Positions 1 to 64,000 of a DNA stretch of 64,000 nt are shown one piece after another. Each line of letters starts with the position of its first letter. Positions within the stretch are counted from its first letter, which is position 1. The notes under the pieces are model-generated. The model was not told the origin of the DNA, searched no databases, and saw only the letters and a program-made list of their open reading frames with translations. A program made the translations under genes and the position numbers. Source of the stretch: Parapedobacter lycopersici (GTDB lineage Bacteria > Bacteroidota > Bacteroidia > Sphingobacteriales > Sphingobacteriaceae). The stretch covers positions 310,001-374,000 of the forward strand of contig NZ_JAMSLW010000001.1 in the NCBI RefSeq assembly GCF_024643285.1, given 5' to 3'.

Positions 1-1
1 T

Positions 2-142
2 CATTATTACAAGATCCATCACGCGCAGCACAACCTGCAGCGCACCCGGGCGCAGCTGCGGCTGGTTGAAGAACTGGAAAAACACGAACCGGAGCTGCGT
101 GTTATCCTCCAACGGATTGCCGATAAATACCGGAAGAATTAA
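2..142 (+). CDS. C-terminal tail of an unidentified protein (5' truncated by window edge)
   Basis: An open frame without start enters from the left edge and gives 46 residues before TAA at 140-142. The tail is charged and looks helical (ending near RIADKYRKN), with alternating Leu and charged residues suggesting an amphipathic or coiled-coil helix. It ends 14 nt before the next start codon, so the two genes are probably co-transcribed. No family can be assigned from this fragment. Confidence 0.5.
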   Translation, partial: HYYKIHHAQHNLQRTRAQLRLVEELEKHEPELRVILQRIADKYRKN

Positions 143-156
143 ATACTGACTACCAC

Positions 157-801
157 ATGAAAACACTGGTTATTCCGTTTTTGCCGAATGTTGGTTATCG
201 GTCCGACGAAAAGTCGGTTATGGATGCGTTGGCTCCGCTTACGGCGGTCACATTGGAGGAAGCGCCATGGCCACAATATCCGGATAAACCAGTAGTGCAC
301 ATGAAAGCAGGCCATACCGGAGACAGTCTGGTCCTGCAGTTCTCAGTCGAAGAAAAATACATCAAGGCCGAATACCGCAACACAAATGACCCGGTACACC
401 GGGACAGCTGTGTCGAATGTTTCATCGCATTCGATAACCGGCATTATTATAACCTCGAGTTCAATTGCATCGGTACGGCGTTTGCCGGTTACGGCAGTGC
501 GGATAAATCCACACGTAGAACGCTGCCGAAAAGCACCGTTGAACGGATCAGGACTTACGCCGTCATCAATCCGGACAAGGAAAAGCACCAGCCCGTATCA
601 TGGCGGCTGCTACTGAATATACCACTGACTGTCTTTGAGGCCAGCGGTATCAGATCCCTTTCGGAAATATCCTGTACGGGTAATTTCTATAAATGCGGGG
701 ATGGTCTGCCCGAGCCGCATTTCCTGGCATGGAGCCCGATCGCCTATCCTGAACCCAACTTCCACCGGCCCGAAAGTTTCGGAAAACTGTTCTTTTTATA
801 G
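157..801 (+). CDS. Carbohydrate-binding family 9-like protein
   Basis: A 214-residue protein without signal peptide or membrane segment. The middle (about residues 50-110, including VECFIAFDNRHYYNLEFN) has the beta-sandwich look of the CBM9-like/DOMON-like proteins common in Bacteroidota, where Trp, Tyr and Asn line a possible ligand site. Members are usually stand-alone cytoplasmic proteins without known reaction. It follows the truncated gene by 14 nt and is followed by the rpmE2 promoter region. The family assignment rests on overall resemblance; the ligand is unknown. Confidence 0.65.
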   Translation: MKTLVIPFLPNVGYRSDEKSVMDALAPLTAVTLEEAPWPQYPDKPVVHMKAGHTGDSLVLQFSVEEKYIKAEYRNTNDPVHRDSCVECFIAFDNRHYYNLEFNCIGTAFAGYGSADKSTRRTLPKSTVERIRTYAVINPDKEKHQPVSWRLLLNIPLTVFEASGIRSLSEISCTGNFYKCGDGLPEPHFLAWSPIAYPEPNFHRPESFGKLFFL

Positions 802-848
802 GATAAGCATGCCATCCGCGATGCCTGTTCCGAAAAGCCAAAATATTA

Positions 849-879
849 TTGGAATTGTCATATGGATAAATTAACTTTG
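849..879 (+). promoter_or_regulatory. Bacteroidota-type promoter of rpmE2
   Basis: TTG at 849-851 and TAACTTTG at 872-879 are separated by 20 nt, fitting TTG-N19..23-TAnnTTTG. The leader to the start at 963 is about 75 nt and contains the 10-bp palindrome GGTCATGACC (933-942), a possible site for autogenous control of a ribosomal protein; the latter is inference. Confidence 0.6.
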
Positions 880-962
880 CAGCCTCAATTAAGCATGTAT
901 AGTAATGTAGGGGTTGGCCGTCGATAAGTCGCGGTCATGACCATAAAAATAATAGTTAAGAA

Positions 963-1208
963 ATGAAAAAAGACTTGCATCCTTCAAATTACAGATTAGT
1001 GGTATTCAAAGACATGTCTAACGAATATGCCTTCATCACGCAATCGTGTATCGATACCAAAGAATCCATTACATGGGAAGATGGCAACGAATATCCGCTG
1101 GTAAAGCTGGAAATTTCGCACACTTCACATCCCTTTTACACCGGTAAGATGAAGCTGGTGGATACCGCCGGACGTATCGATAAGTTCCGCAGCCGTTACA
1201 AGAAATAA
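963..1208 (+). CDS. rpmE2: 50S ribosomal protein L31, type B
   Basis: An 81-residue protein beginning [20 protein letters not shown] and carrying SHPFYTGK and a basic end (DKFRSRYKK), which is the signature of type B L31. It lacks the paired CxxC zinc ligands of the C+ form, so it should not depend on zinc. L31 joins the large and small subunits at bridge B1b. It has its own promoter at 849-879 and a strong hairpin terminator 22 nt after the stop, so it is probably monocistronic. Confidence 0.95.
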
Positions 1209-1230
1209 GCAGAACGGTAAAAAATATTTA

Positions 1231-1258
1231 GTCCCGGTATTTTATCGGGACTTTTTTA
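1231..1258 (+). terminator. Rho-independent terminator of rpmE2
   Basis: GTCCCG (1231-1236) pairs with CGGGAC (1246-1251) and is followed directly by a run of T. It sits between rpmE2 and the GlmU-like gene and should isolate L31 from the downstream operon. Confidence 0.85.
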
Positions 1259-1282
1259 TTTTAGCCGTACGAATTTACGCCC

Positions 1283-2464
1283 ATGCATATCGTATTATTT
1301 GACAAGGCTGATTGGCGGCAGGCACTTTATCCGCTCACATTGACGCGCCCGGTAGCTGATTTACGTGTTGGCATACTTACCATCGCCGAAAAATGGGGAA
1401 AATGGCTAAACACTCCTTTCTCATTTCTTACGCCCACCTATTTAAGTGAAAAATACCCGTTAACCGATGATACCGGTCCATTATGGCTTATTCGGGGCAA
1501 CTGCTGTCCGGACGACCGCCTGTGCGACACCATCGCCGGACTGCGTCCCGGTGAAGGGCTGACCGATGAGGACGGGTGGATTGCAATACACACAGATACG
1601 ACTTCCCTTGCTGCTGCCGTTGCAGGCGACTATGCACCGGTACGGTATCCGCATCCGGTTACCTGTATCCGTCATCCCGAAGATATTTTTCTCCGTAACG
1701 GCGCGGCAATCCAGGCCGACTTTGACCTGCTTACCAAGGGCCGGATGTCGGCTAAGTTATCCGATAGCAACCGCTTTATTGGGGACCAGGTGTTTGCGGA
1801 ACCTGGAGCAACGGCAGAATGTGCCACCTTTAACAGTACAACTGGCCCCATTTATTTAGGTAAGAACAGTGAGGTATGGGAGGGAAGCTTGATCCGGGGT
1901 GCATTCGCACTGGGGGAGGGCGCGCAGGTGAAAATGGGAACCCGGGTCTACAGTAACGTCACCGTGGGCCCCCAATGCCGTGTGGGTGGCGAACTGAATA
2001 CCTGTGTGATCTGGGGCAGGTCTTCCAAAGGACACGATGGTTACCTCGGCAGTGCCGTAGTGGGCGAATGGTGTAATTGGGGGGCGGATACGAATAATTC
2101 CAATATGAAAAACAATTATAAACCTGTGCGTTTATATGATTATGACCGTAGGGATTATCGGAATACCGGATTACAGTTTTGCGGCACGATCATGGCCGAC
2201 CATGCGAAATGTGCCATCAATACGGCATTCAATACAGGCACGGTGGTCGGTGTTGCGGCAAGTATTTTCGGTGCGGGCATGCCACCCACTTATATTCCTG
2301 ATTTTTCATGGGGGGGGTCGGAAGGATTCACCACCTACGACCTGGATAAGATGGTTGAGACAGCCCGGCTGGTATACGAACGCCGGGATTGTACGTTCGA
2401 CGAAAAGGAACAGAAATTATTAACTGCTGTGTTTGAACTGACCCGGGAAAACCGGAAGTTTTAA
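1283..2464 (+). CDS. GlmU-like sugar nucleotidyltransferase/acyltransferase family protein
   Basis: A 393-residue protein opening MHIVLFDKADWRQALYPLTL, typical of the Bacteroidota GlmU-family proteins. The first half (to about 190) resembles a diverged nucleotidyltransferase domain; from about 190 to 350 Gly- and Val-rich repeats (GPIYLGKNSEVWEGSLI, VKMGTRVYSNVTVGPQ) mark a left-handed parallel beta-helix as in hexapeptide acyltransferases. The N-terminal signature loop of true GlmU (LAAGxGTRM) is not visible, so activity on UDP-GlcNAc cannot be assumed. It heads a tight series with tpiA, prmA and mpl. A role in sugar-nucleotide or cell-envelope metabolism is inferred. Confidence 0.75.
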   Translation: MHIVLFDKADWRQALYPLTLTRPVADLRVGILTIAEKWGKWLNTPFSFLTPTYLSEKYPLTDDTGPLWLIRGNCCPDDRLCDTIAGLRPGEGLTDEDGWIAIHTDTTSLAAAVAGDYAPVRYPHPVTCIRHPEDIFLRNGAAIQADFDLLTKGRMSAKLSDSNRFIGDQVFAEPGATAECATFNSTTGPIYLGKNSEVWEGSLIRGAFALGEGAQVKMGTRVYSNVTVGPQCRVGGELNTCVIWGRSSKGHDGYLGSAVVGEWCNWGADTNNSNMKNNYKPVRLYDYDRRDYRNTGLQFCGTIMADHAKCAINTAFNTGTVVGVAASIFGAGMPPTYIPDFSWGGSEGFTTYDLDKMVETARLVYERRDCTFDEKEQKLLTAVFELTRENRKF

Positions 2465-2500
2465 CAGCTATTAGCTATTCATTAAAAGCACCTTTTTATT

Positions 2501-3268
2501 ATGCGTAGAAAAATCGTTGCCGGGAACTGGAAAATGAACCTGGATTATCAACAGGGAATCAGCCTGTTTTCCGAGATTATCAACATGGTAAAAGACGAGG
2601 TACGGGGTGATCAGCATGTGGTCGTGTGCAGCCCGTTTATACACCTTCATGCGATTTCACAGTTGGCTAAAGGCCACCCCCGGGTATCAACCGGCGCCCA
2701 GAACTGCTATGCGGAGGCTGCCGGTGCATACACCGGCGAAATTTCAGCGGCACAGGTAACGTCAACCGGTGCTACGTATGTGATCCTGGGCCATTCGGAA
2801 CGGCGGATCTATTTCGGGGAAGACGGCTATTTATTAAGCAAGAAGGTCGACCTGGCGCTGAAAAGCGGATTGTCGCCTATTTTCTGTGTCGGCGAAACCC
2901 TGGAGGAACGCGAATCCGACCAGTATTTCGATGTCATCAGGCAACAGCTGGAAGCGGGTGTTTTCCATCTTTCCAATGAGGCCTTTAAAAATATCATATT
3001 GGCTTATGAGCCCGTATGGGCCATTGGTACAGGCCTCACTGCCTCGCCGCAGCAGGCACAGGAAGTCCACGCCTTTATCCGCAATGAGATCGCCGCGCAT
3101 TACAATCAGGAAGTGGCCGACAGTACGTCGGTGTTATATGGTGGCAGCTGCAACCCCGGGAATGCCCCCGACCTTTTTTCACAGGCGGATATCGATGGTG
3201 GACTGATTGGCGGCGCTTCGCTGAAATCCCGCGACTTTGTGGAGATTGTGAAAGTATATAATGCGTAA
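2501..3268 (+). CDS. tpiA: Triosephosphate isomerase
   Basis: A 255-residue TIM-barrel enzyme that interconverts dihydroxyacetone phosphate and glyceraldehyde 3-phosphate in the cytoplasm. GNWKMN lies at residues 8-13 with Lys11, HSER holds catalytic His98, and AYEPVWAIGTG holds the catalytic base Glu170. The phosphate-binding YGGS and GGASL motifs are present near the C-terminus. Length matches the family. It lies 36 nt after the GlmU-like gene, and its 3' end is close to the prmA start, which suggests one transcript. Confidence 0.97.
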   Translation: MRRKIVAGNWKMNLDYQQGISLFSEIINMVKDEVRGDQHVVVCSPFIHLHAISQLAKGHPRVSTGAQNCYAEAAGAYTGEISAAQVTSTGATYVILGHSERRIYFGEDGYLLSKKVDLALKSGLSPIFCVGETLEERESDQYFDVIRQQLEAGVFHLSNEAFKNIILAYEPVWAIGTGLTASPQQAQEVHAFIRNEIAAHYNQEVADSTSVLYGGSCNPGNAPDLFSQADIDGGLIGGASLKSRDFVEIVKVYNA

Positions 3269-3290
3269 TTATTCGCGGTTATTTGGAACT

Positions 3291-4133
3291 ATGAAATACA
3301 GTGAGGTGATATTCACCTGCAAAGGAGGTGCCGACTGGCACCGGGAACTGCTGGTGCAGGACCTGGCCAATATCGGCTTTGATACATTTGAAGAACGGGA
3401 AGCGGGCTTTGCCGCCTACATTGCTTCCGAACAGTTTGATGCGCCGCTGCTTGAGTCGCTTTTGATCCGGCAGCCTCCGGGATTCGAGGTAAACTATACC
3501 CGGCAGGAGATTGCACCGCAAAATTGGAATGCCGTATGGGAAAGCAATTTTGAACCGGTTGTGATCGCTGACCAGTGCTATGTACGGGCAACCTTCCATT
3601 CACCGCGGCCGGACTACCCTTACGAAATTGTCATTGACCCAAAGATGGCATTCGGCACCGGGCACCACCAAACAACTTCGTTGATGATGCGTTATATGCT
3701 CGAGACGGCGTTTGCGGGAAAAAATGTGCTGGATATGGGATGCGGTACGGGTATATTGGCTATCTTAGCCGCGAAACTTGGCGCAACGCAGGTACTGGCC
3801 ATAGACAATGATCCGGTATGTGTTGCAAGCGTAGCGGAAAATAAAAAATTGAATGACGTTGAACACATTGAAGCCCGGTGCGGAACAGCCGACCTGATTT
3901 CCGGCATGCAGTTCAACATCATATTAGCAAATATCAACCGGAACATCCTGCTGGATCAGCTAAGTAGCTATGCGCAATGCCTTGGAGTGGAAGGGGAACT
4001 GTATATCAGCGGGTTTTATGATGGCGATGACCTTCACACGCTGAAAACGGCCGCTATGGGTTACAACCTGCATTACAGTGGACATAAAGAGCAGAACGGA
4101 TGGGCAGCTGCACGATTTATTAAAATCAACTAG
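3291..4133 (+). CDS. prmA: Ribosomal protein L11 methyltransferase
   Basis: A SAM-dependent methyltransferase that trimethylates ribosomal protein L11. I place the start at 3291 (MKYSEVIFTC, 280 residues), as the family begins with this strand; an upstream ATG at 3261 overlaps tpiA and adds an unlikely leader. The N-terminal L11-binding part (1-60) is followed by FGTGHHQTT (121-129), SAM motif I LDMGCGTG (147-154) and IILANINRNIL (210-220). The gene lies between tpiA and mpl with only 2 nt before mpl. Confidence 0.93.
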   Translation: MKYSEVIFTCKGGADWHRELLVQDLANIGFDTFEEREAGFAAYIASEQFDAPLLESLLIRQPPGFEVNYTRQEIAPQNWNAVWESNFEPVVIADQCYVRATFHSPRPDYPYEIVIDPKMAFGTGHHQTTSLMMRYMLETAFAGKNVLDMGCGTGILAILAAKLGATQVLAIDNDPVCVASVAENKKLNDVEHIEARCGTADLISGMQFNIILANINRNILLDQLSSYAQCLGVEGELYISGFYDGDDLHTLKTAAMGYNLHYSGHKEQNGWAAARFIKIN

Positions 4134-4135
4134 CT

Positions 4136-5512
4136 ATGCGAGTACACTTTATTGCCATTGGGGGCAGTATCATGCATAACCTTGCCATCGCACTGGCTCA
4201 AAAAGGGTTCATCGTCAGTGGATCCGACGACCATATCTATGAACCGTCGCGGACCAACCTCGCCCGTGAGGGCCTGCTTCCCAAACCGGGCTGGTATCCC
4301 GAACACATCACGCCCGATATCGATGCGGTGGTTATCGGTATGCATGCTAAGGCAGACAACCCTGAATTACTGAAAGCACAGGAAATCGGGATCAAAATCT
4401 ATTCATACCCCGAGTTTATTTACGAACAGACCAGGGAAAAAGTACGGGTAGTTATCGGCGGAAGTCATGGCAAAACGACTATTACCAGCATCATCATGCA
4501 CGTACTGAAGTCCATTGGCCGCGATTTTGATTACCTGGTCGGTGCGAAACTGGATGAATTCCAGTACATGGTCCGCCTGACCAAGGATGCACCCATTGCC
4601 ATTATTGAGGGCGATGAATACCTGGCGTCACCCATTGACCAACGCCCCAAGTTCCACTTGTATAAACCCAATATTGCATTAATCAGCGGCATTGCGTGGG
4701 ACCATGTAAATGCCTTTCCGACGTTTGAAAAATATGTGGATCAATTTCGGCTTTTTATCAAACACATCGAGCCCAAGGGCACGCTGGTCTATAATAAAGA
4801 GGATAAGAAACTGCAGGAAATTGTGCTTGAGGATCAATCCAAGATCAATAAGCATGGTTACCGCACGCCGGAGTACACCATCAATAAAGGCGTCACTTAT
4901 ATCCATACGGCCGCAGGCGACATCCCGCTTCAGGTGTTTGGCCGGCATAACCTGTCCAACATTGCGGCGGCCTTCACGGTATGTGACTGGCTGGGGGTAA
5001 GCCGGGAGGCATTTTACAATGCCATCCGGAATTTCCGCGGTGCTTCCAGGCGACTGGAATATGTCGCCAGTGACGACGATAGTGTGGTCTATCAGGATTT
5101 TGCCCATACACCGTCCAAATTAAAGGCGAGCATCCATGCGCTGAAAGAACAGTTTCCCAATAAGGAACTTGTCGCAATCGTCGAACTGCATACCTACAGC
5201 AGCTTAAGCGAAGCATACCTGAGTGAATATAAAGATACCATGCAGGAGGCGGAGTATCCCGCGGTATTTATTAATCAGGAAGCACTCAAACAGAAAAATG
5301 CGGAGGCCATTACCACCGATACCCTGAAAAAGGCATTTAACCAACCTGATTTGATTTACTTCAATAACATCACCAGTATCGGGGAATACCTCAGCCAGAT
5401 GGACCCGGAAGGGAAGAACCTGCTGTTGATGAGTTCGGGAAATTACGGTGGTGTAAATCTCGTTAACTACGCCGATAAGTTTTTGGTAAAACCGGCTAAA
5501 GGTCAGGCGTAA
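4136..5512 (+). CDS. mpl: UDP-N-acetylmuramate:L-Ala-gamma-D-Glu-meso-Dap ligase (murein peptide ligase)
   Basis: A 458-residue Mur-ligase family protein that attaches the recycled tripeptide to UDP-MurNAc. The N-terminal Rossmann part begins MRVHFIAIGGSIMHNLA, where MurC also carries such a loop; the ATP loop GSHGKTT is at 109-115. The motif set (EGDEYLASPID, HNLSNIAAA, DFAHTP) agrees with Mpl rather than MurC. It starts 2 nt after prmA and closes the operon; a 14-bp hairpin begins just after its stop. The glutamate racemase and MurF-Alr genes elsewhere in the window act in the same precursor pathway. Confidence 0.93.
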   Translation: MRVHFIAIGGSIMHNLAIALAQKGFIVSGSDDHIYEPSRTNLAREGLLPKPGWYPEHITPDIDAVVIGMHAKADNPELLKAQEIGIKIYSYPEFIYEQTREKVRVVIGGSHGKTTITSIIMHVLKSIGRDFDYLVGAKLDEFQYMVRLTKDAPIAIIEGDEYLASPIDQRPKFHLYKPNIALISGIAWDHVNAFPTFEKYVDQFRLFIKHIEPKGTLVYNKEDKKLQEIVLEDQSKINKHGYRTPEYTINKGVTYIHTAAGDIPLQVFGRHNLSNIAAAFTVCDWLGVSREAFYNAIRNFRGASRRLEYVASDDDSVVYQDFAHTPSKLKASIHALKEQFPNKELVAIVELHTYSSLSEAYLSEYKDTMQEAEYPAVFINQEALKQKNAEAITTDTLKKAFNQPDLIYFNNITSIGEYLSQMDPEGKNLLLMSSGNYGGVNLVNYADKFLVKPAKGQA

Positions 5513-5513
5513 A

Positions 5514-5551
5514 CACATCCGCCATGCCAGTTAACCAGCATAGCGGATGTG
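5514..5551 (+). terminator. Hairpin after mpl
   Basis: Arms 5514-5527 and 5538-5551 pair over 14 positions with one C-A mismatch; the 10-nt loop is followed by ATTTTG. The T run is short, so it may work as a terminator or as a 3'-end stabiliser. The remaining stretch to 5673 shows nothing else I recognise. Confidence 0.6.
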
Positions 5552-5673
5552 ATTTTGTCATGTCATTCTGAACATTGGGGTCTGAAAGCCGGATATGATG
5601 GTATAGGTGACCTCAGCTTTCTCGTATGGGGTTTCGTGGACCTGCGTAAACAGTCTTTCAAATACGGAGACGT

Positions 5674-5865
5674 TTACGCGTAATCGTCGTCGTCGTCAAA
5701 GTCGTCAAAATCATCCATTGAATCGAACTCATCCAATTCAAAGTCATCTCCCTCTTCTAAAAAACCGTCTGTGTCGTCATCGTCATCAGGCCCCTTGTCC
5801 AAAACGGCTAACACCTCATCCTCCAAAATTGCTAATTCATTGTCTTGCATCCTTAGCGTTTTCAT
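5674..5865 (-). CDS. Very acidic 63-residue protein of unknown function
   Basis: A 63-residue reading frame with 22 Asp and 7 Glu and only three basic residues. A short conventional N-terminus (MKTLRMQDNELAILEDEVL) that could form a helix is followed by Asp runs separated by Phe at regular places (DDFDDFDDDDD). No signal peptide or membrane segment. It lies 109 nt downstream of scpB on the same strand, separated by an A/T tract, so it may have its own promoter. The overlapping plus-strand frame is an Arg/Pro/His-rich shadow. A role as an acidic chaperone, ion binder or nucleic-acid mimic is only speculation. Confidence 0.65.
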   Translation of the reverse strand: MKTLRMQDNELAILEDEVLAVLDKGPDDDDDTDGFLEEGDDFELDEFDSMDDFDDFDDDDDYA

Positions 5866-5974
5866 AATTATGTTTTATTGTATACTGTTTTTTAACAAGG
5901 ATAAAAATAACAAGTTTTTAACTTCCTGTCACTTTTTTTAAAAAAAAATGGATGTGAAGATAAATAACTGATTG

Positions 5975-6556
5975 CTAGTTTGTTGATTCTCCTATAGTGT
6001 TGCTTTCCGCTACAATTTCCTTTAATTTCGGAAGATCCGCCACGCTGTTCAGGCCGAAATGATCCATAAAAAGACTGCTGGTGCCGTAAAGAATCGGCCG
6101 GCCGACGCTTTCGGATTTGCCGGCGATAACGATCAGTTCCTTTTCCAGCAGGCGCTGAACCGAATAATCGCAGTTAACGCCACGGATCTGTTCAATTTCC
6201 AGTTTCGTGATCGGCTGGCGGTAAGCGATGATGGCCAATGTTTCCAATGCGGCCTGACTGAGCTTCTTTTTGGCCCGGTGTGCCTGCAGCTGGTTGATCG
6301 TCCCGTAAAACCGGGGTTTGGTCAGGAACTGGTAAGCGCTATTTACCATCCGGAGCTCCATCACCCGGTCCTCCTGTTGATAGCGGCGTTCAATTTCACT
6401 GAGAACGGAGTGGATCTCCTGCTCGTCAAGGGGCTTTTCAATAACGGTTTCCATGACCTGCCTGATCTCCGCAGGGGTAATCCCGTATTCCGATGCATAG
6501 ATCAGGGCCTCTATTTCGCAGATCAGCTTTTCCAATTTTTTATCGAATGAACTCAA
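5975..6556 (-). CDS. scpB: Segregation and condensation protein B
   Basis: A 193-residue winged-helix protein that dimerises and binds ScpA in the SMC condensin complex. The motif LSQAALETLAIIAYRQPITKLEIEQIRGV is diagnostic in composition (ALETLAIIAYRQP). The frame has no ATG until residue 35; the full domain requires a TTG start at 6554-6556, which overlaps the TGA stop of mqnC as TTGA. This implies translational coupling to mqnC. ScpA is not in the window. Confidence 0.93.
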   Translation of the reverse strand: MSSFDKKLEKLICEIEALIYASEYGITPAEIRQVMETVIEKPLDEQEIHSVLSEIERRYQQEDRVMELRMVNSAYQFLTKPRFYGTINQLQAHRAKKKLSQAALETLAIIAYRQPITKLEIEQIRGVNCDYSVQRLLEKELIVIAGKSESVGRPILYGTSSLFMDHFGLNSVADLPKLKEIVAESNTIGESTN

Positions 6557-7677
6557 TAATCAATCACCTGTTCTTCCATTACTGCCGGTAATTCCCGGAA
6601 TTCATATTTCTGTGTCCGGAGCTGTGGCTCGAAGCCGGCCTCCCGGATGGCCTGCTGAATGGAGGCAGACGTAAACCGGTGCGGTGCGCCGGCAGCGGAT
6701 ACCACATTCTCCTCAATCATGATCGATCCAAAGTCATTTGCCCCCGCGTGCAGGCAGAGCTGTGCAACGCGTTTTCCGACAGTCAGCCACGAGGCCTGGA
6801 TGTTTTTTATATTGGGCAACATGATACGGCTAAGGGCAATCATGCGGATATACTCCTCGCCGGTCACATCGTTGGTGATGCCGCGCAGGCGCTTAAGTAA
6901 TGTGCCATCGTCCTGGAAAGGCCAGGGAATGAATGCGATAAATCCGTGCGCATCCCGGGGGCGTTCTTCCTGCACCTCCCGGACCCAGACCATGTGTTCA
7001 AAACGCTCGGCTATTGTTTCCACATGGCCAAACATCATCGTCGCGGAAGTCGGAAGGTTGATCTGGTGGGCTGCCCGCATGACATCCAGCCATTCCCGTC
7101 CGCCGCATTTTCCTTTGGAGATCAGCCGCCTGACGCGATCGTTAAGGATCTCGGCACCGGCTCCCGGAAGGGAATCGAGCCCCGCGTCCTGGAGTGCCTT
7201 CAGTACATCAATGTGACTCATCTGCTCCAGTTTGGCCACGTGTGCAATCTCGGGCGGGCCCAGGGAATGCAGTTTAAGTGTGGGGTACAGTTCTTTTAGC
7301 TGCCTGAACAGGGTGGTGTAAAATTCCAGCCCCAGGTCAGGATGGTGGCCGCCCTGCAGCAGCAGCTGGTCGCCCCCGTACCGGAACGTTTCCTCGATTT
7401 TCTGTTTATACGTTTCGATGTCGGTAATGTAGCTGTCGGCATGGCCCGGTCTACGGAAAAAATTGCAGAATTTGCAGTTGGCAATGCATACGTTGGTGGT
7501 ATTCACATTACGGTCGATCTGCCAGGTCACTTTGCCGTGGGGCACCTGGATTTTCCGCAGTTCATTGGCTACGTAGGTCAAATCCGCCGTTGCTGCATTT
7601 TTATACAGGTAAACGCCTTCGTCGACCGAAAGAAAGTCAAATTGAAGCGCGCGTTGAAGCAGTTGTTCTGTATTCAT
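6553..7677 (-). CDS. mqnC: Cyclic dehypoxanthinyl futalosine synthase (menaquinone synthesis)
   Basis: A 374-residue radical SAM enzyme of the futalosine menaquinone pathway that cyclises dehypoxanthine futalosine. The cluster ligands are Cys64, Cys68 and Cys71 in CIANCKFC. LLQGGHHPDLGLEFY, DSLPGAGAEIL and GANDFGSIMIEENVVSAAG place it with MqnC rather than MqnE. The start MNTEQLLQRAL at 7677 is chosen over an ATG six codons upstream, since a TATCTTTG promoter element lies at 7685-7692. The gene overlaps scpB by 4 nt. The other mqn genes are outside the window. Confidence 0.93.
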   Translation of the reverse strand: MNTEQLLQRALQFDFLSVDEGVYLYKNAATADLTYVANELRKIQVPHGKVTWQIDRNVNTTNVCIANCKFCNFFRRPGHADSYITDIETYKQKIEETFRYGGDQLLLQGGHHPDLGLEFYTTLFRQLKELYPTLKLHSLGPPEIAHVAKLEQMSHIDVLKALQDAGLDSLPGAGAEILNDRVRRLISKGKCGGREWLDVMRAAHQINLPTSATMMFGHVETIAERFEHMVWVREVQEERPRDAHGFIAFIPWPFQDDGTLLKRLRGITNDVTGEEYIRMIALSRIMLPNIKNIQASWLTVGKRVAQLCLHAGANDFGSIMIEENVVSAAGAPHRFTSASIQQAIREAGFEPQLRTQKYEFRELPAVMEEQVIDY

Positions 7678-7684
7678 CGTTATG

Positions 7685-7692
7685 CAAAGATA
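7685..7692 (-). promoter_or_regulatory. -7 element of mqnC-scpB
   Basis: On the minus strand TATCTTTG matches TAnnTTTG exactly and lies 8 nt before the mqnC start. No clear TTG was found at the expected distance upstream. If used, the transcript would have almost no leader. Confidence 0.4.
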
Positions 7693-7742
7693 CACCAGAT
7701 AAAATAAACGTCATAGGCTTTTCTTGCCGCCACTGACGATGC

Positions 7743-8906
7743 CTAACCCCCGGCCGGGATCAATTTCAGTAAAAGGCCCGGCCCTTCAGTAAGTACATAT
7801 ATATAGCCGTCGGGCGACTGGGCCACCTGGCGCACGCGACCGATATCCTGTAACAGCTTTTCCTCGTGCCGGTATATTCCGCCGGTTACCGTTATCCGCG
7901 CCACATGCATGCCGGCCAGCGCGCCGCTGAACAGGCTGTTTTCCCATCCCGGGTATCGGTCGCCGGTGTAGAAAAGCAGACCACAGGTAGCAATGGAGGG
8001 TACCCAATATTGAATAGGCTGCTCCATGCCTTCCTTTTCGGTAAGGTCCGAAATGATGGCCCCGTCGTAATCAATGCCGTAGGTGATCACCGGCCAGCCG
8101 TAATTACGGCCTTTTGCAATGATATTGAGCTCGTCGCCGCCACGTGGACCGTGTTCGGTGGCATAGATCACATTATTTGCGCGGTCATAGGCCATGCCCT
8201 GCACATTGCGGTGCCCGTATGACCAGATGCTGGGCCGGGCATTGGGCGTGTCACCAAATGGATTGTCGGCCGGAATGTTGCCATCATCGTGCAGCCGATG
8301 TATCTTGCCCATATCATTGGAAAGATCCTGGGCATTTTCCTTTGTGCCCCGCTCGCCGGTGCTGAAATAAAGGTAGCCGTCGTCGTCAAATACAATCCGG
8401 CTACCAAAATGTACACGTGAGTCGGTGACGGGACCGGTTTGGTACAGTTCCTCCAATTGGTCGACCCGGTTATCTGTTAACCGGAAGCGGACCAACGTGG
8501 TACTTCCGCCGCCATTTGCAGGTTTAGCATATGTAGCATAAATCCAGCCGTTGTTTTCATAGTCAGGATGCACCTGAATATCCAGCAGGCCGCTCTGCCC
8601 GTTCCGGTAAGTTTCCGGAAATCCCGTTAGCTTTTCCCCGCTGTAGCGGTCGCCTTCGAAAACCAGGATTTCGCCGTTCCGTTCCGTGACCAACAGCCGC
8701 CCATCAGGCAGCCAGGTCATCCCCCAGGGGTTTTCCATCCCCGTGTGCAGGGTGTCAATGGAAAACCGGACTTTTTCCGAAACGATAACCGATGCGGTAT
8801 GGCCCGCGGAAGCCTGTTCTCCGTCCGTTCCGCCACCACCGCAAGCGGCAAACAAAGTAAGTGCGGCTAATATACCGGCCTGTACCGGCAGCTGTCCTGT
8901 TCTCAT
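7743..8906 (-). CDS. PQQ-dependent sugar dehydrogenase, lipoprotein
   Basis: A 387-residue protein with a lipoprotein signal (lipobox FAAC, Cys22), so it should sit in the envelope facing the periplasm. The rest is a six-bladed propeller of the soluble glucose dehydrogenase/aldose dehydrogenase (YliI) family: PWGMTWLPDGRLLVTERNG opens blade one, followed by SGLLDIQVHPDYENNGWIY, HFGSRIVFDDDGYLY, WSYGHRNVQGMAYD and EHGPRGGDELN. The family oxidises aldoses with PQQ and calcium. No PQQ synthesis genes are nearby, so cofactor may come from elsewhere. It is the last gene of the minus-strand group and has its own intergenic region on both sides. Confidence 0.88.
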   Translation of the reverse strand: MRTGQLPVQAGILAALTLFAACGGGGTDGEQASAGHTASVIVSEKVRFSIDTLHTGMENPWGMTWLPDGRLLVTERNGEILVFEGDRYSGEKLTGFPETYRNGQSGLLDIQVHPDYENNGWIYATYAKPANGGGSTTLVRFRLTDNRVDQLEELYQTGPVTDSRVHFGSRIVFDDDGYLYFSTGERGTKENAQDLSNDMGKIHRLHDDGNIPADNPFGDTPNARPSIWSYGHRNVQGMAYDRANNVIYATEHGPRGGDELNIIAKGRNYGWPVITYGIDYDGAIISDLTEKEGMEQPIQYWVPSIATCGLLFYTGDRYPGWENSLFSGALAGMHVARITVTGGIYRHEEKLLQDIGRVRQVAQSPDGYIYVLTEGPGLLLKLIPAGG

Positions 8907-9124
8907 GTGTTTTCAGTCGATTTAAAGCGCTGTATTCAGTTGATTATGATGCTTCAACCTGCGATGGCCCGCCTGAAACGAATGATGTGGTCCGGCAGAT
9001 CGCAGATATAAACATAATGAAGGCATAAAGATAATAATAATTGATTGCCCGAAGAATACGATCTGGCGTTGAATCGATGTCGCCGGTTGACCGGGCCACC
9101 GTCGGAACCGGGCCGTACCCGCGT

Positions 9125-9214
9125 TGGACTGAGTCCAGTGTGAGTCCAATATAAGTCCAGAGTGAGTCCAGGGTAAGTCCACCTTTTTTCGGAAAACTAC
9201 TGGACTCACACTGG
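9125..9214. repeat. 11-bp tandem repeat array (RAGTCCA + 4 nt) with inverted partner
   Basis: Five copies of RAGTCCA start at 9131, 9142, 9153, 9164 and 9175, each exactly 11 nt apart; the four spacer bases vary (gtgt, atat, gagt, gggt). An inverted TGGACT lies just before (9125-9130), and 9201-9214 is the exact reverse complement of 9135-9148 (14 bp). The array sits in the 410-bp gap between the sugar dehydrogenase (minus) and the UMF1 transporter (plus); the rest of that gap (8907-9124) shows nothing I recognise. Confidence 0.85.
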
Positions 9215-9316
9215 CTTCATCCTGTACGGGCGTTGCCCGGAGGCCGAACCAGGGTAAATGGAAGTACCAGCGGGTTGCTGTGATTGTACCGGCTATTTTC
9301 TATCTTAGTCCGCAGA

Positions 9317-10630
9317 ATGGAACAATTATCAACACCTAAAAACCACAAACCCACCATCCGGGCATGGGCCATGTTTGACTGGGCAAATTCCGCTTATAAC
9401 CTGGTCATCACGTCCACCATTTTTCCGGCGTATTATACCGCGATTACAACCACGGAGACGCATGGCGACCGGGTTTCTTTTTTTGGGATCAATCTGATCA
9501 ATACGGCGCTTTCCAACTTTGCACTGTCCTTTGCTTACCTGCTGATGGCACTTGTCCTGCCTATGCTGTCGTCTATTGCCGATTTTAAGGGAAATAAACG
9601 ATCATTTATGATGGCCTTTACCTACCTGGGCGGTATTGCCTGTATGGGGCTGTTCTTTTTTAAACTGGAAACGCTCGAATGGGGCATAATCTGCTTTACA
9701 CTGGCGGCCATGGGGTACGTTGGCGGTGTGCTGTTCAATAATTCCTATTTACCCCAGATTGCCACCAAGGACCAGCAGGACCGCGTAAGTGCGCAGGGAT
9801 TTGCCTACGGTTATGTGGGCTGTGTGACCCTGCAGATCATCTGTTTTGTTTTTGTACTGAAACCCGAGTGGTTCGGTATCACGGATCCGAGTTTTCCAGC
9901 ACGGCTATCCTTTTTGCTGGTCGGCCTCTGGTGGATCGGTTTTGCACAGATCCCGTTTCGGAAGCTTCCCAAAAACACGTACAATGGCCAGCGTGTTACC
10001 AGGCATGTGGTGAAAAAAGGGTTTTCCGAACTGGCGGCGGTTTGGCGTAGGTTGAGGGAGATCCCGGAAATTAAACGTTTTTTACCCGCATTTTTCTTTT
10101 ATGCCATGGGAGTGCAGACGGTTATGATTGTAGCGGCCTCTTTTGGTGAGAAAGTGCTGCATCTTGGCGCGCCGAAGTTAATTGCCACGATTCTGATTAT
10201 CCAGCTGGTCGCGATTGCGGGGGCCTACCTGATGTCACTGCTGGCCCGGTATATCGGCAATGTCCGGGTACTGATGCTCGTGGTTTGTATCTGGACGGGG
10301 ATTTGTATCTCCGCATTCTACATTACCCATGAAGTACAGTTTTATTGCCTTGCTGCACTTGTGGGACTGGTAATGGGGGGTATCCAGTCGCTATCACGCT
10401 CCACCTATTCCAAGCTGGTGCCGACGGATGAAGTGGATACGGCTTCGTTTTTCAGTTTTTATGACGTGACCGAAAAGGTGGCCATTGTGCTGGGGTTATT
10501 TTCCTTTGCGCTTATTGAACAGATCACCCATAATATCCGTTACTCGGCATTGTGTCTGGGTATATTTTTTCTTATCGGGCTGGCGTTGCTGTGGCGGATG
10601 CTCCGGGTTTCGCGGGTAAGTGGTCAGTAA
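9317..10630 (+). CDS. UMF1-family major facilitator transporter
   Basis: A 437-residue membrane protein with about twelve hydrophobic segments. WAMFDWANSAYNLVITSTIFPAYY near the N-terminus is the hallmark of the UMF1 (COG2270) branch, related to yeast vacuolar Atg22-like permeases; substrates in bacteria are mostly unknown. I use the ATG at 9317 instead of 9284, because a promoter-like pair (TTG 9275-9277, N23, TATCTTAG 9301-9308) lies between them. The gene stands alone, with the 11-bp repeat array directly upstream. Confidence 0.88.
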   Translation: MEQLSTPKNHKPTIRAWAMFDWANSAYNLVITSTIFPAYYTAITTTETHGDRVSFFGINLINTALSNFALSFAYLLMALVLPMLSSIADFKGNKRSFMMAFTYLGGIACMGLFFFKLETLEWGIICFTLAAMGYVGGVLFNNSYLPQIATKDQQDRVSAQGFAYGYVGCVTLQIICFVFVLKPEWFGITDPSFPARLSFLLVGLWWIGFAQIPFRKLPKNTYNGQRVTRHVVKKGFSELAAVWRRLREIPEIKRFLPAFFFYAMGVQTVMIVAASFGEKVLHLGAPKLIATILIIQLVAIAGAYLMSLLARYIGNVRVLMLVVCIWTGICISAFYITHEVQFYCLAALVGLVMGGIQSLSRSTYSKLVPTDEVDTASFFSFYDVTEKVAIVLGLFSFALIEQITHNIRYSALCLGIFFLIGLALLWRMLRVSRVSGQ

Positions 10631-10776
10631 CCGCTGGTTGTTTTTTATCGTGGAGACACAGGGAATGTCCCGTTTTTATCGCTGCATAGCGGCAATATGT
10701 TTAATATGCTGAATTTTTGTCGTATGTTGTACGGCCTAAGGACACAAACCACCATGTGAACGCTAACAAGAACAAG

Positions 10777-11820
10777 ATGAATTACAAGAAAAAAACAGTT
10801 AATTTCCTTTTTGGCAGCATCGTATCGTGTGCAGTCGTTTTAATGAGCGTGGCGCCGGGCGGAAGTGCGTTTGCCCAATCGGGCCCGCTCGCAGGCAAGG
10901 TTATCTGCATTGACCCGGGTCATGGCGGCACCGCGGCGACTGACAGTTACCGTCAGGGGCCGACCGGTGAGCGGGAAGAATGGGTCAACCTCCGCGTGAG
11001 TACATATTTACAGCAGCTGCTTGAGGCACACGGAGCCAGGGTAATCATGACGCGGACGATTGATGAACAGGTGCCGTTAGCCCGCCGTGCGGAGCTTGCA
11101 CGGGAAAATGATGCGGACGTATTTCTTTCCATCCACCACAATGCAACGGCCGACGACGCGGTAAATTTTCCGATTATTTATTTCCATGGCAATATCAGTG
11201 AAAACCTCGCCGGTGTCCGGCTCGGCGAAGCGTTGGCAGAAGCATTCCGGAAACACATGTACCAAAAAGATGTGCCGGTAAGCATCGTTTCGGACCATAC
11301 GGTCTTTGCCGATGCCGGAGCTGCAGTACTGCGGGGTACCTACGGCATTCCGGCGGTATTGGCAGAGGCTTCGTTTTTTACCCATCCGCCCGAAGAGCAG
11401 CGGCTTAAAGATACCGTTTACAACAGGCGGGAAGCCGAAGCATACCTCGATGCGCTGATCAACTACTTCAGTGCACCGGTGCTGCCGATCCATGCTAAAA
11501 ATTCCATCGTCGCACAGATCCCCCCATTCCGGGGATTGCAGGAAGCTGACCGGATGAGCCCCGTAGCCAAGAAATGGCACGACGACTATGCCGCGGGTCT
11601 TGCCCTGATGAATAAAACAGATTCGGCTGCATGGCGGGAAGCCTATGAATATTTCACGCGTTCCGCCCGTTCATTTCCTGATTCTTACGTGGCCGGGCAG
11701 GACCACCGGTACCGGGCAGAATTGCTGCATCGCCTTGGCCAGGAAACCGAAGCAAAGCAGGAAGCGATCCGCACGGCCGAATATTATGTCCCCGGCTGGG
11801 ATGCTGCGGAAGAAAAGTGA
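10777..11820 (+). CDS. N-acetylmuramoyl-L-alanine amidase (Amidase_3), secreted
   Basis: A 347-residue protein with a signal peptide ending near AFAQ (residue 34). The Amidase_3 domain spans about 40-255: DPGHGG gives zinc ligand His49, EWVN gives Glu68, SIHHNA gives His120, and AEASFF gives the catalytic Glu197. It cuts the amide between MurNAc and L-Ala. The C-terminal 75 residues look helical and TPR-like (AWREAYEYFTRSARSFPDSY). The start at 10777 (MNYKKKTV) places the signal peptide correctly; an ATG 60 nt upstream adds a polar leader. It may act in cell separation or wall turnover. Confidence 0.9.
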   Translation: MNYKKKTVNFLFGSIVSCAVVLMSVAPGGSAFAQSGPLAGKVICIDPGHGGTAATDSYRQGPTGEREEWVNLRVSTYLQQLLEAHGARVIMTRTIDEQVPLARRAELARENDADVFLSIHHNATADDAVNFPIIYFHGNISENLAGVRLGEALAEAFRKHMYQKDVPVSIVSDHTVFADAGAAVLRGTYGIPAVLAEASFFTHPPEEQRLKDTVYNRREAEAYLDALINYFSAPVLPIHAKNSIVAQIPPFRGLQEADRMSPVAKKWHDDYAAGLALMNKTDSAAWREAYEYFTRSARSFPDSYVAGQDHRYRAELLHRLGQETEAKQEAIRTAEYYVPGWDAAEEK

Positions 11821-11884
11821 TTGCCGTATCCTATATAGCGGCCCATATACTGGAATGAGCGCCGCAAGCCATGAAATGATATTT

Positions 11885-11918
11885 TTGTTCCCGGGTTTCC
11901 AATATTGCGCTAACTTTG
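11885..11918 (+). promoter_or_regulatory. Promoter of the lutA-like gene
   Basis: TTG at 11885-11887 and TAACTTTG at 11911-11918 are 23 nt apart, at the upper limit of the Bacteroidota pattern. The start codon is 14 nt downstream. Confidence 0.5.
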
Positions 11919-11931
11919 CCGTTAACGACAT

Positions 11932-12660
11932 ATGACTGTACAGCTATTTATCCCCTGTTTTATTGATCAGCTATTTCCGGAGACGGCCTTTAACACCGTG
12001 CGCGTACTGGAAAAAGCAGGCTGCACGGTAATCTACAACCCACAGCAGACCTGCTGCGGCCAGCCGGCTTACAATGCCGGGTTCTGGGACGAGGCAAAAC
12101 AGGTCGGGCAGAAATTCCTGAATGATTTTTCCGGCGAACACCCGATTGTTTCACCGTCCGCATCGTGCACGGGAATGGTCAAAAATGCATATGACGACTT
12201 GTTTACCAATACCGTGATCCACAACCATTGCCGGACAATACAGGGCAATATCCATGAATTATCCTCTTTTCTGGTGAACGTGCTGAAAAAGGATTACTTC
12301 GGGGCAGAGCTGGAAGGACGGGCTGTATACCACGATTCGTGTTCGGCCCTGCGGGAATGCCGCATCAAAGAGGAACCCCGCCAGTTGCTGGAACGGGTGG
12401 ATGGCCTGGAACTCGTGGAAATGCGTGATACCGAGACCTGTTGTGGCTTCGGCGGTACATTTGCCGTGAAGTTTGAGGCGATATCCAGTGCCATGGCCGA
12501 ACAGAAAGTGCATCATGCGCTGGAAATGGAAGCCGATTACCTTATTTCCACGGACGCTTCCTGCCTCATGCAGCTGCAGGCCTACATCACCAAGCATCAA
12601 CTGCCCATTAAAACCATGCACCTGGCCGACGTGCTGGCACATGGCTGGGCGAATATCTGA
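11932..12660 (+). CDS. lutA: LutA/YkgE-type (Fe-S)-binding protein, lactate utilization
   Basis: A 242-residue protein with two cysteine-rich CCG domains: Cys41-Cys42 (TCCGQPAYNAGF) and Cys170-Cys171 (TCCGFGGTFAVK), with Cys9, Cys79 and Cys137 as further ligands. This is the LutA subunit of the LutABC L-lactate oxidising system, or the YkgE homologue. LutB and LutC do not follow; the next gene is on the other strand. It could supply the electron-transfer subunit if lutB and lutC lie elsewhere. Lactate would be an end product of the fucose pathway proposed at 52417-59128. Confidence 0.85.
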   Translation: MTVQLFIPCFIDQLFPETAFNTVRVLEKAGCTVIYNPQQTCCGQPAYNAGFWDEAKQVGQKFLNDFSGEHPIVSPSASCTGMVKNAYDDLFTNTVIHNHCRTIQGNIHELSSFLVNVLKKDYFGAELEGRAVYHDSCSALRECRIKEEPRQLLERVDGLELVEMRDTETCCGFGGTFAVKFEAISSAMAEQKVHHALEMEADYLISTDASCLMQLQAYITKHQLPIKTMHLADVLAHGWANI

Positions 12661-12668
12661 GGCGCTCG

Positions 12669-13718
12669 TTACCGGCGCTTCAGCCATCCCGCTTCCGTTA
12701 AGGCCGTATACAGGTCGTGTTGTCCACGGTAGCCGATCGTTACCGGTGACCCGGGCCGGTTGATCATCCCGGTATATTGGTATATGAATACCTGTTCCAC
12801 CAGTTCAGCCAGTGCCCCAAGCTGTGCCAGCACCCGTTCCGGGGCAGCGGGCAATAAGGCCGAGCGATAGACCTCCCCCTCAAATGCAAAAACCTCGACA
12901 TCAGCCCATAGCTCGTTCCGGCCTGATTTACGGTGCAGGCGGTGCAGTTTTTCAAAGATTGCCGTGCTTTCATCCACCCGGGTTTTCTGCACGCCGATTT
13001 CGTCCTGATAGGCAATAAAATCCACGTCCAGCCGGTCGAGCTGCGCCACGTAGCCGTCGTCGGCCGCTACGTTTCTTGTGCCGTAGGGTGCAATCAGTGT
13101 TTTCGCTCGGGGTGTCAGCCGATGGGCTTCCAGCGAGCATTTGTTCACATATTGGATGAAATTATCATCGAAATGGCCGTTAATGCCCGTTTCGTTGGGG
13201 TAATACCAGCCGTAAAAGCTGGGATGATGGCCATATTTCCCAGTGAGCTCCTCCATGGCCCTTACGCGCAACAGGTGTATGTCTTTATCCTGCATCAGGA
13301 ACGCCGGGTTCCGCCAGTCGCCAAAAAAACCATTACTCATAAATACGCGTAGCTGATGCTTATCCGTTGCCGAAAGCACGGTTTCCAGGGGATCGTTATC
13401 GGTCAACGCGTGTTGGGGCAATAGGGCTGAGGGGTAAAAACTTTTGCCATAGATCGCCACATCCAGCAATACCAGGTAGCGGATGCCGGTCCCGGCGATT
13501 TCCGCAACCTTTGCTTCCCAGTCGTCCGCCGTAAATGCCGCCAACGCCGGATTCCAGTAGGTTCCCTCCACTTCACTGTGATGCTGGAACTCAAACCAGG
13601 TGCCGGTGATGGCGTGTACTTTCCGGTGGTTTCCGGCAGGCGCTGCTGTGGAATGTCCATGAAAAAGCGCCAGCGCTGCGGAGGCCCCGGCCAGTTGCAG
13701 GAAATTTCTTCTTTTCAT
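12669..13718 (-). CDS. DUF4434 domain protein, exported (Tat-like signal)
   Basis: A 349-residue protein starting MKRRNFLQLAGASAALALF, a twin-Arg-like export signal. The remainder looks like a glycoside-hydrolase type TIM barrel: TWFEFQHH, VLLDVAIYGKSFYPS, FYGWYYPNETG with a possible catalytic Glu, and DFIAYQDEIGVQ with another acid. DUF4434 proteins in Bacteroidota sit among carbohydrate loci; no reaction is established to my knowledge. I place the start at 13718 where the signal begins. It converges on lutA with 8 nt between stops and is divergent from the tandem hydrolase gene. Confidence 0.8.
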   Translation of the reverse strand: MKRRNFLQLAGASAALALFHGHSTAAPAGNHRKVHAITGTWFEFQHHSEVEGTYWNPALAAFTADDWEAKVAEIAGTGIRYLVLLDVAIYGKSFYPSALLPQHALTDNDPLETVLSATDKHQLRVFMSNGFFGDWRNPAFLMQDKDIHLLRVRAMEELTGKYGHHPSFYGWYYPNETGINGHFDDNFIQYVNKCSLEAHRLTPRAKTLIAPYGTRNVAADDGYVAQLDRLDVDFIAYQDEIGVQKTRVDESTAIFEKLHRLHRKSGRNELWADVEVFAFEGEVYRSALLPAAPERVLAQLGALAELVEQVFIYQYTGMINRPGSPVTIGYRGQHDLYTALTEAGWLKRR

Positions 13719-13862
13719 TCGTTTAATTGGTATTAACGGCAGCAAGATACTGAATTTCGGTAACGTTCTCGGTAATTTTGGCTGATCAATGCTTGTCTGC
13801 TAACGCCACAACGGTTATTTTTGGTAGGCACATAAGTGTCTGTATCACCATATTGACCGGTT

Positions 13863-15857
13863 ATGAAAAACTTCCCATCTGCTGATCTCCTTGCGGGCCA
13901 CCGTAACCACAGGGGAATTATCGACGATCCGCTGGCCCGGCAGCTACGCACGCAGGCTGCGGAGGCAGCTGACCGGCATTGGCATACCCTTCAGGCAGTT
14001 GCCTGGGAGGAAACAGCAGCACAGCTGAGGGAGCATATCGTTGCACAGACCGGAGTTGCGTTTTATCCCCAATTGCCGCTGCTGCTGAAAGAAACAAAAC
14101 GGATACCGTTACAGGGGCTGACGGTTGCAGCCATCCGGTACCAGACGCTTCCGGACGTGTTTGCCACCGCCAGTCTCTACATCCCTTCGGGGGAAGGACC
14201 ACATCCGGGTATTGTACTGACACACGGCCATTGGGAAGGTGCCCGGAATTCCGTACTGTTCCAGGAGGTTGCACAATACATTGCACGGCATGGGTATGTT
14301 TGCCTGGTGCCGGACGCATGGGGCGCCGGCGAACGTTCGACCGTTGCCGGGGTGGAAGAATACCACGGCAGTAATCTCGGCGCTTCGCTATTGAATATCG
14401 GAAAAACGCTGCTGGGTATGCAGGTTACCGAAAATATCCGTGCGGTGGACCTGTTGTGTACGCTGCCCTATGTGGACCATGACCGTATTGGGGCAACCGG
14501 TGCCAGCGGGGGAGGAAACCAGGCCATGTGGCTGGCCGCTTTGGACACCCGTGTCAGGGCGGTTGTCCCGGTAGTCAGCGTAGGTACATTTCAGTCGTAT
14601 ATCATGAACAGCAACTGTGTATGCGAGTTATTGCCGGGGGGGCTCACTTTTACTGAAGAAGCCGGCGTACTGGGGCTGATTGCCCCGCGTGCCCTCCGGG
14701 TCATCAACGCCGGGGAAGAAGCAAACCCGTCGTTTATGCCGGCGGAAATGCAGCGGAGTTATCGTTATGCACAGCCAATATTCGAGCAGCTGGACGTGGG
14801 AAACCACATCGACCACCAGGTAATAGCCGGCACGCATGGCTACAATGTGGCAATGCAGGCATCGATGATTGCCTGGTTTAACAGGCACCTTAAGCAGCGG
14901 CCAGCCAATGAACCGCCACTGCCCGTATCAGCTGCAGAAATCCGCAGTGCCGGAGAACTGGCCACATACGGTCCGGGAGCGCGTGAAGCCGCTGTACAGA
15001 CAACGGCGACCTTCTGTACGGGCGAGGGACACCGGATCCGGGAAGCGCTGATGCAGGTGTCGTCCATTGAACCTGAAAAAAAGAAACACCGGTTGCGGCA
15101 GCTTCTCGGTCTGCAGGAAGCGCAGCTTCGGCAGGTGAACCCACAGTTAGTGACCGACGGCCGGCAAGCCGTGCAACTGATAACGGCATCCGGCAATGTA
15201 TTGCCGATTTGGCTAAAGCAACCTGCCAATCCTGCGGCCGGTATTGCCGTGCTGGTTCACGGCCAGGGCCGCGACCGATTGCCCGCATCGGCCGTCTCGG
15301 ATATCACGGCGGAGGGAAAGGGAATTCTTACCCTGGATTTGTGGGGCACCGGATCGCATGGTTCCGTCACGGCGACGCAAATAGACGGCAAGCTAAGTCC
15401 GCACCACACGTTATCCCGTTCCATGCTATGGCTGGGCCAAACGATGATGGGGCAGTGGGCCGGTGAGCTGTGCCTGGCAATGCAATGGGTGCAGTCGCAG
15501 TATCCCGAGGCGGCCATCCAGCTAACCGGATTCCGCGAAGCGGGGCTGGCAGCGTTGTATGCAGCGCCTTTTACCCCCCTACCAAGCAAGATCACCGTTG
15601 TAGACACTCCGGTAAGCTACCTTTTTGATACCGCGGAAGGGGTTGACCATTACAACATGAGCGTCCATGTTCCGGGTATTCTTCCGTGGGGTGATATCGG
15701 CATGCTGGCTGCATTGGCGAACGGACCCATAACCTTCCGGAATCCGTGTACCCTTTCCGGTCGCCCGCTGGATGCTACCGCGTTGCGGGCACACTGGGGT
15801 TTTTTCAAGACCATGCAGCGTATTGCGGACCGGCAGGTGGATGTCCGGTTTGAATAG
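13863..15857 (+). CDS. Tandem alpha/beta-hydrolase (acetyl xylan esterase-like), second domain degenerate
   Basis: A 664-residue protein without an obvious signal peptide. The first half (about 85-350) is an acetyl xylan esterase/dienelactone hydrolase fold with PGIVLTHGHWEG for the oxyanion region, nucleophile elbow GASGGGNQ and a late THGYN His. The second half (about 440-664) repeats the fold (VLVHGQGRDRLP, LTLDLWGTGSHG) but has GFREAG where GxSxG should be, so it probably lacks the nucleophile. It starts an apparent operon with the GH109-like gene and the deaminase (gaps of 30 and 27 nt). De-acetylation of a glycan is a reasonable guess. Confidence 0.8.
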   Translation: MKNFPSADLLAGHRNHRGIIDDPLARQLRTQAAEAADRHWHTLQAVAWEETAAQLREHIVAQTGVAFYPQLPLLLKETKRIPLQGLTVAAIRYQTLPDVFATASLYIPSGEGPHPGIVLTHGHWEGARNSVLFQEVAQYIARHGYVCLVPDAWGAGERSTVAGVEEYHGSNLGASLLNIGKTLLGMQVTENIRAVDLLCTLPYVDHDRIGATGASGGGNQAMWLAALDTRVRAVVPVVSVGTFQSYIMNSNCVCELLPGGLTFTEEAGVLGLIAPRALRVINAGEEANPSFMPAEMQRSYRYAQPIFEQLDVGNHIDHQVIAGTHGYNVAMQASMIAWFNRHLKQRPANEPPLPVSAAEIRSAGELATYGPGAREAAVQTTATFCTGEGHRIREALMQVSSIEPEKKKHRLRQLLGLQEAQLRQVNPQLVTDGRQAVQLITASGNVLPIWLKQPANPAAGIAVLVHGQGRDRLPASAVSDITAEGKGILTLDLWGTGSHGSVTATQIDGKLSPHHTLSRSMLWLGQTMMGQWAGELCLAMQWVQSQYPEAAIQLTGFREAGLAALYAAPFTPLPSKITVVDTPVSYLFDTAEGVDHYNMSVHVPGILPWGDIGMLAALANGPITFRNPCTLSGRPLDATALRAHWGFFKTMQRIADRQVDVRFE

Positions 15858-15887
15858 TCCGAACCATTTATCCTAAATAAACCAAAT

Positions 15888-17330
15888 ATGAAAAGAAACC
15901 GAAGAGCATTTTTGAAACTGTCCGGCCTCGCCGGGATCGGGCTGGCAGCCACCCCGGCAATGGTATCCTGTTCCGGAGCCGGTAATCCCGAACAGGAATC
16001 GGCCCTTGGCCATATCCGGAAGTACGCGATGCAGTCCCATACCCAGGCATTTAACATGAGTGGATATGCGGCACCCAAAATGGACCAGGTGCGTGTGGCT
16101 TTCATCGGTGTGGGCAACCGTGGAGCCGCTGCGGTGGAGCGGTTAAGTTACATCGAAGGCGTGTCCATCGTTGCCCTGTGCGACATCCGGGAGGAACGGA
16201 CCAAGGTTGCCGAAGCCCGGATCAAACGCCCGGGGCATAAGCCGCAGCTATATGGCGGAAAGGCGGAGGACTGGCGGCAGGTATGTGAACGCGATGATGT
16301 CGATCTGGTTTACATCTGTACCCATTGGGAACTGCATGCACCGATTGCACTTTATGCCATGGAACAGGGCAAACATGTGGCGGTTGAAATCCCGGCTGCT
16401 ACCACGGTGGAGGATTGCTGGAAGCTGGTGGAAACTTCGGAACGCACCCGCAGGCACTGCGTTATCCTGGAAAACTGCTGTTACGATTTCTTTGAGCTAT
16501 TGACCCTTAACCTGGTCAGGCAGGGATTCTTCGGTGAATTAATCCACGGTGAGGGGGCATACATCCACGATATTATGGACAGTTTCTTCGACCGTGAAAA
16601 GCGTTACGATCTCTGGCGGCTGAAGGAAAATACGCGGCGCAACGGAAACCTGTATCCCACGCATGGCCTGGGACCGATCTGCCAGGCAATGGACGTTAAT
16701 CGCGGCGACTGCATGGACTACATGGTTTCCATGGCATCCAATGATTTTATGATCGGCGCCGCGGCAAAGGAAAAGCTATCCGAAGATCCTTCTTACCAAC
16801 CGTATATCGGCGACAACATCCGGGGGAACATGAATACCAGTGTCATCCGGACCAAACGGGGACGGACCATCATGCTTCAGCACGACGTGACATCGCCCAG
16901 ACCCTATAGCCGCATCCACCTGTTGAGCGGTACCAAGGGAACGGCACAGAAATATCCATTGCCCGGACGGATATCCAACAGTCACACGGGCTGGCTGGAT
17001 GAGGCCGAAGTCAGCGCACTGGAAGCCCAGCATACGCCGCCGCTGGTACGGAAGCTCGGGGAACTTGCCCGGGAAATCGGAGGGCATGGCGGCATGGACT
17101 TTCTTATGGACTGGCGGTTAATTGACTGCCTGCGGAACGGGTTGCCAGTGGATATGGACGTCTATGACGCCGCATCGTGGAGCGTGGTGTCGCCACTGTC
17201 GGAATGGTCCGTGGCGAACGGCAGCCAGCCGATCCCTATTCCGGATTTTACCGGGGGGTCGTGGAAAACGAATCAACCCGTCGATATTTCATTAGCTGCC
17301 GGGGGTACAACACAGGTTATCAGTGCTTAA
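15888..17330 (+). CDS. Gfo/Idh/MocA-fold protein of the GH109 (alpha-N-acetylgalactosaminidase) type, exported
   Basis: A 480-residue protein with a Tat-like lipoprotein-type signal (MKRNRRAFLKLSGLAG, then MVSCSG). A Rossmann dinucleotide site follows (VAFIGVGNRG), then the substrate domain with GNLYPTHGLGP and GGHGGMDFLMDWRLIDCLR. The YPTHGLGP and GGMDF motifs are those of the NAD-dependent GH109 glycosidases known from Elizabethkingia and related bacteria, which cleave terminal alpha-GalNAc by an oxidation/elimination route. Placed 27 nt before the amino-sugar phosphate deaminase, which fits amino-sugar release. Related Gfo/Idh/MocA proteins can have other substrates, so specificity is not proved. 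Confidence 0.82.
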   Translation: MKRNRRAFLKLSGLAGIGLAATPAMVSCSGAGNPEQESALGHIRKYAMQSHTQAFNMSGYAAPKMDQVRVAFIGVGNRGAAAVERLSYIEGVSIVALCDIREERTKVAEARIKRPGHKPQLYGGKAEDWRQVCERDDVDLVYICTHWELHAPIALYAMEQGKHVAVEIPAATTVEDCWKLVETSERTRRHCVILENCCYDFFELLTLNLVRQGFFGELIHGEGAYIHDIMDSFFDREKRYDLWRLKENTRRNGNLYPTHGLGPICQAMDVNRGDCMDYMVSMASNDFMIGAAAKEKLSEDPSYQPYIGDNIRGNMNTSVIRTKRGRTIMLQHDVTSPRPYSRIHLLSGTKGTAQKYPLPGRISNSHTGWLDEAEVSALEAQHTPPLVRKLGELAREIGGHGGMDFLMDWRLIDCLRNGLPVDMDVYDAASWSVVSPLSEWSVANGSQPIPIPDFTGGSWKTNQPVDISLAAGGTTQVISA

Positions 17331-17357
17331 CATTATTCAACAGTATAAATTATTATC

Positions 17358-18119
17358 ATGAACGTTATTATTTCAGCAGATGCAAAGGCACTTGGCGATA
17401 AGGCCGGAAGATTGGCGGCAACGTATATCAAGAAAGCGATTGCCGAAAGGGGGGAAGCCTTTATTATTGTCGCCACGGGCACCAGTCAGTTTGAAACCCT
17501 CAACACGTTACTGCAGGATGGGGAGATCGACTGGTCCGCGGTTACGTTATTCCATCTGGACGAATACATTGACCTACCGGTGCATCACCCGGCTAGTTTC
17601 CGTAAATACCTGATAGAGCGTGTGCTGGCCAGAACCGGACCATTGAAGGCAGCCTACCTGATTGATGGTGAGTCGGATCCCGTATCGGTCATTGACGCAC
17701 TGGCTGACCGGATCAGTGGAATTACCGTGGATGTGGCACTGGTGGGGATCGGCGAAAATGGCCATCTCGCCTTCAACGATCCGCCTGCGGATTTTGAGAC
17801 GGAGGCCCCGTACCTCGTTGTGGACCTTGATGAGCCCTGCCGGGCACAGCAGTGCAATGAGGGTTGGTTTGCCGACATCAGCGAAGTACCCCGGCAGGCG
17901 ATAAGCATGTCGGTGAAGCAAATACTCAAATCGACACACATTATCTGCTCAGTGCCCGACCGCAGAAAGGCCCAGGCCGTTAAAGACAGTCTGGAACAGC
18001 CGGTAAGCAACCGGTATCCGGCGAGTATTTTACAGACCCACCCCAGTTGCTATTTCTTTCTCGATGAGGAATCGGCCTCCTTATTACAGACACCTGCGGG
18101 TGGAATCGCGGATCAGTAG
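17358..18119 (+). CDS. nagB: Glucosamine-6-phosphate deaminase family
   Basis: A 253-residue aldose-ketose isomerase/deaminase that converts glucosamine 6-phosphate to fructose 6-phosphate and ammonia. ATGTSQFETLN forms the phosphate loop, HLDEYIDL carries the proton-transfer Asp, and VGIGENGHLAFNDPP is the diagnostic active-site stretch. Length fits the short form without allosteric extension. It follows the GH109-like gene on one transcript and its last 36 nt overlap the convergent LacI regulator. Given the GH109 partner, galactosamine 6-phosphate is an alternative substrate, as an inference. Confidence 0.87.
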   Translation: MNVIISADAKALGDKAGRLAATYIKKAIAERGEAFIIVATGTSQFETLNTLLQDGEIDWSAVTLFHLDEYIDLPVHHPASFRKYLIERVLARTGPLKAAYLIDGESDPVSVIDALADRISGITVDVALVGIGENGHLAFNDPPADFETEAPYLVVDLDEPCRAQQCNEGWFADISEVPRQAISMSVKQILKSTHIICSVPDRRKAQAVKDSLEQPVSNRYPASILQTHPSCYFFLDEESASLLQTPAGGIADQ

Positions 18120-19097
18120 TTTTCCGGGAAGAACGACTTCACGTGGCTGGAATGTGCTCCGGGTGATGTGGCTGATCAGCAATTCACAGGCTTGCTTACC
18201 GATATCGTAGGCAGGCTCCGCGACCGTGGTGAGGGATGGCGAAATGATTTCGCCCGATGGATCGCCGGTGAAGCCGATGACCCCGATTTCCGGGCCGATG
18301 GCGATGCCGTGTGCTTTCAGTGCCAGCATGGCACCGATGGCCTTCCGGTCATTGACAGCAAACACCGCATCGGGCGGATCAGCCAGCGCCAGCAGGCGTT
18401 CCATGTCACTGAACCCGTCCTGTTGGGAAAAACCCGAATGAACCATCCATTCCTCCCGTACGGGGTGTCCCGATTTGGCTAGGGTATCCAGATAGCCCTG
18501 CTTACGGCGTAACGTGAAGTCGAGGTCGGGCGGCCCGGCGAGGTGTGCAATGCGGCGGTACCCCTGTGCTAACAAGTGCTCGGTTGCGGCAACGGCACCA
18601 TTGTAATCGTCCTGCCTGACGTGTGATGTTGCAATATCCGGCAGCACGCGGTCAAAAAAAACGACTGGTATGTTCTGCAGTAGCATTTCAAAAACCGGAA
18701 CGGCATCGTCGGCCGAAGAAGCAGCAATCAGGATGCCATCCAGGTGCAGCGGATTCAGGTTTCTGATAATGGCCGTTTCCCGTTCCGCGGCATCGTTGGT
18801 GACAAAAAGGATGATGTTATATCCCTCGCGGTAGGCAGTTTCCTGAATGCCCGTGATCACAGTGGAAAAATAGTAATGGTTAATAGCCGGCAATATGATG
18901 CCGATATTTTTTGATTTGCCGCCGGCAAGTCCCACAGCATACACATTGGGCTTGTAATTTAACTCCTCGGCTTTTTTTAACACCCGTTCGCGCGTGGTTT
19001 CACTGACATCGTAGGTATCGCGCAGGGCGCGGGATACGGTAGCCACTGAAATTCCAAGTGCCTGGGCGATGTCTTTTATCGTAGTTTGAACCGGCAT
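18084..19097 (-). CDS. LacI-family transcriptional regulator
   Basis: A 337-residue repressor with N-terminal helix-turn-helix TIKDIAQALGISVATVSRAL (residues 6-25) and hinge YKPNVYA, followed by a periplasmic-binding-protein-like effector domain (NIGIILPAINHYYFSTVITG, DGILIAASS, VIGFTGDPSGEIISPSLTTV). Its 3' end overlaps nagB by 36 nt. On the minus strand TTG-N20-TATCTTGG (19126-19156) is a near-consensus promoter. It probably controls the adjacent amino-sugar genes; the effector sugar is unknown. Confidence 0.92.
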   Translation of the reverse strand: MPVQTTIKDIAQALGISVATVSRALRDTYDVSETTRERVLKKAEELNYKPNVYAVGLAGGKSKNIGIILPAINHYYFSTVITGIQETAYREGYNIILFVTNDAAERETAIIRNLNPLHLDGILIAASSADDAVPVFEMLLQNIPVVFFDRVLPDIATSHVRQDDYNGAVAATEHLLAQGYRRIAHLAGPPDLDFTLRRKQGYLDTLAKSGHPVREEWMVHSGFSQQDGFSDMERLLALADPPDAVFAVNDRKAIGAMLALKAHGIAIGPEIGVIGFTGDPSGEIISPSLTTVAEPAYDIGKQACELLISHITRSTFQPREVVLPGKLLIRDSTRRCL

Positions 19098-19261
19098 GTT
19101 AACGGGATCCTAAGGAAGACCGGTACCAAGATAACAAAGTTTTGCAGTATAGCCAACGCCGGCCGGTGCGGCCGAGACTTGGTAATTTTTTTGTTCTGTG
19201 GGAACAGGAGCGGAAAAAAGTCGCTATTTTTAAGTCGTAATTACCTGTAAAACCAGCGCTG

Positions 19262-20548
19262 ATGAAAACATTCCAATACCTAACCGTAGTTTCTTTACTG
19301 TTATTATTTACTGCCTGCGGGGCCGACCGCACCACGGAGGAATCCGCATATACGGCTTTTGTAGGGGGCACGGTCATTGATGGCAGTGGCGCAGCTCCAA
19401 TCAGCGATGGCGTTGTGCTGATGCACGGCGGCCGCATTGTTGCGGTGGGCTCCCGGGATCAGGTTACGCTTCCGGAAAATACCAAAATCAGGGATGTTAC
19501 GGGCAAGACCGTCATCCCCGGATTGATTAATACACATGGACACGTAGGTGATGTCAAGGGGGTGGAAGGCGGCCATTATTCCGCTGAAAATGCCGCCCAT
19601 GACCTGGAACGCTATGCGCAGTATGGCATTACCACGGTAGTGAGCCTCGGAGGCGACCGGAAGGAAGCCGTTCCGATGCGGTTTGTGAACGACACAACCG
19701 CCAATCAGCGGGCACGGCTGTATATTGCCGGCGAGGTCATCAATGGCAACACCCCCGAAGAAGCCGTTGCCGTGGTAGACAGTAATCACCGGATGGGTGT
19801 GGATTTTATGAAGATCCGCGTGGACGATAACCTGGGAACCAGCAAAAAAATGCCGGCGGAAATCTATCAAGCTGTTATTGACCGGTCGCATGAACTGGGC
19901 TATCAGCTCGCCGTGCATACCTATTACCTGGATGATGCAAAGAAACTGCTTCAGTCGGGGGCCGACCTGGTGGCCCACAGCATACGTGATCAGCAGGTAG
20001 ATGACACCTTGATTGATCTGATGAAGGCCCGGAACGCCTGCTATTGTCCGACACTTACCCGGGAAGTGTCCACTTACGTATACGAGGATACAGCGGCATT
20101 TTTTGATGACCCGTTCTTTCTGCGTGTATATAGCCGGGAAGAAATCCAGCCATTGCTTGATCCGGAAAGACAGCAGCAAGTTCGAAACAGCATAAGCGCG
20201 CAGACTTACAAACGCCAGTTACCCGTTGCGATGGCTAATATGAAAATATTGTCCGATCGCGGAGTCCCCATTATCATGGGTACCGACAGCGGAATGCCCG
20301 CCCGGTTTATTGGCTATTTTGAGCATATGGAAATGCAGCTGATGGCAGAGGCAGGGATGACACCCATGGAAATAATACAATCGGCCACCGGCAATGCCAT
20401 TCCCTGCATGAAGCTGAAAGATATCGGTCTGCTGAAGCCGGGTTATTGGGCCGACCTGGTTGTGTTGGATGGGAACCCGCTCGATGACATCAGGAACCTG
20501 CAACAGATTGCCGAAGTATGGATAGGGGGCGCGCAGGTTGTACAGTAA
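19262..20548 (+). CDS. Amidohydrolase-family metal enzyme, lipoprotein
   Basis: A 428-residue protein with a lipobox (LLLFTACG) and the amidohydrolase (imidazolonepropionase-like) layout: metal-binding HGHVGD, a KIRVDD segment where the carboxylated Lys of some members lies, HSIRDQQVDD, and a GTDSGMP end of barrel with the last metal Asp. Substrates of such exported amidohydrolases are diverse (peptides, cyclic amides, lactones). It has no operon partner: the LacI gene diverges upstream and tRNA genes follow in the opposite direction after a hairpin. Function beyond the superfamily cannot be deduced. Confidence 0.85.
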   Translation: MKTFQYLTVVSLLLLFTACGADRTTEESAYTAFVGGTVIDGSGAAPISDGVVLMHGGRIVAVGSRDQVTLPENTKIRDVTGKTVIPGLINTHGHVGDVKGVEGGHYSAENAAHDLERYAQYGITTVVSLGGDRKEAVPMRFVNDTTANQRARLYIAGEVINGNTPEEAVAVVDSNHRMGVDFMKIRVDDNLGTSKKMPAEIYQAVIDRSHELGYQLAVHTYYLDDAKKLLQSGADLVAHSIRDQQVDDTLIDLMKARNACYCPTLTREVSTYVYEDTAAFFDDPFFLRVYSREEIQPLLDPERQQQVRNSISAQTYKRQLPVAMANMKILSDRGVPIIMGTDSGMPARFIGYFEHMEMQLMAEAGMTPMEIIQSATGNAIPCMKLKDIGLLKPGYWADLVVLDGNPLDDIRNLQQIAEVWIGGAQVVQ

Positions 20549-20594
20549 ACGGCCGCGGTAGACCGCCGGCCAGTACCGGTTGTCTTTAAACGGA

Positions 20595-20623
20595 AAAAGC
20601 CAGGGATACTGTCCCTGGCTTTT
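20595..20623. terminator. Bidirectional terminator between amidohydrolase and tRNA-Leu
   Basis: AAAAGCCAGGGA (595-606) pairs perfectly with TCCCTGGCTTTT (612-623) around a 5-nt loop, giving A and T runs on both sides. It serves both the plus-strand gene and the minus-strand tRNA transcript. Confidence 0.85.
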
Positions 20624-20635
20624 CATTTGCTTACG

Positions 20636-20720
20636 TACCTGGAGCGGGAATCGAACCCGCACTCCTTTAACGGGAACAGGATTTTAAGTCCTGCGTGTCT
20701 ACCAGTTCCACCATCCAGGC
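20636..20720 (-). tRNA. tRNA-Leu (anticodon TAA)
   Basis: An 85-nt class II tRNA on the minus strand: acceptor GCCTGGA with 3' TCCAGGT and discriminator A, anticodon loop GACTTAAAATC (anticodon TAA), a long variable arm and T loop GGTTCGATTCC. The CCA end is not encoded. It follows tRNA-Gly by 58 nt in the same direction and probably shares its promoter. Confidence 0.95.
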
Positions 20721-20778
20721 AAATGGGTTGTTACCTAACAATAAATCCCTTCTCTTTTTGCAAGAAGAAGGGATCTCT

Positions 20779-20854
20779 TGGAGCGAAAGACGAGGTTCGA
20801 ACTCGCGACCTCAACCTTGGCAAGGTTGCGCTCTACCAACTGAGCTACTTTCGC
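20779..20854 (-). tRNA. tRNA-Gly (anticodon GCC)
   Basis: A 76-nt tRNA on the minus strand with acceptor GCGAAAG/CTTTCGC, D arm AGCTCAGTTGGTAGAGC, anticodon arm CCTTGCCAAGG (GCC) and T arm GAGTTCGAACCTC. The CCA end is encoded here, unlike in the two other tRNAs of the window. It is the first gene of a Gly-Leu transcript. Confidence 0.95.
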
Positions 20855-20888
20855 CTGAAAACGGTGATCGTTTACCGTTTTGGTGATG

Positions 20889-20918
20889 CAAATATAGCGA
20901 GTTTTATATGTATGCCAA
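20889..20918 (-). promoter_or_regulatory. Promoter of the tRNA-Gly-Leu transcript
   Basis: On the minus strand TTG (20916-20918), 19 nt, TATATTTG (20889-20896): a full match to the Bacteroidota pattern. Between it and the tRNA lies a hairpin with 8-bp arms (20858-20865 and 20874-20881), probably part of the processed leader. Confidence 0.75.
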
Positions 20919-20947
20919 ATATTTTTTTCAAAAAATGGAAGGGTGCA

Positions 20948-21436
20948 TTATAATTCGTTGTCACTCAATATTTCCAGAATGACACTGTTTTCATAACCCT
21001 TGCCGGCGGCGTATTGCAGCAGCTGGTGTTTGCGCTTATAGGGATTGTCCGTGGAAAGCATCGCTGCTTTTTTCTGGAGTAGGTGTTGCAATGTCAGGCG
21101 ATATTGCGCGTCGTCAATGCTATTTAATGCGACAGTGATTAAGGGCTTTGATACAGCTTTGGTTATTAAGCCCTGTCTTATCTTAAGCTTTCCCCAACGT
21201 TTGACGTTAAACTTTCCGGATACGTACGCCATCGCAAATCGTTCCTCATTCAGAAAATTGTCGGCGATCAATTCCGCAATAGTGGCCTCCACATCGGTCC
21301 GGTGCAGGCCCCACGAATAGAGTTTATCGCGCACTTCCTGCTGTGAGCGTTCCTGGTACGCGCAATAGCTTTCGGCCTTTGACCTGGCCTGTGCAGGGGT
21401 CAGTACCTGTTTCCGGTGTGCATGAGCGTCATCCAT
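20948..21436 (-). CDS. recX: RecX regulatory protein
   Basis: A 162-residue helical protein that modulates RecA filaments. Typical repeated helices: LTPAQARSKAESYCAYQERSQQEVRDKLYSWGL, then VEATIAELIADNFLNEERFAMAYV and the basic KFNVKRWGKLKIRQGL. The frame stays open upstream, but the earlier part is antisense to murF; ATG at 21436 (MDDAHAHRKQ) gives the normal length. The gene is divergent from murF-alr, 60 nt apart. Confidence 0.9.
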   Translation of the reverse strand: MDDAHAHRKQVLTPAQARSKAESYCAYQERSQQEVRDKLYSWGLHRTDVEATIAELIADNFLNEERFAMAYVSGKFNVKRWGKLKIRQGLITKAVSKPLITVALNSIDDAQYRLTLQHLLQKKAAMLSTDNPYKRKHQLLQYAAGKGYENSVILEILSDNEL

Positions 21437-21496
21437 GTGTCCAAAATGCCAAAAAATTCTTGCAGTACCTAAAAAATGCTGAAATTCGTGGCAAAT

Positions 21497-23950
21497 ATGC
21501 ACAAACAGCGATATACGTTGGATACCGTAATTGCGGCAATCACTGCCGTGCGGACTGTTATAGGCGGTCCGGTTACGCAGATTAACAGCCTGTTGTACGA
21601 TAGCCGCAAGCTGATCGATACCGAACATGGGCTGTTTTTTGCCCTGGCGGGCCGGCGTGACGGCCACCAGTACATTCCGGAAGCTTACGCCGCCGGTGTG
21701 CGTAATTTTGTGATTGCCGAGCACCGGATTGACGTTGCGCAATTTCCGGAGGCCAATTTCCTGATCGTCCGTTCACCCTTAACCGCGCTGCAGGAACTGG
21801 CGGCTTTCCATAGGAGCCGGTTTAATTATCCGGTTATCGGGATTACGGGCAGCAATGGAAAGACTATCGTGAAAGAATGGCTGTATGAGCTGTTGGCACC
21901 GGAATACCGTATTGCGCGCAGCCCGAAGAGTTATAATTCCCAGTTGGGTGTGGCTCTTTCGCTGTGGGAGATGGATGATGCGCATGATCTGGCCCTGATC
22001 GAGGCAGGAATCAGTGAGGTGGGTGAAATGGAGCCTCTGCAGCGTATGATTAAACCGACAATCGGCGTGCTTACCAACATCGGACCGGCCCATGATGCCG
22101 GTTTTCCTTCGCTACAGACTAAAATAAATGAAAAAATCAGGTTGTTTTCTGACGTGCCGCAGGTGGTTTACAATCCGGATTACACTGGGGACGCGGTTAT
22201 TCCAGCCTCGGGCCGTCATTTTACCTGGGGACCACAGGGGACGGTACTTGAAGTAACGGGATATGAGCCGTTGCCGGACCGGGGCTGCCGTATCCATGCC
22301 CGGTACGCGGGAGGGGATGTCAATATTTCCATTCCGTTCGCCGACGATGCCGCCAGGGAAAACGCAACCTGCTGCTGGGCCGTGTTGCTGGCTATGGGTT
22401 ATCCGCAGGCTACGATTGAGACCCGTATGGCCCGACTTCGTCCAATTGAAATGCGGCTGGAAATGAAGCAGGGGATCAATCATTGTTCCATTATCGATGA
22501 TTCATATAGCAATGATCTTTCGTCGTTGTCCATTGCGCTTAATTTCCTGAAACAGCAGCACCAGCACCCAACCTATACAGTTGTATTATCGGATATACCG
22601 GACGGCGCTAATAATGAAGAAGAAATATATAACTCGGTATCTAAATTGTTGTACAACAACAAAGTAAACAAATTAATATCCGTGGGTGATACCTTTCTCC
22701 GGCACCGGGATAAGTTCCGGTTTCTGACGCATTATGCGTTTCAGGATGTCGACCACTTATTGGAGGCTCTTCCGGAATTGGCTTTGCGTGATGAAACGAT
22801 ATTGCTCAAGGGTGCACGGAAGTTCGCATTTGAGCGCATCAGCCGGGCGTTGACGACTAAATCGCACGAAACCATCTTTGAGATCAACCTGAACGCAATG
22901 GAGCATAACCTGAATCAGTATCGCGCCCGGTTATCGGACGACGTGAAGCTGATGGTAATGGTGAAAGCATTTTCTTACGGCAGCGGGAGCTTTGAGATTG
23001 CCAATCTGCTGCAATTTAACCGGGTCGATTACCTTGCTGTGGCTTATGTGGACGAAGGAGTGGAGCTGCGCAGGGCAGGTATCCGTCTGCCCATTATGGT
23101 GATGAGCCCGGCTGTGGCTTCCTTTGACGCGTTGCTGCAACATCGCTTAGAGCCCGAACTTTTCAGTTTTTCCGTGCTCGATGACTTTATCCGGTTGCTT
23201 GATGAGCGGAAAATAACCGACTATCCGGTTCATATTAAGGTAGATACCGGTATGCACCGTCTAGGTTTCTCAACCGGTGACGTAAAGCTGTTGGCGGATC
23301 GGCTGCAATCGACAGATACTGTCCGGGTGCAATCGGTATTTTCGCACTTGGTAGCAGCCGGTGAACCGGCTCATGACGCGTTTACGCTGGAGCAGCTGGC
23401 TGCCTTCCATGAGTTTACCGGACGGTTACAGGACGCGCTGGGTTATGCTTTTCTCCGACACATTTCCAATACTGCGGCGATTCAGCGCTGGCCGCAGGCG
23501 CAGTTTGACATGGTTCGCCTGGGCATTGGACTGTATGGCATCGGTGCTGGCGAGCCGCCATTGGCACTGCAGCAGGTAGGTACACTGAAGACGACGGTTA
23601 CCCAGCTGCGGACTGTCCCCGCCGGTGATACGGTGGGATATGGCCGTCGGGGCGCCAGCACGCACGACCGTGTTATTGCGACCGTCAAGATCGGCTATGC
23701 CGATGGCTACGACCGCCGGTTTGGCAATGGAGTTGGCCAGATGCTGGTACGCGGGACGGCAGTACCCACGGTGGGGGATATCTGCATGGACATGTGCATG
23801 CTTGATGTAACGGATGTCTCCGTTGAAGAAGGGGATGAAGCAGTGGTTTTCGGCGATGTTGAAGCGCTGGCCCGTACCATTGGCACGATTCCCTATGAAC
23901 TGCTTGCCGGCGTATCCCAACGGGTTAAGCGGGTATATTATCAGGAATAA
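21497..23950 (+). CDS. murF-alr: Bifunctional MurF-alanine racemase fusion
   Basis: An 817-residue fusion. Residues 1 to about 455 are MurF, which adds D-Ala-D-Ala to UDP-MurNAc-tripeptide: ATP loop GSNGKT at 118-123, DDSYSNDLSSL and the C-terminal Mur domain. From about 460 to the end is alanine racemase: FEINLNAMEHNL, PLP Lys490 in VKAFSYGSG, and catalytic Tyr in GYGRRG. One polypeptide thus makes D-Ala and uses its dipeptide. This fusion is known across Bacteroidota. I start at 21497 (MHKQRYTL); 21476 is an alternative. DUF502 follows by 12 nt. Confidence 0.94.
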   Translation: MHKQRYTLDTVIAAITAVRTVIGGPVTQINSLLYDSRKLIDTEHGLFFALAGRRDGHQYIPEAYAAGVRNFVIAEHRIDVAQFPEANFLIVRSPLTALQELAAFHRSRFNYPVIGITGSNGKTIVKEWLYELLAPEYRIARSPKSYNSQLGVALSLWEMDDAHDLALIEAGISEVGEMEPLQRMIKPTIGVLTNIGPAHDAGFPSLQTKINEKIRLFSDVPQVVYNPDYTGDAVIPASGRHFTWGPQGTVLEVTGYEPLPDRGCRIHARYAGGDVNISIPFADDAARENATCCWAVLLAMGYPQATIETRMARLRPIEMRLEMKQGINHCSIIDDSYSNDLSSLSIALNFLKQQHQHPTYTVVLSDIPDGANNEEEIYNSVSKLLYNNKVNKLISVGDTFLRHRDKFRFLTHYAFQDVDHLLEALPELALRDETILLKGARKFAFERISRALTTKSHETIFEINLNAMEHNLNQYRARLSDDVKLMVMVKAFSYGSGSFEIANLLQFNRVDYLAVAYVDEGVELRRAGIRLPIMVMSPAVASFDALLQHRLEPELFSFSVLDDFIRLLDERKITDYPVHIKVDTGMHRLGFSTGDVKLLADRLQSTDTVRVQSVFSHLVAAGEPAHDAFTLEQLAAFHEFTGRLQDALGYAFLRHISNTAAIQRWPQAQFDMVRLGIGLYGIGAGEPPLALQQVGTLKTTVTQLRTVPAGDTVGYGRRGASTHDRVIATVKIGYADGYDRRFGNGVGQMLVRGTAVPTVGDICMDMCMLDVTDVSVEEGDEAVVFGDVEALARTIGTIPYELLAGVSQRVKRVYYQE

Positions 23951-23962
23951 AATGTATGACGT

Positions 23963-24604
23963 ATGCGAAAACAGAGAACAATCCGATTATTTTTTAACTA
24001 CCTGATTAAAGGTACGTTGGTGGTGCTTCCGTTGGCGGGCGCGCTTTTTCTCATGGTATGGATTGTAGCGAGTGTCGACTCCGCATTGAACCTCAGCAGC
24101 TGGTTCTGGGAAGACGAACATGGAAGGCCGCTGTATGTTCCGGGATTGGGTATCCTTACGGTTATCCTGATCCTGGTTGTGGTGGGCATGATCTTTACCA
24201 ATGTGGTCACCGAGCCGATCTACAACTGGTTTAATAGCCTGATCAACCGGATACCGCTGTTTAATACCCTGTATTCGTCCATTAAGGATTTTACGGAAGC
24301 CTTTGTTGGTGATGCGAAGAAATTCAATGAGCCGGTGATGGTGGAAATCAATGAAACAGGATTTAAGCGCGTGGGTTTCCTTACCCAGCGCGACCTGAGC
24401 AAGATTGGCCTGGAAGGGGAGGTGATTGTCTATTTTCCCTTTGCTTATTCCGTTGCAGGACAGATTGCTATTGTCAAGACAGAACGTGTAAAACGCCTGA
24501 ATATGACCGCTACGGACGCGATGAAGCTGGTCGTTTCCGGAGGGGTAACCGGCCTGGAACCCAAGGCTACCCCAAAACCTCCTTCAACAACCGGAACGAT
24601 TTAA
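23963..24604 (+). CDS. DUF502 membrane protein
   Basis: A 213-residue protein with two clear transmembrane segments (about 10-35 [21 protein letters not shown]; about 55-80 [21 protein letters not shown]) and the DUF502 core ([51 protein letters not shown]). Plants and bacteria share this family; a chaperone or trafficking-like role is only suggested in plants. It follows murF-alr by 12 nt, so it is in the same transcript. Its last 38 nt overlap the convergent flavin monooxygenase gene. Confidence 0.85.
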
Positions 24605-25559
24605 GCCGGGCACCGCTGTCATAGATATATCCGGTGGTCATTAGTTCGTCAATACCGGTTTCTTCAATGAATTTTTCCAATTGCGGGCGCAGCGAGTCCG
24701 GACTGCCGGTGAATGTGCAGGCCAGCATCTGATCAACTGCGGCCCTGATGTCCGCTGGCCAGTACGTCCGCACATCGACAACCGGGGGCTGCAGGGGCTT
24801 GCGGGTGTTGGTGATCACGCCCAGAAACATATTGTAGAGGCTGCTGGCCAGTAGTTCGGCCTCCTGATCGGTATCGGCAGCAAGGACATTTACACATGCC
24901 ATGACATACGGCTGTGCCAGCTGGGCCGAAGGTTTAAAATGCGTGCGGTACAGCGCAATGGCATTCCGGAACTGCCGTGGTGCAAAATGGGCAGCAAAAG
25001 CATAAGGAAGGCCCATTTCGGCGGCAAGGTAAGCGCTGTCAGTACTGGAACCCAGGATCCATATCGGGATATCCAACCCCTCTCCGGGAAACGCCCGTAC
25101 ACGCCCGCTGACATTATCGTCGCTGAAATACAGCTGTAATTCGCGGACATCTTCAGGAAAATGATATACGGCGTTCGGATTGTTGCGGCGAAGCGCCATG
25201 GCCGTAAGCTGGTCGGTGCCGGGTGCACGGCCCAATCCCAGATCGATCCGCCCCGGATACATTGTTTCCAGTGTGCCAAACTGCTCTGCAACGGCGAGGG
25301 GTGCGTGGTTGGGCAACATGACGCCACCGGACCCGATCCGGATGTGCCGGGTATGTGCGGCGACGTGGCCAATCAATACCGCGGTGGCCGAACTGGCGAT
25401 GTATTCCATGTTATGATGTTCGGCCAGCCAAAGGCGTGTATATCCCAATTGTTCAATCTGCTGCGCCAACTCCACCGTGCGGGCAATGGCGGAAGCCGCG
25501 TTTCCACCCGCGATTACGTTGGCCAGATCAAGTGCTGATAGCTTTACTTTTTTTGACAT
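24567..25559 (-). CDS. LLM-class flavin-dependent oxidoreductase
   Basis: A 330-residue protein of the bacterial luciferase-like fold. [24 protein letters not shown] near the N-terminus, [40 protein letters not shown] and [14 protein letters not shown] are the usual conserved blocks for FMN-linked monooxygenases. Substrate unknown. Convergent with DUF502 (38-bp overlap) and 42 nt downstream of the methyltransferase on the same strand, so possibly co-transcribed with it. Confidence 0.9.
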
Positions 25560-25601
25560 GAGGACAAATTACCGCATTGGCTGAATAAAGGCAACAGGTG
25601 T

Positions 25602-26783
25602 TCAGCTTTTTGATGCAAAGATGACCAATAGCTCGTCCTGCGGGCCCGTACAAAAAAACAGGAAACGGTTGCCACCATCGGGTATCCGGTGTTTTTTTCG
25701 CAGTGCTGCTGCGTCCAGCGGAAAATTACGCGTAGTGATATTGGCCTGTGCAGGATGCTTCTCCTTTTTGAATGTGCTGTAAGGTTCGACCCGGTCAATG
25801 CGGAAGGTGCGGCCGATAAAGTCAGGGTTCTGCTCACCTGACGTATATAAATGGGTGTGCGGATGCAATTTGTTCAGCCCGAACCGCTGGCCGATGCTTT
25901 TGAACGCACCCGCCTTGAGCAACGCTGCGTCCGGCTCATAAAGGTAATTCAAAGGCGTACTGAATACGGAAACTGCCGCCTCTTCATCTGCAGCAGTAAA
26001 CACGAATGTCCGCTCGCTGTTAGGCGTAAGGGCAGCCGCGATCAACCGGGGCACACCGCTGTAGGTGCGGTCAACCAGAAACAGCAACTCCTTGCATTCG
26101 TTATCCACACTGACGATATGGACATCGCGGACGTGATGAAGCGAACGCAGGGCTGCGGAAATATCCAGCAGGGGAGCGGCTTTAATATACAGGTAAGGTG
26201 CCTTCTCCAACAGCTCAGCCTGCATCGCGGCAACATCCGGTTCGCAGTCCTCCAGCAGAAACACTTTTTGCCGGTTTTTACGTCTTGAAGGGTCGATGTA
26301 AATGCAATCGAACACGCCGGCCGGCTGTGTGTTTAAGTAAGTTATGCCATCAAGTGCATGCGTGTCGACGTTGGTTGCACCCAGCACTTTGAAATTGTGC
26401 TGTGCAATGCGAGCCAACACATCATACCGTTCGCAATACGTAAGCAACTCCACCCGCTGGGCGAAATAAAACGCATCCACACCGAAACCGCCCGTAACAT
26501 CGATGACCCGGCCCCCGGTGGGTAGTTGGCGGCTTTTATATTGTGCCGTAAGTGCGGAAGAAGCCTGTTCAATGGAAATTCGCATGGGATAATAGATACC
26601 GGGTGTATCGTGCCACAGCGGAAGTTTTTTACGGCATCGCTGGCGGCCTTCTACCTGCTGGGCCAGCGCCGCGGGCGGGATGTCAGTAAACGGGCTTTTC
26701 CGTAACGCTACCTGCGCCGCATCTGCGGTTTGCTGCGTCTGTAAGTATTGCTGTACCTCTGGCCGGAGTATCGCGGTGTCCAT
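25602..26783 (-). CDS. Class I SAM-dependent methyltransferase with THUMP-like domain
   Basis: A 393-residue protein. The methyltransferase motif I is VIDVTGGFGVDAFYFA, motif IV is CIYIDPSRRKNRQ, where the DPxR element resembles RNA-targeted enzymes. The C-terminal 150 residues (LYEPDAALLKAGAFKSIGQRFGLNKLHPHTHLY onward) fit the THUMP-like domain often attached. Such proteins are suspected RNA or tRNA methyltransferases. I start at 26783 (MDTAILRPEVQQYL); a longer open frame upstream overlaps the pyruvyl transferase gene. It follows that gene by only 7 nt. Confidence 0.85.
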   Translation of the reverse strand: MDTAILRPEVQQYLQTQQTADAAQVALRKSPFTDIPPAALAQQVEGRQRCRKKLPLWHDTPGIYYPMRISIEQASSALTAQYKSRQLPTGGRVIDVTGGFGVDAFYFAQRVELLTYCERYDVLARIAQHNFKVLGATNVDTHALDGITYLNTQPAGVFDCIYIDPSRRKNRQKVFLLEDCEPDVAAMQAELLEKAPYLYIKAAPLLDISAALRSLHHVRDVHIVSVDNECKELLFLVDRTYSGVPRLIAAALTPNSERTFVFTAADEEAAVSVFSTPLNYLYEPDAALLKAGAFKSIGQRFGLNKLHPHTHLYTSGEQNPDFIGRTFRIDRVEPYSTFKKEKHPAQANITTRNFPLDAAALRKKHRIPDGGNRFLFFCTGPQDELLVIFASKS

Positions 26784-26790
26784 GTGTCCG

Positions 26791-27990
26791 TTAATTAAGC
26801 ACACGCTGCTGGATGGAATCGAAAGCGGCTTCTGCGGCTCCCTGCTGCTTTTTAAGCGATAAGTCGAGTGCCTGCCGATCGGCCTGCATCGCGACCTGCA
26901 CACCGGCATATAACTCATTGAGCGGGACTACCCGGCTGAGCGTTTCAATACCCCACGTTCCCAGGTAACTGTTCAGCTTGGTTACTTCCACACCGACATA
27001 GGGAACAGCATAGCTCATGGCGGTAATGGCACCATGCAGGCTGGTGCCCACATACACTTTCGCGTTTGCGATCAGGTACATAATATCCCAGATATTTACC
27101 TCATCGAAGACTGCAGGGGTGGTTTCCAGGTAAGGTGCGATCCGCTGGAGTGCGAGGTGATCGTCATGATTAAGCGCTTTGCCTATCGGACAAAAGCACA
27201 ATGCGCTGTCTGTTTCAGTGGCAATGCGGTCGAGCTGGCGGGCAATCAGCTGCTCCTTTTCCCGTGCATAGCTGTTTTTCACCTGGAAGAAAATATATTG
27301 CCCCTGTTTTTCGGCAACGTACTTGCGTACGGAGGATGACACGCGGGCCGACAGCACGGTTTTCGGAAAGAATTTAGACATCAGGATAGCGGAATCCGGA
27401 TACAGCTGGGTCTGAATACCGTACACCGCCAGTTTCTCCTGGGTTGCACGGTCGCGCACAGCGAAAAAATCCACCTGCCGGAGTTGGTCGGCGAGCTGCG
27501 GAAAACGGGAGAAAAGGACTGGGTCCAGCTCCGAACCGCCAAGGGAGTTATAGATGAGCTGGTCGACCCGGCCAAAATCAGCCTTCGGAAACACAAAAGG
27601 CAATTCCGTCTTCCCCCCCAGTACCCACCTGGAAAAATTATTCAGGTCGAAGACCTTTCCGATGCGATGGTGAAATCGATGGGTGCGCTTAAACCAGCTG
27701 TTCAGGGCAAGTAAAAGGGAGTTCCACGTTACTGCAATGGCTTCGCCACCGGCAACGATGATGCTGGTGTGGCCTCCACCTGCTGCGCATGCCCGGTAAA
27801 ACGCGCCAATATCCGCTGTGGGCTTACCGCCCACTGCCTGCAGGTCGCTGTTTACCAGTCCGAAGAACTGTGCGTCAAAATCCCGGCCGTATGTTTCCAG
27901 CTGTTTCTCGATGATCAGCGGGAACAGCAGATCGCCGTAATTATACCGGTCAAAAGCGCCAATGATTAAAATTCTATTTGTTGTTGCCAA
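26791..27990 (-). CDS. Polysaccharide pyruvyl transferase family protein
   Basis: A 399-residue protein starting MATTNRILIIGAFDRYNYGD, the usual first strand of the family. Further blocks: HTSIIVAGGEAIAV, VDFFAVRDRATQEKL, YPDSAILMSKFFP, and VYVGTSLHGAITAMSYAVPYVGVEVTKL (GT-B-like donor site, with SLHG). Members transfer pyruvyl groups to exopolysaccharide or capsule sugars. No exopolysaccharide genes surround it, which makes a stand-alone role or distant partner likely. Gene order: this gene, then the methyltransferase 7 nt later. Confidence 0.85.
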   Translation of the reverse strand: MATTNRILIIGAFDRYNYGDLLFPLIIEKQLETYGRDFDAQFFGLVNSDLQAVGGKPTADIGAFYRACAAGGGHTSIIVAGGEAIAVTWNSLLLALNSWFKRTHRFHHRIGKVFDLNNFSRWVLGGKTELPFVFPKADFGRVDQLIYNSLGGSELDPVLFSRFPQLADQLRQVDFFAVRDRATQEKLAVYGIQTQLYPDSAILMSKFFPKTVLSARVSSSVRKYVAEKQGQYIFFQVKNSYAREKEQLIARQLDRIATETDSALCFCPIGKALNHDDHLALQRIAPYLETTPAVFDEVNIWDIMYLIANAKVYVGTSLHGAITAMSYAVPYVGVEVTKLNSYLGTWGIETLSRVVPLNELYAGVQVAMQADRQALDLSLKKQQGAAEAAFDSIQQRVLN

Positions 27991-28020
27991 GCTGTATTTT
28001 CTCCTTTTTTTACATCCCGT

Positions 28021-29208
28021 TTAATCTATTGCGCCCGAGCGGTACAGTTGCCATACCGGTGAGCTGGCGCGTAACGACTCAACAGCTGCCCGGACTTCCC
28101 GAATACAAGTGTCAATGTCGTCCGCTGTATTGAACCTGCCCAGACTGAACCGGAGCGAGGCATGGGCATCCGCTTCGGCCAGTCCCATAGCCAGGAGCAC
28201 ATGGGATGGGTCGCGGGTGCCGCTGACGCAGGCTGATCCGGAAGCAAGGGCAATATCCGGTGCCTTCACCATGATTTCCGCAGCCTTAACGTGGCGGAAT
28301 GTCATGTTGCTTACGTGGGGCAGCCGGGGCTCCCCGGCGCCGTTGATGCCGGTTTCCGGTAGGGTGGCCAGGGTCTGTTCGAGTTTGCCGCGAAGCCGCA
28401 TCAGCCGGGACGCTTCCACTTCCCGTGTTTCTTCCGCAATTTCCGCAGCCTTACCCAGTCCGACAATGCCCGGCACATTCAGCGTGCCGGCCCGGAGCTT
28501 ATTTTCCTGACCGCCGCCGTGGAGCAATGCATCCAGCTGGATACGCCTGTTCTGACGGCGCACGTACAGTGCACCGATACCCTTGGGGCCGTATAATTTA
28601 TGGCCGCTTAAACAGAGCATATCAACGGGAAAGTCTGCAATCTGCCAGGGAATTTTCCCGGCAGATTGCGTGGCATCGCAGAAAAATAGGATTTGGTGCC
28701 GACGGGCAATTTCCGCGAGCTTCTCTACCGGATGGATGACCCCGGTTTCGTTGTTGGCATGCATGAGGGCCATCAGGACCGTATCGGGTCGGATTGCATT
28801 TTCGAGGTCCTGCAGATCAATTGCGCCCTGTTTGTTGACGGGCAGATACGTGACCTCCGCACCGTGTTTCTCCAGGTAGGCCAGGGTATCGAGCACCGCT
28901 TTATGCTCGGTAACACAGGTAATGAAATGGCGGCCCTTGGACTGATACCGGGCAAAAACACCTTTCAGCGCCAGGTTGATCGCTTCAGTAGCACCGGAGG
29001 TAAATGTGATTTCCTCGGCCGATGAGCCGATGAGCGACGCCACCTGCTGCCTGGCCGTAACGACGGCTGCCGCAGCAATCCGTCCGGCACGATGGGTCAG
29101 GCTGGAGGCATTGGCAAAGTGCGTGGTCAAATAGGGCATCATGGCTTCCAGCACCTGCGGGTCAAGCGGTGTGGTGGCGTTATTATCAAGGTAAATGAGC
29201 CGATCCAT
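28021..29208 (-). CDS. iscS: Cysteine desulfurase (IscS/NifS family)
   Basis: A 395-residue PLP enzyme that takes sulfur from cysteine for Fe-S clusters or tRNA thiolation. YLDNNATTPLD at 6-16, PLP Lys204 in SGHKLYGPKG, GGGQENKLRAGTLN, and the persulfide Cys327 in SGSACVSGT are all present. The longer active-site loop fits the group I (IscS/NifS) form. No IscU or other isc genes lie next to it. A TAATTTCG near-match to the -7 element lies 4 nt upstream of the start on the minus strand. Confidence 0.92.
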   Translation of the reverse strand: MDRLIYLDNNATTPLDPQVLEAMMPYLTTHFANASSLTHRAGRIAAAAVVTARQQVASLIGSSAEEITFTSGATEAINLALKGVFARYQSKGRHFITCVTEHKAVLDTLAYLEKHGAEVTYLPVNKQGAIDLQDLENAIRPDTVLMALMHANNETGVIHPVEKLAEIARRHQILFFCDATQSAGKIPWQIADFPVDMLCLSGHKLYGPKGIGALYVRRQNRRIQLDALLHGGGQENKLRAGTLNVPGIVGLGKAAEIAEETREVEASRLMRLRGKLEQTLATLPETGINGAGEPRLPHVSNMTFRHVKAAEIMVKAPDIALASGSACVSGTRDPSHVLLAMGLAEADAHASLRFSLGRFNTADDIDTCIREVRAAVESLRASSPVWQLYRSGAID

Positions 29209-29339
29209 GAAGCGAAATTAAGCTTTTTCGCGATTATGTCTTTAATCCTTAATTTTATTGACGAATAATCCGATATAAAAAACCATTTTTGGATCATTCG
29301 GTTTAACAATATGACCATTCATTTAAAAAAGGAACAATC

Positions 29340-29759
29340 ATGAAGTTTACAAGAAAAGCAAATGCCATTTGGAAAGGTACCGGAAAAGACGGCGCCGGAA
29401 CGGTAACCACCCAAAGTACGACACTGGATCATGCCCAATATTCTTACCGGACCCGGTTTGAGGACGGTGTGGGAACGAATCCGGAAGAACTGATTGCGGC
29501 AGCCCATTCCGGATGCTTTGCCATGCAGCTTAGTTTTCTATTGAGTGAAAAAGGATACACACCAACCAGCCTGGACGCGGAAGCGAAAGTGACATTTGAA
29601 GATGGCCGGATTACGGTTGTTCACCTGGATCTGAAGGGGGAGGTGCCCGGGATTTCCGATTCCGAGTTTGAGGAAACGGCGCAGAAGGCAAAGGAAATCT
29701 GCCCGATATCCAAGTTGCTGAATGCCGACATTGAATTAACAGCTGCACTGGTAAAGTAG
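29340..29759 (+). CDS. OsmC-family peroxiredoxin
   Basis: A 139-residue protein of the OsmC/Ohr family, which reduces organic hydroperoxides with a reactive cysteine pair. Cys59 lies in AAAHSGCFAM and Cys121 in KEICPISKLL, the two expected positions. The N-terminal beta-hairpin (ANAIWKGTGKDGAG) agrees with the OsmC rather than the Ohr branch. It is followed by tRNA-Thr and the OxyR-type regulator; control by OxyR is a plausible inference. Confidence 0.92.
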   Translation: MKFTRKANAIWKGTGKDGAGTVTTQSTTLDHAQYSYRTRFEDGVGTNPEELIAAAHSGCFAMQLSFLLSEKGYTPTSLDAEAKVTFEDGRITVVHLDLKGEVPGISDSEFEETAQKAKEICPISKLLNADIELTAALVK

Positions 29760-29762
29760 CCC

Positions 29763-29793
29763 TTGTATATAAAAGCAACTTTCCCTAAGTTTG
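29763..29793 (+). promoter_or_regulatory. Promoter of tRNA-Thr
   Basis: TTG at 29763-29765, 20 nt, TAAGTTTG at 29786-29793; the tRNA begins 20 nt further on. It begins only 4 nt after the osmC stop codon. Confidence 0.75.
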
Positions 29794-29812
29794 CGCCGGC
29801 ATTGCCGGGCAG

Positions 29813-29885
<73 letters not shown>

Positions 29886-29990
29886 CTCTTTATTGCCCCA
29901 TGATATCGGATCATGGGGTATTCTTTTTTCCTTCCGTTAACGTGCTTGCTGATCCTGTGGAAATCACAGCTCCACTTTTGGTGTTTTTGC

Positions 29991-29998
29991 TATCTTTG
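29991..29998 (+). promoter_or_regulatory. -7 element of oxyR
   Basis: TATCTTTG matches TAnnTTTG exactly and lies 19 nt upstream of the chosen start. No TTG is found at 17-23 nt upstream, so only the -7 half is supported. Confidence 0.45.
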
Positions 29999-30017
29999 TA
30001 TAAATAAAATTGATAAG

Positions 30018-30956
30018 ATGACGCTAGTTCAATTAGAATACATTATAGCGGTGGATACGTACCGCAGTTTCGTTGCCGCCGCTGAGAAATGTTTTGTAAC
30101 CCAACCGACATTAAGCATGCAGATCCAGAAGCTGGAAGAGTCACTTGGTGTCCGTGTTTTTGACCGCAGCCGCCAGCCGGTTGTGCCCACGGAAATAGGC
30201 GTGGAAATCATCAAGCAAGCCCGCGTCATTATCACCGAAAGCCGTAAGGTAAATGAAATTGTACAGGCGAAAAAAGGGGAGTTGGAAGGCGAATTGCGCA
30301 TCGGTGTTATTCCCACCGTCGCGCCATACCTGCTACCCCGGGTACTGGGCAGTTTCATGGAAAAATTCCCGAAGATTCAACTGCAGATATGGGAACATAC
30401 TACGGAAAAAATTCTCCATGAGCTGAAAGTGGGTTTGCTCGATTGTGGTATTCTATCCACTCCCGTACATGACGCGTCGTTGGTGGAACGTCCGTTGTTT
30501 TATGAGCCCTTTGTTGCTTACGTGGCAGCCAAAAGCAAATTGTTTGATAAAAAGGAAGTTACGTCCGAAGACATACTGGGTGATAAACTGTGGCTGCTGA
30601 ACGAGGGACATTGTATGCGGGGGCAGGTACTGAATATCTGCCAACGTAAACGCAGCCTCGAACCCGAGGGGACATTTGAATACAATACGGGGAGCGTGGA
30701 AACCCTGAAACGGATGGTCGATATCAATTCGGGAAGTACGATTCTGCCCGAACTCAGCATTGTCGATTTCGATGAGGACCAACTGCACCGTGTCCGTTAT
30801 TTCCGTTCTCCTGAACCCGCCCGGGAAGTCAGCATTGTCACTACGCATAATTTTCTGAAAAAAATGGCCATTGATGCACTGGAAAAGGAAATTGTGGTGG
30901 CTGTGCCAAAACGGTTCCGTTCAAAGAAAAAGAAGGACGTGGTTGGGTTTGATTGA
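30018..30956 (+). CDS. oxyR: OxyR-type LysR-family regulator of the peroxide response
   Basis: A 312-residue LysR-type protein. The N-terminal HTH spans about 1-60 (LEYIIAVDTYRSFVAAAEKC, QPTLSMQIQKLE). The effector domain holds EGHCMRGQVLNIC, so Cys199 and Cys208 stand exactly where Escherichia coli OxyR has its peroxide-sensing disulfide pair. This argues for a true OxyR rather than a general LysR protein. I use the ATG at 30018; an open frame from 29913 crosses the end of the tRNA gene region. Targets nearby may include osmC and ferritin. Confidence 0.92.
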   Translation: MTLVQLEYIIAVDTYRSFVAAAEKCFVTQPTLSMQIQKLEESLGVRVFDRSRQPVVPTEIGVEIIKQARVIITESRKVNEIVQAKKGELEGELRIGVIPTVAPYLLPRVLGSFMEKFPKIQLQIWEHTTEKILHELKVGLLDCGILSTPVHDASLVERPLFYEPFVAYVAAKSKLFDKKEVTSEDILGDKLWLLNEGHCMRGQVLNICQRKRSLEPEGTFEYNTGSVETLKRMVDINSGSTILPELSIVDFDEDQLHRVRYFRSPEPAREVSIVTTHNFLKKMAIDALEKEIVVAVPKRFRSKKKKDVVGFD

Positions 30957-30974
30957 TAAAATTGCCTAAATATA

Positions 30975-31004
30975 TTGCCTGTCACGATGCTTTCTCTATT
31001 TTTG
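30975..31004 (+). promoter_or_regulatory. Promoter of the ClC channel gene
   Basis: TTG at 30975-30977, 19 nt, TATTTTTG at 30997-31004. It lies 18 nt after the oxyR stop codon and 11 nt before the ATG at 31016, which favours that start over the upstream TTG codon at 30953. Confidence 0.7.
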
Positions 31005-31015
31005 CATCGATACGC

Positions 31016-32809
31016 ATGCGGAAAAATCCCCGTCATATCATTCAACGCCTTAATCAATGGCGGATACAAAAAATATCCAATCGCAATTTTTTGGTTGTTT
31101 TGGCTTTGGTTGTTGGTCTGATCGGCGGACTGGCTGCGGCCGTGCTTAAGGGGCTCACACACCGTATCGCTGCATTTTTGCAGGACGATGTCCAATGGCA
31201 ATATAAATATTACCTGTATTTATTTTTTCCACTGATCGGTATCCTGTTGAGCGTACTGTATGTCCGGCGGTTTATCCGTAAAGGCACGTTTGAACACGGA
31301 ATTACCCCCATTATATATTCGATTTCGAGGAAATCAAGCAGAATTGAAAAACATAACGTCTATTCACAGATCATAACCAGTGCATTAACGGTTGGTTTTG
31401 GTGGATCTGCGGGCCTTGAAGCCCCCATAGCCTACAGCGGTGCAGCTATCGGGTCCAATGCGGGCCGGTTTTTTGGACTGAGTTACCGGGAGATTACGCT
31501 GTTGCTGGCATGCGGGGCAGCGGCGGGCATTGCAGGAGCCTTCAATAGTCCGGTTGCAGGGGTAATCTTCGCTATCGAGATCCTGCTGCCTGAATTTTCC
31601 ATCCCTGCCTTTATACCCCTGCTGATGGCTGCCGCTACGGCCTCCGTCGTGTCACGATTGTTATATAGCGAACCCCTGTTTCACCTGGTGACCGACGATT
31701 GGGAATTGGAGGCATTGTTCTTTTATCTGTTGCTATCCGTGTGTGTCGGGCTATTTTCCATTTATTTTGCGAAGATGAGTACTTGGTCCAAGCAGTTTTT
31801 TTCGCGGATAAAGAATGCATATCAGCGTGTATGGGTAAGCGGTTTATGCCTGGGGCTGTTGATATTCCTGTTTCCATCACTTTATGGAGAAGGATATATT
31901 GCGATTCAGCAGCTGCTCAACGGCAGGCATGGTGCACTTTTGGAAAACAGCATTTTCTCCGACTACCAGCACGTGGGTATACTGGTTACTTTGTATGCGC
32001 TGGTGACCGTGTTTGCCAAGTCTATTGCCGCGTTAATCACACTGAACAGTGGGGGGAACGGCGGTGTTTTCGGGCCGAGTCTGGTGATGGGCGGATTGCT
32101 GGGGTTCACATTTTCTTTTGGCCTCAACCAGACTGGGTTGGTGGAATTGAATGTGGCAAATTTTGTGGTGGCCGGGATGGCCGCAGCGCTCAGCGGAATC
32201 ATGCACGCGCCGTTGACGGCTATTTTCCTTATCGCGGAAATTACAGGTGGTTACGCACTGATGGTTCCGTTAATGCTGGTAACCGCGATATCTTATTTCA
32301 TCAACCGGGCTTCACTTAAATATTCCATTTATACCAAGGTACTGGCAGAACAGGGTGATTTGCTGACCCACGAAGATAAAGATCGGACGGTGTTGAGCAT
32401 GATGAAACTGAGGTACCTGTTGGAACGTAACTTTACGGTTCTGCGTCCGGATGAATATCCGGTGGATAGGCGGCATGACATCATCCATACCAAACGCAAT
32501 ATTTTTCCTGTGGTTGACGACGGCGGAAAGCTGTTGGGAATTATTTACAGTGAACAGCTACTGGAAATTTTGCTTGGTGAGCATACGGCGAAGGCTGGGA
32601 AAACCATGCGTGAATTGGCAGAAAAGCCGGTGGATATTATCCGGATGGACGCTAACATGGAAGCCGTTATGCATAAGATGAACCGGGAGGATATCTGGAT
32701 ACTTCCGGTCGTTGATCACCAGGATAACTATATGGGCTTTGTATCTAAATCAGCGGTGTTTAATAAGTACCGGGCGTTGTTAATGCGACAGGGCACTTAT
32801 TTGGAATAG
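31016..32809 (+). CDS. ClC-family chloride channel/transporter with CBS domains
   Basis: A 597-residue membrane protein with about ten to twelve hydrophobic segments followed by a cytoplasmic part. ClC signatures: GGSAGLEAPIAYSGAAIGSN (the place of GREGP, with the gating Glu kept), GAAAGIAGAFNSPVAGVIFAIE, and GGNGGVFGPSLVMGGLLG. The C-terminal 130 residues contain two CBS-type repeats (NIFPVVDDGGKLLGIIYSEQLL; IWILPVVDHQDNYMGFVSKSAV) that usually bind nucleotides. Whether it exchanges chloride, fluoride or other anions is open. It is separated from the next convergent gene by a 39-nt palindrome. Confidence 0.92.
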   Translation: MRKNPRHIIQRLNQWRIQKISNRNFLVVLALVVGLIGGLAAAVLKGLTHRIAAFLQDDVQWQYKYYLYLFFPLIGILLSVLYVRRFIRKGTFEHGITPIIYSISRKSSRIEKHNVYSQIITSALTVGFGGSAGLEAPIAYSGAAIGSNAGRFFGLSYREITLLLACGAAAGIAGAFNSPVAGVIFAIEILLPEFSIPAFIPLLMAAATASVVSRLLYSEPLFHLVTDDWELEALFFYLLLSVCVGLFSIYFAKMSTWSKQFFSRIKNAYQRVWVSGLCLGLLIFLFPSLYGEGYIAIQQLLNGRHGALLENSIFSDYQHVGILVTLYALVTVFAKSIAALITLNSGGNGGVFGPSLVMGGLLGFTFSFGLNQTGLVELNVANFVVAGMAAALSGIMHAPLTAIFLIAEITGGYALMVPLMLVTAISYFINRASLKYSIYTKVLAEQGDLLTHEDKDRTVLSMMKLRYLLERNFTVLRPDEYPVDRRHDIIHTKRNIFPVVDDGGKLLGIIYSEQLLEILLGEHTAKAGKTMRELAEKPVDIIRMDANMEAVMHKMNREDIWILPVVDHQDNYMGFVSKSAVFNKYRALLMRQGTYLE

Positions 32810-32814
32810 ATAAT

Positions 32815-32853
32815 GAATTGATGGATGGTCCGGTCCGGACCATCCATCAATTC
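32815..32853. terminator. 39-nt perfect palindrome between convergent genes
   Basis: Two 19-nt arms (32815-32833 and 32835-32853) are exact reverse complements around one central base. It lies between the stop codons of the ClC gene and the DUF1080 gene (5 and 8 nt away), where a two-way terminator is expected. There is no T run on either side, so it may work as an RNA 3'-end stabiliser instead. Confidence 0.75.
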
Positions 32854-32861
32854 AGCATAAA

Positions 32862-33599
32862 TTAAAGTGCTTTGATGCGGATATTCCGGTATGCCACCAC
32901 GTTACCATGGTCCTGAAGCGCGATTTTACCTTTTGCGTATTGTGCAAATCCTTCCCAATCCTTGAATTTACTGGCTTTGAGCACCTCGTTCCATTCGGAG
33001 CTGCCAACTTTTACCTCGGCCGTCTGTACGCCATTAAGCCATAACGTAATCAAACCATCCTGTTTGCGGACGCGGGCCTGATTCCACTCGCCAACCGCTT
33101 TGGGCTGGGATATTTCCTTGCTGCCGATCAGATCATATAAGGTGCCGGCCAGGTGATTTTCCTGTTTATTGTCTTCGGCATCAATGTTATCCAATACCTG
33201 CATCTCGATCCCTGTCAGGTAGGTCGCGTTGAATTTGGGGTCTTCGTGTATGCCAAAGATCACCCCGCTGTTGCCACCCGCAGAAATTTTCCATTCCAGT
33301 TCCAGTTCAAAATTTTCATACTCATTATCTGTCACAATGTCTCCGCGCTGTTCAGTCGTAACATCTGGGTTGAAACGTAATTCGCCATCCTGCGCTGTCC
33401 AGGCGGCAGATACCGTATCTTTCAGGTAAGTATGCCATCCGGCTGTTGACTTACCGTCAAACAGGAATATCCAGCCGTCAGTGCCGTTGGCTGTGGCGGT
33501 CGTATCCTGCTGGTTGTTTTCCGTGGTCTGCCCGGAATTGCATCCGGCGAATACAGCAAGTGCCAGACAGATCGATAATCGGTTTTTAATATTTTTCAT
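32862..33599 (-). CDS. DUF1080 (3-keto-disaccharide hydrolase) lipoprotein
   Basis: A 245-residue lipoprotein (lipobox VFAGC, Cys20) with one DUF1080 concanavalin-like domain: GWIFLFDGKSTAGWHTY, ENFELELEWKISAGGNSGVIFGI, QVLDNIDAEDN, and EWNQARVRKQDGLITLWLNG. The family is now named 3-keto-disaccharide hydrolase; members act on 3-keto-glycosides or serve as carbohydrate-binding proteins. The gene stands alone between the ClC gene and the TonB receptor. I start at 33599 (MKNIKNRL) where the signal begins. Confidence 0.9.
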   Translation of the reverse strand: MKNIKNRLSICLALAVFAGCNSGQTTENNQQDTTATANGTDGWIFLFDGKSTAGWHTYLKDTVSAAWTAQDGELRFNPDVTTEQRGDIVTDNEYENFELELEWKISAGGNSGVIFGIHEDPKFNATYLTGIEMQVLDNIDAEDNKQENHLAGTLYDLIGSKEISQPKAVGEWNQARVRKQDGLITLWLNGVQTAEVKVGSSEWNEVLKASKFKDWEGFAQYAKGKIALQDHGNVVAYRNIRIKAL

Positions 33600-33702
33600 G
33601 GAGATGAAATTAGAGTTAAACAAACGGTAATAAAACGATAATTATTCAATAATCCGAGCAATTTATAAATAAAGCCTGTATTATTGTAACTAATAATTAT
33701 TC

Positions 33703-36072
33703 ATGTGTTCAATTGCGGTTTGTTTACCGATTACTAAAAATCGGTCTTTTTGGGGGATTACGTGGTGCTTCATTAGCCTATTGAGTTGTCTTTTTGATAC
33801 AGCTGCCGCACAGTCCCGGCACACCATCAGCGGGTATATCCGTGATGCCGGTACCGGTGAAACGTTGATCGGGGCCAGTGTTCAGCTACAGGACAATGCA
33901 TCAACCGGAACACGTACCAACAGCTACGGGTTTTACTCCCTCACACTTCCCGAATCCGATTACGTACTTGTGTTTTCGCACGTGGGTTACCAGCCACAGG
34001 AAATCGCCATCCAGCTCAACGGAGACAAACCCGTGGATGTTACTCTGTCGGCGGGCGAATTGCTTGACGAGGTTACAATCGGCCGGACGGTGCAGGACGA
34101 TCATATACGGAACCCGCAAATGGGCGTGAATCGGGTTGATGTCAATGAAATCCGGCACGTGCCGGTATTATTTGGCGAAAAGGACGTGCTTAAGACGATA
34201 CAGCTTCTGCCAGGCGTGGTATCCGGTGGCGAGGGAAGCAGTAATTTCCACGTGCGTGGCGGTGCGGGCGACCAGAACCTCATTTTATTGGATGAGGCTA
34301 CGGTGTATAATGCGTCCCATCTGTTTGGGTTTTTTTCCACATTCAATTCGGATGCAATCAAGGAGATAAAACTGTATAAAGGAGGGATGCCCGCACAATA
34401 CGGTGGGCGCCTGGCTTCTGTACTGGACATTCTGATGCTTGATGGCAATCAACAGACATTTGGCGCCCAGGGCGGCGTTGGCCTTATTGCCTCACGGCTG
34501 AAAGTGGACGGGCCGATTGTCGCCGATCGGGGATCATTCATGGTCAGTGGCCGGCGGACCTATGCGGACCTCTTTCTGAAGCTGTCCAATGACCCGGATA
34601 TCAACCAAAGCCGCTTATACTTTTATGACCTTAATGCCAAGGCAAATTATCGGCTCAATGACCGAAATACGATATTCCTTTCCGGGTATTTCGGAAGGGA
34701 CGTACTGGGCTATTCCGACCAGTTTGGCTTTGACTGGGGAAACGTAACGTCTACGCTCCGCTGGAACAGCCTGCTGAGTGAGCGGATGTTTTCAAACACG
34801 GTATTGGTGTTCAGTGATTTTAACTATAACGTTGCCATTACCAGCAACGATTTTGACTTTATGATCGCGTCCCGCATTCGCAATTACAATCTGAAGCAGG
34901 ATTTCCAGTTTTATTCGTCCAATAACAGCACGTTGCGTTTCGGGGTGGATCTGCTTCAGCAGCGTATCCAGCCGGCGAGTATCGAGGCCAATGAAGATAC
35001 GCCGGTCAACAGCCTGCAGCTGGAGGACCGGCGGGGGGCGGAGCTGGCCGCTTATCTTTCGCATGAATGGAAGCCCGTTCCACAGTTGAGTCTGGTGTAC
35101 GGCCTCCGGGTCAGTAATTTTTTGCTGTTCGGTCCGGGAACTTTTTCTACATATGACGAAGCAGGGGATATAACACAAAGTGATACGTATGAAAAAGGGG
35201 AGTTGGTAACGCATTATCTCCGATTTGAACCCCGGCTCTCGCTGAGTTATCAATTGACCGCGGATAAGAGTATTAAATTTTCGTATAACCGAAACACGCA
35301 GAACCTGCATCAGCTGTCTAATTCCACCTCCAGTCTGCCAACCGATGCCTGGGTAATGAGCAGCAATAACATTAAGCCGCAGGTTGCCGATCAGGCTGCG
35401 CTTGGATACTACCAGCAATTTGGCGGTGACGCCTATGAGTTCTCGGCCGAAACCTATTATAAGTATATGCAGCATCAGATCGACTACCGGAATGGAGCGG
35501 ATCTACAGGCCAATAATCACATTGAATCGGAGCTGCTGTTCGGCCTCGGCCGTGCATACGGCGTGGAATTATTTCTGAAAAAGAAATCGGGAAAATTTAA
35601 CGGGTGGTTAAGCTATGGGCTATCGCGCAGTGAACGCCAGTTTGATGCAATTAATGAAGGCAGGTGGTTTGCCGCCCGGCAGGACCGTACACACGACGCA
35701 GCGGCCGTGGCGATGTACCAGCTGTCGCCCCGCTGGAATGTGTCGGCTACGTTTATTTATAGTACGGGCAACGCTGTTACGTTCCCCAGTGGCAAATATA
35801 CGGTTGGAGAGGAGACACTCTGGTACTATACCGAACGTAATGGGTACCGTATGCCTGACTACCATCGGCTGGATCTGGGCGTGACCTGGGAATCGAAACC
35901 AACGAATCGGTTTGCTTCCAGCTGGACCTTGGGAGTTTACAATGCCTATAACCGTAAAAACGCTTACCTGATCGATTTCAGGGAAAGTGAAACAAACCCA
36001 GCGGTAACCGAGGCGTACCGGATTGCATTATTTGGCATTATTCCGTCTATCACATGGAATTTTAAGTTTTAG
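33703..36072 (+). CDS. TonB-dependent receptor with N-terminal carboxypeptidase-like domain
   Basis: A 789-residue outer-membrane protein. The signal peptide ends near DTAAAQ, followed by a carboxypeptidase-regulatory-like domain (about 40-120, ISGYIRDAGTGETLIGASVQL), a plug (LLPGVVSGGEGSSNFHVRGG, ILLDEATVYNASHLFGFFS) and a beta-barrel ending in an aromatic residue (SITWNFKF). It forms an operon with the DUF4249 lipoprotein 3 nt downstream, a pairing common in Bacteroidota. An A/T-rich region before the start holds an imperfect palindrome at 33637-33654 that resembles a Fur site. The transported ligand is unknown. Confidence 0.93.
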   Translation: MCSIAVCLPITKNRSFWGITWCFISLLSCLFDTAAAQSRHTISGYIRDAGTGETLIGASVQLQDNASTGTRTNSYGFYSLTLPESDYVLVFSHVGYQPQEIAIQLNGDKPVDVTLSAGELLDEVTIGRTVQDDHIRNPQMGVNRVDVNEIRHVPVLFGEKDVLKTIQLLPGVVSGGEGSSNFHVRGGAGDQNLILLDEATVYNASHLFGFFSTFNSDAIKEIKLYKGGMPAQYGGRLASVLDILMLDGNQQTFGAQGGVGLIASRLKVDGPIVADRGSFMVSGRRTYADLFLKLSNDPDINQSRLYFYDLNAKANYRLNDRNTIFLSGYFGRDVLGYSDQFGFDWGNVTSTLRWNSLLSERMFSNTVLVFSDFNYNVAITSNDFDFMIASRIRNYNLKQDFQFYSSNNSTLRFGVDLLQQRIQPASIEANEDTPVNSLQLEDRRGAELAAYLSHEWKPVPQLSLVYGLRVSNFLLFGPGTFSTYDEAGDITQSDTYEKGELVTHYLRFEPRLSLSYQLTADKSIKFSYNRNTQNLHQLSNSTSSLPTDAWVMSSNNIKPQVADQAALGYYQQFGGDAYEFSAETYYKYMQHQIDYRNGADLQANNHIESELLFGLGRAYGVELFLKKKSGKFNGWLSYGLSRSERQFDAINEGRWFAARQDRTHDAAAVAMYQLSPRWNVSATFIYSTGNAVTFPSGKYTVGEETLWYYTERNGYRMPDYHRLDLGVTWESKPTNRFASSWTLGVYNAYNRKNAYLIDFRESETNPAVTEAYRIALFGIIPSITWNFKF

Positions 36073-36075
36073 GTT

Positions 36076-36852
36076 ATGAACGCTACAAAGTTTTTTATTC
36101 TTGTTATCAGCTCATTACTATTTTCATGTGAAGATGTTATTGACTTAAATCTGAATGACGCCAACCCGCAGCTGGTCATTATCGGGGAGATACATGATCA
36201 AGCAGACCAGCAAGTGATTACGTTAAGTAAAACAATGGCATTTAACCAAGAGGGTGGGTTTGATGGCGTTTCAGGAGCGCAGGTGGAAGTGACAGATGGA
36301 TTGGGGGTAGTCCACCAGTTTGTGGAGCACTCGCCGGGCAGGTATGTTGCTGATCATTTTTTTGGAAGGATACGTGAAACATATCACCTGCTTGTGCGTG
36401 TCGATGGGAATACGTATACTGCTGTTTCACAGATGCCACCCATGATACAGATTGACTCCGTGGGTACTGCGGTAACCCACCTCTTTGGGGAAGAACAGAA
36501 ATACGTGGCAATTGCATACCAGGACCCGCCCGAACAACCGAACTATTACCGTTATATGCTTCGTGTGAATGGCGGTCCCGCCCGGTTTGCCCATGCTGCC
36601 AACGATAAGTTTAATGATGGCAATTATATTACCGAGCATGTGGGCGATGCAGACGAAGAATTACGTACAGGCGATGCCGTGACCGTTTATATGCAATGTG
36701 TGGATCAGGCTATGTTTGATTTCTGGAACGCCGTGCAGCTGACAAATCCGGGCACTGCGGCCCCGGCTAATCCGCCATCCAATATTGAAGGCGGCGCGTT
36801 GGGCTACTTCAGCGCCTATTCCATGGCGGAATTGAATCTGGAGATTAAATGA
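36076..36852 (+). CDS. DUF4249 lipoprotein, receptor partner
   Basis: A 258-residue lipoprotein (lipobox LLFSC, Cys18; then EDVIDLNLNDANPQLVIIG), the standard opening of DUF4249. It follows the TonB receptor after 3 nt. Members are thought to sit at the outer face of the outer membrane and assist the receptor, in the manner of SusD-like partners, but structure and ligand are not established. It ends 11 nt before the convergent deacetylase. Confidence 0.88.
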   Translation: MNATKFFILVISSLLFSCEDVIDLNLNDANPQLVIIGEIHDQADQQVITLSKTMAFNQEGGFDGVSGAQVEVTDGLGVVHQFVEHSPGRYVADHFFGRIRETYHLLVRVDGNTYTAVSQMPPMIQIDSVGTAVTHLFGEEQKYVAIAYQDPPEQPNYYRYMLRVNGGPARFAHAANDKFNDGNYITEHVGDADEELRTGDAVTVYMQCVDQAMFDFWNAVQLTNPGTAAPANPPSNIEGGALGYFSAYSMAELNLEIK

Positions 36853-36863
36853 ACGGGCCCGTA

Positions 36864-37472
36864 TCAGAGCACATCGAACTGATAGCCTTTATCCAGCCAG
36901 TATTCGATGGCGCGGGGCAGGGCATAGGTAACCCGGGGAATGGCCTTTACGTTGTCGTGGAATACAACAATGGAACCATTCCGGGCATGCCTGGTTACGT
37001 TGGCTAAACAACGGTCCGGTGACAGCTGCTGGTCAAAGTCACCGCTGAGTACATCCCACATAATAATTTCATACTGCTGACGTAACCTGGCATACTGTGT
37101 CCGCGTACCACGTCCATACGGAGGGCGGAACAGGTTGGACCGGGTAAGCTGTTCACACCGGCTGATATCTGCCAGATAGGTGTCTGTCGGTGTGTGCCAG
37201 CCGTTTAGGTGATGATAAGTGTGGTTCCCGATCCGATGTCCGTTTTCGAGCACGCGATGAAATAAATCAGGATGTTTTTTTATATTTTCGCCAACACAGA
37301 AAAAAGTGGCCTTTATTTGATAATTTTTTAACGTGTTTAGGATTTGTGGTGTAACATCCGGTATGGGACCATCGTCAAATGTAAGATAAAGACGCTTTTC
37401 TGACCGGCTGCGGTGCCAGGTGAGTGTGGGATAAAGCCATTGAAGCAATAAGGGAGCTTTTGTCAGATACAT
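36864..37472 (-). CDS. Polysaccharide deacetylase (NodB-like)
   Basis: A 202-residue protein with the NodB metal triad: LTFDDGP (Asp pair, residues 30-36), HTYHH (two His) and RPPYG. NGSIVVFHD closes the active site. These enzymes remove acetyl groups from peptidoglycan or chitin-like polymers, or act in cell envelope polysaccharides. No signal peptide is clear; the N-terminus (APLLLQWLYPTLTWH) is mildly hydrophobic. On the minus strand TATATTCG (37484-37491) lies 11 nt upstream of the start. Divergent from the TolC gene. Confidence 0.9.
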   Translation of the reverse strand: MYLTKAPLLLQWLYPTLTWHRSRSEKRLYLTFDDGPIPDVTPQILNTLKNYQIKATFFCVGENIKKHPDLFHRVLENGHRIGNHTYHHLNGWHTPTDTYLADISRCEQLTRSNLFRPPYGRGTRTQYARLRQQYEIIMWDVLSGDFDQQLSPDRCLANVTRHARNGSIVVFHDNVKAIPRVTYALPRAIEYWLDKGYQFDVL

Positions 37473-37530
37473 CTTTTTTTTTGCGAATATAAGGCTTAGG
37501 ACAGAAATTGCCGGAAAACAAATCAGTTAA

Positions 37531-38904
37531 ATGAAAAAACAAACCCGTTTTAATTGCCTGATCACCATGGCCGTGTTGGGCGGTAGCATATGGTCTGCCA
37601 CAGCTCAGGAACAACTCTCCATCCGGGACGCCATACAGCGGGCCGTTGAAAACAACCTTCAGGTGAAGCAAGCTGAATTTCAATATGCATTGGCGGATCA
37701 GGACCTGAAACAATCAAAAATGAACTTTTATCCAACCGTGAATGCCATGCTATCGGGAAGCAAGAACTGGGGATTGTTTTTTAATTCCGATGTAGGCCAG
37801 CTGACCACGGAATCGGCCAATAACGTAAACGGCGGGCTGAATGCCAACGTGAATCTTTTTCAGGGATTCATGCGTGTGCGCCAGGTAGCGGCCAACCGCC
37901 ACCAGCTCATGGCTGATGCCAGTAATATTGATAAGACTAAAAATGACCTTACGCTGGCGGTGGCCACGAAATACCTCGAGTGCCTGACGAACCTGGATCT
38001 GCTCACGGCCAGCGAGCAGCAGCTCAGCCTCTCCGAAGAGCAGTTAACGGTGGCCGAAGCTAACTTTGAAGTAGGAAACAATACGCTGGCCGATTTGTCG
38101 CAGGCAAAAAGCCAGGTGGCCACGGACGAGCTCAATGTAACAACGGCCCAGAATGCATATGACCTTGCGATACTTGACTTAAAACAGCTGATGGAAGTTA
38201 ATCCTGCGGTGGATATCCGGCTGATAAAACCTAATATCGCCGAATTTGAAAACACGGAGAACGTTTATAGCGCGGCGCAGGTTTATGAAGAAGCGGCTTC
38301 GATTTATCCGGATGTTCGGATGGCCAGGGAACAGACCCAGGTGGCCGAAAGAAATATTGCTATCGCGAAGAGCGCTTATTATCCCACAGTCAGTCTTGGA
38401 GGAAATCTGGGCACGAATTATTCGTCTGCTATTCCCGATCTCGAGATCAACTCGCCGGTAATGCGGTTTGGCAAGCAATTGCAAAGAAATTTCGCACAAT
38501 CGGTGGGGGTTACCATTAATATCCCGATATTCAATAACTTGCAGACGAAAATTAATGTAAACCGTGCCCGGATCAGCTACCAGAATGCATTGGTTAATGA
38601 ACAGTTGACAAATAATAACCTGAGCAAGATCATCAATCAGGCGGTGCTGGATCTCCGTTCGGCCGAAAAGCGGCTCTATTCCACGGAGACGGCCTTTACG
38701 TCGGCAAAAGATGCATTCGAGGTAATTGAGCAGCGCTTTGAGGTAGGACTGGCCAACTCCATCGAATTGTTTACCGCCCAAACAAATAGGAACAAGGCGG
38801 AGTTTGATTATATCCAGTCGCGGTATGACCTCATTTTCAGGAGCAAGGTAATTGATTTTTATCTGGGCAAAACTATTGCATTCGGAACGGAACAGGAAAA
38901 CTAA
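37531..38904 (+). CDS. TolC-family outer-membrane efflux protein
   Basis: A 457-residue protein with signal peptide (ending near SATAQ) and the two TolC repeats of coiled-coil and barrel segments: LSIRDAIQRAVENNLQVKQAE, NVNLFQGFMRVRQVAANRH, then VTINIPIFNNLQTKINVNRAR and DAFEVIEQRFEVGLANSIEL. It gives the outer-membrane duct of a tripartite exporter. The adaptor gene begins 18 nt later. No inner-membrane pump follows. Confidence 0.93.
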   Translation: MKKQTRFNCLITMAVLGGSIWSATAQEQLSIRDAIQRAVENNLQVKQAEFQYALADQDLKQSKMNFYPTVNAMLSGSKNWGLFFNSDVGQLTTESANNVNGGLNANVNLFQGFMRVRQVAANRHQLMADASNIDKTKNDLTLAVATKYLECLTNLDLLTASEQQLSLSEEQLTVAEANFEVGNNTLADLSQAKSQVATDELNVTTAQNAYDLAILDLKQLMEVNPAVDIRLIKPNIAEFENTENVYSAAQVYEEAASIYPDVRMAREQTQVAERNIAIAKSAYYPTVSLGGNLGTNYSSAIPDLEINSPVMRFGKQLQRNFAQSVGVTINIPIFNNLQTKINVNRARISYQNALVNEQLTNNNLSKIINQAVLDLRSAEKRLYSTETAFTSAKDAFEVIEQRFEVGLANSIELFTAQTNRNKAEFDYIQSRYDLIFRSKVIDFYLGKTIAFGTEQEN

Positions 38905-38922
38905 CAACCCAAATTTATACTA

Positions 38923-40266
38923 ATGGCAAAAAAGAAAAATACCCTTAAATATGTGCTCATCGGGGCAGTTATTTTATTGATTCTGGTCGTCGTCGCCAAT
39001 AAGGCGGGTTGGATAGGCCAGGGGGATGTTATCAAGGTGGCCACCGATAAGGTAGAGAAAAGGACGGTAAACGAACAAGTGTCAGCCAGCGGAAAGGTCC
39101 ATCCGGAGGTAGAAGTGAAGCTCAGTTCCGAAGTTTCCGGTGAAATTGTGGAATTGAATGTAAAGGAAGGTGACGTCGTGACCAAAGGACAGGTCCTGTG
39201 CCGCATACGACCGGACATCCTGCAATCGGGATACGAGCGGGCCGTAGCGTCGTTGAATGCCCAGCGGGCGAGCCTGTCAGTTGCGGAGCAACAGCTTAAG
39301 CAACAGGAAGCTAACTTTGCCAATGTAGAAGCTACGTTTAAGCGGAATCGGGAACTTTATGATAAAAAAGTGGTCTCCGCTGCTGAATTTGACCAGGTGC
39401 GGGCCGATTATGAAAGCGCAAGGGCAAACCTCGAAGCGCAACGGCAAAATGTACTGGCTACCAAATACGGTGTTGACCAGTCGCAGGCGTCTGTACAGGA
39501 GGCCGGTGACAACCTGGCACGTACCACCATTTATGCGCCAACGGATGGCGTGATATCATTGCTTCAGGTGGAACTCGGTGAACGTGTGGTAGGTACAGCG
39601 CAGATGGCCGGTACGGAGATCATGCGAATTGCCGATATGAATGCCATGGAAGTAGTTGTTGAAGTCAACGAAAATGATATTAACCGGGTGTCGTTGAACA
39701 ACGAGGCGACGATTGAAGTGGACGCTTTCCAAAACCGGAAATTCAAGGGCCGGGTTACAGAGATAGCCAGCTCATCAACCACCGCAGCGGCCGCGACTGC
39801 AACGGAGGCGGGTACCGATCAGGTAACCAATTTTAATGTGAAAGTCCGTATACTGCCCGAATCGTATGAAGATCTGATTAAGGAAGACCAGGCTAATCCA
39901 TCACCTTTCCGGCCGGGGCTTTCGGCGACGGTAGATATCCATACCCGCCAGGATACCGGTTTAGCGGTGTCCATCCAGTCCGTTACCCTGCGTGAAGCCC
40001 AGGATACCACGGCAACTGAAGCAAAACCAACCGGCGCCTCCGCAAACGGTAACGCGAAGATGAAGGAATATGTGTTCGTATATGATAATGCGGGGAAAGT
40101 GCACCAGACAGAAGTGACGACCGGCATTCAGGATGATACATATATCCGCATCCTATCAGGCCTTTCCGAGGGGGATGAAGTGGTATCACGGCCATTCAAT
40201 GCTATCAGCAAGACATTGAAAGACGGTAGTCGCGTGGAAAAAGTTGATAAAAACAGCCTGTTATAA
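38923..40266 (+). CDS. HlyD/RND-type periplasmic adaptor (membrane fusion protein)
   Basis: A 447-residue protein with one N-terminal membrane anchor (residues 8-30), a split biotinyl/lipoyl domain (VSGEIVELNVKEGDVVTKGQ; second half TIYAPTDGVISLLQVELGE), a coiled-coil hairpin of about 100 residues between them (RASLSVAEQQLKQQEAN; EAQRQNV) and a beta-barrel (MNAMEVVVEVNENDINRV). It should bridge an inner-membrane ABC or RND pump with the TolC protein, but no pump is adjacent. The transcript end is a palindrome that overlaps the stop codon. Confidence 0.93.
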   Translation: MAKKKNTLKYVLIGAVILLILVVVANKAGWIGQGDVIKVATDKVEKRTVNEQVSASGKVHPEVEVKLSSEVSGEIVELNVKEGDVVTKGQVLCRIRPDILQSGYERAVASLNAQRASLSVAEQQLKQQEANFANVEATFKRNRELYDKKVVSAAEFDQVRADYESARANLEAQRQNVLATKYGVDQSQASVQEAGDNLARTTIYAPTDGVISLLQVELGERVVGTAQMAGTEIMRIADMNAMEVVVEVNENDINRVSLNNEATIEVDAFQNRKFKGRVTEIASSSTTAAAATATEAGTDQVTNFNVKVRILPESYEDLIKEDQANPSPFRPGLSATVDIHTRQDTGLAVSIQSVTLREAQDTTATEAKPTGASANGNAKMKEYVFVYDNAGKVHQTEVTTGIQDDTYIRILSGLSEGDEVVSRPFNAISKTLKDGSRVEKVDKNSLL

Positions 40267-40277
40267 CAGGCTGTTTT
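40250..40277 (+). terminator. 28-nt perfect palindrome overlapping the adaptor stop codon
   Basis: 40250-40263 and 40264-40277 are exact reverse complements (AAAACAGCCTGTTA arms), so the last codons and the TAA of the adaptor gene lie inside the stem. T and A runs at the ends suit a bidirectional terminator. Confidence 0.75.
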
Positions 40278-40293
40278 AAAATTTCATTTTGGT

Positions 40294-40325
40294 TTGGACT
40301 GATTATAAATAATTCCGTATCTTCG
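40294..40325 (+). promoter_or_regulatory. Near-consensus promoter of the DUF6686-like gene
   Basis: TTG at 40294-40296, 21 nt, TATCTTCG at 40318-40325 (one mismatch to TAnnTTTG). The start codon lies 23 nt downstream. Confidence 0.45.
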
Positions 40326-40348
40326 CAGGCGATCAACAAGAATTGATA

Positions 40349-40732
40349 ATGATTTGCCCACTGGCTCATTTTGAGGAAGTCTATAAAACAGATCACGGCG
40401 CGGTATACCAATGCAGCAGGCAGAATTGCTATTGGCTTGATTTTGCTGGTGGCACAACCGCGTTTAAGGTGAGTGACTTTTTCAATTTCAAGAAAAAAGT
40501 TGATGCAGTGGACATTTCTGCCATGATCATCGATTCGTCACGTACAGCTGATTTCACGATCATCATGCCTTTCCGCACCCCGCGTTGCTTCGTACTGGAC
40601 ATTAATGCCGTGCTGAATTTGCGGGAACTGCTGGCAGGGGCGAAGTTTATGATCGAACTGAACAGTGTGGTCAATGAATGTCTGAACGTAACCCCAGACC
40701 GCGCATTCCGGCCGCAGACTACCAATCATTGA
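40349..40732 (+). CDS. Small conserved Bacteroidota protein (DUF6686-like)
   Basis: A 127-residue soluble protein starting MICPLAHFEEVYKT, with a Cys/His-bearing N-terminus (CxxxH, then QCSRQNCYWLDF) followed by VSDFFNFKKKVDAV and DINAVLNLRELLAGA. I recall this shape as the DUF6686 group, without known function; the recall is not certain. The two or three N-terminal Cys and a His could bind a metal. It stands alone before ferritin and is preceded by a near-consensus promoter. An in-frame TTG two codons upstream is less likely as start. Confidence 0.6.
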   Translation: MICPLAHFEEVYKTDHGAVYQCSRQNCYWLDFAGGTTAFKVSDFFNFKKKVDAVDISAMIIDSSRTADFTIIMPFRTPRCFVLDINAVLNLRELLAGAKFMIELNSVVNECLNVTPDRAFRPQTTNH

Positions 40733-40777
40733 CGGTAATCTCCTTATAATTTAGACTGAATTTGTATTGCTTTTGTT

Positions 40778-40810
40778 TTGAACGATTTACCCTTCGTTTT
40801 CGTATATTTG
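40778..40810 (+). promoter_or_regulatory. Promoter of the ferritin gene
   Basis: TTG at 40778-40780, 22 nt, TATATTTG at 40803-40810. The leader to the ferritin start at 40865 is about 47 nt, long enough for regulation. Confidence 0.65.
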
Positions 40811-40864
40811 TATTACTGAAAACATGGCGTCGTAACCATGATCAATTTTAAAAGAACAAGCACT

Positions 40865-41389
40865 ATGAAAGACTTATTGCGTTTGAAGACTTCATTAAAT
40901 GAGGAAATCGAAAAGATATTAAATGAACAGATTAAAGTAGAGGCACACTCTTCATCCATTTACCTGGCCATGTCATCCTGGTGTGATGATCAGGGGTATG
41001 ATTTCAGCGCTGATTTCTTCGCCAAACAATCCGAAGAAGAGCGTACCCACATGCTGAAACTGTTTAATTATGTAAATGACCGGGGTGGTCGTGCAATTTC
41101 CCCCGAAATAGTCAATATTCCTGCGGATTTTGAATCGTTCCGGGGTGTCTTTGAGCAGATGCTCGAGCAGGAGATGTATGTGACTCAGCAGTTTAATAAC
41201 ATTGCTGATAAATGCATGAAAGTGAAGGATTTTGTGACATTCCAATTTATCCAATGGTTCCTGGAAGAGCAGATTGAGGAAGAATATGTGGCGCGCCGGA
41301 TTCTGGAAATGTTCGATGTGATCGGAGAGGAAGGCACGGGCCGCTGGGAGATTGATAAACACATTCCAAAAGTAAGCTACGAAGGCTAG
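40865..41389 (+). CDS. ftnA: Non-heme ferritin (iron storage)
   Basis: A 174-residue four-helix protein: MKDLLRLKTSLNEEIEKILN, EAHSSSIYLAMSSWCDDQGYDF, and the ferroxidase residues EEERTHM (Glu59, His62) as in bacterial FtnA. It oxidises and stores iron in a 24-mer shell. Homologues start at this Met; the reading frame also has an ATG nine codons upstream (40838), which is less usual. It has its own promoter and a strong terminator 24 nt after the stop, so it is monocistronic. Peroxide-linked control by the nearby OxyR is possible. Confidence 0.95.
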   Translation: MKDLLRLKTSLNEEIEKILNEQIKVEAHSSSIYLAMSSWCDDQGYDFSADFFAKQSEEERTHMLKLFNYVNDRGGRAISPEIVNIPADFESFRGVFEQMLEQEMYVTQQFNNIADKCMKVKDFVTFQFIQWFLEEQIEEEYVARRILEMFDVIGEEGTGRWEIDKHIPKVSYEG

Positions 41390-41412
41390 TAACAGTGTTA
41401 CATACCATACAG

Positions 41413-41452
41413 ATCGGGCTACCTCTTTTCCGGAGGCAGCCCGATTTTTTTT
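41413..41452 (+). terminator. Rho-independent terminator of ftnA
   Basis: ATCGGGCT (41413-41420) pairs with AGCCCGAT (41438-41445); the stem continues after one mismatch with CCTC/GAGG, and eight T follow. Confidence 0.9.
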
Positions 41453-41523
41453 GCAGACATACGGATTATATCTTATCTTTCGTTCTCTATAGACAGGAGC
41501 AGGTTTATTCAGCTTACTCGCAT

Positions 41524-41531
41524 TATATTTG
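41524..41531 (+). promoter_or_regulatory. -7 element of the beta-barrel gene
   Basis: TATATTTG matches TAnnTTTG; no TTG is found at the expected spacing. Transcription from here would begin near 41538, about 28 nt before the TTG start codon at 41566, which supports that start. Confidence 0.45.
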
Positions 41532-41565
41532 ATACAGATATACCATATTATTTTACTGACGACAG

Positions 41566-44289
41566 TTGCCACCGATAGCTATACATAGGCTCCTTTTCTT
41601 TGCGTTTCTTTTTATGTCGGTACACGCCCTGGGGCAATCCCGGCAAAAAGAAATCACGGGTGTCGTAATCGATACTTCGGGCGCGCCGTTGCAGGGTGTG
41701 AATGTCCGGCTTTCCACAATATTGGACACCATGCTGGTTACGACCGCCCAAAATGGATCGTTCGCATTTACTGGCGTCATTGGTCCCGATTTCCGCTTGA
41801 CGTTCAGTATGATCGGCTACCAGATCCTTGATAAGGTTTACCAGTCCGAACTTCCAGTGGCTTCCATCCGGTTACTTCCGACGGTGTTGCGCCCGCAGCA
41901 GACGCTTCTAAGGGAAGTCGTGATCAACCACGTGCGGCCGATTGTGTTTATGGGCGACACCATCCAATATAACCTGGATGCGTATAACATCCGAAAGAAC
42001 TCATTGCTGGAAGAAGCACTGAAACTGCTGCCCGGCATACAGGTAAGCCGCGACGGTACGGTTCTGGCCCAGGGAAAACAGATCAGCCGGGTACAGGTAG
42101 ACAGTAAGAATTTCTTTGGTGGAGAAGTGCTGACAGCCACGCGGAACCTGCCCGCCGAATTTATCCAATCGATACAGGTTGTTGATTACTACGGTGACAT
42201 GGCAAGCAAAACCGGTATCAGGGATTCGCCACCTGAAAAGATACTTAACATCGTGTTGAAAGAAGATAAGAAGCGTATTCTCTTCGGCCAGGTAACCGGG
42301 GGTGGGGGGACAAGCGACCGGTATATCGGCAGCATGGGTATCAATAATTTTAATGACGGACAGGAATTTTCCATGGTGGGTTCGTTTAATAATACAAACA
42401 CCAGCCTGTTTAGTTACGGTGCACCGAGTGGTGCCGGCAGCAGGGAACGGGGCAATACCGATTTAACAGGCATGATGGATCCCGTAGATGGTGTAAATAC
42501 GACCAACTCACTTGGACTGACCTATTCCGACGAGGTGGTGGATAATGTCAATATATACGGAAAATACACGTTTACCAATCGTAAAAATAATACCATTGGC
42601 AACTCGCAGTTGCGAAGTATGTACGATTTCCGGCCCATCATTAACCAGGAAAGCCGTGAAGTAAATTCGGATAATATGCACCACCTGATGACCTGGGATG
42701 TAGAGGCCCAGCTGGATGCTAAAAATTACCTGAAGGTCAGTCCGAATATTTCATTCAATACTTCCCGGACGAATAACCAGAGTGTAAATACCATTCAGAA
42801 TAAGAGCATCGCCAATGAGCAAACCTATCGAACTTATGAGGCGAATGAAAATGCCTCATCTCCCAATTTTGATGTCGATGTTCTGTATTCACGCCTCTTC
42901 AACAAGCCGGGCCGGAAATTTGTATTGAATATGCTGGGGAGGTACGCCAAGCAGGATAAGCTGGATAGCATTAATGATTATTTCCAGAGCGTTGATATCT
43001 ATACTGGTTTGCCTAACGATGGGGAAGTAAATGCGCTGGAACAGAATGTAAGAAGTAATAGCCGGAACCAGATTGGCCGGCTACGTGCGGCATACATTGA
43101 ACCCATTGATAAAAACAGCATCCTGGAAATCAATTACGAATATAATTACACGAATATTGATAACCGCCGGAGCGTGTGGGATCGGTCGAAACAGGTACCT
43201 GTCGACTCATTGAGTGTTGACTATGCTTACTTTTTTGAAAGCAACCGCATAGGCCTGAATTACCAGATGGATAAAAGTGAACGGTTCAGATATACGCTGG
43301 GCTTTGCCGTGCAGCCATTGTTGTTAAGCGGCCACACGCTGAGCAGGGAAATTGTCACCAGGCACCGGAATGTCAATATGATACCAAGCGCCGGTTTCCG
43401 GTATCGTATCAACGACGAAAGTGAGTGGTCTATTGATTACCTCGGCACTAATAACCAACCGAATTTCTCGCAGATACAGCCGGTGCAGGACCTGACCAAC
43501 TCTCAGAACATCATTATGGGTAACGCGGAGCTCAAGGCTGAGTTTGTGAATCGGATTACGACGCGGTATCGGCGTACCAGAATAGGCATGAACCGCTTTT
43601 TTGAAGCGCAGTTGTCAGTAAATCAGGTCCAGAACAAAATCGTGACCATCCGGGAGAGTCTCCCGAACAGTACCGTACAGCGTACCAGTTTTCGCAATAC
43701 CAATGGTTACTTTGATGTCCGGGGTTATTACATGTACAGTACGCCGGTGTTCAATGAAAACGTGCAGCTTAACCTCAACGGCATGGCCGACTATGTCAAT
43801 AACATCTCTTACATAGATACAGCACGCTATTTTGGACGTAATTTTATCTATTCCCAGGCAGCACAGCTCCGTTTTTCAGTAGCCGATGTCATTGAAACGG
43901 AGCTGAATAGCAGCTACACATTCAACCGTACCCGCTACTCTTTACTGTCTACCGAAGGAATTAGCGCAAACTCGTTCTTATTCGGACTGGCGGCAAAGGG
44001 TTATCTTTCCGATAATTGGGCTTTCGGTTTTGATATGTCACACCGGCTCAATACCGGATATTTTGTCAATGCAAATCCTACATTGCTGAACGCCTACATT
44101 GAATGTACGTTCCTGAAGAATAACATGGCACTACTCCGCCTGCAGGGATTCGACCTGTTTAATGAAAACACCGGTGTTACACGGGAAGTGCTGGGCAACG
44201 ATGTGCTGGACGTCCGTAATAACCGGCTAGCCCGGTATTTTATGCTGTCGCTGAATATCCGTCTGCAAAAATATCCATCAAAAACCTGA
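41566..44289 (+). CDS. Outer-membrane beta-barrel protein with N-terminal carboxypeptidase-like domain
   Basis: A 907-residue outer-membrane protein related to the TonB receptor-like OMP_b-brl_3 group. The signal peptide (IHRLLFFAFLFMSVHALGQ) is only complete if translation starts at the TTG at 41566; the first ATG lies inside it (41614). A carboxypeptidase-like domain (ITGVVIDTSGAPLQGVNVRL) is followed by a plug-like segment (ALKLLPGIQVSRDGTVLAQG) and a barrel. Members are found in envelope biogenesis or export and have no fixed ligand. The quinone oxidoreductase overlaps its stop by 1 nt (TGATG). Confidence 0.85.
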   Translation: MPPIAIHRLLFFAFLFMSVHALGQSRQKEITGVVIDTSGAPLQGVNVRLSTILDTMLVTTAQNGSFAFTGVIGPDFRLTFSMIGYQILDKVYQSELPVASIRLLPTVLRPQQTLLREVVINHVRPIVFMGDTIQYNLDAYNIRKNSLLEEALKLLPGIQVSRDGTVLAQGKQISRVQVDSKNFFGGEVLTATRNLPAEFIQSIQVVDYYGDMASKTGIRDSPPEKILNIVLKEDKKRILFGQVTGGGGTSDRYIGSMGINNFNDGQEFSMVGSFNNTNTSLFSYGAPSGAGSRERGNTDLTGMMDPVDGVNTTNSLGLTYSDEVVDNVNIYGKYTFTNRKNNTIGNSQLRSMYDFRPIINQESREVNSDNMHHLMTWDVEAQLDAKNYLKVSPNISFNTSRTNNQSVNTIQNKSIANEQTYRTYEANENASSPNFDVDVLYSRLFNKPGRKFVLNMLGRYAKQDKLDSINDYFQSVDIYTGLPNDGEVNALEQNVRSNSRNQIGRLRAAYIEPIDKNSILEINYEYNYTNIDNRRSVWDRSKQVPVDSLSVDYAYFFESNRIGLNYQMDKSERFRYTLGFAVQPLLLSGHTLSREIVTRHRNVNMIPSAGFRYRINDESEWSIDYLGTNNQPNFSQIQPVQDLTNSQNIIMGNAELKAEFVNRITTRYRRTRIGMNRFFEAQLSVNQVQNKIVTIRESLPNSTVQRTSFRNTNGYFDVRGYYMYSTPVFNENVQLNLNGMADYVNNISYIDTARYFGRNFIYSQAAQLRFSVADVIETELNSSYTFNRTRYSLLSTEGISANSFLFGLAAKGYLSDNWAFGFDMSHRLNTGYFVNANPTLLNAYIECTFLKNNMALLRLQGFDLFNENTGVTREVLGNDVLDVRNNRLARYFMLSLNIRLQKYPSKT

Positions 44290-45257
44290 TGAAAGCTATT
44301 GTAATCCGGTTACCTGGAGGTCCTGATCAATTAACGATGCAGGAGCGGCCTATCCCTCACGTGAACGCCAACGAGGTATTGATTAAAGTACACGCGGCCG
44401 GGATCAACCGACCTGACATCTTTCAGCGGCAAGGTAAGTATCCAGCACCGGAAGGGGTTGTGCAGGATATTCCCGGATTGGAAGTGGCTGGAATAGTTGA
44501 GGATTGTGGTCGCGGAGTTACGCGCTGGAAACCGGGCGACCGGGTCTGTGCACTGCTGCCGGGCGGCGGGTATGCCGAATACGCTGCTGCTGATGCATCA
44601 CATTGCCTGCCTATTCCGGCGAATGTATCGTTTTGTGAAGCGGCTTGTCTTCCGGAGACGGTGTTAACTGTATGGCACAATGTTTTTCAACGTGGATGTT
44701 TAATTAGTGGCCAGTCATTTCTCGTACATGGTGGAAGCGGGGGAATCGGTACCACCGCCATTCAGCTGGCTTCTCTTGCAGGAGCAAAAGTGTATGCCAC
44801 GGCAGGAACGGATGAGAAATGCCGTTTTTGCGAAGAGCTGGGCGCGGTTTCCTGCATCAATTACCGCGACAGAGATTTTGCGACGGAACTGGAGGCCGGA
44901 ACAATTGACGTATTGCTGGACAGTATCGGCACGCCTTATTTTGATCGCAATATTGACTTGCTGGCTGAAGAGGGCCGGATCATTTTCATTAATGCGGTCG
45001 GTGGACGGCAGGCGGCGCTAAACATTAGCAGGTTAATGCAAAAACGCCTGACGTTGACAGGAAGCACACTGCGTAACCGGGACAGCGAATTTAAGGCTGA
45101 CTTATGTCGGGCGGTTGAGCGTTACGTATGGCCCTGGCTTAGCCGGGGAGACTTCCGTCCGGTTATTTACCGTAGTTTTTCCCTCGCCCGGGTGCCGGAA
45201 GCACACACGCTGATGGAGTCAGGGAATTTTATGGGTAAGCTCGTATTGGAAACTTGA
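44289..45257 (+). CDS. NAD(P)H:quinone oxidoreductase, zinc-independent MDR family
   Basis: A 322-residue medium-chain reductase of the quinone oxidoreductase (PIG3-like) branch: AGINRPDIFQRQGKYPAPEG, GLEVAGIVEDCG, then the NADP site HGGSGGIGTTAIQLASLAGA. The zinc ligands of alcohol dehydrogenases are absent. Start ATG overlaps the preceding TGA, so translation is coupled to the beta-barrel gene although the functions seem unrelated. Confidence 0.9.
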   Translation: MKAIVIRLPGGPDQLTMQERPIPHVNANEVLIKVHAAGINRPDIFQRQGKYPAPEGVVQDIPGLEVAGIVEDCGRGVTRWKPGDRVCALLPGGGYAEYAAADASHCLPIPANVSFCEAACLPETVLTVWHNVFQRGCLISGQSFLVHGGSGGIGTTAIQLASLAGAKVYATAGTDEKCRFCEELGAVSCINYRDRDFATELEAGTIDVLLDSIGTPYFDRNIDLLAEEGRIIFINAVGGRQAALNISRLMQKRLTLTGSTLRNRDSEFKADLCRAVERYVWPWLSRGDFRPVIYRSFSLARVPEAHTLMESGNFMGKLVLET

Positions 45258-45348
45258 TGTGATGCGCGACAGGCTAAATACTTTTAGCGTTTTCATTTTC
45301 GCAATTTTTATGCATATTAGCGGCACAACTGATTAGCATAATCTGCTT

Positions 45349-47637
45349 ATGAAAACCACATTTACGCTGCTATTGACACTGGTCGGTATATTCAACATTT
45401 ACGGACAGGAAGTAACCAAGGTTGACCAGCCACTCGATTATGTCAACCCATTGATGGGTACCCAATCTGTTCACAGCCTGTCCAATGGCAACACATATCC
45501 GGCTATCGCCCGGCCGTGGGGAATGAACTTTTGGTCGCCGCAAACGGGGAAAATGGGCGATGGGTGGATGTATACCTATACTGCCGAACGGATACGCGGA
45601 TTCAAACAGACGCACCAGCCATCACCCTGGATGAATGATTATGGTCAGTTTTCCATTATGCCCATTACCGGTAAACCCACTTTCGACGAAGATGAACGCG
45701 CGAGCTGGTTTTCTCACAAAGCGGAAACTGCTCAACCACATTACTATCGTGTTTATTTGGCAGATCACGATGTTACTACGGAGATTACACCTACGGAAAG
45801 AGCAGCCCGGTTCCGCTTTACATTTCCGCAGACCGATAGTGCGTTTGTGGTTATTGATGCGTTTGATAAGGGTTCATATGTAAAGATCATCCCCGGGGAA
45901 AACAAGCTCATTGGTTACACTACCCGGAACAGTGGCGGCGTTCCGGATAATTTCCGTAATTATTTTGTCTTGGTATTTGACAGACCTTTTACTGGACTGG
46001 GCACTTTTGCCGATTCGGTTTTGGTAGACGGCAGACTGGAAGTGCAGGCCGATCACGTTGGAGCAATTCTTGGTTTCCGGATTGCGAACCGTGGTGATCA
46101 GGTGCAAGTGAAAGTAGCATCGTCTTTCATCAGCCACGAACAGGCCGAATTAAATCTCCGGGAAATTGGCGATAAGAATTTTGAAGCGGTCAGGCAGGAG
46201 GGAGCGGATCGCTGGAACGCCGAACTGGGCAAGGTGCGGGTAGCCGGAGGGACAATTGATCAGGTGCGCACGTTTTATTCCTGCTTATATCGGACTATCC
46301 TGTTCCCCCGCATGTTCTACGAATACGACGCGGACGGGAATGTGATCCATTACAGTCCGTATAATGGACAGGTTTTACCGGGATTCCTATTTACCGACAC
46401 CGGCTTTTGGGATACTTTTAGGGCGTTATTTCCCTTTTTGAATCTGGTTTATCCGGAAGTTAATCAAAGAATACAGGCCGGATTGGTTAATGCTTACCGG
46501 GAGGGGGGGTGGCTTCCTGAATGGGCCAGTCCGGGTTACCGGGATGTGATGGTTGGCAATAATTCCGCTGCGGTAGTGGCTGATGCATACATCAAGGGTG
46601 TACGGGGCTACGCTATTGAAACCCTGTATGAAGCACTATTGAAAGGGAGCAACGAGGCTGGCCCGCTTCCGGCTGTGGGCCGTGCAGGTGCAGCATATTA
46701 CACCAAGCTGGGATACGTGCCTTATGATGTGGGTATTAACGAAAATGCGGCACGTACGCTGGAATATGCTTATGATGATTTTGCTATTTACCAGTTGGCC
46801 AAGGCATTGGGTCGCCCTGCTGCGGAAATTGACCGTTATCGCCAGCGAAGCTTCAACTATCAGAAACTTTTCGATAGTGAAAGCGGGTTAATGCGTGGGA
46901 AGAACCGGGATGGAAGCTTCCAGCAACCTTTCAATCCGTTCAAATGGGGCGATGCGTTCACCGAAGGAAATAGCTGGCACTACTCGTGGTCAGTATTCCA
47001 CGACATAGCTGGACTGGCGAAGCTGATGGGCGGAAATGAGGCTTTTGTACGCAAACTCGACTCGGTATTTACCTTACCACCCGTATTTGACAACAGTTAC
47101 TATGGGTTTACTATCCATGAGATCCGGGAAATGCAAATAGCCAATATGGGCCAGTATGCACACGGCAATCAACCGATCCAGCATATGATTTACCTGTATA
47201 ATTATGCCGGTGCACCCTGGAAAACACAATATTGGGTGCGGGAAACAATGAACCGGATGTACCTGCCTACACCCGATGGCTATTGCGGAGACGAGGACAA
47301 CGGGCAAACTTCGGCATGGTATGTCTTTTCCGCTCTTGGTTTTTATCCGGTTACTCCGGCCACGGATGAGTATGTGCTTGGAGCTCCGTTATTTAAAAAA
47401 GTAACAATTGAACTTGGAGAAGGTAAAACACTTGAAATTAATGCGATAAATAATGATGATTCCCATCGGTATGTCCAATCACTAAGACTTAATGGTCATG
47501 ATTACGGTAAAAGTTACCTTAAGCATGGCGATCTGATTAATGGCGCGGTGCTTGATTTTAATATGGCCGAAGTGCCGAATACCTCACGGGGTACGCGATT
47601 GGAGGATGTTCCGTATTCATTAAGTCTGGAAAAATGA
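45349..47637 (+). CDS. GH92 alpha-mannosidase, exported
   Basis: A 762-residue protein with signal peptide (MKTTFTLLLTLVGIFNIYGQ). GH92 signatures: VNPLMGTQS, NGNTYPAIARPWGMNFWSPQ, a FKQTHQPSPWMNDYGQF strand, TDTGFWDTFRALFPF, ENAARTLEYAYDDF, and CGDEDNGQTSAWYVFSALGFYPV near the C-terminus, which hold the calcium ligands and the catalytic Glu/Asp of this inverting exo-mannosidase family. It trims alpha-mannose from N-glycans or yeast mannan. No SusC/SusD pair lies beside it. It stands alone with a 91-nt upstream gap. Confidence 0.94.
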   Translation: MKTTFTLLLTLVGIFNIYGQEVTKVDQPLDYVNPLMGTQSVHSLSNGNTYPAIARPWGMNFWSPQTGKMGDGWMYTYTAERIRGFKQTHQPSPWMNDYGQFSIMPITGKPTFDEDERASWFSHKAETAQPHYYRVYLADHDVTTEITPTERAARFRFTFPQTDSAFVVIDAFDKGSYVKIIPGENKLIGYTTRNSGGVPDNFRNYFVLVFDRPFTGLGTFADSVLVDGRLEVQADHVGAILGFRIANRGDQVQVKVASSFISHEQAELNLREIGDKNFEAVRQEGADRWNAELGKVRVAGGTIDQVRTFYSCLYRTILFPRMFYEYDADGNVIHYSPYNGQVLPGFLFTDTGFWDTFRALFPFLNLVYPEVNQRIQAGLVNAYREGGWLPEWASPGYRDVMVGNNSAAVVADAYIKGVRGYAIETLYEALLKGSNEAGPLPAVGRAGAAYYTKLGYVPYDVGINENAARTLEYAYDDFAIYQLAKALGRPAAEIDRYRQRSFNYQKLFDSESGLMRGKNRDGSFQQPFNPFKWGDAFTEGNSWHYSWSVFHDIAGLAKLMGGNEAFVRKLDSVFTLPPVFDNSYYGFTIHEIREMQIANMGQYAHGNQPIQHMIYLYNYAGAPWKTQYWVRETMNRMYLPTPDGYCGDEDNGQTSAWYVFSALGFYPVTPATDEYVLGAPLFKKVTIELGEGKTLEINAINNDDSHRYVQSLRLNGHDYGKSYLKHGDLINGAVLDFNMAEVPNTSRGTRLEDVPYSLSLEK

Positions 47638-47853
47638 CCTGACCTTGCTGTCTTCCGGTGTCATTCGGTATCGGGATCTGAATGGACAATATTTCCTTTT
47701 GGTTTTTGAAGTTGGTGCTATCTATGGCTCTATTTAACCTATAGGTCCGTTTTCAGCTCCTTTTTACTGTTTTTTACTCATGAAAAATAATACCGAGTTT
47801 TTTTTGGCATTAAGTTCGCATAGATAGATATAGCAAAAAGAAAGGAACAAGCT

Positions 47854-48843
47854 ATGAAACGAATTTCCATATATGCCGGAATGGTAACCATGGGCACCTT
47901 CCTGTTTTTAACAAGCTGCGTAAGCAACAAAAAGTACCAGTCGTTACAGACCAGTTACGAAGAGATGCGCGCAAAAGAACAAGAAACAAGCAAGCGGTAT
48001 CAGGAAGCACAGCAGCAGCTTTCATCGACCAATACACGTGTCAGCAGCCTCGAAGATCAGATTGCTGCTGAACGGAAAAACCTCGCTGCGTTACAGGATG
48101 CACTTGATAAATGTCTAACGTCGTCTAATCAGGGCAACGTCAATATTTCCAAGCTGGTGGATGAAATCAATGCATCGAACCGTTACATTCAACATTTGGT
48201 AAACACAAAAAATAAGAGTGACTCGCTGAATATGGTACTGACCAACAGGCTCACCCGATCACTGAGCCGCGAGGAAATGCAGGATGTCGACGTGCAGGTA
48301 TTAAAAGGCGTGGTTTACATTTCGCTTTCCGATAACATGTTATATAAGTCGGGAAGTTATGAAATATCCAGCCGGGCCGGAGAAACACTCAGCAAAATAG
48401 CCAAAATTATTATGGACTATAGTGATTACGAGGTGCTCGTGGAAGGTAATACCGACAATGTGCCTATTTCCCAACGGAATATCCGCAATAACTGGGACCT
48501 GAGCGTACTACGTGGCTCATCTGTCGTACAGGCCCTGCAAAACGATTACGGTGTAGACCCGAAGCGGCTTACTGCGGCCGGCCGGGGCGAATATAATCCG
48601 ATAGCCAGTAACGATACGGAAAGTGGTAAAACACGGAATCGTCGTACCCAGATTATCATTACGCCAAAACTCGACCAGTTTATGGAGCTGATCGACAAGG
48701 CCCCTGAAAACAACGGAGCGTCAGTTCCCGAAATTAAGGAACCGGTAACAACCGATACTGTAGCCCCGGAACAGCAACAGGAAACCCCTTCGAGGGAATA
48801 TGAAGTAATTCCGTTTACGCCAGGGTCCTCAAATTCTCAATAA
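47854..48843 (+). CDS. OmpA-family lipoprotein with coiled coil
   Basis: A 329-residue protein: lipobox LTSC (Cys22), a coiled-coil region of about 26-85 (SYEEMRAKEQETSKRYQEAQ), a middle part, an OmpA-like peptidoglycan-binding domain of about 165-280 (VEGNTDNVPIS, LTAAGRGEYNPIA, NRRTQIIITP), then a Pro/Glu/Thr-rich tail. It should anchor the outer membrane to the wall. A 216-nt gap before it has no gene; TAAGTTCG at 47811-47818 is a near-match to the -7 element. Confidence 0.93.
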   Translation: MKRISIYAGMVTMGTFLFLTSCVSNKKYQSLQTSYEEMRAKEQETSKRYQEAQQQLSSTNTRVSSLEDQIAAERKNLAALQDALDKCLTSSNQGNVNISKLVDEINASNRYIQHLVNTKNKSDSLNMVLTNRLTRSLSREEMQDVDVQVLKGVVYISLSDNMLYKSGSYEISSRAGETLSKIAKIIMDYSDYEVLVEGNTDNVPISQRNIRNNWDLSVLRGSSVVQALQNDYGVDPKRLTAAGRGEYNPIASNDTESGKTRNRRTQIIITPKLDQFMELIDKAPENNGASVPEIKEPVTTDTVAPEQQQETPSREYEVIPFTPGSSNSQ

Positions 48844-48895
48844 AAGACCACGGGGCGGGGCATGCCGGTATCTGGGATATTAATCCTAATTTTGG

Positions 48896-49567
48896 ATGAT
48901 GATTTCCGAAACTGAAATACTGGCCCGTTTGGCGCTGGCTGCATTGCTCGGCGCGGTAATCGGACTGGAACGGGAGCGAAAGGACTGGGTGGCCGGACTG
49001 CGTACACACATGATGGTATGCCTCGGCTCAGCGTTGATCATGATTGTGTCGGCTTACAGCTTTTCCGACGTGCTTGGTGAGCATGTTACGCTTGATCCTT
49101 CGCGGATCGCTGCACAGGTCATCAGCGGGATCGGCTTCCTTGGTGCAGGTACCATTCTTTTTTTAAGGCAGGGCATCATCCGGGGGTTGACGACCGCGTC
49201 GGGATTATGGACAGTGGCTGCAATCGGACTGGCTACCGGTGGCGGAATGTATTTTGCGGCATCCGTCACCACGGCACTGGCCATTGTTATTCTATGGATG
49301 ATCCAGCCGCTAGAAAAAAGAATTGCCGGCCGGTTCCGGCTCTGGGAAATGCAGGTTACCGTTACCGACCGCACAGCGATCGCAGCTATTATCAGTCGCG
49401 TATTCCAATACGATAATCTGGAGACATCATTCGGCTCAATGGACCAGGCCGACGGCAATTATGTGGTCACCTTTAGATTCAAAAAGCACGATAAATCGAC
49501 TATTACCCAATTAGTTGCTGGCTTGCAGACTGATGTGCATGTTAAGGAAGTGATCTGGAATGGTTGA
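48896..49567 (+). CDS. MgtC/SapB family membrane protein
   Basis: A 223-residue protein with four to five membrane segments in its first 130 residues (LALAALLGAVIGLERERKDW, MMVCLGSALIMIVSAY, VISGIGFLGAGTILF, TTASGLWTVAAIGLATGGGMYFAA), the MgtC core, and a soluble ACT-like tail (VTVTDRTAIAAIISRVF). MgtC proteins affect magnesium homeostasis and ATP synthase in pathogens; in free-living bacteria the role is unclear. It ends in a strong hairpin. Confidence 0.92.
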   Translation: MMISETEILARLALAALLGAVIGLERERKDWVAGLRTHMMVCLGSALIMIVSAYSFSDVLGEHVTLDPSRIAAQVISGIGFLGAGTILFLRQGIIRGLTTASGLWTVAAIGLATGGGMYFAASVTTALAIVILWMIQPLEKRIAGRFRLWEMQVTVTDRTAIAAIISRVFQYDNLETSFGSMDQADGNYVVTFRFKKHDKSTITQLVAGLQTDVHVKEVIWNG

Positions 49568-49572
49568 AATAG

Positions 49573-49603
49573 AATAGCCCATGCAGTCTCTGCATGGGCT
49601 ATT
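49573..49603. terminator. Hairpin between mgtC-like gene and serine hydrolase
   Basis: Fourteen base pairs without mismatch (49573-49586 with 49590-49603), 3-nt loop. It lies between convergent genes (6 nt after one stop, 25 nt from the other) and lacks a T run after the stem. Confidence 0.75.
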
Positions 49604-49627
49604 GCAAATGGGTACCCTGCAGAATAG

Positions 49628-50785
49628 TTATTTGGCGGGACCTGTAGTAATATAATGAGTGTACAAGCTATTCAGGCTTTCTTTTAAGAAATCATTGAAA
49701 TCATCCGTAAATGTAGCATTGCAACCATTGGTAATGACAACCAGACCAAACTTTTCTTCAGGATGGAAAAACATGGCACTGTATAAACCGTAGGCACTGC
49801 CGGTATGTCCAACCATGGTTTTGCCGGGAATCAGACTGTCCATTGTCCATAACGCCAGGCCATAGTGCTCGTCATCGGAAAGCGGTGTCTGCATGGTTTG
49901 TGCACTTTCTTTCGAAATAATCGCTATGTTTTCGGAAGTACCATAATTCATGTGCATCATCATGTAACGGGCGAGGTCAACCGCAGAGATCTTCATGCCG
50001 CCGGTAGGCGAGAAGATAGGGGTGCTATAACCCATGGTGTAGCTGGCCATACTGTCGCTTCTGGAAGCATAGGCTTCCGGGGAAGCCTCAAACTGTAATG
50101 AATCACTGTTGTAGGTATAGAGCGTCACAAATTTTCCGTTATCCAGGGAATCCACGTCATATCCGCCATACAATCCCAATGGGTCCAGTATATGATGTTT
50201 GACATACTGATCAAACCTTTCTCCTGAAATCCGCTCCAGAATGGTGCCCGCGAGATTGAAGTTCAGGTTGCAATATTGATAGCCCATGCCGGGCGCATAA
50301 TCGTTGTAGCTGCCCGCCCACTCCGGGTTTTTGTCCGGATTGATAATATCGAGGGTAAAGTAGCCGTTTTTATCGCTGATGCTCGATGTATGCGACAGAA
50401 TCATGCGCAGGGTAATGATCGTGTCCGGGAATTTTGGATTTCGGATACGGAAACCCACGAGGTCGCTGACATCAGCGTCGAGAGAGAGTTTACCCGCTTC
50501 GACCAGCTGCATGAGGGAAGTCGCGGTAAAGGACTTGGAAATTGAAGCAATCCTGAAAATATCATCATTTTGCAGCGGTGTCTTACTGGTAATATCCTTG
50601 AAACCGAATGACTCGTTGTAGATTAATTTATTGTCTTTCACCACAGCTACCGACATGCCAACTGCTTCGTACTTGTCCATAATAGCCTGAAGATCTTCTG
50701 TAGCCGTAGGCTGTCTGTTGCAACCTGCAAATGCCAGCCAGGCTACCAACAGTATACTGATTCGATTAAAATAAGTAGGTGTCAT
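49628..50785 (-). CDS. Serine hydrolase of the class C beta-lactamase/esterase fold, lipoprotein
   Basis: A 385-residue protein with lipobox LAFAGC (Cys22). The SxxK motif is SISK with Ser81 and Lys84; YCN (in GYQYCNLNFNLAG) is the second motif; HTGSAYG replaces KTG. The fold serves beta-lactamases, D-Ala-D-Ala peptidases and esterases; the HTG form suggests esterase or peptidase rather than antibiotic resistance. The gene follows the metallohydrolase on the same strand by 118 nt. Confidence 0.87.
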   Translation of the reverse strand: MTPTYFNRISILLVAWLAFAGCNRQPTATEDLQAIMDKYEAVGMSVAVVKDNKLIYNESFGFKDITSKTPLQNDDIFRIASISKSFTATSLMQLVEAGKLSLDADVSDLVGFRIRNPKFPDTIITLRMILSHTSSISDKNGYFTLDIINPDKNPEWAGSYNDYAPGMGYQYCNLNFNLAGTILERISGERFDQYVKHHILDPLGLYGGYDVDSLDNGKFVTLYTYNSDSLQFEASPEAYASRSDSMASYTMGYSTPIFSPTGGMKISAVDLARYMMMHMNYGTSENIAIISKESAQTMQTPLSDDEHYGLALWTMDSLIPGKTMVGHTGSAYGLYSAMFFHPEEKFGLVVITNGCNATFTDDFNDFLKESLNSLYTHYITTGPAK

Positions 50786-50903
50786 TATTTGTTTTAGTTG
50801 CTAAAGGGTTATGTCTTAATGGATACTTAAAGAAGCGCAACACCCGATGTCCATGCAATATGCCTGGCATCGGGTGATGGTTATTTATATCGACCGCATG
50901 GTT

Positions 50904-52181
50904 TTAGCGCTGTGCGCGCGGAAGGTTGATCGGTTCAACCAGGCCATTCAGGTTATATACGATTCGTCCACCGCGGATAGTCATCTCTGTTTCCAGGCGT
51001 TTGTCGCCGGCAATACGGCCATCACGTGCCCAAAAGCCAAAATCACCCTCGCGTAGCCGGAAAACAGCAACGTCCGCTTCTGCACCGACAGAAAGGTTGC
51101 CCAGCTCTTCACGTTGAATGGCCTGCGCCGGGTGCCAGGTGCTGGCGACAATTACGTCTTTAAATGGCATTCCCATCGCCATGAATAGGCTCATAATGTT
51201 ATTCATGTTTTTCATCGCATTGTTCATGCTGGAAATGTGAATGTCCGTGCTAATTGTATTGGGGTAGAAGCCGCTCTTGATCGCGGGCTGTCCCTGGGCA
51301 AAAAGGAAGCTTGACCCGCCAAAACCTACGTCAAAAATGACTCCTTTCTTTCGTGCCTCAAGTACATAGGGTTTTAACTGATTGGTGGTTACATCCACAA
51401 TGGATTCACGACCATCCGGGCTGGTACTGCTGCTGCCGCCGAAACAATGCGTGTAAATATCACCTGGCCGGAATTTCTCCATGAAAAGTGTTTCCAATGA
51501 CAGGTAAGGTTTTGCACTTCCGAAATCGACCATGATGGGTATACCCGCCTTTTTACCCGCCTCGATTGCCCAATCAGTAGGATTCCAGTCGTGTCCATTG
51601 AAATGCGCCAATTTGACTCCGACAATATAATCAGCATATTTCTCAGCCATTTCAGCTGTCTTCTGAGGGTCCATTTGCCCTTTATCCTGCTCAAATTTTC
51701 CTCCAGCCATGCCTTCACCTACGATATTCAACATAGCCAGTACCCGGGTTTGGGCGCGGTCAATGGTCTGCTTTTTAAATGTTTCAAAACTTTTCCAACC
51801 CGAACTGCCAGCATCCACTACAGTGGTAACTCCCGAAGGGAAAGTATACCCGTCCGGTTGCAGGCCATTCGGCCCATTGCGGTATTGACCCTCCAGATCC
51901 GTGCCCCAGAAAAAATGAACATGAAGGTCAATCAATCCAGGTGTCACGTACAGGCCCCTGGCATCTACTACCTGTACGGCAGACTGCGGATCAATATTGG
52001 CTGAAACAGCGGCTATTTTTCCTTCATCAATAGCCACATCCATGACAGCATCGATGTTATTCTTGGCGTCAATCACATGTCCGCCTTTGATTAACACATC
52101 ATATTGACCTTGGGGGTTTTGCGATTTTGCATTGTTGAGGAAAAAGAATGACAATGCAATTAAAAAATAATACTTTTTCAT
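50904..52181 (-). CDS. Exported amidohydrolase/deacetylase-type metallohydrolase
   Basis: A 425-residue protein with signal peptide (MKKYYFLIALSFFFLNNAKSQ). The amidohydrolase pattern is complete: DLHVHFFWGTD (HxH), VGVKLAHFNG with a likely carboxylated Lys, YTHCFGGSSS, STDIHISSM. It resembles the EF_0837/AHA_3915 type that removes acyl groups from amino sugars or amino acids. It is divergent from the fucose-type permease across a 235-nt gap; membership of that regulon is possible but not shown. Confidence 0.85.
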   Translation of the reverse strand: MKKYYFLIALSFFFLNNAKSQNPQGQYDVLIKGGHVIDAKNNIDAVMDVAIDEGKIAAVSANIDPQSAVQVVDARGLYVTPGLIDLHVHFFWGTDLEGQYRNGPNGLQPDGYTFPSGVTTVVDAGSSGWKSFETFKKQTIDRAQTRVLAMLNIVGEGMAGGKFEQDKGQMDPQKTAEMAEKYADYIVGVKLAHFNGHDWNPTDWAIEAGKKAGIPIMVDFGSAKPYLSLETLFMEKFRPGDIYTHCFGGSSSTSPDGRESIVDVTTNQLKPYVLEARKKGVIFDVGFGGSSFLFAQGQPAIKSGFYPNTISTDIHISSMNNAMKNMNNIMSLFMAMGMPFKDVIVASTWHPAQAIQREELGNLSVGAEADVAVFRLREGDFGFWARDGRIAGDKRLETEMTIRGGRIVYNLNGLVEPINLPRAQR

Positions 52182-52254
52182 GATAAGATTTTAGTTAGTA
52201 AACGCTGTGCTTTATGTATTAGCGGATAAAGCAATAAGCTAATATATTGTTTAA

Positions 52255-52271
52255 TTCATGAAATTCATGAA
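52255..52271. repeat. Two TTCATGAA palindromes 9 bp apart, possible operator
   Basis: TTCATGAA occurs at 52255-52262 and again at 52264-52271 in the 235-nt divergent gap between the metallohydrolase and the fucP-like gene. Each copy is its own palindrome. Further down TATCTTAA at 52389-52396 is a weak -7 match for fucP. No other signal was found in this gap. Confidence 0.4.
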
Positions 52272-52416
52272 GAAATTTATCTATGATAAATAAGTTACAT
52301 CTGTTTTAACCAGGAGTAAGATCACTTTATTGGCCGGGTTAAGGGTTTCATTTTGTCAAATTATTTAGGTGCTTTATGGTGTTTTGTTTATCTTAACCAA
52401 CCGTTTATAAACCATT

Positions 52417-53694
52417 ATGGCATCAAGACAATTTACCTTTCCGGTTCTATTAATCACTTCATTATTTTTTTTATGGGGATTTGCCCACAACCTGAACCCG
52501 ATACTAATACCACACCTGAAAAAAGCCTGCCAGCTCTCTGATTTTCAGTCGGCTTTTGTTGATTCTGCTTTTTTCATTGCTTATTTCACGATGGCATTGC
52601 CCGCAGGTTATTGCATGAAACGGTTCGGATATAAGGCAGGTATTGTGACTGGCCTGCTGTTGTTTGCCATAGGCGCGTTATTGTTTTACCCCGCGGCCAG
52701 CACCCGGGAATACCTTTTTTTTCTCATTGCACTGTTTGTCATCGCCAGCGGCCTTACGTTCCTTGAAACCGCTGCGAATCCGTATATCTCGGTGCTCGGT
52801 CCCCCGGAAACAGCAACGCAGCGACTGAATTTTGCACAGTCATTTAATGGCCTGGCGGCTACATTGGCTCCTTTTCTCGGAGGTATGTTTATTCTTTCCG
52901 GAAAAACGCTATCGCCAGAGGCGGAAGCGGCGCTGACCGAACAGCAGTTGCAGGCGTATTTGCAGACAGAGGCAGATGCAGTGAAAATTCCATATTTGCT
53001 AATTGGATTTATTGTGCTTTTAGTAGCTCTGAAGGTGATTTGGACCCGCCTGCCACAGATTAATGAAACGGTTGGAGCAAAGACAGAACAGATAGGTGCA
53101 TCATCGTTGTTTGCCAATGGCAATTTTATTTTTGGGGTCGTGGCCCTGTTTTTCTACGTTGGGGCGCAGGTGGGCGTGGTGAGTTTTTTCATCCGGTTTT
53201 CGGGAGCGGTAGCCGGCATAACAGAAAAGGCAGCAGCAACACTGCTTTCCGGCGCCTTGCTGGGTTTCATGATCGGGCGATTCGCTGGATCTTTTTTAAT
53301 GCGGTATTTTGCGCCCGCAAAGTTACTGGCCCTGTTTGCGACACTTAATGTGTTATTTACACTGGTCTCCGTAAGTGTTAGCGGGTTGCTGGCCATCTAT
53401 ACCTTAATGGGGGTTACTTTTTTGATGTCAATTATGTTTCCCACTATATTTTCACTGGCAATCCACGGACTGGGCAGCAAGACCAAACAGGGATCGTCTA
53501 TTTTGATCATGGCTATTGTCGGTGGTGCGGTACTTCCGCTGTTGATGGGCCTGATCTCCGATTGGTTTTCGATCCAGGCGGCATATTTATTGCCTGCTGC
53601 CTGTTTTGCCATCGTATTGGTTTTCGCCCTCCGGAATATTCGCCAGCGACAGATATCCGAAGTGGAAGTAACTGTGCAGCGTGAAACGGTTTAA
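52417..53694 (+). CDS. fucP: FucP-like L-fucose:H+ symporter (MFS)
   Basis: A 425-residue twelve-segment permease: FPVLLITSLFFLWGFAHNLNPI is the FucP-family N-terminal signature, with Asn and Asp near the first helices; KKACQLSDFQSAFVDSAFFIAY and LPAGYCMKRFGYKAG follow, and LAIHGLGSKTKQGSSILIMAIVGGA in the second half. The family imports L-fucose, and relatives take other hexoses. It heads the seven-gene series that ends at 59128; the mutarotase follows 26 nt later. Confidence 0.9.
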   Translation: MASRQFTFPVLLITSLFFLWGFAHNLNPILIPHLKKACQLSDFQSAFVDSAFFIAYFTMALPAGYCMKRFGYKAGIVTGLLLFAIGALLFYPAASTREYLFFLIALFVIASGLTFLETAANPYISVLGPPETATQRLNFAQSFNGLAATLAPFLGGMFILSGKTLSPEAEAALTEQQLQAYLQTEADAVKIPYLLIGFIVLLVALKVIWTRLPQINETVGAKTEQIGASSLFANGNFIFGVVALFFYVGAQVGVVSFFIRFSGAVAGITEKAAATLLSGALLGFMIGRFAGSFLMRYFAPAKLLALFATLNVLFTLVSVSVSGLLAIYTLMGVTFLMSIMFPTIFSLAIHGLGSKTKQGSSILIMAIVGGAVLPLLMGLISDWFSIQAAYLLPAACFAIVLVFALRNIRQRQISEVEVTVQRETV

Positions 53695-53720
53695 TAACTT
53701 AAAACACAGGAATTACAACG

Positions 53721-54083
53721 ATGAAACGCTATATACTTGCCCTTGACCTGCGTGACGACGACAAATTGATCCAAGCGTACGACAACTGGCACCGCAACGT
53801 ATGGCCGGAGATTCAACGGTCAATTATCGATTCAGGCATCCGGCACATGACCATATACCGGTTTGCCAACCGACTGTGCATGCTGATGGAAACCACTGAT
53901 GACTTTACATTTGAAAAAAAGGCAGCGGCTGACGCAGCAAATACCCTGGTACAGGAATGGGAAGCACTGATGTGGAGGTACCAACAACCTATACCGGGCA
54001 GTAAGTTGGGAGAAAAATGGGTGTTGATGGATAAAATTTTCGAACTTAGTGCCTTTGATGAAGATGAACGGCATGCAACATAA
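53721..54083 (+). CDS. L-rhamnose/L-fucose-type mutarotase
   Basis: A 120-residue protein of the RhaM-like ferredoxin-fold mutarotases: MKRYILALDLRDDDKLIQAY, HRNVWPEIQRSIIDSGIRHMTIY and WEALMWRYQQPIPGSKLGEKWVLMD with the conserved His, Trp and Tyr of the active site. It converts sugar anomers on entry into metabolism. It lies between the permease and the dehydratase, whose start codon overlaps its last codons (ATG at 54073). Confidence 0.9.
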   Translation: MKRYILALDLRDDDKLIQAYDNWHRNVWPEIQRSIIDSGIRHMTIYRFANRLCMLMETTDDFTFEKKAAADAANTLVQEWEALMWRYQQPIPGSKLGEKWVLMDKIFELSAFDEDERHAT

Positions 54084-55734
54084 ACAACAGCTTTTACAGA
54101 TCCATCCGCACGACAATGTGCTGGTGGCACTGCAGGATCTTCCCCCCGGAATGGACATTGCATATGACGGACAGTCTTTTCGATTGCTGTCGGGCGTTAA
54201 GGCCAAGCATAAATTTACATTCAGGCCCATATCGGCTGGTGATCCAATTTACATGTATGGCGTATTGGTAGGGCGGACCAACACCGATTTGCCTGCGGGC
54301 GAAACCATAACAACGGAGAACATCCACCATGCATCCAGCGAATTTAGGTTGGGTGAACGGCGACTGGATTGGCGGAAGCCGGACGTATCTGCTTTTGCGG
54401 AACGTGTTTTTATGGGCTTTCACCGGAGTAACGGTTCGGTTGGCACGGCCAATTATTGGTTGGTTATTCCGCTGGTGTTCTGCGAAAGCAGGAACGTGCA
54501 GGTCATGAAGAATGCCCTGGAAAAAAAACTGGGCTACAAAAAACGGACGCGCGACTATGAACCGGAAGTTGAAAGACTGATTTCGCTTTACGAAAAAGGT
54601 GCCACGGCGGAAGAATTGCTGGCAACCGATGTGGCCACAGGCCGGGAATCGGAACAAGGTGCGCGTCTTTTCGAAAATATCGACGGAATCAAGTTTCTGG
54701 ACCATGAAATGGGTTGCGGCGGCACGCGCATGGATGCTGATGCGCTATGTGGACTGCTGGCAGGCTACATTACCCATCCCAATGTGGCTGGTGCAACGGT
54801 ACTTAGCCTGGGTTGTCAGCATGCGCAGGCGGCTATCCTGCAGCAGGAGATTGCGAAGCGCGACCCGAATTTCGATAAACCGCTCTATGTTTTTGAACAG
54901 CAGCGCATGGGAACGGAGGCTAATATGATCCAAGAGGCATTGAAACACACATTTGCGGGCCTGGTACTGGCAAATCAGCAGGAACGCCGGCCAGCCCCGC
55001 TCAGCAAGTTGTGTATTGGTCTGGAATGTGGCGGATCGGATGGTTTTTCGGGCATATCGGCTAATCCGGCATTGGGCTATGTATCCGACATGCTGGTAAC
55101 GCTGGGCGGATCGGTCATTCTTTCCGAGTTTCCGGAACTTTGTGGAGTGGAACAGGAACTGAGCGACAGATGCGTGGATGAAGCAACAGCCCTCCGGTTT
55201 ATGGAATTGATGAAAACCTATAACGCAAAAGCAGAGGCGGAGGGTTCCGGATTTTATGCTAACCCTTCTCCCGGAAATATTCGCGACGGTCTAATTACCG
55301 ATGCTATTAAGTCGGCAGGGGCGGCAAAAAAAGGGGGGACTTCCCCGGTTACAGCAGTAGTGGATTATCCGGAACCGGCTAATAAACCGGGACTGAATTT
55401 ATTGTGTACACCGGGCAATGACGTGGAAAGTACCACCGCAGAGGTGGGTGCGGGCGCCAATGTGGTTTTGTTTACTACCGGATTGGGTACACCAACCGGA
55501 AACCCGATCGCACCGGTTGTTAAGCTGGCCACCAATACCGCGTTGTTTGAACGGATGCCGGATATCATCGACATCAATTGCGGAACCATTATTGAAGGGA
55601 CCGAAACCATTCAGCAGACGGCACACCGCATACTTGATTTCATTATTGATGTAGCCAGCGGTACCGCTTCTCCTAAAGCCGTTCAACTGGGACAGGATGA
55701 TTTTATCCCCTGGCGAAGGGGGATATCGCTATAA
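54073..55734 (+). CDS. UxaA-family dehydratase (altronate dehydratase type), proposed L-fuconate dehydratase
   Basis: A 553-residue UxaA-type dehydratase. An N-terminal SAF-like domain covers about 1-88 (LLQIHPHDNVLVALQDLPPG); the catalytic part has GFHRSNGSVGTANYWLVIP, MGCGGTRMDADALCG, GCQHAQAAILQQE, ECGGSDGFSGISANPALG and CTPGNDVEST, with cysteines for an Fe-type centre. Family members remove water from altronate or related aldonates. Here it fills the dehydratase place of the fucose series, where other bacteria use an enolase-superfamily enzyme. I start at 54073, overlapping the mutarotase by 11 nt; upstream ATGs at 54049-54064 are alternatives. Confidence 0.85.
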   Translation: MQHKQQLLQIHPHDNVLVALQDLPPGMDIAYDGQSFRLLSGVKAKHKFTFRPISAGDPIYMYGVLVGRTNTDLPAGETITTENIHHASSEFRLGERRLDWRKPDVSAFAERVFMGFHRSNGSVGTANYWLVIPLVFCESRNVQVMKNALEKKLGYKKRTRDYEPEVERLISLYEKGATAEELLATDVATGRESEQGARLFENIDGIKFLDHEMGCGGTRMDADALCGLLAGYITHPNVAGATVLSLGCQHAQAAILQQEIAKRDPNFDKPLYVFEQQRMGTEANMIQEALKHTFAGLVLANQQERRPAPLSKLCIGLECGGSDGFSGISANPALGYVSDMLVTLGGSVILSEFPELCGVEQELSDRCVDEATALRFMELMKTYNAKAEAEGSGFYANPSPGNIRDGLITDAIKSAGAAKKGGTSPVTAVVDYPEPANKPGLNLLCTPGNDVESTTAEVGAGANVVLFTTGLGTPTGNPIAPVVKLATNTALFERMPDIIDINCGTIIEGTETIQQTAHRILDFIIDVASGTASPKAVQLGQDDFIPWRRGISL

Positions 55735-55799
55735 CTTAAGAATATGCATGGAAAAGAAAGGTAATCAAGGCACACAGGTTGCCGAAAATTGATAAAAAC

Positions 55800-56570
55800 A
55801 TGTCAAATAGAAAATTAACTGGAAAGACAGCCGTCGTTACCGGTGGCGGAAGCGGCATAGGACGGGCAATCTGTATGCGTTTTGCGGCGGAAGGTGCCAG
55901 CGTGCATATCATGGAACTGAATCCCGAAAGCGCCGATACTGTAGCCCTGGAGATCCGTGCTGCAGGCGGATCGGCAACGATACATGCCTGTGATGTACGC
56001 AATCAACAGGAAGTCCTGGCAGTGATCAAGGCTATCAAACAGATAGATATCTTGGTCAATAATGCGGGAATAGCCCACGTAGGCAACGTAGAAGAAACGA
56101 CAGAAGCTGACTTCGACCGGCTTTGCCAGGTTAATATCAAGGGCGCCTACAATATACTGCACGCCGTTGTGCCAAAAATGAAGGGGGAGGGCGGTGGTGT
56201 CATTCTCAATATGGCTTCGATTGCTGCACTTGTGGGGCTGACCGACCGGTTTGCGTATGCAACCAGCAAGGGTGCTATTGCGGCGATGACATTATCCATT
56301 GCCCGTGATTACCTGCATCATGGTATTCGGTGCAACAGCATCTCACCGGCGCGTGTACATACTCCATTTGTGGATGGATTTATCGCGAAAAACTATCCGG
56401 GCAGGGAAGCAGAGATGTTTGACGTGCTGTCCAAAAGCCAGCCAATTGGCCGGATGGCCAAACCTGAGGAGGTTGCGGCATTGGCGCTGTATCTCTGTTC
56501 GGATGAGGCAGGCTTTATAACCGGTAACGACTATCCGATCGATGGAGGTTTTGTAAAGCTGAATAGCTGA
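55800..56570 (+). CDS. SDR dehydrogenase, proposed 2-keto-3-deoxy-L-fuconate dehydrogenase
   Basis: A 256-residue classical SDR: TGGGSGIG (14-21), acidic Glu39 at the end of beta-strand 2 pointing to NAD(H), NNAG (87-90), Ser140, Tyr153 and Lys157 all canonical. ISPARVHTPFV and GNDYPIDGGF close the fold. Position between the dehydratase and the FAH-family enzyme fits oxidation of 2-keto-3-deoxy-L-fuconate to the diketo acid. The start at 55800 (MSNRKLTGK) is chosen over a TTG seven codons earlier. Confidence 0.85.
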   Translation: MSNRKLTGKTAVVTGGGSGIGRAICMRFAAEGASVHIMELNPESADTVALEIRAAGGSATIHACDVRNQQEVLAVIKAIKQIDILVNNAGIAHVGNVEETTEADFDRLCQVNIKGAYNILHAVVPKMKGEGGGVILNMASIAALVGLTDRFAYATSKGAIAAMTLSIARDYLHHGIRCNSISPARVHTPFVDGFIAKNYPGREAEMFDVLSKSQPIGRMAKPEEVAALALYLCSDEAGFITGNDYPIDGGFVKLNS

Positions 56571-56618
56571 TCGTGCTGTATTATAATTGCTTAACTATAT
56601 TTATTAAATAATCATACA

Positions 56619-57476
56619 ATGAAATTAATCCGTTATGGCAACCCCGGCCAGGAAAAAATAGGGATACACGAGAATGGTATACATTACGACGTGTCGGCAT
56701 TCGGTGGCGATTACGATGAAACTTTTTTTGCAGATAACGGCCTTGCACGGCTGGAGGAATTTGTAAAGGCCAATATGGGTAACCTCGTTGTCATTCCACA
56801 GGAAACCCGTTTAGGCAGTCCAATTGCACGCCCTTCCAAAATCCTATGTATCGGGCTTAATTACCGCGATCATGCCGAAGAAACGGGCGCTAAAATCCCA
56901 ACGGAACCGATCATCTTCATGAAATCCACGACATCCCTGGCCGGTCCTTATGATGATGTGGTCATCCCCAAGGGGTCGACTAAAACCGATTGGGAAGTTG
57001 AATTCGGAATAATAATCGGGAAAAAAGCAAGTTATGTATCCGAGTCTGAAGCTATGGATCATGTAGCAGGTTATGTGTTGCATAACGATGTGTCGGAGCG
57101 GGAGTTCCAGCTGGAGCGGGGCGGTACCTGGGACAAGGGTAAAGGCTGTGATACATTTGCCCCGATGGGACCATATTTAGTAACAAAGGACGAAATTAAG
57201 GACATCAATAATGTACGTCTCTGGTTGAGCGTCAACGGAAAGATGTATCAGGATGGCAATACGCGCAACCTGATTTTTAACGTGCCGCATATCATTAGTT
57301 ACGTAAGCCAGTTTATGACCCTGTTGCCGGGCGACGTGATTTCCACGGGTACACCGGCGGGAGTAGGCCTGGGCTTCGACCCACCTATTTACCTCAAACC
57401 GGGCGATATCGTGGAGCTGGGTGCGGATGGACTGGGGACTGCCAAACAGGTTGTAACAGCCTATTCGGGCCGTTGA
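56619..57476 (+). CDS. FAH-family hydrolase, proposed 2,4-diketo-3-deoxy-L-fuconate hydrolase
   Basis: A 285-residue fumarylacetoacetate hydrolase-family enzyme. Metal ligands Glu126, Glu128 and Asp157 sit in DWEVEFG and HNDVSE; GLNYRDHAEE (79-88) and GDVISTGTPAGVGLG are typical. It cleaves or hydrates beta-diketo acids; in the oxidative fucose route of Xanthomonas a family member releases pyruvate and lactate from the diketo sugar acid. It follows SDR1 by 48 nt and precedes the lactonase by 27 nt. Confidence 0.88.
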   Translation: MKLIRYGNPGQEKIGIHENGIHYDVSAFGGDYDETFFADNGLARLEEFVKANMGNLVVIPQETRLGSPIARPSKILCIGLNYRDHAEETGAKIPTEPIIFMKSTTSLAGPYDDVVIPKGSTKTDWEVEFGIIIGKKASYVSESEAMDHVAGYVLHNDVSEREFQLERGGTWDKGKGCDTFAPMGPYLVTKDEIKDINNVRLWLSVNGKMYQDGNTRNLIFNVPHIISYVSQFMTLLPGDVISTGTPAGVGLGFDPPIYLKPGDIVELGADGLGTAKQVVTAYSGR

Positions 57477-57503
57477 TTCACGGTATGATTTATTAACGCT
57501 GCA

Positions 57504-58334
57504 ATGCAACGGATTGATGCCCACCAGCATTTCTGGGAATACCGGCCCGATCGAGACACCTGGATCACCGATGAAATGTCGGTGATCCGGCGTGATTTTT
57601 TACCAGCCGATCTGAAGCCGCTGCTTGAAGCACAGGGTATAGCCGGCTGTGTAGCTGTTCAAGCCGACCAATCGGAATCGGAAACCCTGTTTTTGCTGGA
57701 TCTTGCTGCACGGCACGACTGGATCAGAGGTGTTGTCGGTTGGATCGATCTGCGTGCACCGGACGTCGGGGAACGACTGGCCTACTTCAGCCAGTATCCA
57801 AAACTTAAAGGCTTTCGGCACATCGTGCAGGATGAAGCGGACCCCCGTTTTCTATTGCATCCGGATTGGTTGAACGGCATTGATGCATTGGGCAGGTACG
57901 ATTACACTTACGATATCCTGGTGAAACCCCACCAATTGGCTATGACCGACGAATTTATTGCACATTTTCCCCAGCAGCGATTTATAGTCGACCACCTTGC
58001 AAAACCACTGGTCAGGTCGGGAGAACGACGGGAGTGGGCCAGTGCTATGGAAGCTATCGCACAGCACAGGCAGGTGTACTGCAAACTATCTGGCCTAATT
58101 ACGGAATCAGATTTAACTAGTTGGAAGACAACAGATTTTGATTATTATATTAACCATATTATTGAAGTGTTTGGCGCCGATCGGATACTTTTTGGCTCCG
58201 ACTGGCCGGTATGCTTGCTGGCGGGCTCGTATCGCGATGTGACGGCATTAATGGAGCATGCAGCTTCGCAGCTGTCGCCGGCGGAACGAGCGTTAGTCTG
58301 GTACACCAACGCGGTAAACTTTTATAAGCTATAA
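57504..58334 (+). CDS. Amidohydrolase-2 family lactonase, proposed L-fuconolactonase
   Basis: A 276-residue amidohydrolase_2 protein: DAHQHFWEYRPDRDTWI with His7 and His9, LVKPHQL, RFIVDHLAKP, YCKLSGLI and the final metal Asp in FGSDWPVC. This matches L-fucono-1,5-lactonase and rhamnono-lactonase types of COG3618. It should open the lactone formed by the fucose dehydrogenase. The second SDR starts 2 nt after its stop. Confidence 0.88.
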   Translation: MQRIDAHQHFWEYRPDRDTWITDEMSVIRRDFLPADLKPLLEAQGIAGCVAVQADQSESETLFLLDLAARHDWIRGVVGWIDLRAPDVGERLAYFSQYPKLKGFRHIVQDEADPRFLLHPDWLNGIDALGRYDYTYDILVKPHQLAMTDEFIAHFPQQRFIVDHLAKPLVRSGERREWASAMEAIAQHRQVYCKLSGLITESDLTSWKTTDFDYYINHIIEVFGADRILFGSDWPVCLLAGSYRDVTALMEHAASQLSPAERALVWYTNAVNFYKL

Positions 58335-58336
58335 CC

Positions 58337-59128
58337 ATGGATCTACATCTAAAAGACAAGGTGGTAATCGTAACCGGCGGGGCTAAGGGAATTGGTCGGG
58401 GCATTGCACTTTCACTGGCTTCCGAAGGAGCCGTTCCGGTTATTGTGGGTCGTAATCCTGCTGATAATGAAGCTGTTCGAGAAGAGATAATTGCCGCCGG
58501 CGGACAGGCGTTTTGTATAGCGGCTGAATTGACTCAACCCGACGCTTGTGAACGGGCTGTTACCGAGACACTTTCAGCCTTTGGCCGGATTGACGGCCTG
58601 GTCAACAATGCCGGGGTTAATGACGGAGTCGGGTTGGCTAGCGGCAGTTACCAGGATTTTATAGATAGCCTCCATAAATCACTTGTCCATTACTACCTGA
58701 TGGCACATTATGCGTTACCGGCACTGAAAAAAAGCGGAGGGGCAATTGTCAATATCGGATCTAAAACGGCAGAAACCGGACAGGGGAACACGTCTGGATA
58801 TGCAGCAGCCAACGGGGGCCGCAATGCACTCACCCGGGAATGGGCAGTCGAGTTGCTTCCCCATCAGATTCGAGTTAATGCGGTTATTGTTGCGGAATGT
58901 GCTACTCCCCAATATGATACTTGGATACAGACACTACCCGATCCTGTGGAAACGCTACGGGAAATAACGGATAGAATCCCGCTGGGAAAACGGATGACGA
59001 CTGCGGCTGAAATCGCCGATATGGTGGTCTTTTTGCTATCCGATCGATCAAGCCATACGACCGGCCAGCTTATTCATGTGGATGGCGGGTACGTTCACCT
59101 GGACCGGGCTGTGTTGTCGACCCGGTAA
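58337..59128 (+). CDS. SDR dehydrogenase, proposed L-fucose dehydrogenase; catalytic Lys replaced by Asn
   Basis: A 263-residue [11 protein letters not shown] (13-20), NNAG (90-93), Ser142 and Tyr155 in place, but the YxxxK pattern reads YAAAN: residue 159 is Asn (codon AAC). Arg39 after the second strand suggests NADP(H). The surrounding sequence ([28 protein letters not shown]) is otherwise well kept, so the gene is not decaying. Start 2 nt after the lactonase. It fits the first oxidation step, L-fucose to fuconolactone. Its last 59 nt overlap accA on the other strand. Confidence 0.85.
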
Positions 59129-60083
59129 GGGATTCCTCTACAACACCCATTTGACTGAATTTAGCAATGCGTGAAGCCACCAATTCTTCCGGTGAGTGCC
59201 GCTGCAGGATTTTCAGGTCTGCCTGTACCTGCTGTTTGACCGATTCCGCAACTTTTTTATGGTCGTGGTGGGCACCGCCGAGTGGTTCGGGAATAACACC
59301 GTCAATAAGTCCGTTTTTCAGCATATCTGCCGAGGTTAGCTTGAGTGCTTCGGCCGCATTTTCCTTGTAATCCCAGCTGCGCCATAGGATAGAGGAACAG
59401 GATTCAGGCGATATTACCGAATACCAGGTGTGCTCAAGCATATACACTTTATCGCCAATCCCGATGCCCAGGGCACCCCCAGAGGCACCTTCGCCGATGA
59501 TTATGCAGATTACCGGCACTTTTAAAATCGACATTTCCAGTAAGTTACGGGCGATTGCTTCCCCCTGTCCACGCTCTTCCGCTTCAATGCCCGGGTATGC
59601 ACCCATTGTATCAATCAATGTCAGCACCGGTTTGTTAAATTTCTCTGCCAGCTTCATTAACCGGAGCGCCTTGCGATAGCCCTCTGGGTTAGCCATTCCA
59701 AAATTGCGGAATTGCCGTTCCTTGGTGTTTTTCCCCTTTTGATGACCGATGACCATGATGGGCTGTCCGCTAATGGAAGCGAAGCCACCGACAATGGCTT
59801 TGTCGTCTCCGACATTGCGGTCGCCATGCAACTCAATAAACTCTTCGCATATGAGGTTAATGTAATCAAATGTCTGGGGCCTGTCCGCATGACGTGACAT
59901 CTGTACTTTCTGCCAGCCGGTCATGTTTTCGTAGATATTGTGCTTGGTCTTTTCCAATTTGCTTTCCAGTTCGGATAGCGTGGCACTCATGTCAACTTTC
60001 GTCTTTTCCGCTACTTGGTGGACCTTGTCTATCTGCATCTGCAGATCGGCAATTGGTTTTTCAAAGTCAAATGTTGTTTCCAT
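59070..60083 (-). CDS. accA: Acetyl-CoA carboxylase carboxyltransferase subunit alpha
   Basis: A 337-residue protein: [101 protein letters not shown]. It carries carboxyl transfer from biotin to acetyl-CoA in fatty acid synthesis. I start at METT (60083) rather than the Met codons just upstream. The usual C-terminus (FSQMGVV) is followed here by about 20 extra residues that lie exactly in the 59-nt overlap with the SDR gene. TAACTTAG at 60111-60118 (minus) is a near-match to the -7 element. Confidence 0.95.
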
Positions 60084-60244
60084 CATATACTGCTGTTGCA
60101 AATCAAGGGCGCTAAGTTAGGGAATTGTACGGTATTTTAAAATTTCAGGTGCATGATCCAATACAACGCCATTTCGGAGCCGTTCCGCATCACTGGTGGA
60201 TACCCTATTTAAACAGTTGTATCAACAAAGTGTTTTCAGGATGA

Positions 60245-60277
60245 TTGGGAAGATGGCTTGGTTTTTGTATAAATTTG
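60245..60277 (+). promoter_or_regulatory. Promoter of the GH144-like gene
   Basis: TTG at 60245-60247, 22 nt, TAAATTTG at 60270-60277. Initiation near 60284 excludes the ATG at 60285 as a normal start and supports the ATG at 60315. Confidence 0.6.
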
Positions 60278-60314
60278 CAGGCTAATGGTACAATCTTATC
60301 CTAATTATTGCTTA

Positions 60315-62492
60315 ATGATTAAAACGGTTACACTATATACTTTATTGTGTTTATTGGTGATTGGCCCGGCTGTTGCCGATACCTATCCGGAAGTGTTGTT
60401 TGAAAACAGCGTGCTGGATGGTAATTATGTATATAGCCAGGTTCATTACGAAGGATCGAGCTGGGTCGAAAACGTAGCCGGTAAATTGCCAATATCGGAT
60501 TCTGTTTTCTTTACACCCGGGAATGCGCTTTCATTGAAATATACTACGGCCCGTGACGGTAACTGGCAGGTTACGGTTTCCTTTTCCGATGTTTCCCGAT
60601 ATTATCAGCCTGAACGCAATGACCGGCTCACTTTCCGCTTATTTGCCGCCACGGAAGGCGCAATGGAAAGCTTGCCCAGATTAGCCGTTATCCAGTCGGA
60701 CACGTTAAGTACCATTGATATTTCCCGTTACGTATCGGAAACCCAGCATAATGGATGGGTCAGCGTGAGTCTGCCGCTTACCTCAATATCAGATCTCCGT
60801 GCGGACGAACCTATCCAGGGTATCCGGTTCTCTCAGGGAAATGTAACGGCGGATGTCCAGCAATTATATATTGATCAAATTGAATTTCTTCCTGCACGGC
60901 CCCCGCAGGTCAAACTGGTCTCATCCGCGGTCCTGTCTTCTGCCAAAGCATACGATCAGCATGTCGATCTTACCTGGCAACTGCCGCTGACGCCCAGTAT
61001 ACGATACATAAAGATTTATCGATCGGACGACAATAAAAATTTTGCTCCCGTCGCCATCCGGCCCATATTTGTGCAGAAGTGTACAGACTTTGTGCCGCAA
61101 TCAAACAAGAAATATTATTACAAAATTACCTGGGTAGACTATAATTACCAGGAATCACCGTTTTCAAGTGTGCTTGAAGCACAGACAAAAACAGCCGGCG
61201 ATGACGAGCTGCTGGATTTTGTTGAGGCAGCGCACCTCCATTATTTTTTGGAGCGTACAGAAGTGAACAGCGGGATGCACGCCGTTCAATTCGGTGTCGA
61301 CAATGCAGCCATCTCAGTAAAAGAAACAGGCCTGAGCCTTCTTGCGCAGGTCGCTGGTACTTCACGTGGCTTTGTCTCCCGTGCAGCAACCCGGAGCAGA
61401 CTACTGCGTATCCTGAATTTTCTGGAAGAGGTAGAGCGCTATCAGGGTGCATTCCCGGCATTTATTGATGGCCGTACACATCGAGGAATCTTTGAGATCG
61501 ACTCCGTTCCGGAGGCCGACCTATCAGCCACTGCTTCCCTGATGCAGGGATTACTTGTGGCCCAGGCGTACTTCAGCAAAGACACAAACGAAACAGATTC
61601 GCTGGTTGAACGGATTAATGCATTATGGGAAGGGGTGGAGTGGAATAAATTCACTGTTGCAGGTCAGGAGAACATATTACTTGACAAGTGGTCGCCGGTT
61701 GTGGGATTTAAACATGCAGAACCACTGGGCGGTTTTAATGAAAGTCTGGTCAGTTACGTGTTGGCGTTAGCGTCGCCGCGGCATGCAATTCCATCGGAAG
61801 CCTATGAACAGGGGCTTGGTATAGCCAGAAGGCTGGCTGATACGTCCTTCCGTCTGGAATTGGCGAATAACCACGCTTTTTCGGTAACGGCGATGGGCGA
61901 CAGTACGGCCCTGCTTCCGAAATACAATGAATTTCCGTACCGCAGCGATACGACGGCATACGGATTACCGATTGCAGTGGGAAGCATTAACCGCTCGTTG
62001 CTGGAGGCATACGTGCCTTTTCTGGCATTTGACCCTCGGGGTAAGCGGGATACATTTGCTGATTATTACGCAAACCATATTAATCTTATACGGGCGTATC
62101 GGCGGCGGGATAATGAAATGAATAACGGAAGTTTTTCACTTGATATATGGGGATTTAAACAAGGTGGAAATGAGCTTTCCGCAAGCAGCCAAACAGTAAT
62201 TAACCCGGCCATAGCCATTGGAAGTTATGCTTATCTGCCACAGGAAGCCATCAAGTCGGTCAGCCGGTTTTACCACATGTATGGCAAAGCACTGTTCACC
62301 GAATATGGCTTTCGAAAATGGATCGATATTAAAGCCAATGCAGTAGCCGATGAATATGACGCAGTTGACGCCGCAACCGTTATCGTGATGCTGGAAAACG
62401 GACGTACCGGATTAATATGGGATCTATTTTCCGGTCTTCCCGCAATTAATGCCGTGGTGGAAGATCATTTTACTCCCGTGGACCGGGAATAG
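60315..62492 (+). CDS. GH144/glucoamylase-like (PF10091-type) glycoside hydrolase, exported
   Basis: A 725-residue protein with signal peptide (MIKTVTLYTLLCLLVIGPAVA). Residues of about 25-205 form a beta-sandwich that looks like a carbohydrate-binding module; 215-310 looks like a fibronectin-III domain (DQHVDLTWQLPLTPSIRYIKIYR). The catalytic alpha/alpha barrel (about 315-715) matches the PF10091 glycoamylase pattern: LSATASLMQGLLVAQAYF, DKWSPVVGFKHAEPLGGFNES, LALASPRHAIP. GH144, founded on Chitinophaga endo-beta-1,2-glucanase, belongs here. Substrate is unproved. It stands alone, divergent from accA. Confidence 0.82.
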   Translation: MIKTVTLYTLLCLLVIGPAVADTYPEVLFENSVLDGNYVYSQVHYEGSSWVENVAGKLPISDSVFFTPGNALSLKYTTARDGNWQVTVSFSDVSRYYQPERNDRLTFRLFAATEGAMESLPRLAVIQSDTLSTIDISRYVSETQHNGWVSVSLPLTSISDLRADEPIQGIRFSQGNVTADVQQLYIDQIEFLPARPPQVKLVSSAVLSSAKAYDQHVDLTWQLPLTPSIRYIKIYRSDDNKNFAPVAIRPIFVQKCTDFVPQSNKKYYYKITWVDYNYQESPFSSVLEAQTKTAGDDELLDFVEAAHLHYFLERTEVNSGMHAVQFGVDNAAISVKETGLSLLAQVAGTSRGFVSRAATRSRLLRILNFLEEVERYQGAFPAFIDGRTHRGIFEIDSVPEADLSATASLMQGLLVAQAYFSKDTNETDSLVERINALWEGVEWNKFTVAGQENILLDKWSPVVGFKHAEPLGGFNESLVSYVLALASPRHAIPSEAYEQGLGIARRLADTSFRLELANNHAFSVTAMGDSTALLPKYNEFPYRSDTTAYGLPIAVGSINRSLLEAYVPFLAFDPRGKRDTFADYYANHINLIRAYRRRDNEMNNGSFSLDIWGFKQGGNELSASSQTVINPAIAIGSYAYLPQEAIKSVSRFYHMYGKALFTEYGFRKWIDIKANAVADEYDAVDAATVIVMLENGRTGLIWDLFSGLPAINAVVEDHFTPVDRE

Positions 62493-62595
62493 TAAACTGA
62501 AAGCGAAGAAACGTGCAGCTTCCTGTATTTTTCACATTGTTTTTCTTATTTTTACCTTGGAATCCGTTCAGCAAAAACTTAACTAACTTATATTC

Positions 62596-63111
62596 ATGAA
62601 ACGCGTTGTATATTTCTCTTTTTTGTTGCTTTTAAGCACGGTAGTATTTTCCTGCAAAAATAAGCAGATGACGGTCAATCCGGGCGCACGGGTAAGCGTT
62701 GATGGCACAAAGGATGGCCTAGAGCATGTGCAGCGTGATTTTGAAGATGCCTCACGCACCGATAGGGGCATCCTGGTTACGTTTGATTCTGACCTCTTAT
62801 TTCCACTTAATTCATCTTACTTGACCGACCAGGCCAAGACAGAAATCGATAAACTGGTCAATCTTTTACGGGATTACCCCGGTGCCTCCCTGATTGTCGA
62901 TGGGCACACCGATGCTACAGGTACGGCGGAATATAACCAGTGGCTTTCTGAAAAGCGGGCTGAATCTGTGAAGAATTATGCCGTAGAGCGCGGCCTTGAT
63001 GCAAGTAAAATCACAACCAATGGATATGGGCAAAGTAAGCCCGTAGCACCCAATAACACAAAAGAAGGCCGGCAAGAGAACCGTCGGGTGGAAGTGACTA
63101 TTGTCGAGTAA
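62596..63111 (+). CDS. OmpA-family lipoprotein (Pal-like)
   Basis: A 171-residue lipoprotein (MKRVVYFSFLLLLSTVVFSC, lipobox VFSC) with an OmpA domain over about 60-168: VTFDSDLLFPLNSSYL, VDGHTDATGTAEYNQWLSEKRA, ITTNGYGQSKPVAPN, NRRVEVTIVE. The Asp and Arg residues that hold diaminopimelate are in place. It anchors outer membrane and wall. A terminator hairpin starts 21 nt after its stop and overlaps the end of murI. Confidence 0.92.
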   Translation: MKRVVYFSFLLLLSTVVFSCKNKQMTVNPGARVSVDGTKDGLEHVQRDFEDASRTDRGILVTFDSDLLFPLNSSYLTDQAKTEIDKLVNLLRDYPGASLIVDGHTDATGTAEYNQWLSEKRAESVKNYAVERGLDASKITTNGYGQSKPVAPNNTKEGRQENRRVEVTIVE

Positions 63112-63132
63112 TCAACTACACAATGATAGCCG

Positions 63133-63180
63133 GCGGCGCAATAATTAACCCAGTGTTAATGGCGCCGCTTTTATTTTTTT
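63133..63180 (+). terminator. Terminator of the OmpA gene, overlapping the murI stop
   Basis: GCGGCGC (63133-63139) pairs with GCGCCGC (63162-63168), and inside it ATTAAC (63144-63149) pairs with GTTAAT (63155-63160); a T-rich tail follows. The murI stop codon (63145-63147) lies inside the stem, so one structure serves both convergent genes. Confidence 0.75.
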
Positions 63181-63963
63181 CCCATAGAATACCGCGGCCT
63201 TTTTTTCGAAATCCACCTCACTGTCGGTCGTGAAAAACTGAGTTGTACCTCCTTTGGTGCATAACTGCTCGATTTCGGGATGCCGGTGCAGGTAATCGGC
63301 AAGACTATTTGCAACCAGTTGGCCCTGTGCGAGCACCTGGATATGCGGTGGCATGTATTGCTTGATCAATGGCAATAACAGCGGGTAATGCGTGCAGGCA
63401 AGAATAACTGTGTCAATTTGCGGCGACTGCTGCAGCAGTCGTTTAATGTCCGCTTGGACAAAGTAGGCCGCTCCGGGGGAATCAAGCTCGTTATTTTCAA
63501 CCAGCGGTACCCAAAAGGGACATGCCTGTTGGTATACCGTTATGTTCGGGAAGAATTTATGGATTTCAATGGGGTAGGAAGTCGATTTTACCGTGCCTGG
63601 CGTGGCCAGGATACCAACATGCCTGGTTTTAGTATAGTCACCGATGATTTCCGTTGTGGGGCGGATAACGCCCAGTACTTTACGTAAATCCGGGTACAGG
63701 GGTAAATCGACCTGCTGAATGGTGCGTAGTGCCTTGGCAGAAGCCGTATTACAGGCCAGCACCACCAGCCGGCAATCCATAGCAAATAACTGGTCGACAC
63801 ACTCCTTGGTGAATGCATAAACCGTTTCAAACGACCGGGTACCGTATGGTATTCTGGCGTTATCACCTAAATACACGTAATCATACTGGGGTAATTTTTT
63901 TGCGATTTCCCGAAAAACCGTCAATCCACCATATCCTGAATCGAATATACCTATAGGGCCCAT
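63145..63963 (-). CDS. murI: Glutamate racemase
   Basis: A 272-residue enzyme that makes D-glutamate for peptidoglycan. GIFDSGYGGLTVFREI opens the protein; catalytic Cys lies in VLACNTASAKAL and the partner Cys in ILACTHYPLLLP; YLGDNARIPYG is the expected substrate strand. Length is normal for the family. It is the last complete gene; 37 nt of upstream sequence remain to the window edge without visible signal. Confidence 0.95.
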   Translation of the reverse strand: MGPIGIFDSGYGGLTVFREIAKKLPQYDYVYLGDNARIPYGTRSFETVYAFTKECVDQLFAMDCRLVVLACNTASAKALRTIQQVDLPLYPDLRKVLGVIRPTTEIIGDYTKTRHVGILATPGTVKSTSYPIEIHKFFPNITVYQQACPFWVPLVENNELDSPGAAYFVQADIKRLLQQSPQIDTVILACTHYPLLLPLIKQYMPPHIQVLAQGQLVANSLADYLHRHPEIEQLCTKGGTTQFFTTDSEVDFEKKAAVFYGKKIKAAPLTLG

Positions 63964-64000
63964 AGCTGTCGTTATCTGTGCTCGGTAGCCTACGAATGTT

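Follow-up and report, generated by a model that had tools for sequence, protein, structure and literature searches.

The window, that is the whole 64,000-nucleotide stretch of Parapedobacter lycopersici DNA that was analysed, holds a phased repeat array between two divergent genes. One encodes an Atg22-like MFS transporter (PF11700; 9317-10630, plus strand) and the other a glucose/sorbosone dehydrogenase (GSDH, PF07995; 7743-8906, minus strand); both are neighbours of the element described here and neither is part of it. The sequence-only reading had placed the array upstream of the transporter gene, as it is, and downstream of nothing else, which overlooked the GSDH gene on its other side. 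Five RAGTCCA heptamers start at 9131, 9142, 9153, 9164 and 9175, exactly 11 bp apart as that reading had proposed. The fourth spacer base is T in every case, so that the unit is TRAGTCCANNN and the five TRAGTCCA octamers span 9130-9181. A second proposal also held: the 14 bp of CCAGTGTGAGTCCA (9135-9148) return inverted at 9201-9214, 52 nt separating the two. The periodicity is far beyond chance. The best lag-11 identity of the array is 25/33, against a mean of 13.1 and a maximum of 21 in 2000 dinucleotide shuffles, and none of 100 shuffles of the window reached its number of two-unit matches.

The array forms one arm, the left, of an imperfect palindrome of greater length (about 9094-9255), of which the interval originally delimited, 9125-9214, is just the inner part. 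The inner left arm (9127-9181, plus strand) consists of five NNNTRAGTCCA units with an 11-bp period, a unit that recurs in about 25 arrays of the genome. Outside it lie the degenerate 11-bp units GGCCACCGTCG, GAACCGGGCCG and TACCCGCGTTG (9094-9126, plus strand), placed in this copy by register only, on the basis of a consensus of 25 copies from the genome. The hinge, or apical loop, CCTTTTTTCGGAAAACTAC (9182-9200) leads from a T-run to an A-run and is imperfectly self-complementary; a hinge of 18-19 bp is typical of copies with a well-paired first unit. The right arm (9201-9255, minus strand) is made of the inverted units TGGACTCACAC, TGGCTTCATCC, TGTACGGGCGT, TGCCCGGAGGC and CGAACCAGGGT, the first pairing with the left arm and the others being degenerate; its outer unit, CGAACCAGGGTA, stands in inverted orientation to TACCCGCGTTG on the left side. 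Beyond the element, the promoter-like sequence TATTTTCTATCTTAG (9294-9308, plus strand) is found, little altered, in each of the nine Parapedobacter genomes, whether the element is present or not, and is probably the promoter of the transporter gene.

A dispersed family of palindromes

The repeat motif is genome-wide, not local. Exact two-unit matches to AGTCCANNNNRAGTCCA number 54 in the 3.6-Mb genome, those to its reversed control 0, and a mismatch-tolerant search yields about 25 dispersed intergenic arrays. This count bears out the suggestion that the array might belong to a small repeat family spread through the genome. Two-unit matches are present in seven of the nine Parapedobacter genomes, and P. 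defluvii and P. indicus share two orthologous copies (L071/L076 and L073/L075) in which the heptamers are mostly retained and the spacers altered. The three-unit pattern occurs in at least 107 stretches of named genomes, with Pedobacter, Myroides, Mesonia, Sphingobacterium, Chitinophaga, Flavobacterium and Kaistella among the genera; the records listed for it are presumably all from Bacteroidota, so far as they could be placed. A search of the open-access literature found no paper on this repeat.

The copies have in common a body of about 150-195 bp, which holds up to 8+8 units of 11 bp and ends sharply, with unrelated sequence on either side. In the left arm, three to five strongly conserved TGAGTCCANNN units are accompanied by outer units of CTTCG type; the hinge is made of A/T and, in copies with a well-paired first unit, mostly measures 18-19 bp; the right arm holds inverted, more degenerate units, the outer ones of CGAAGCAGGTA type. 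In the 25-copy consensus of the genome, information content in the left arm stays above background for about eight 11-bp units outwards from the hinge. The consensus from Pedobacter insulae likewise has eight units per side before falling to background, and the solo copies of that species are about 188 bp long with unrelated flanks. Among copies whose first unit is well paired, about 70% also show pairing across the hinge between the spacer letters of that innermost unit, a figure to which related copies contribute without being independent. Copies often lie directly after an intrinsic-terminator-like hairpin with a T-run, as at L099, L133, L140 (Myroides sp. N17-2) and L284 (G093), and this may reflect an insertion preference.

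A protein family linked to the palindromes

An unbiased all-against-all comparison of the proteins near the elements brought out one protein family, encoded directly beside the array at 12-13 loci in several genera. The proteins have about 245-340 aa and their genes mostly start 110-330 bp downstream of the array, with two such genes in the P. lycopersici genome for 25 solo copies. One family gene, at 232302-233168 of G000 contig C16, lies beside element L053. At L040 and L069, unlike at most loci, the element lies in reverse orientation to the family gene next to it, and this layout is conserved in two species. Among 201 Sphingobacteriaceae genomes, 76 have the protein, 22 have a two-unit array and 21 have both; the protein is thus present in 21 of the 22 array-bearing genomes vs 55 of the 179 others (Fisher p = 3e-9, uncorrected for phylogeny), an association that is in part phylogenetic.

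The family has no match in Pfam, NCBIfam, PHROGs or PADLOC, and none by sequence in the PDB. Across 37 members only one Asp and one Asn are invariant, and no catalytic motif is recognisable. The AlphaFold model (pLDDT 83, pTM 0.76) starts with a four-strand meander at the N-terminus, continues with helices at 40-90 and finishes in a C-terminal beta-sandwich; the N-terminal part modelled alone is poor (pTM 0.36). Fold searches with the model returned nothing but Ig/C2-like beta-sandwiches, aligned to its C-terminal part with a best E of 9e-4 in Foldseek and a Z of about 6 or less in VIA-align; such matches are too weak for inferring function. A plasmid or phage origin was considered and set aside, one family protein having no match in PLSDB and one having none in INPHARED, as was a role as defence system, with no PADLOC hit for the family protein.

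Distant relatives of the family point towards DUF6266 (PF19781), to which it is remotely related. The distant member L248 passes the Pfam cut-off for PF19781 through its N-terminus, the N-terminal motif GK.GN.V...G...R..P is common to both families, and of 13 genes for DUF6266 itself about four or five likewise have 11-bp arrays upstream, e.g. six copies of GCTAACTATAT at L258 and an inverted triple of CAAGGCCATAT type at L264. Yet none of the core family members that were scanned reaches the Pfam gathering score for PF19781. We found no paper on DUF6266 in the open-access literature. The distant Flavobacterium members (L225-L239), whose sequences start with MARQKGIIKLKGTIGDITFYK, mostly have no array within 450 bp. 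Upstream of these genes the opposite strand seems, by eye, to encode a small protein (fragment YIPKDIQRITG).

The arrays change with the lineage of the protein. Units upstream of family genes include, among others, TGAGTCCA, TGAGTGCA (L198, L204), TGAGTCCG (L195, L210), ATCCAAGTGTT (L213), TGTAAGTG (L221) and AAGTCCAATAT (L224), and CGGCTTTGATA is found five times at L241. The 11-bp period and the hairpin persist while these sequences change. Among lags of 5-23, lag 11 (and 22) gives the sole peak upstream of family genes and downstream regions have no peak. The lag-11 score reaches at least 20 in 54 of 106 distinct upstream regions vs none of 106 shuffles, and a hairpin with at least 14 of 16 positions paired occurs in 28 of the 106 and in no shuffle. 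The stems of these hairpins vary yet stay complementary (GTCTACC/GGTAGAC, GTCCGTG/CACGGAC, GTGCACC/GGTGCAC, GTCCTCC/GGAGGAC). The arms also covary among the copies of the element, and the possibility of a hairpin or cruciform, raised when the 14-bp inverted segment was noticed, has thereby gained support.

In G093, G013 and G130 the family gene itself occurs in near-identical dispersed copies, in which the common sequence extends from beyond the left arm of the palindrome to the stop codon. Copies within a genome are 95-99% identical, noncoding DNA included, and their flanks are unrelated. In most groups homology begins 54-140 bp to the left of the hairpin (for L276/L277 an automatic call puts it at about 240 bp). 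At the other end, relative to the stop codon, it stops within -10 to +8 bp in nearly all close pairs other than those of G070, and within -5 to +8 bp in same-genome copies at 95-99% identity; in one pair, L281/L285, it continues to +102. Selection on the gene does not explain a boundary at the stop codon, because in pairs at 97-99% identity, with both outer sides unrelated, the noncoding part is conserved as much as the coding part. Sister copies in G093 even differ in the final letters of the stop codon (GTTTT|AG vs GTTTT|GA; GATGTA|A vs GATGTA|G), as if these were supplied by the target. The left ends and the reverse-complemented right ends look weakly alike by eye. G070 (L288-L295) holds at least eight dispersed gene copies with common upstream DNA and body and a constant left boundary; there homology stops before the last 30-65 codons and the C-terminal codons vary, as though this end of the protein were hypervariable. 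A solo element stops after its right arm, whereas a gene-bearing unit stops at the stop codon, so the two may not have a right end in common. These comparisons indicate that palindrome and gene are one mobile unit. No target-site duplication was apparent by eye at the boundaries of the copies and no exact empty site was found for one G093 copy in five congeners; hence, transposition is inferred from the dispersed copies.

Nature of the element and its relation to known systems

The palindrome in the window is, in our judgement, likely to be a 'solo' copy, without a gene, of a small mobile palindromic element of Bacteroidota, dependent on and derived from a larger mobile unit made of palindrome plus gene. 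The element would consist of two inverted arms, each of up to about eight 11-bp units, round an A/T hinge of 18-19 bp. The parent unit would carry the same kind of palindrome followed by a single gene for a protein of about 245-340 aa, and would end at the stop codon of that gene. The protein would bind the 11-bp units as oligomers, along one helical face of a single arm or of both, and this binding would promote the movement or upkeep of gene-bearing and solo copies alike. Palindrome and protein co-occur, co-diverge, lie adjacent to each other and have their mobility in common. That the protein binds the units seems to us somewhat more probable than that it does not; that it catalyses movement is possible. 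It may also be a passenger or a regulator, since it has neither a recognisable catalytic motif nor a known domain. One might speculate that it serves a new class of Bacteroidota transposons as transposase or recombinase, with an inverted phased 11-bp array near the left end and its own C-terminal codons as the right end, which would also move gene-less palindromes like that of the window, but we hold this only tentatively and would sooner bet against it.

A different role for the protein would be to repress its own gene through the upstream palindrome, with solo copies acting as extra sites or decoys and the gene spreading by other means. The usual distance of the palindrome from the gene start and the co-variation of unit sequence with protein lineage would suit such an autoregulator. 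Yet palindrome and gene make up one mobile segment with sharp ends, and 25 solo copies vs two genes in one genome would still require a mechanism of spreading. We regard autoregulation of this kind as rather unlikely.

The palindrome might instead act as RNA, transcribed in a 5' leader as a long hairpin that would form a ribonucleoprotein with the protein or serve as an RNA guide or antitoxin. The predicted fold is strong on the two strands (z -3.6 and -5.7), 11 bp make one turn of an A-form helix, and the order of array, then gene recalls the layout of type III toxin-antitoxin loci and of IS110 left ends. But G-T and A-C mismatches between the arms are about equally common in units 1-4 (24/35, 78/74, 71/59 and 110/79), so that RNA-type tolerance of wobble pairs is seen on neither strand, which argues for a constraint on arm pairing at the DNA level rather than the RNA level. 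Furthermore, the arms are merely about 50-58% complementary past the first unit and the Rfam matches are at chance level, every one below the gathering score. A structured RNA is thus improbable.

The first interpretation of the array, as an operator of OmpR/PhoB type for the transporter gene, fares worse. It may be generalised to a response regulator or other transcription factor that binds the 11-bp direct repeats and controls the neighbours of all copies. The tandem 11-bp repeats do have the geometry generally known for OmpR/PhoB sites, and 13 of the 24 classifiable copies of the genome sit between divergent genes. Yet, the copies share a long body that goes beyond the heptamers, with two inverted arms and a long hairpin, near-identical copies travel with a gene, and the genes adjoining different copies are unrelated to one another. 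Nor is the element conserved with the gene it should regulate. In G001 the same gene pair lies back to back with an intergenic region of about 75 bp that is free of the element, as are the orthologous transporter genes of the other Parapedobacter species; comparison of the locus in relatives, suggested as a check on a regulatory role, therefore speaks against one. What is little changed in all nine Parapedobacter genomes is TTTCTATCTTAG, just upstream of the transporter start and outside the element. We consider an operator very improbable. Lastly, a classical REP/REPIN mobilised by a RAYT (Y1, HUH) transposase is barely credible: solo palindromes together with a gene-linked palindrome make up the REPIN/RAYT pattern (PMC3116915), but the P. 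lycopersici genome has no Y1_Tnp match despite about 25 copies, which refutes this reading there unless the transposase was lost, the nine Parapedobacter genomes have a single broken one, and a Pfam search of the linked protein gives no Y1_Tnp hit.

The most economical reading remains a two-part system, in which a protein would recognise phased units and DNA elements would exist with or without its gene; the element may be one of a class of bacterial mobile elements that has yet to be described. A protein family of so far uncharacterised function is tied to a DNA site that is specific and diverges fast, so that binding assays could test this function directly. If the protein does move the element, transposition would here rely on a protein that differs from known transposases. 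More generally, an operator for a response regulator should not be the default reading of 11-bp phased arrays in intergenic regions of Bacteroidota.

Arrays of 11-bp direct repeats are bound by OmpR/PhoB-type regulators and, at parC, by ParR. Our element shares with them the direct repeats on one helical face, but differs in its inverted arms round a hinge, its dispersed mobile copies and its unrelated linked protein family. It resembles MITEs and their parent insertion sequences in having short non-autonomous and longer gene-bearing copies, sharp ends and inverted arms; yet here no target-site duplication is apparent by eye, the linked gene encodes no recognised transposase and the 11-bp array is long and internal. 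There is also a likeness to REPIN/RAYT pairs (PMC3116915, PMC3733652), which likewise have small, dispersed, mostly extragenic palindromes, a dedicated gene with a related palindrome at its side, many solo copies for few genes, and separate subfamilies. But the protein linked here is not a Y1/HUH transposase, and the gene-bearing unit is itself found in dispersed near-identical copies. Instead of a REP pair of 20-40 bp, the element has about 150-195 bp with 11-bp phased arms that reach eight units, and no GTAG/CGTC tag was seen in the aligned element ends. By analogy, it appears to work as REPIN/RAYT pairs do, yet it is not one of them.
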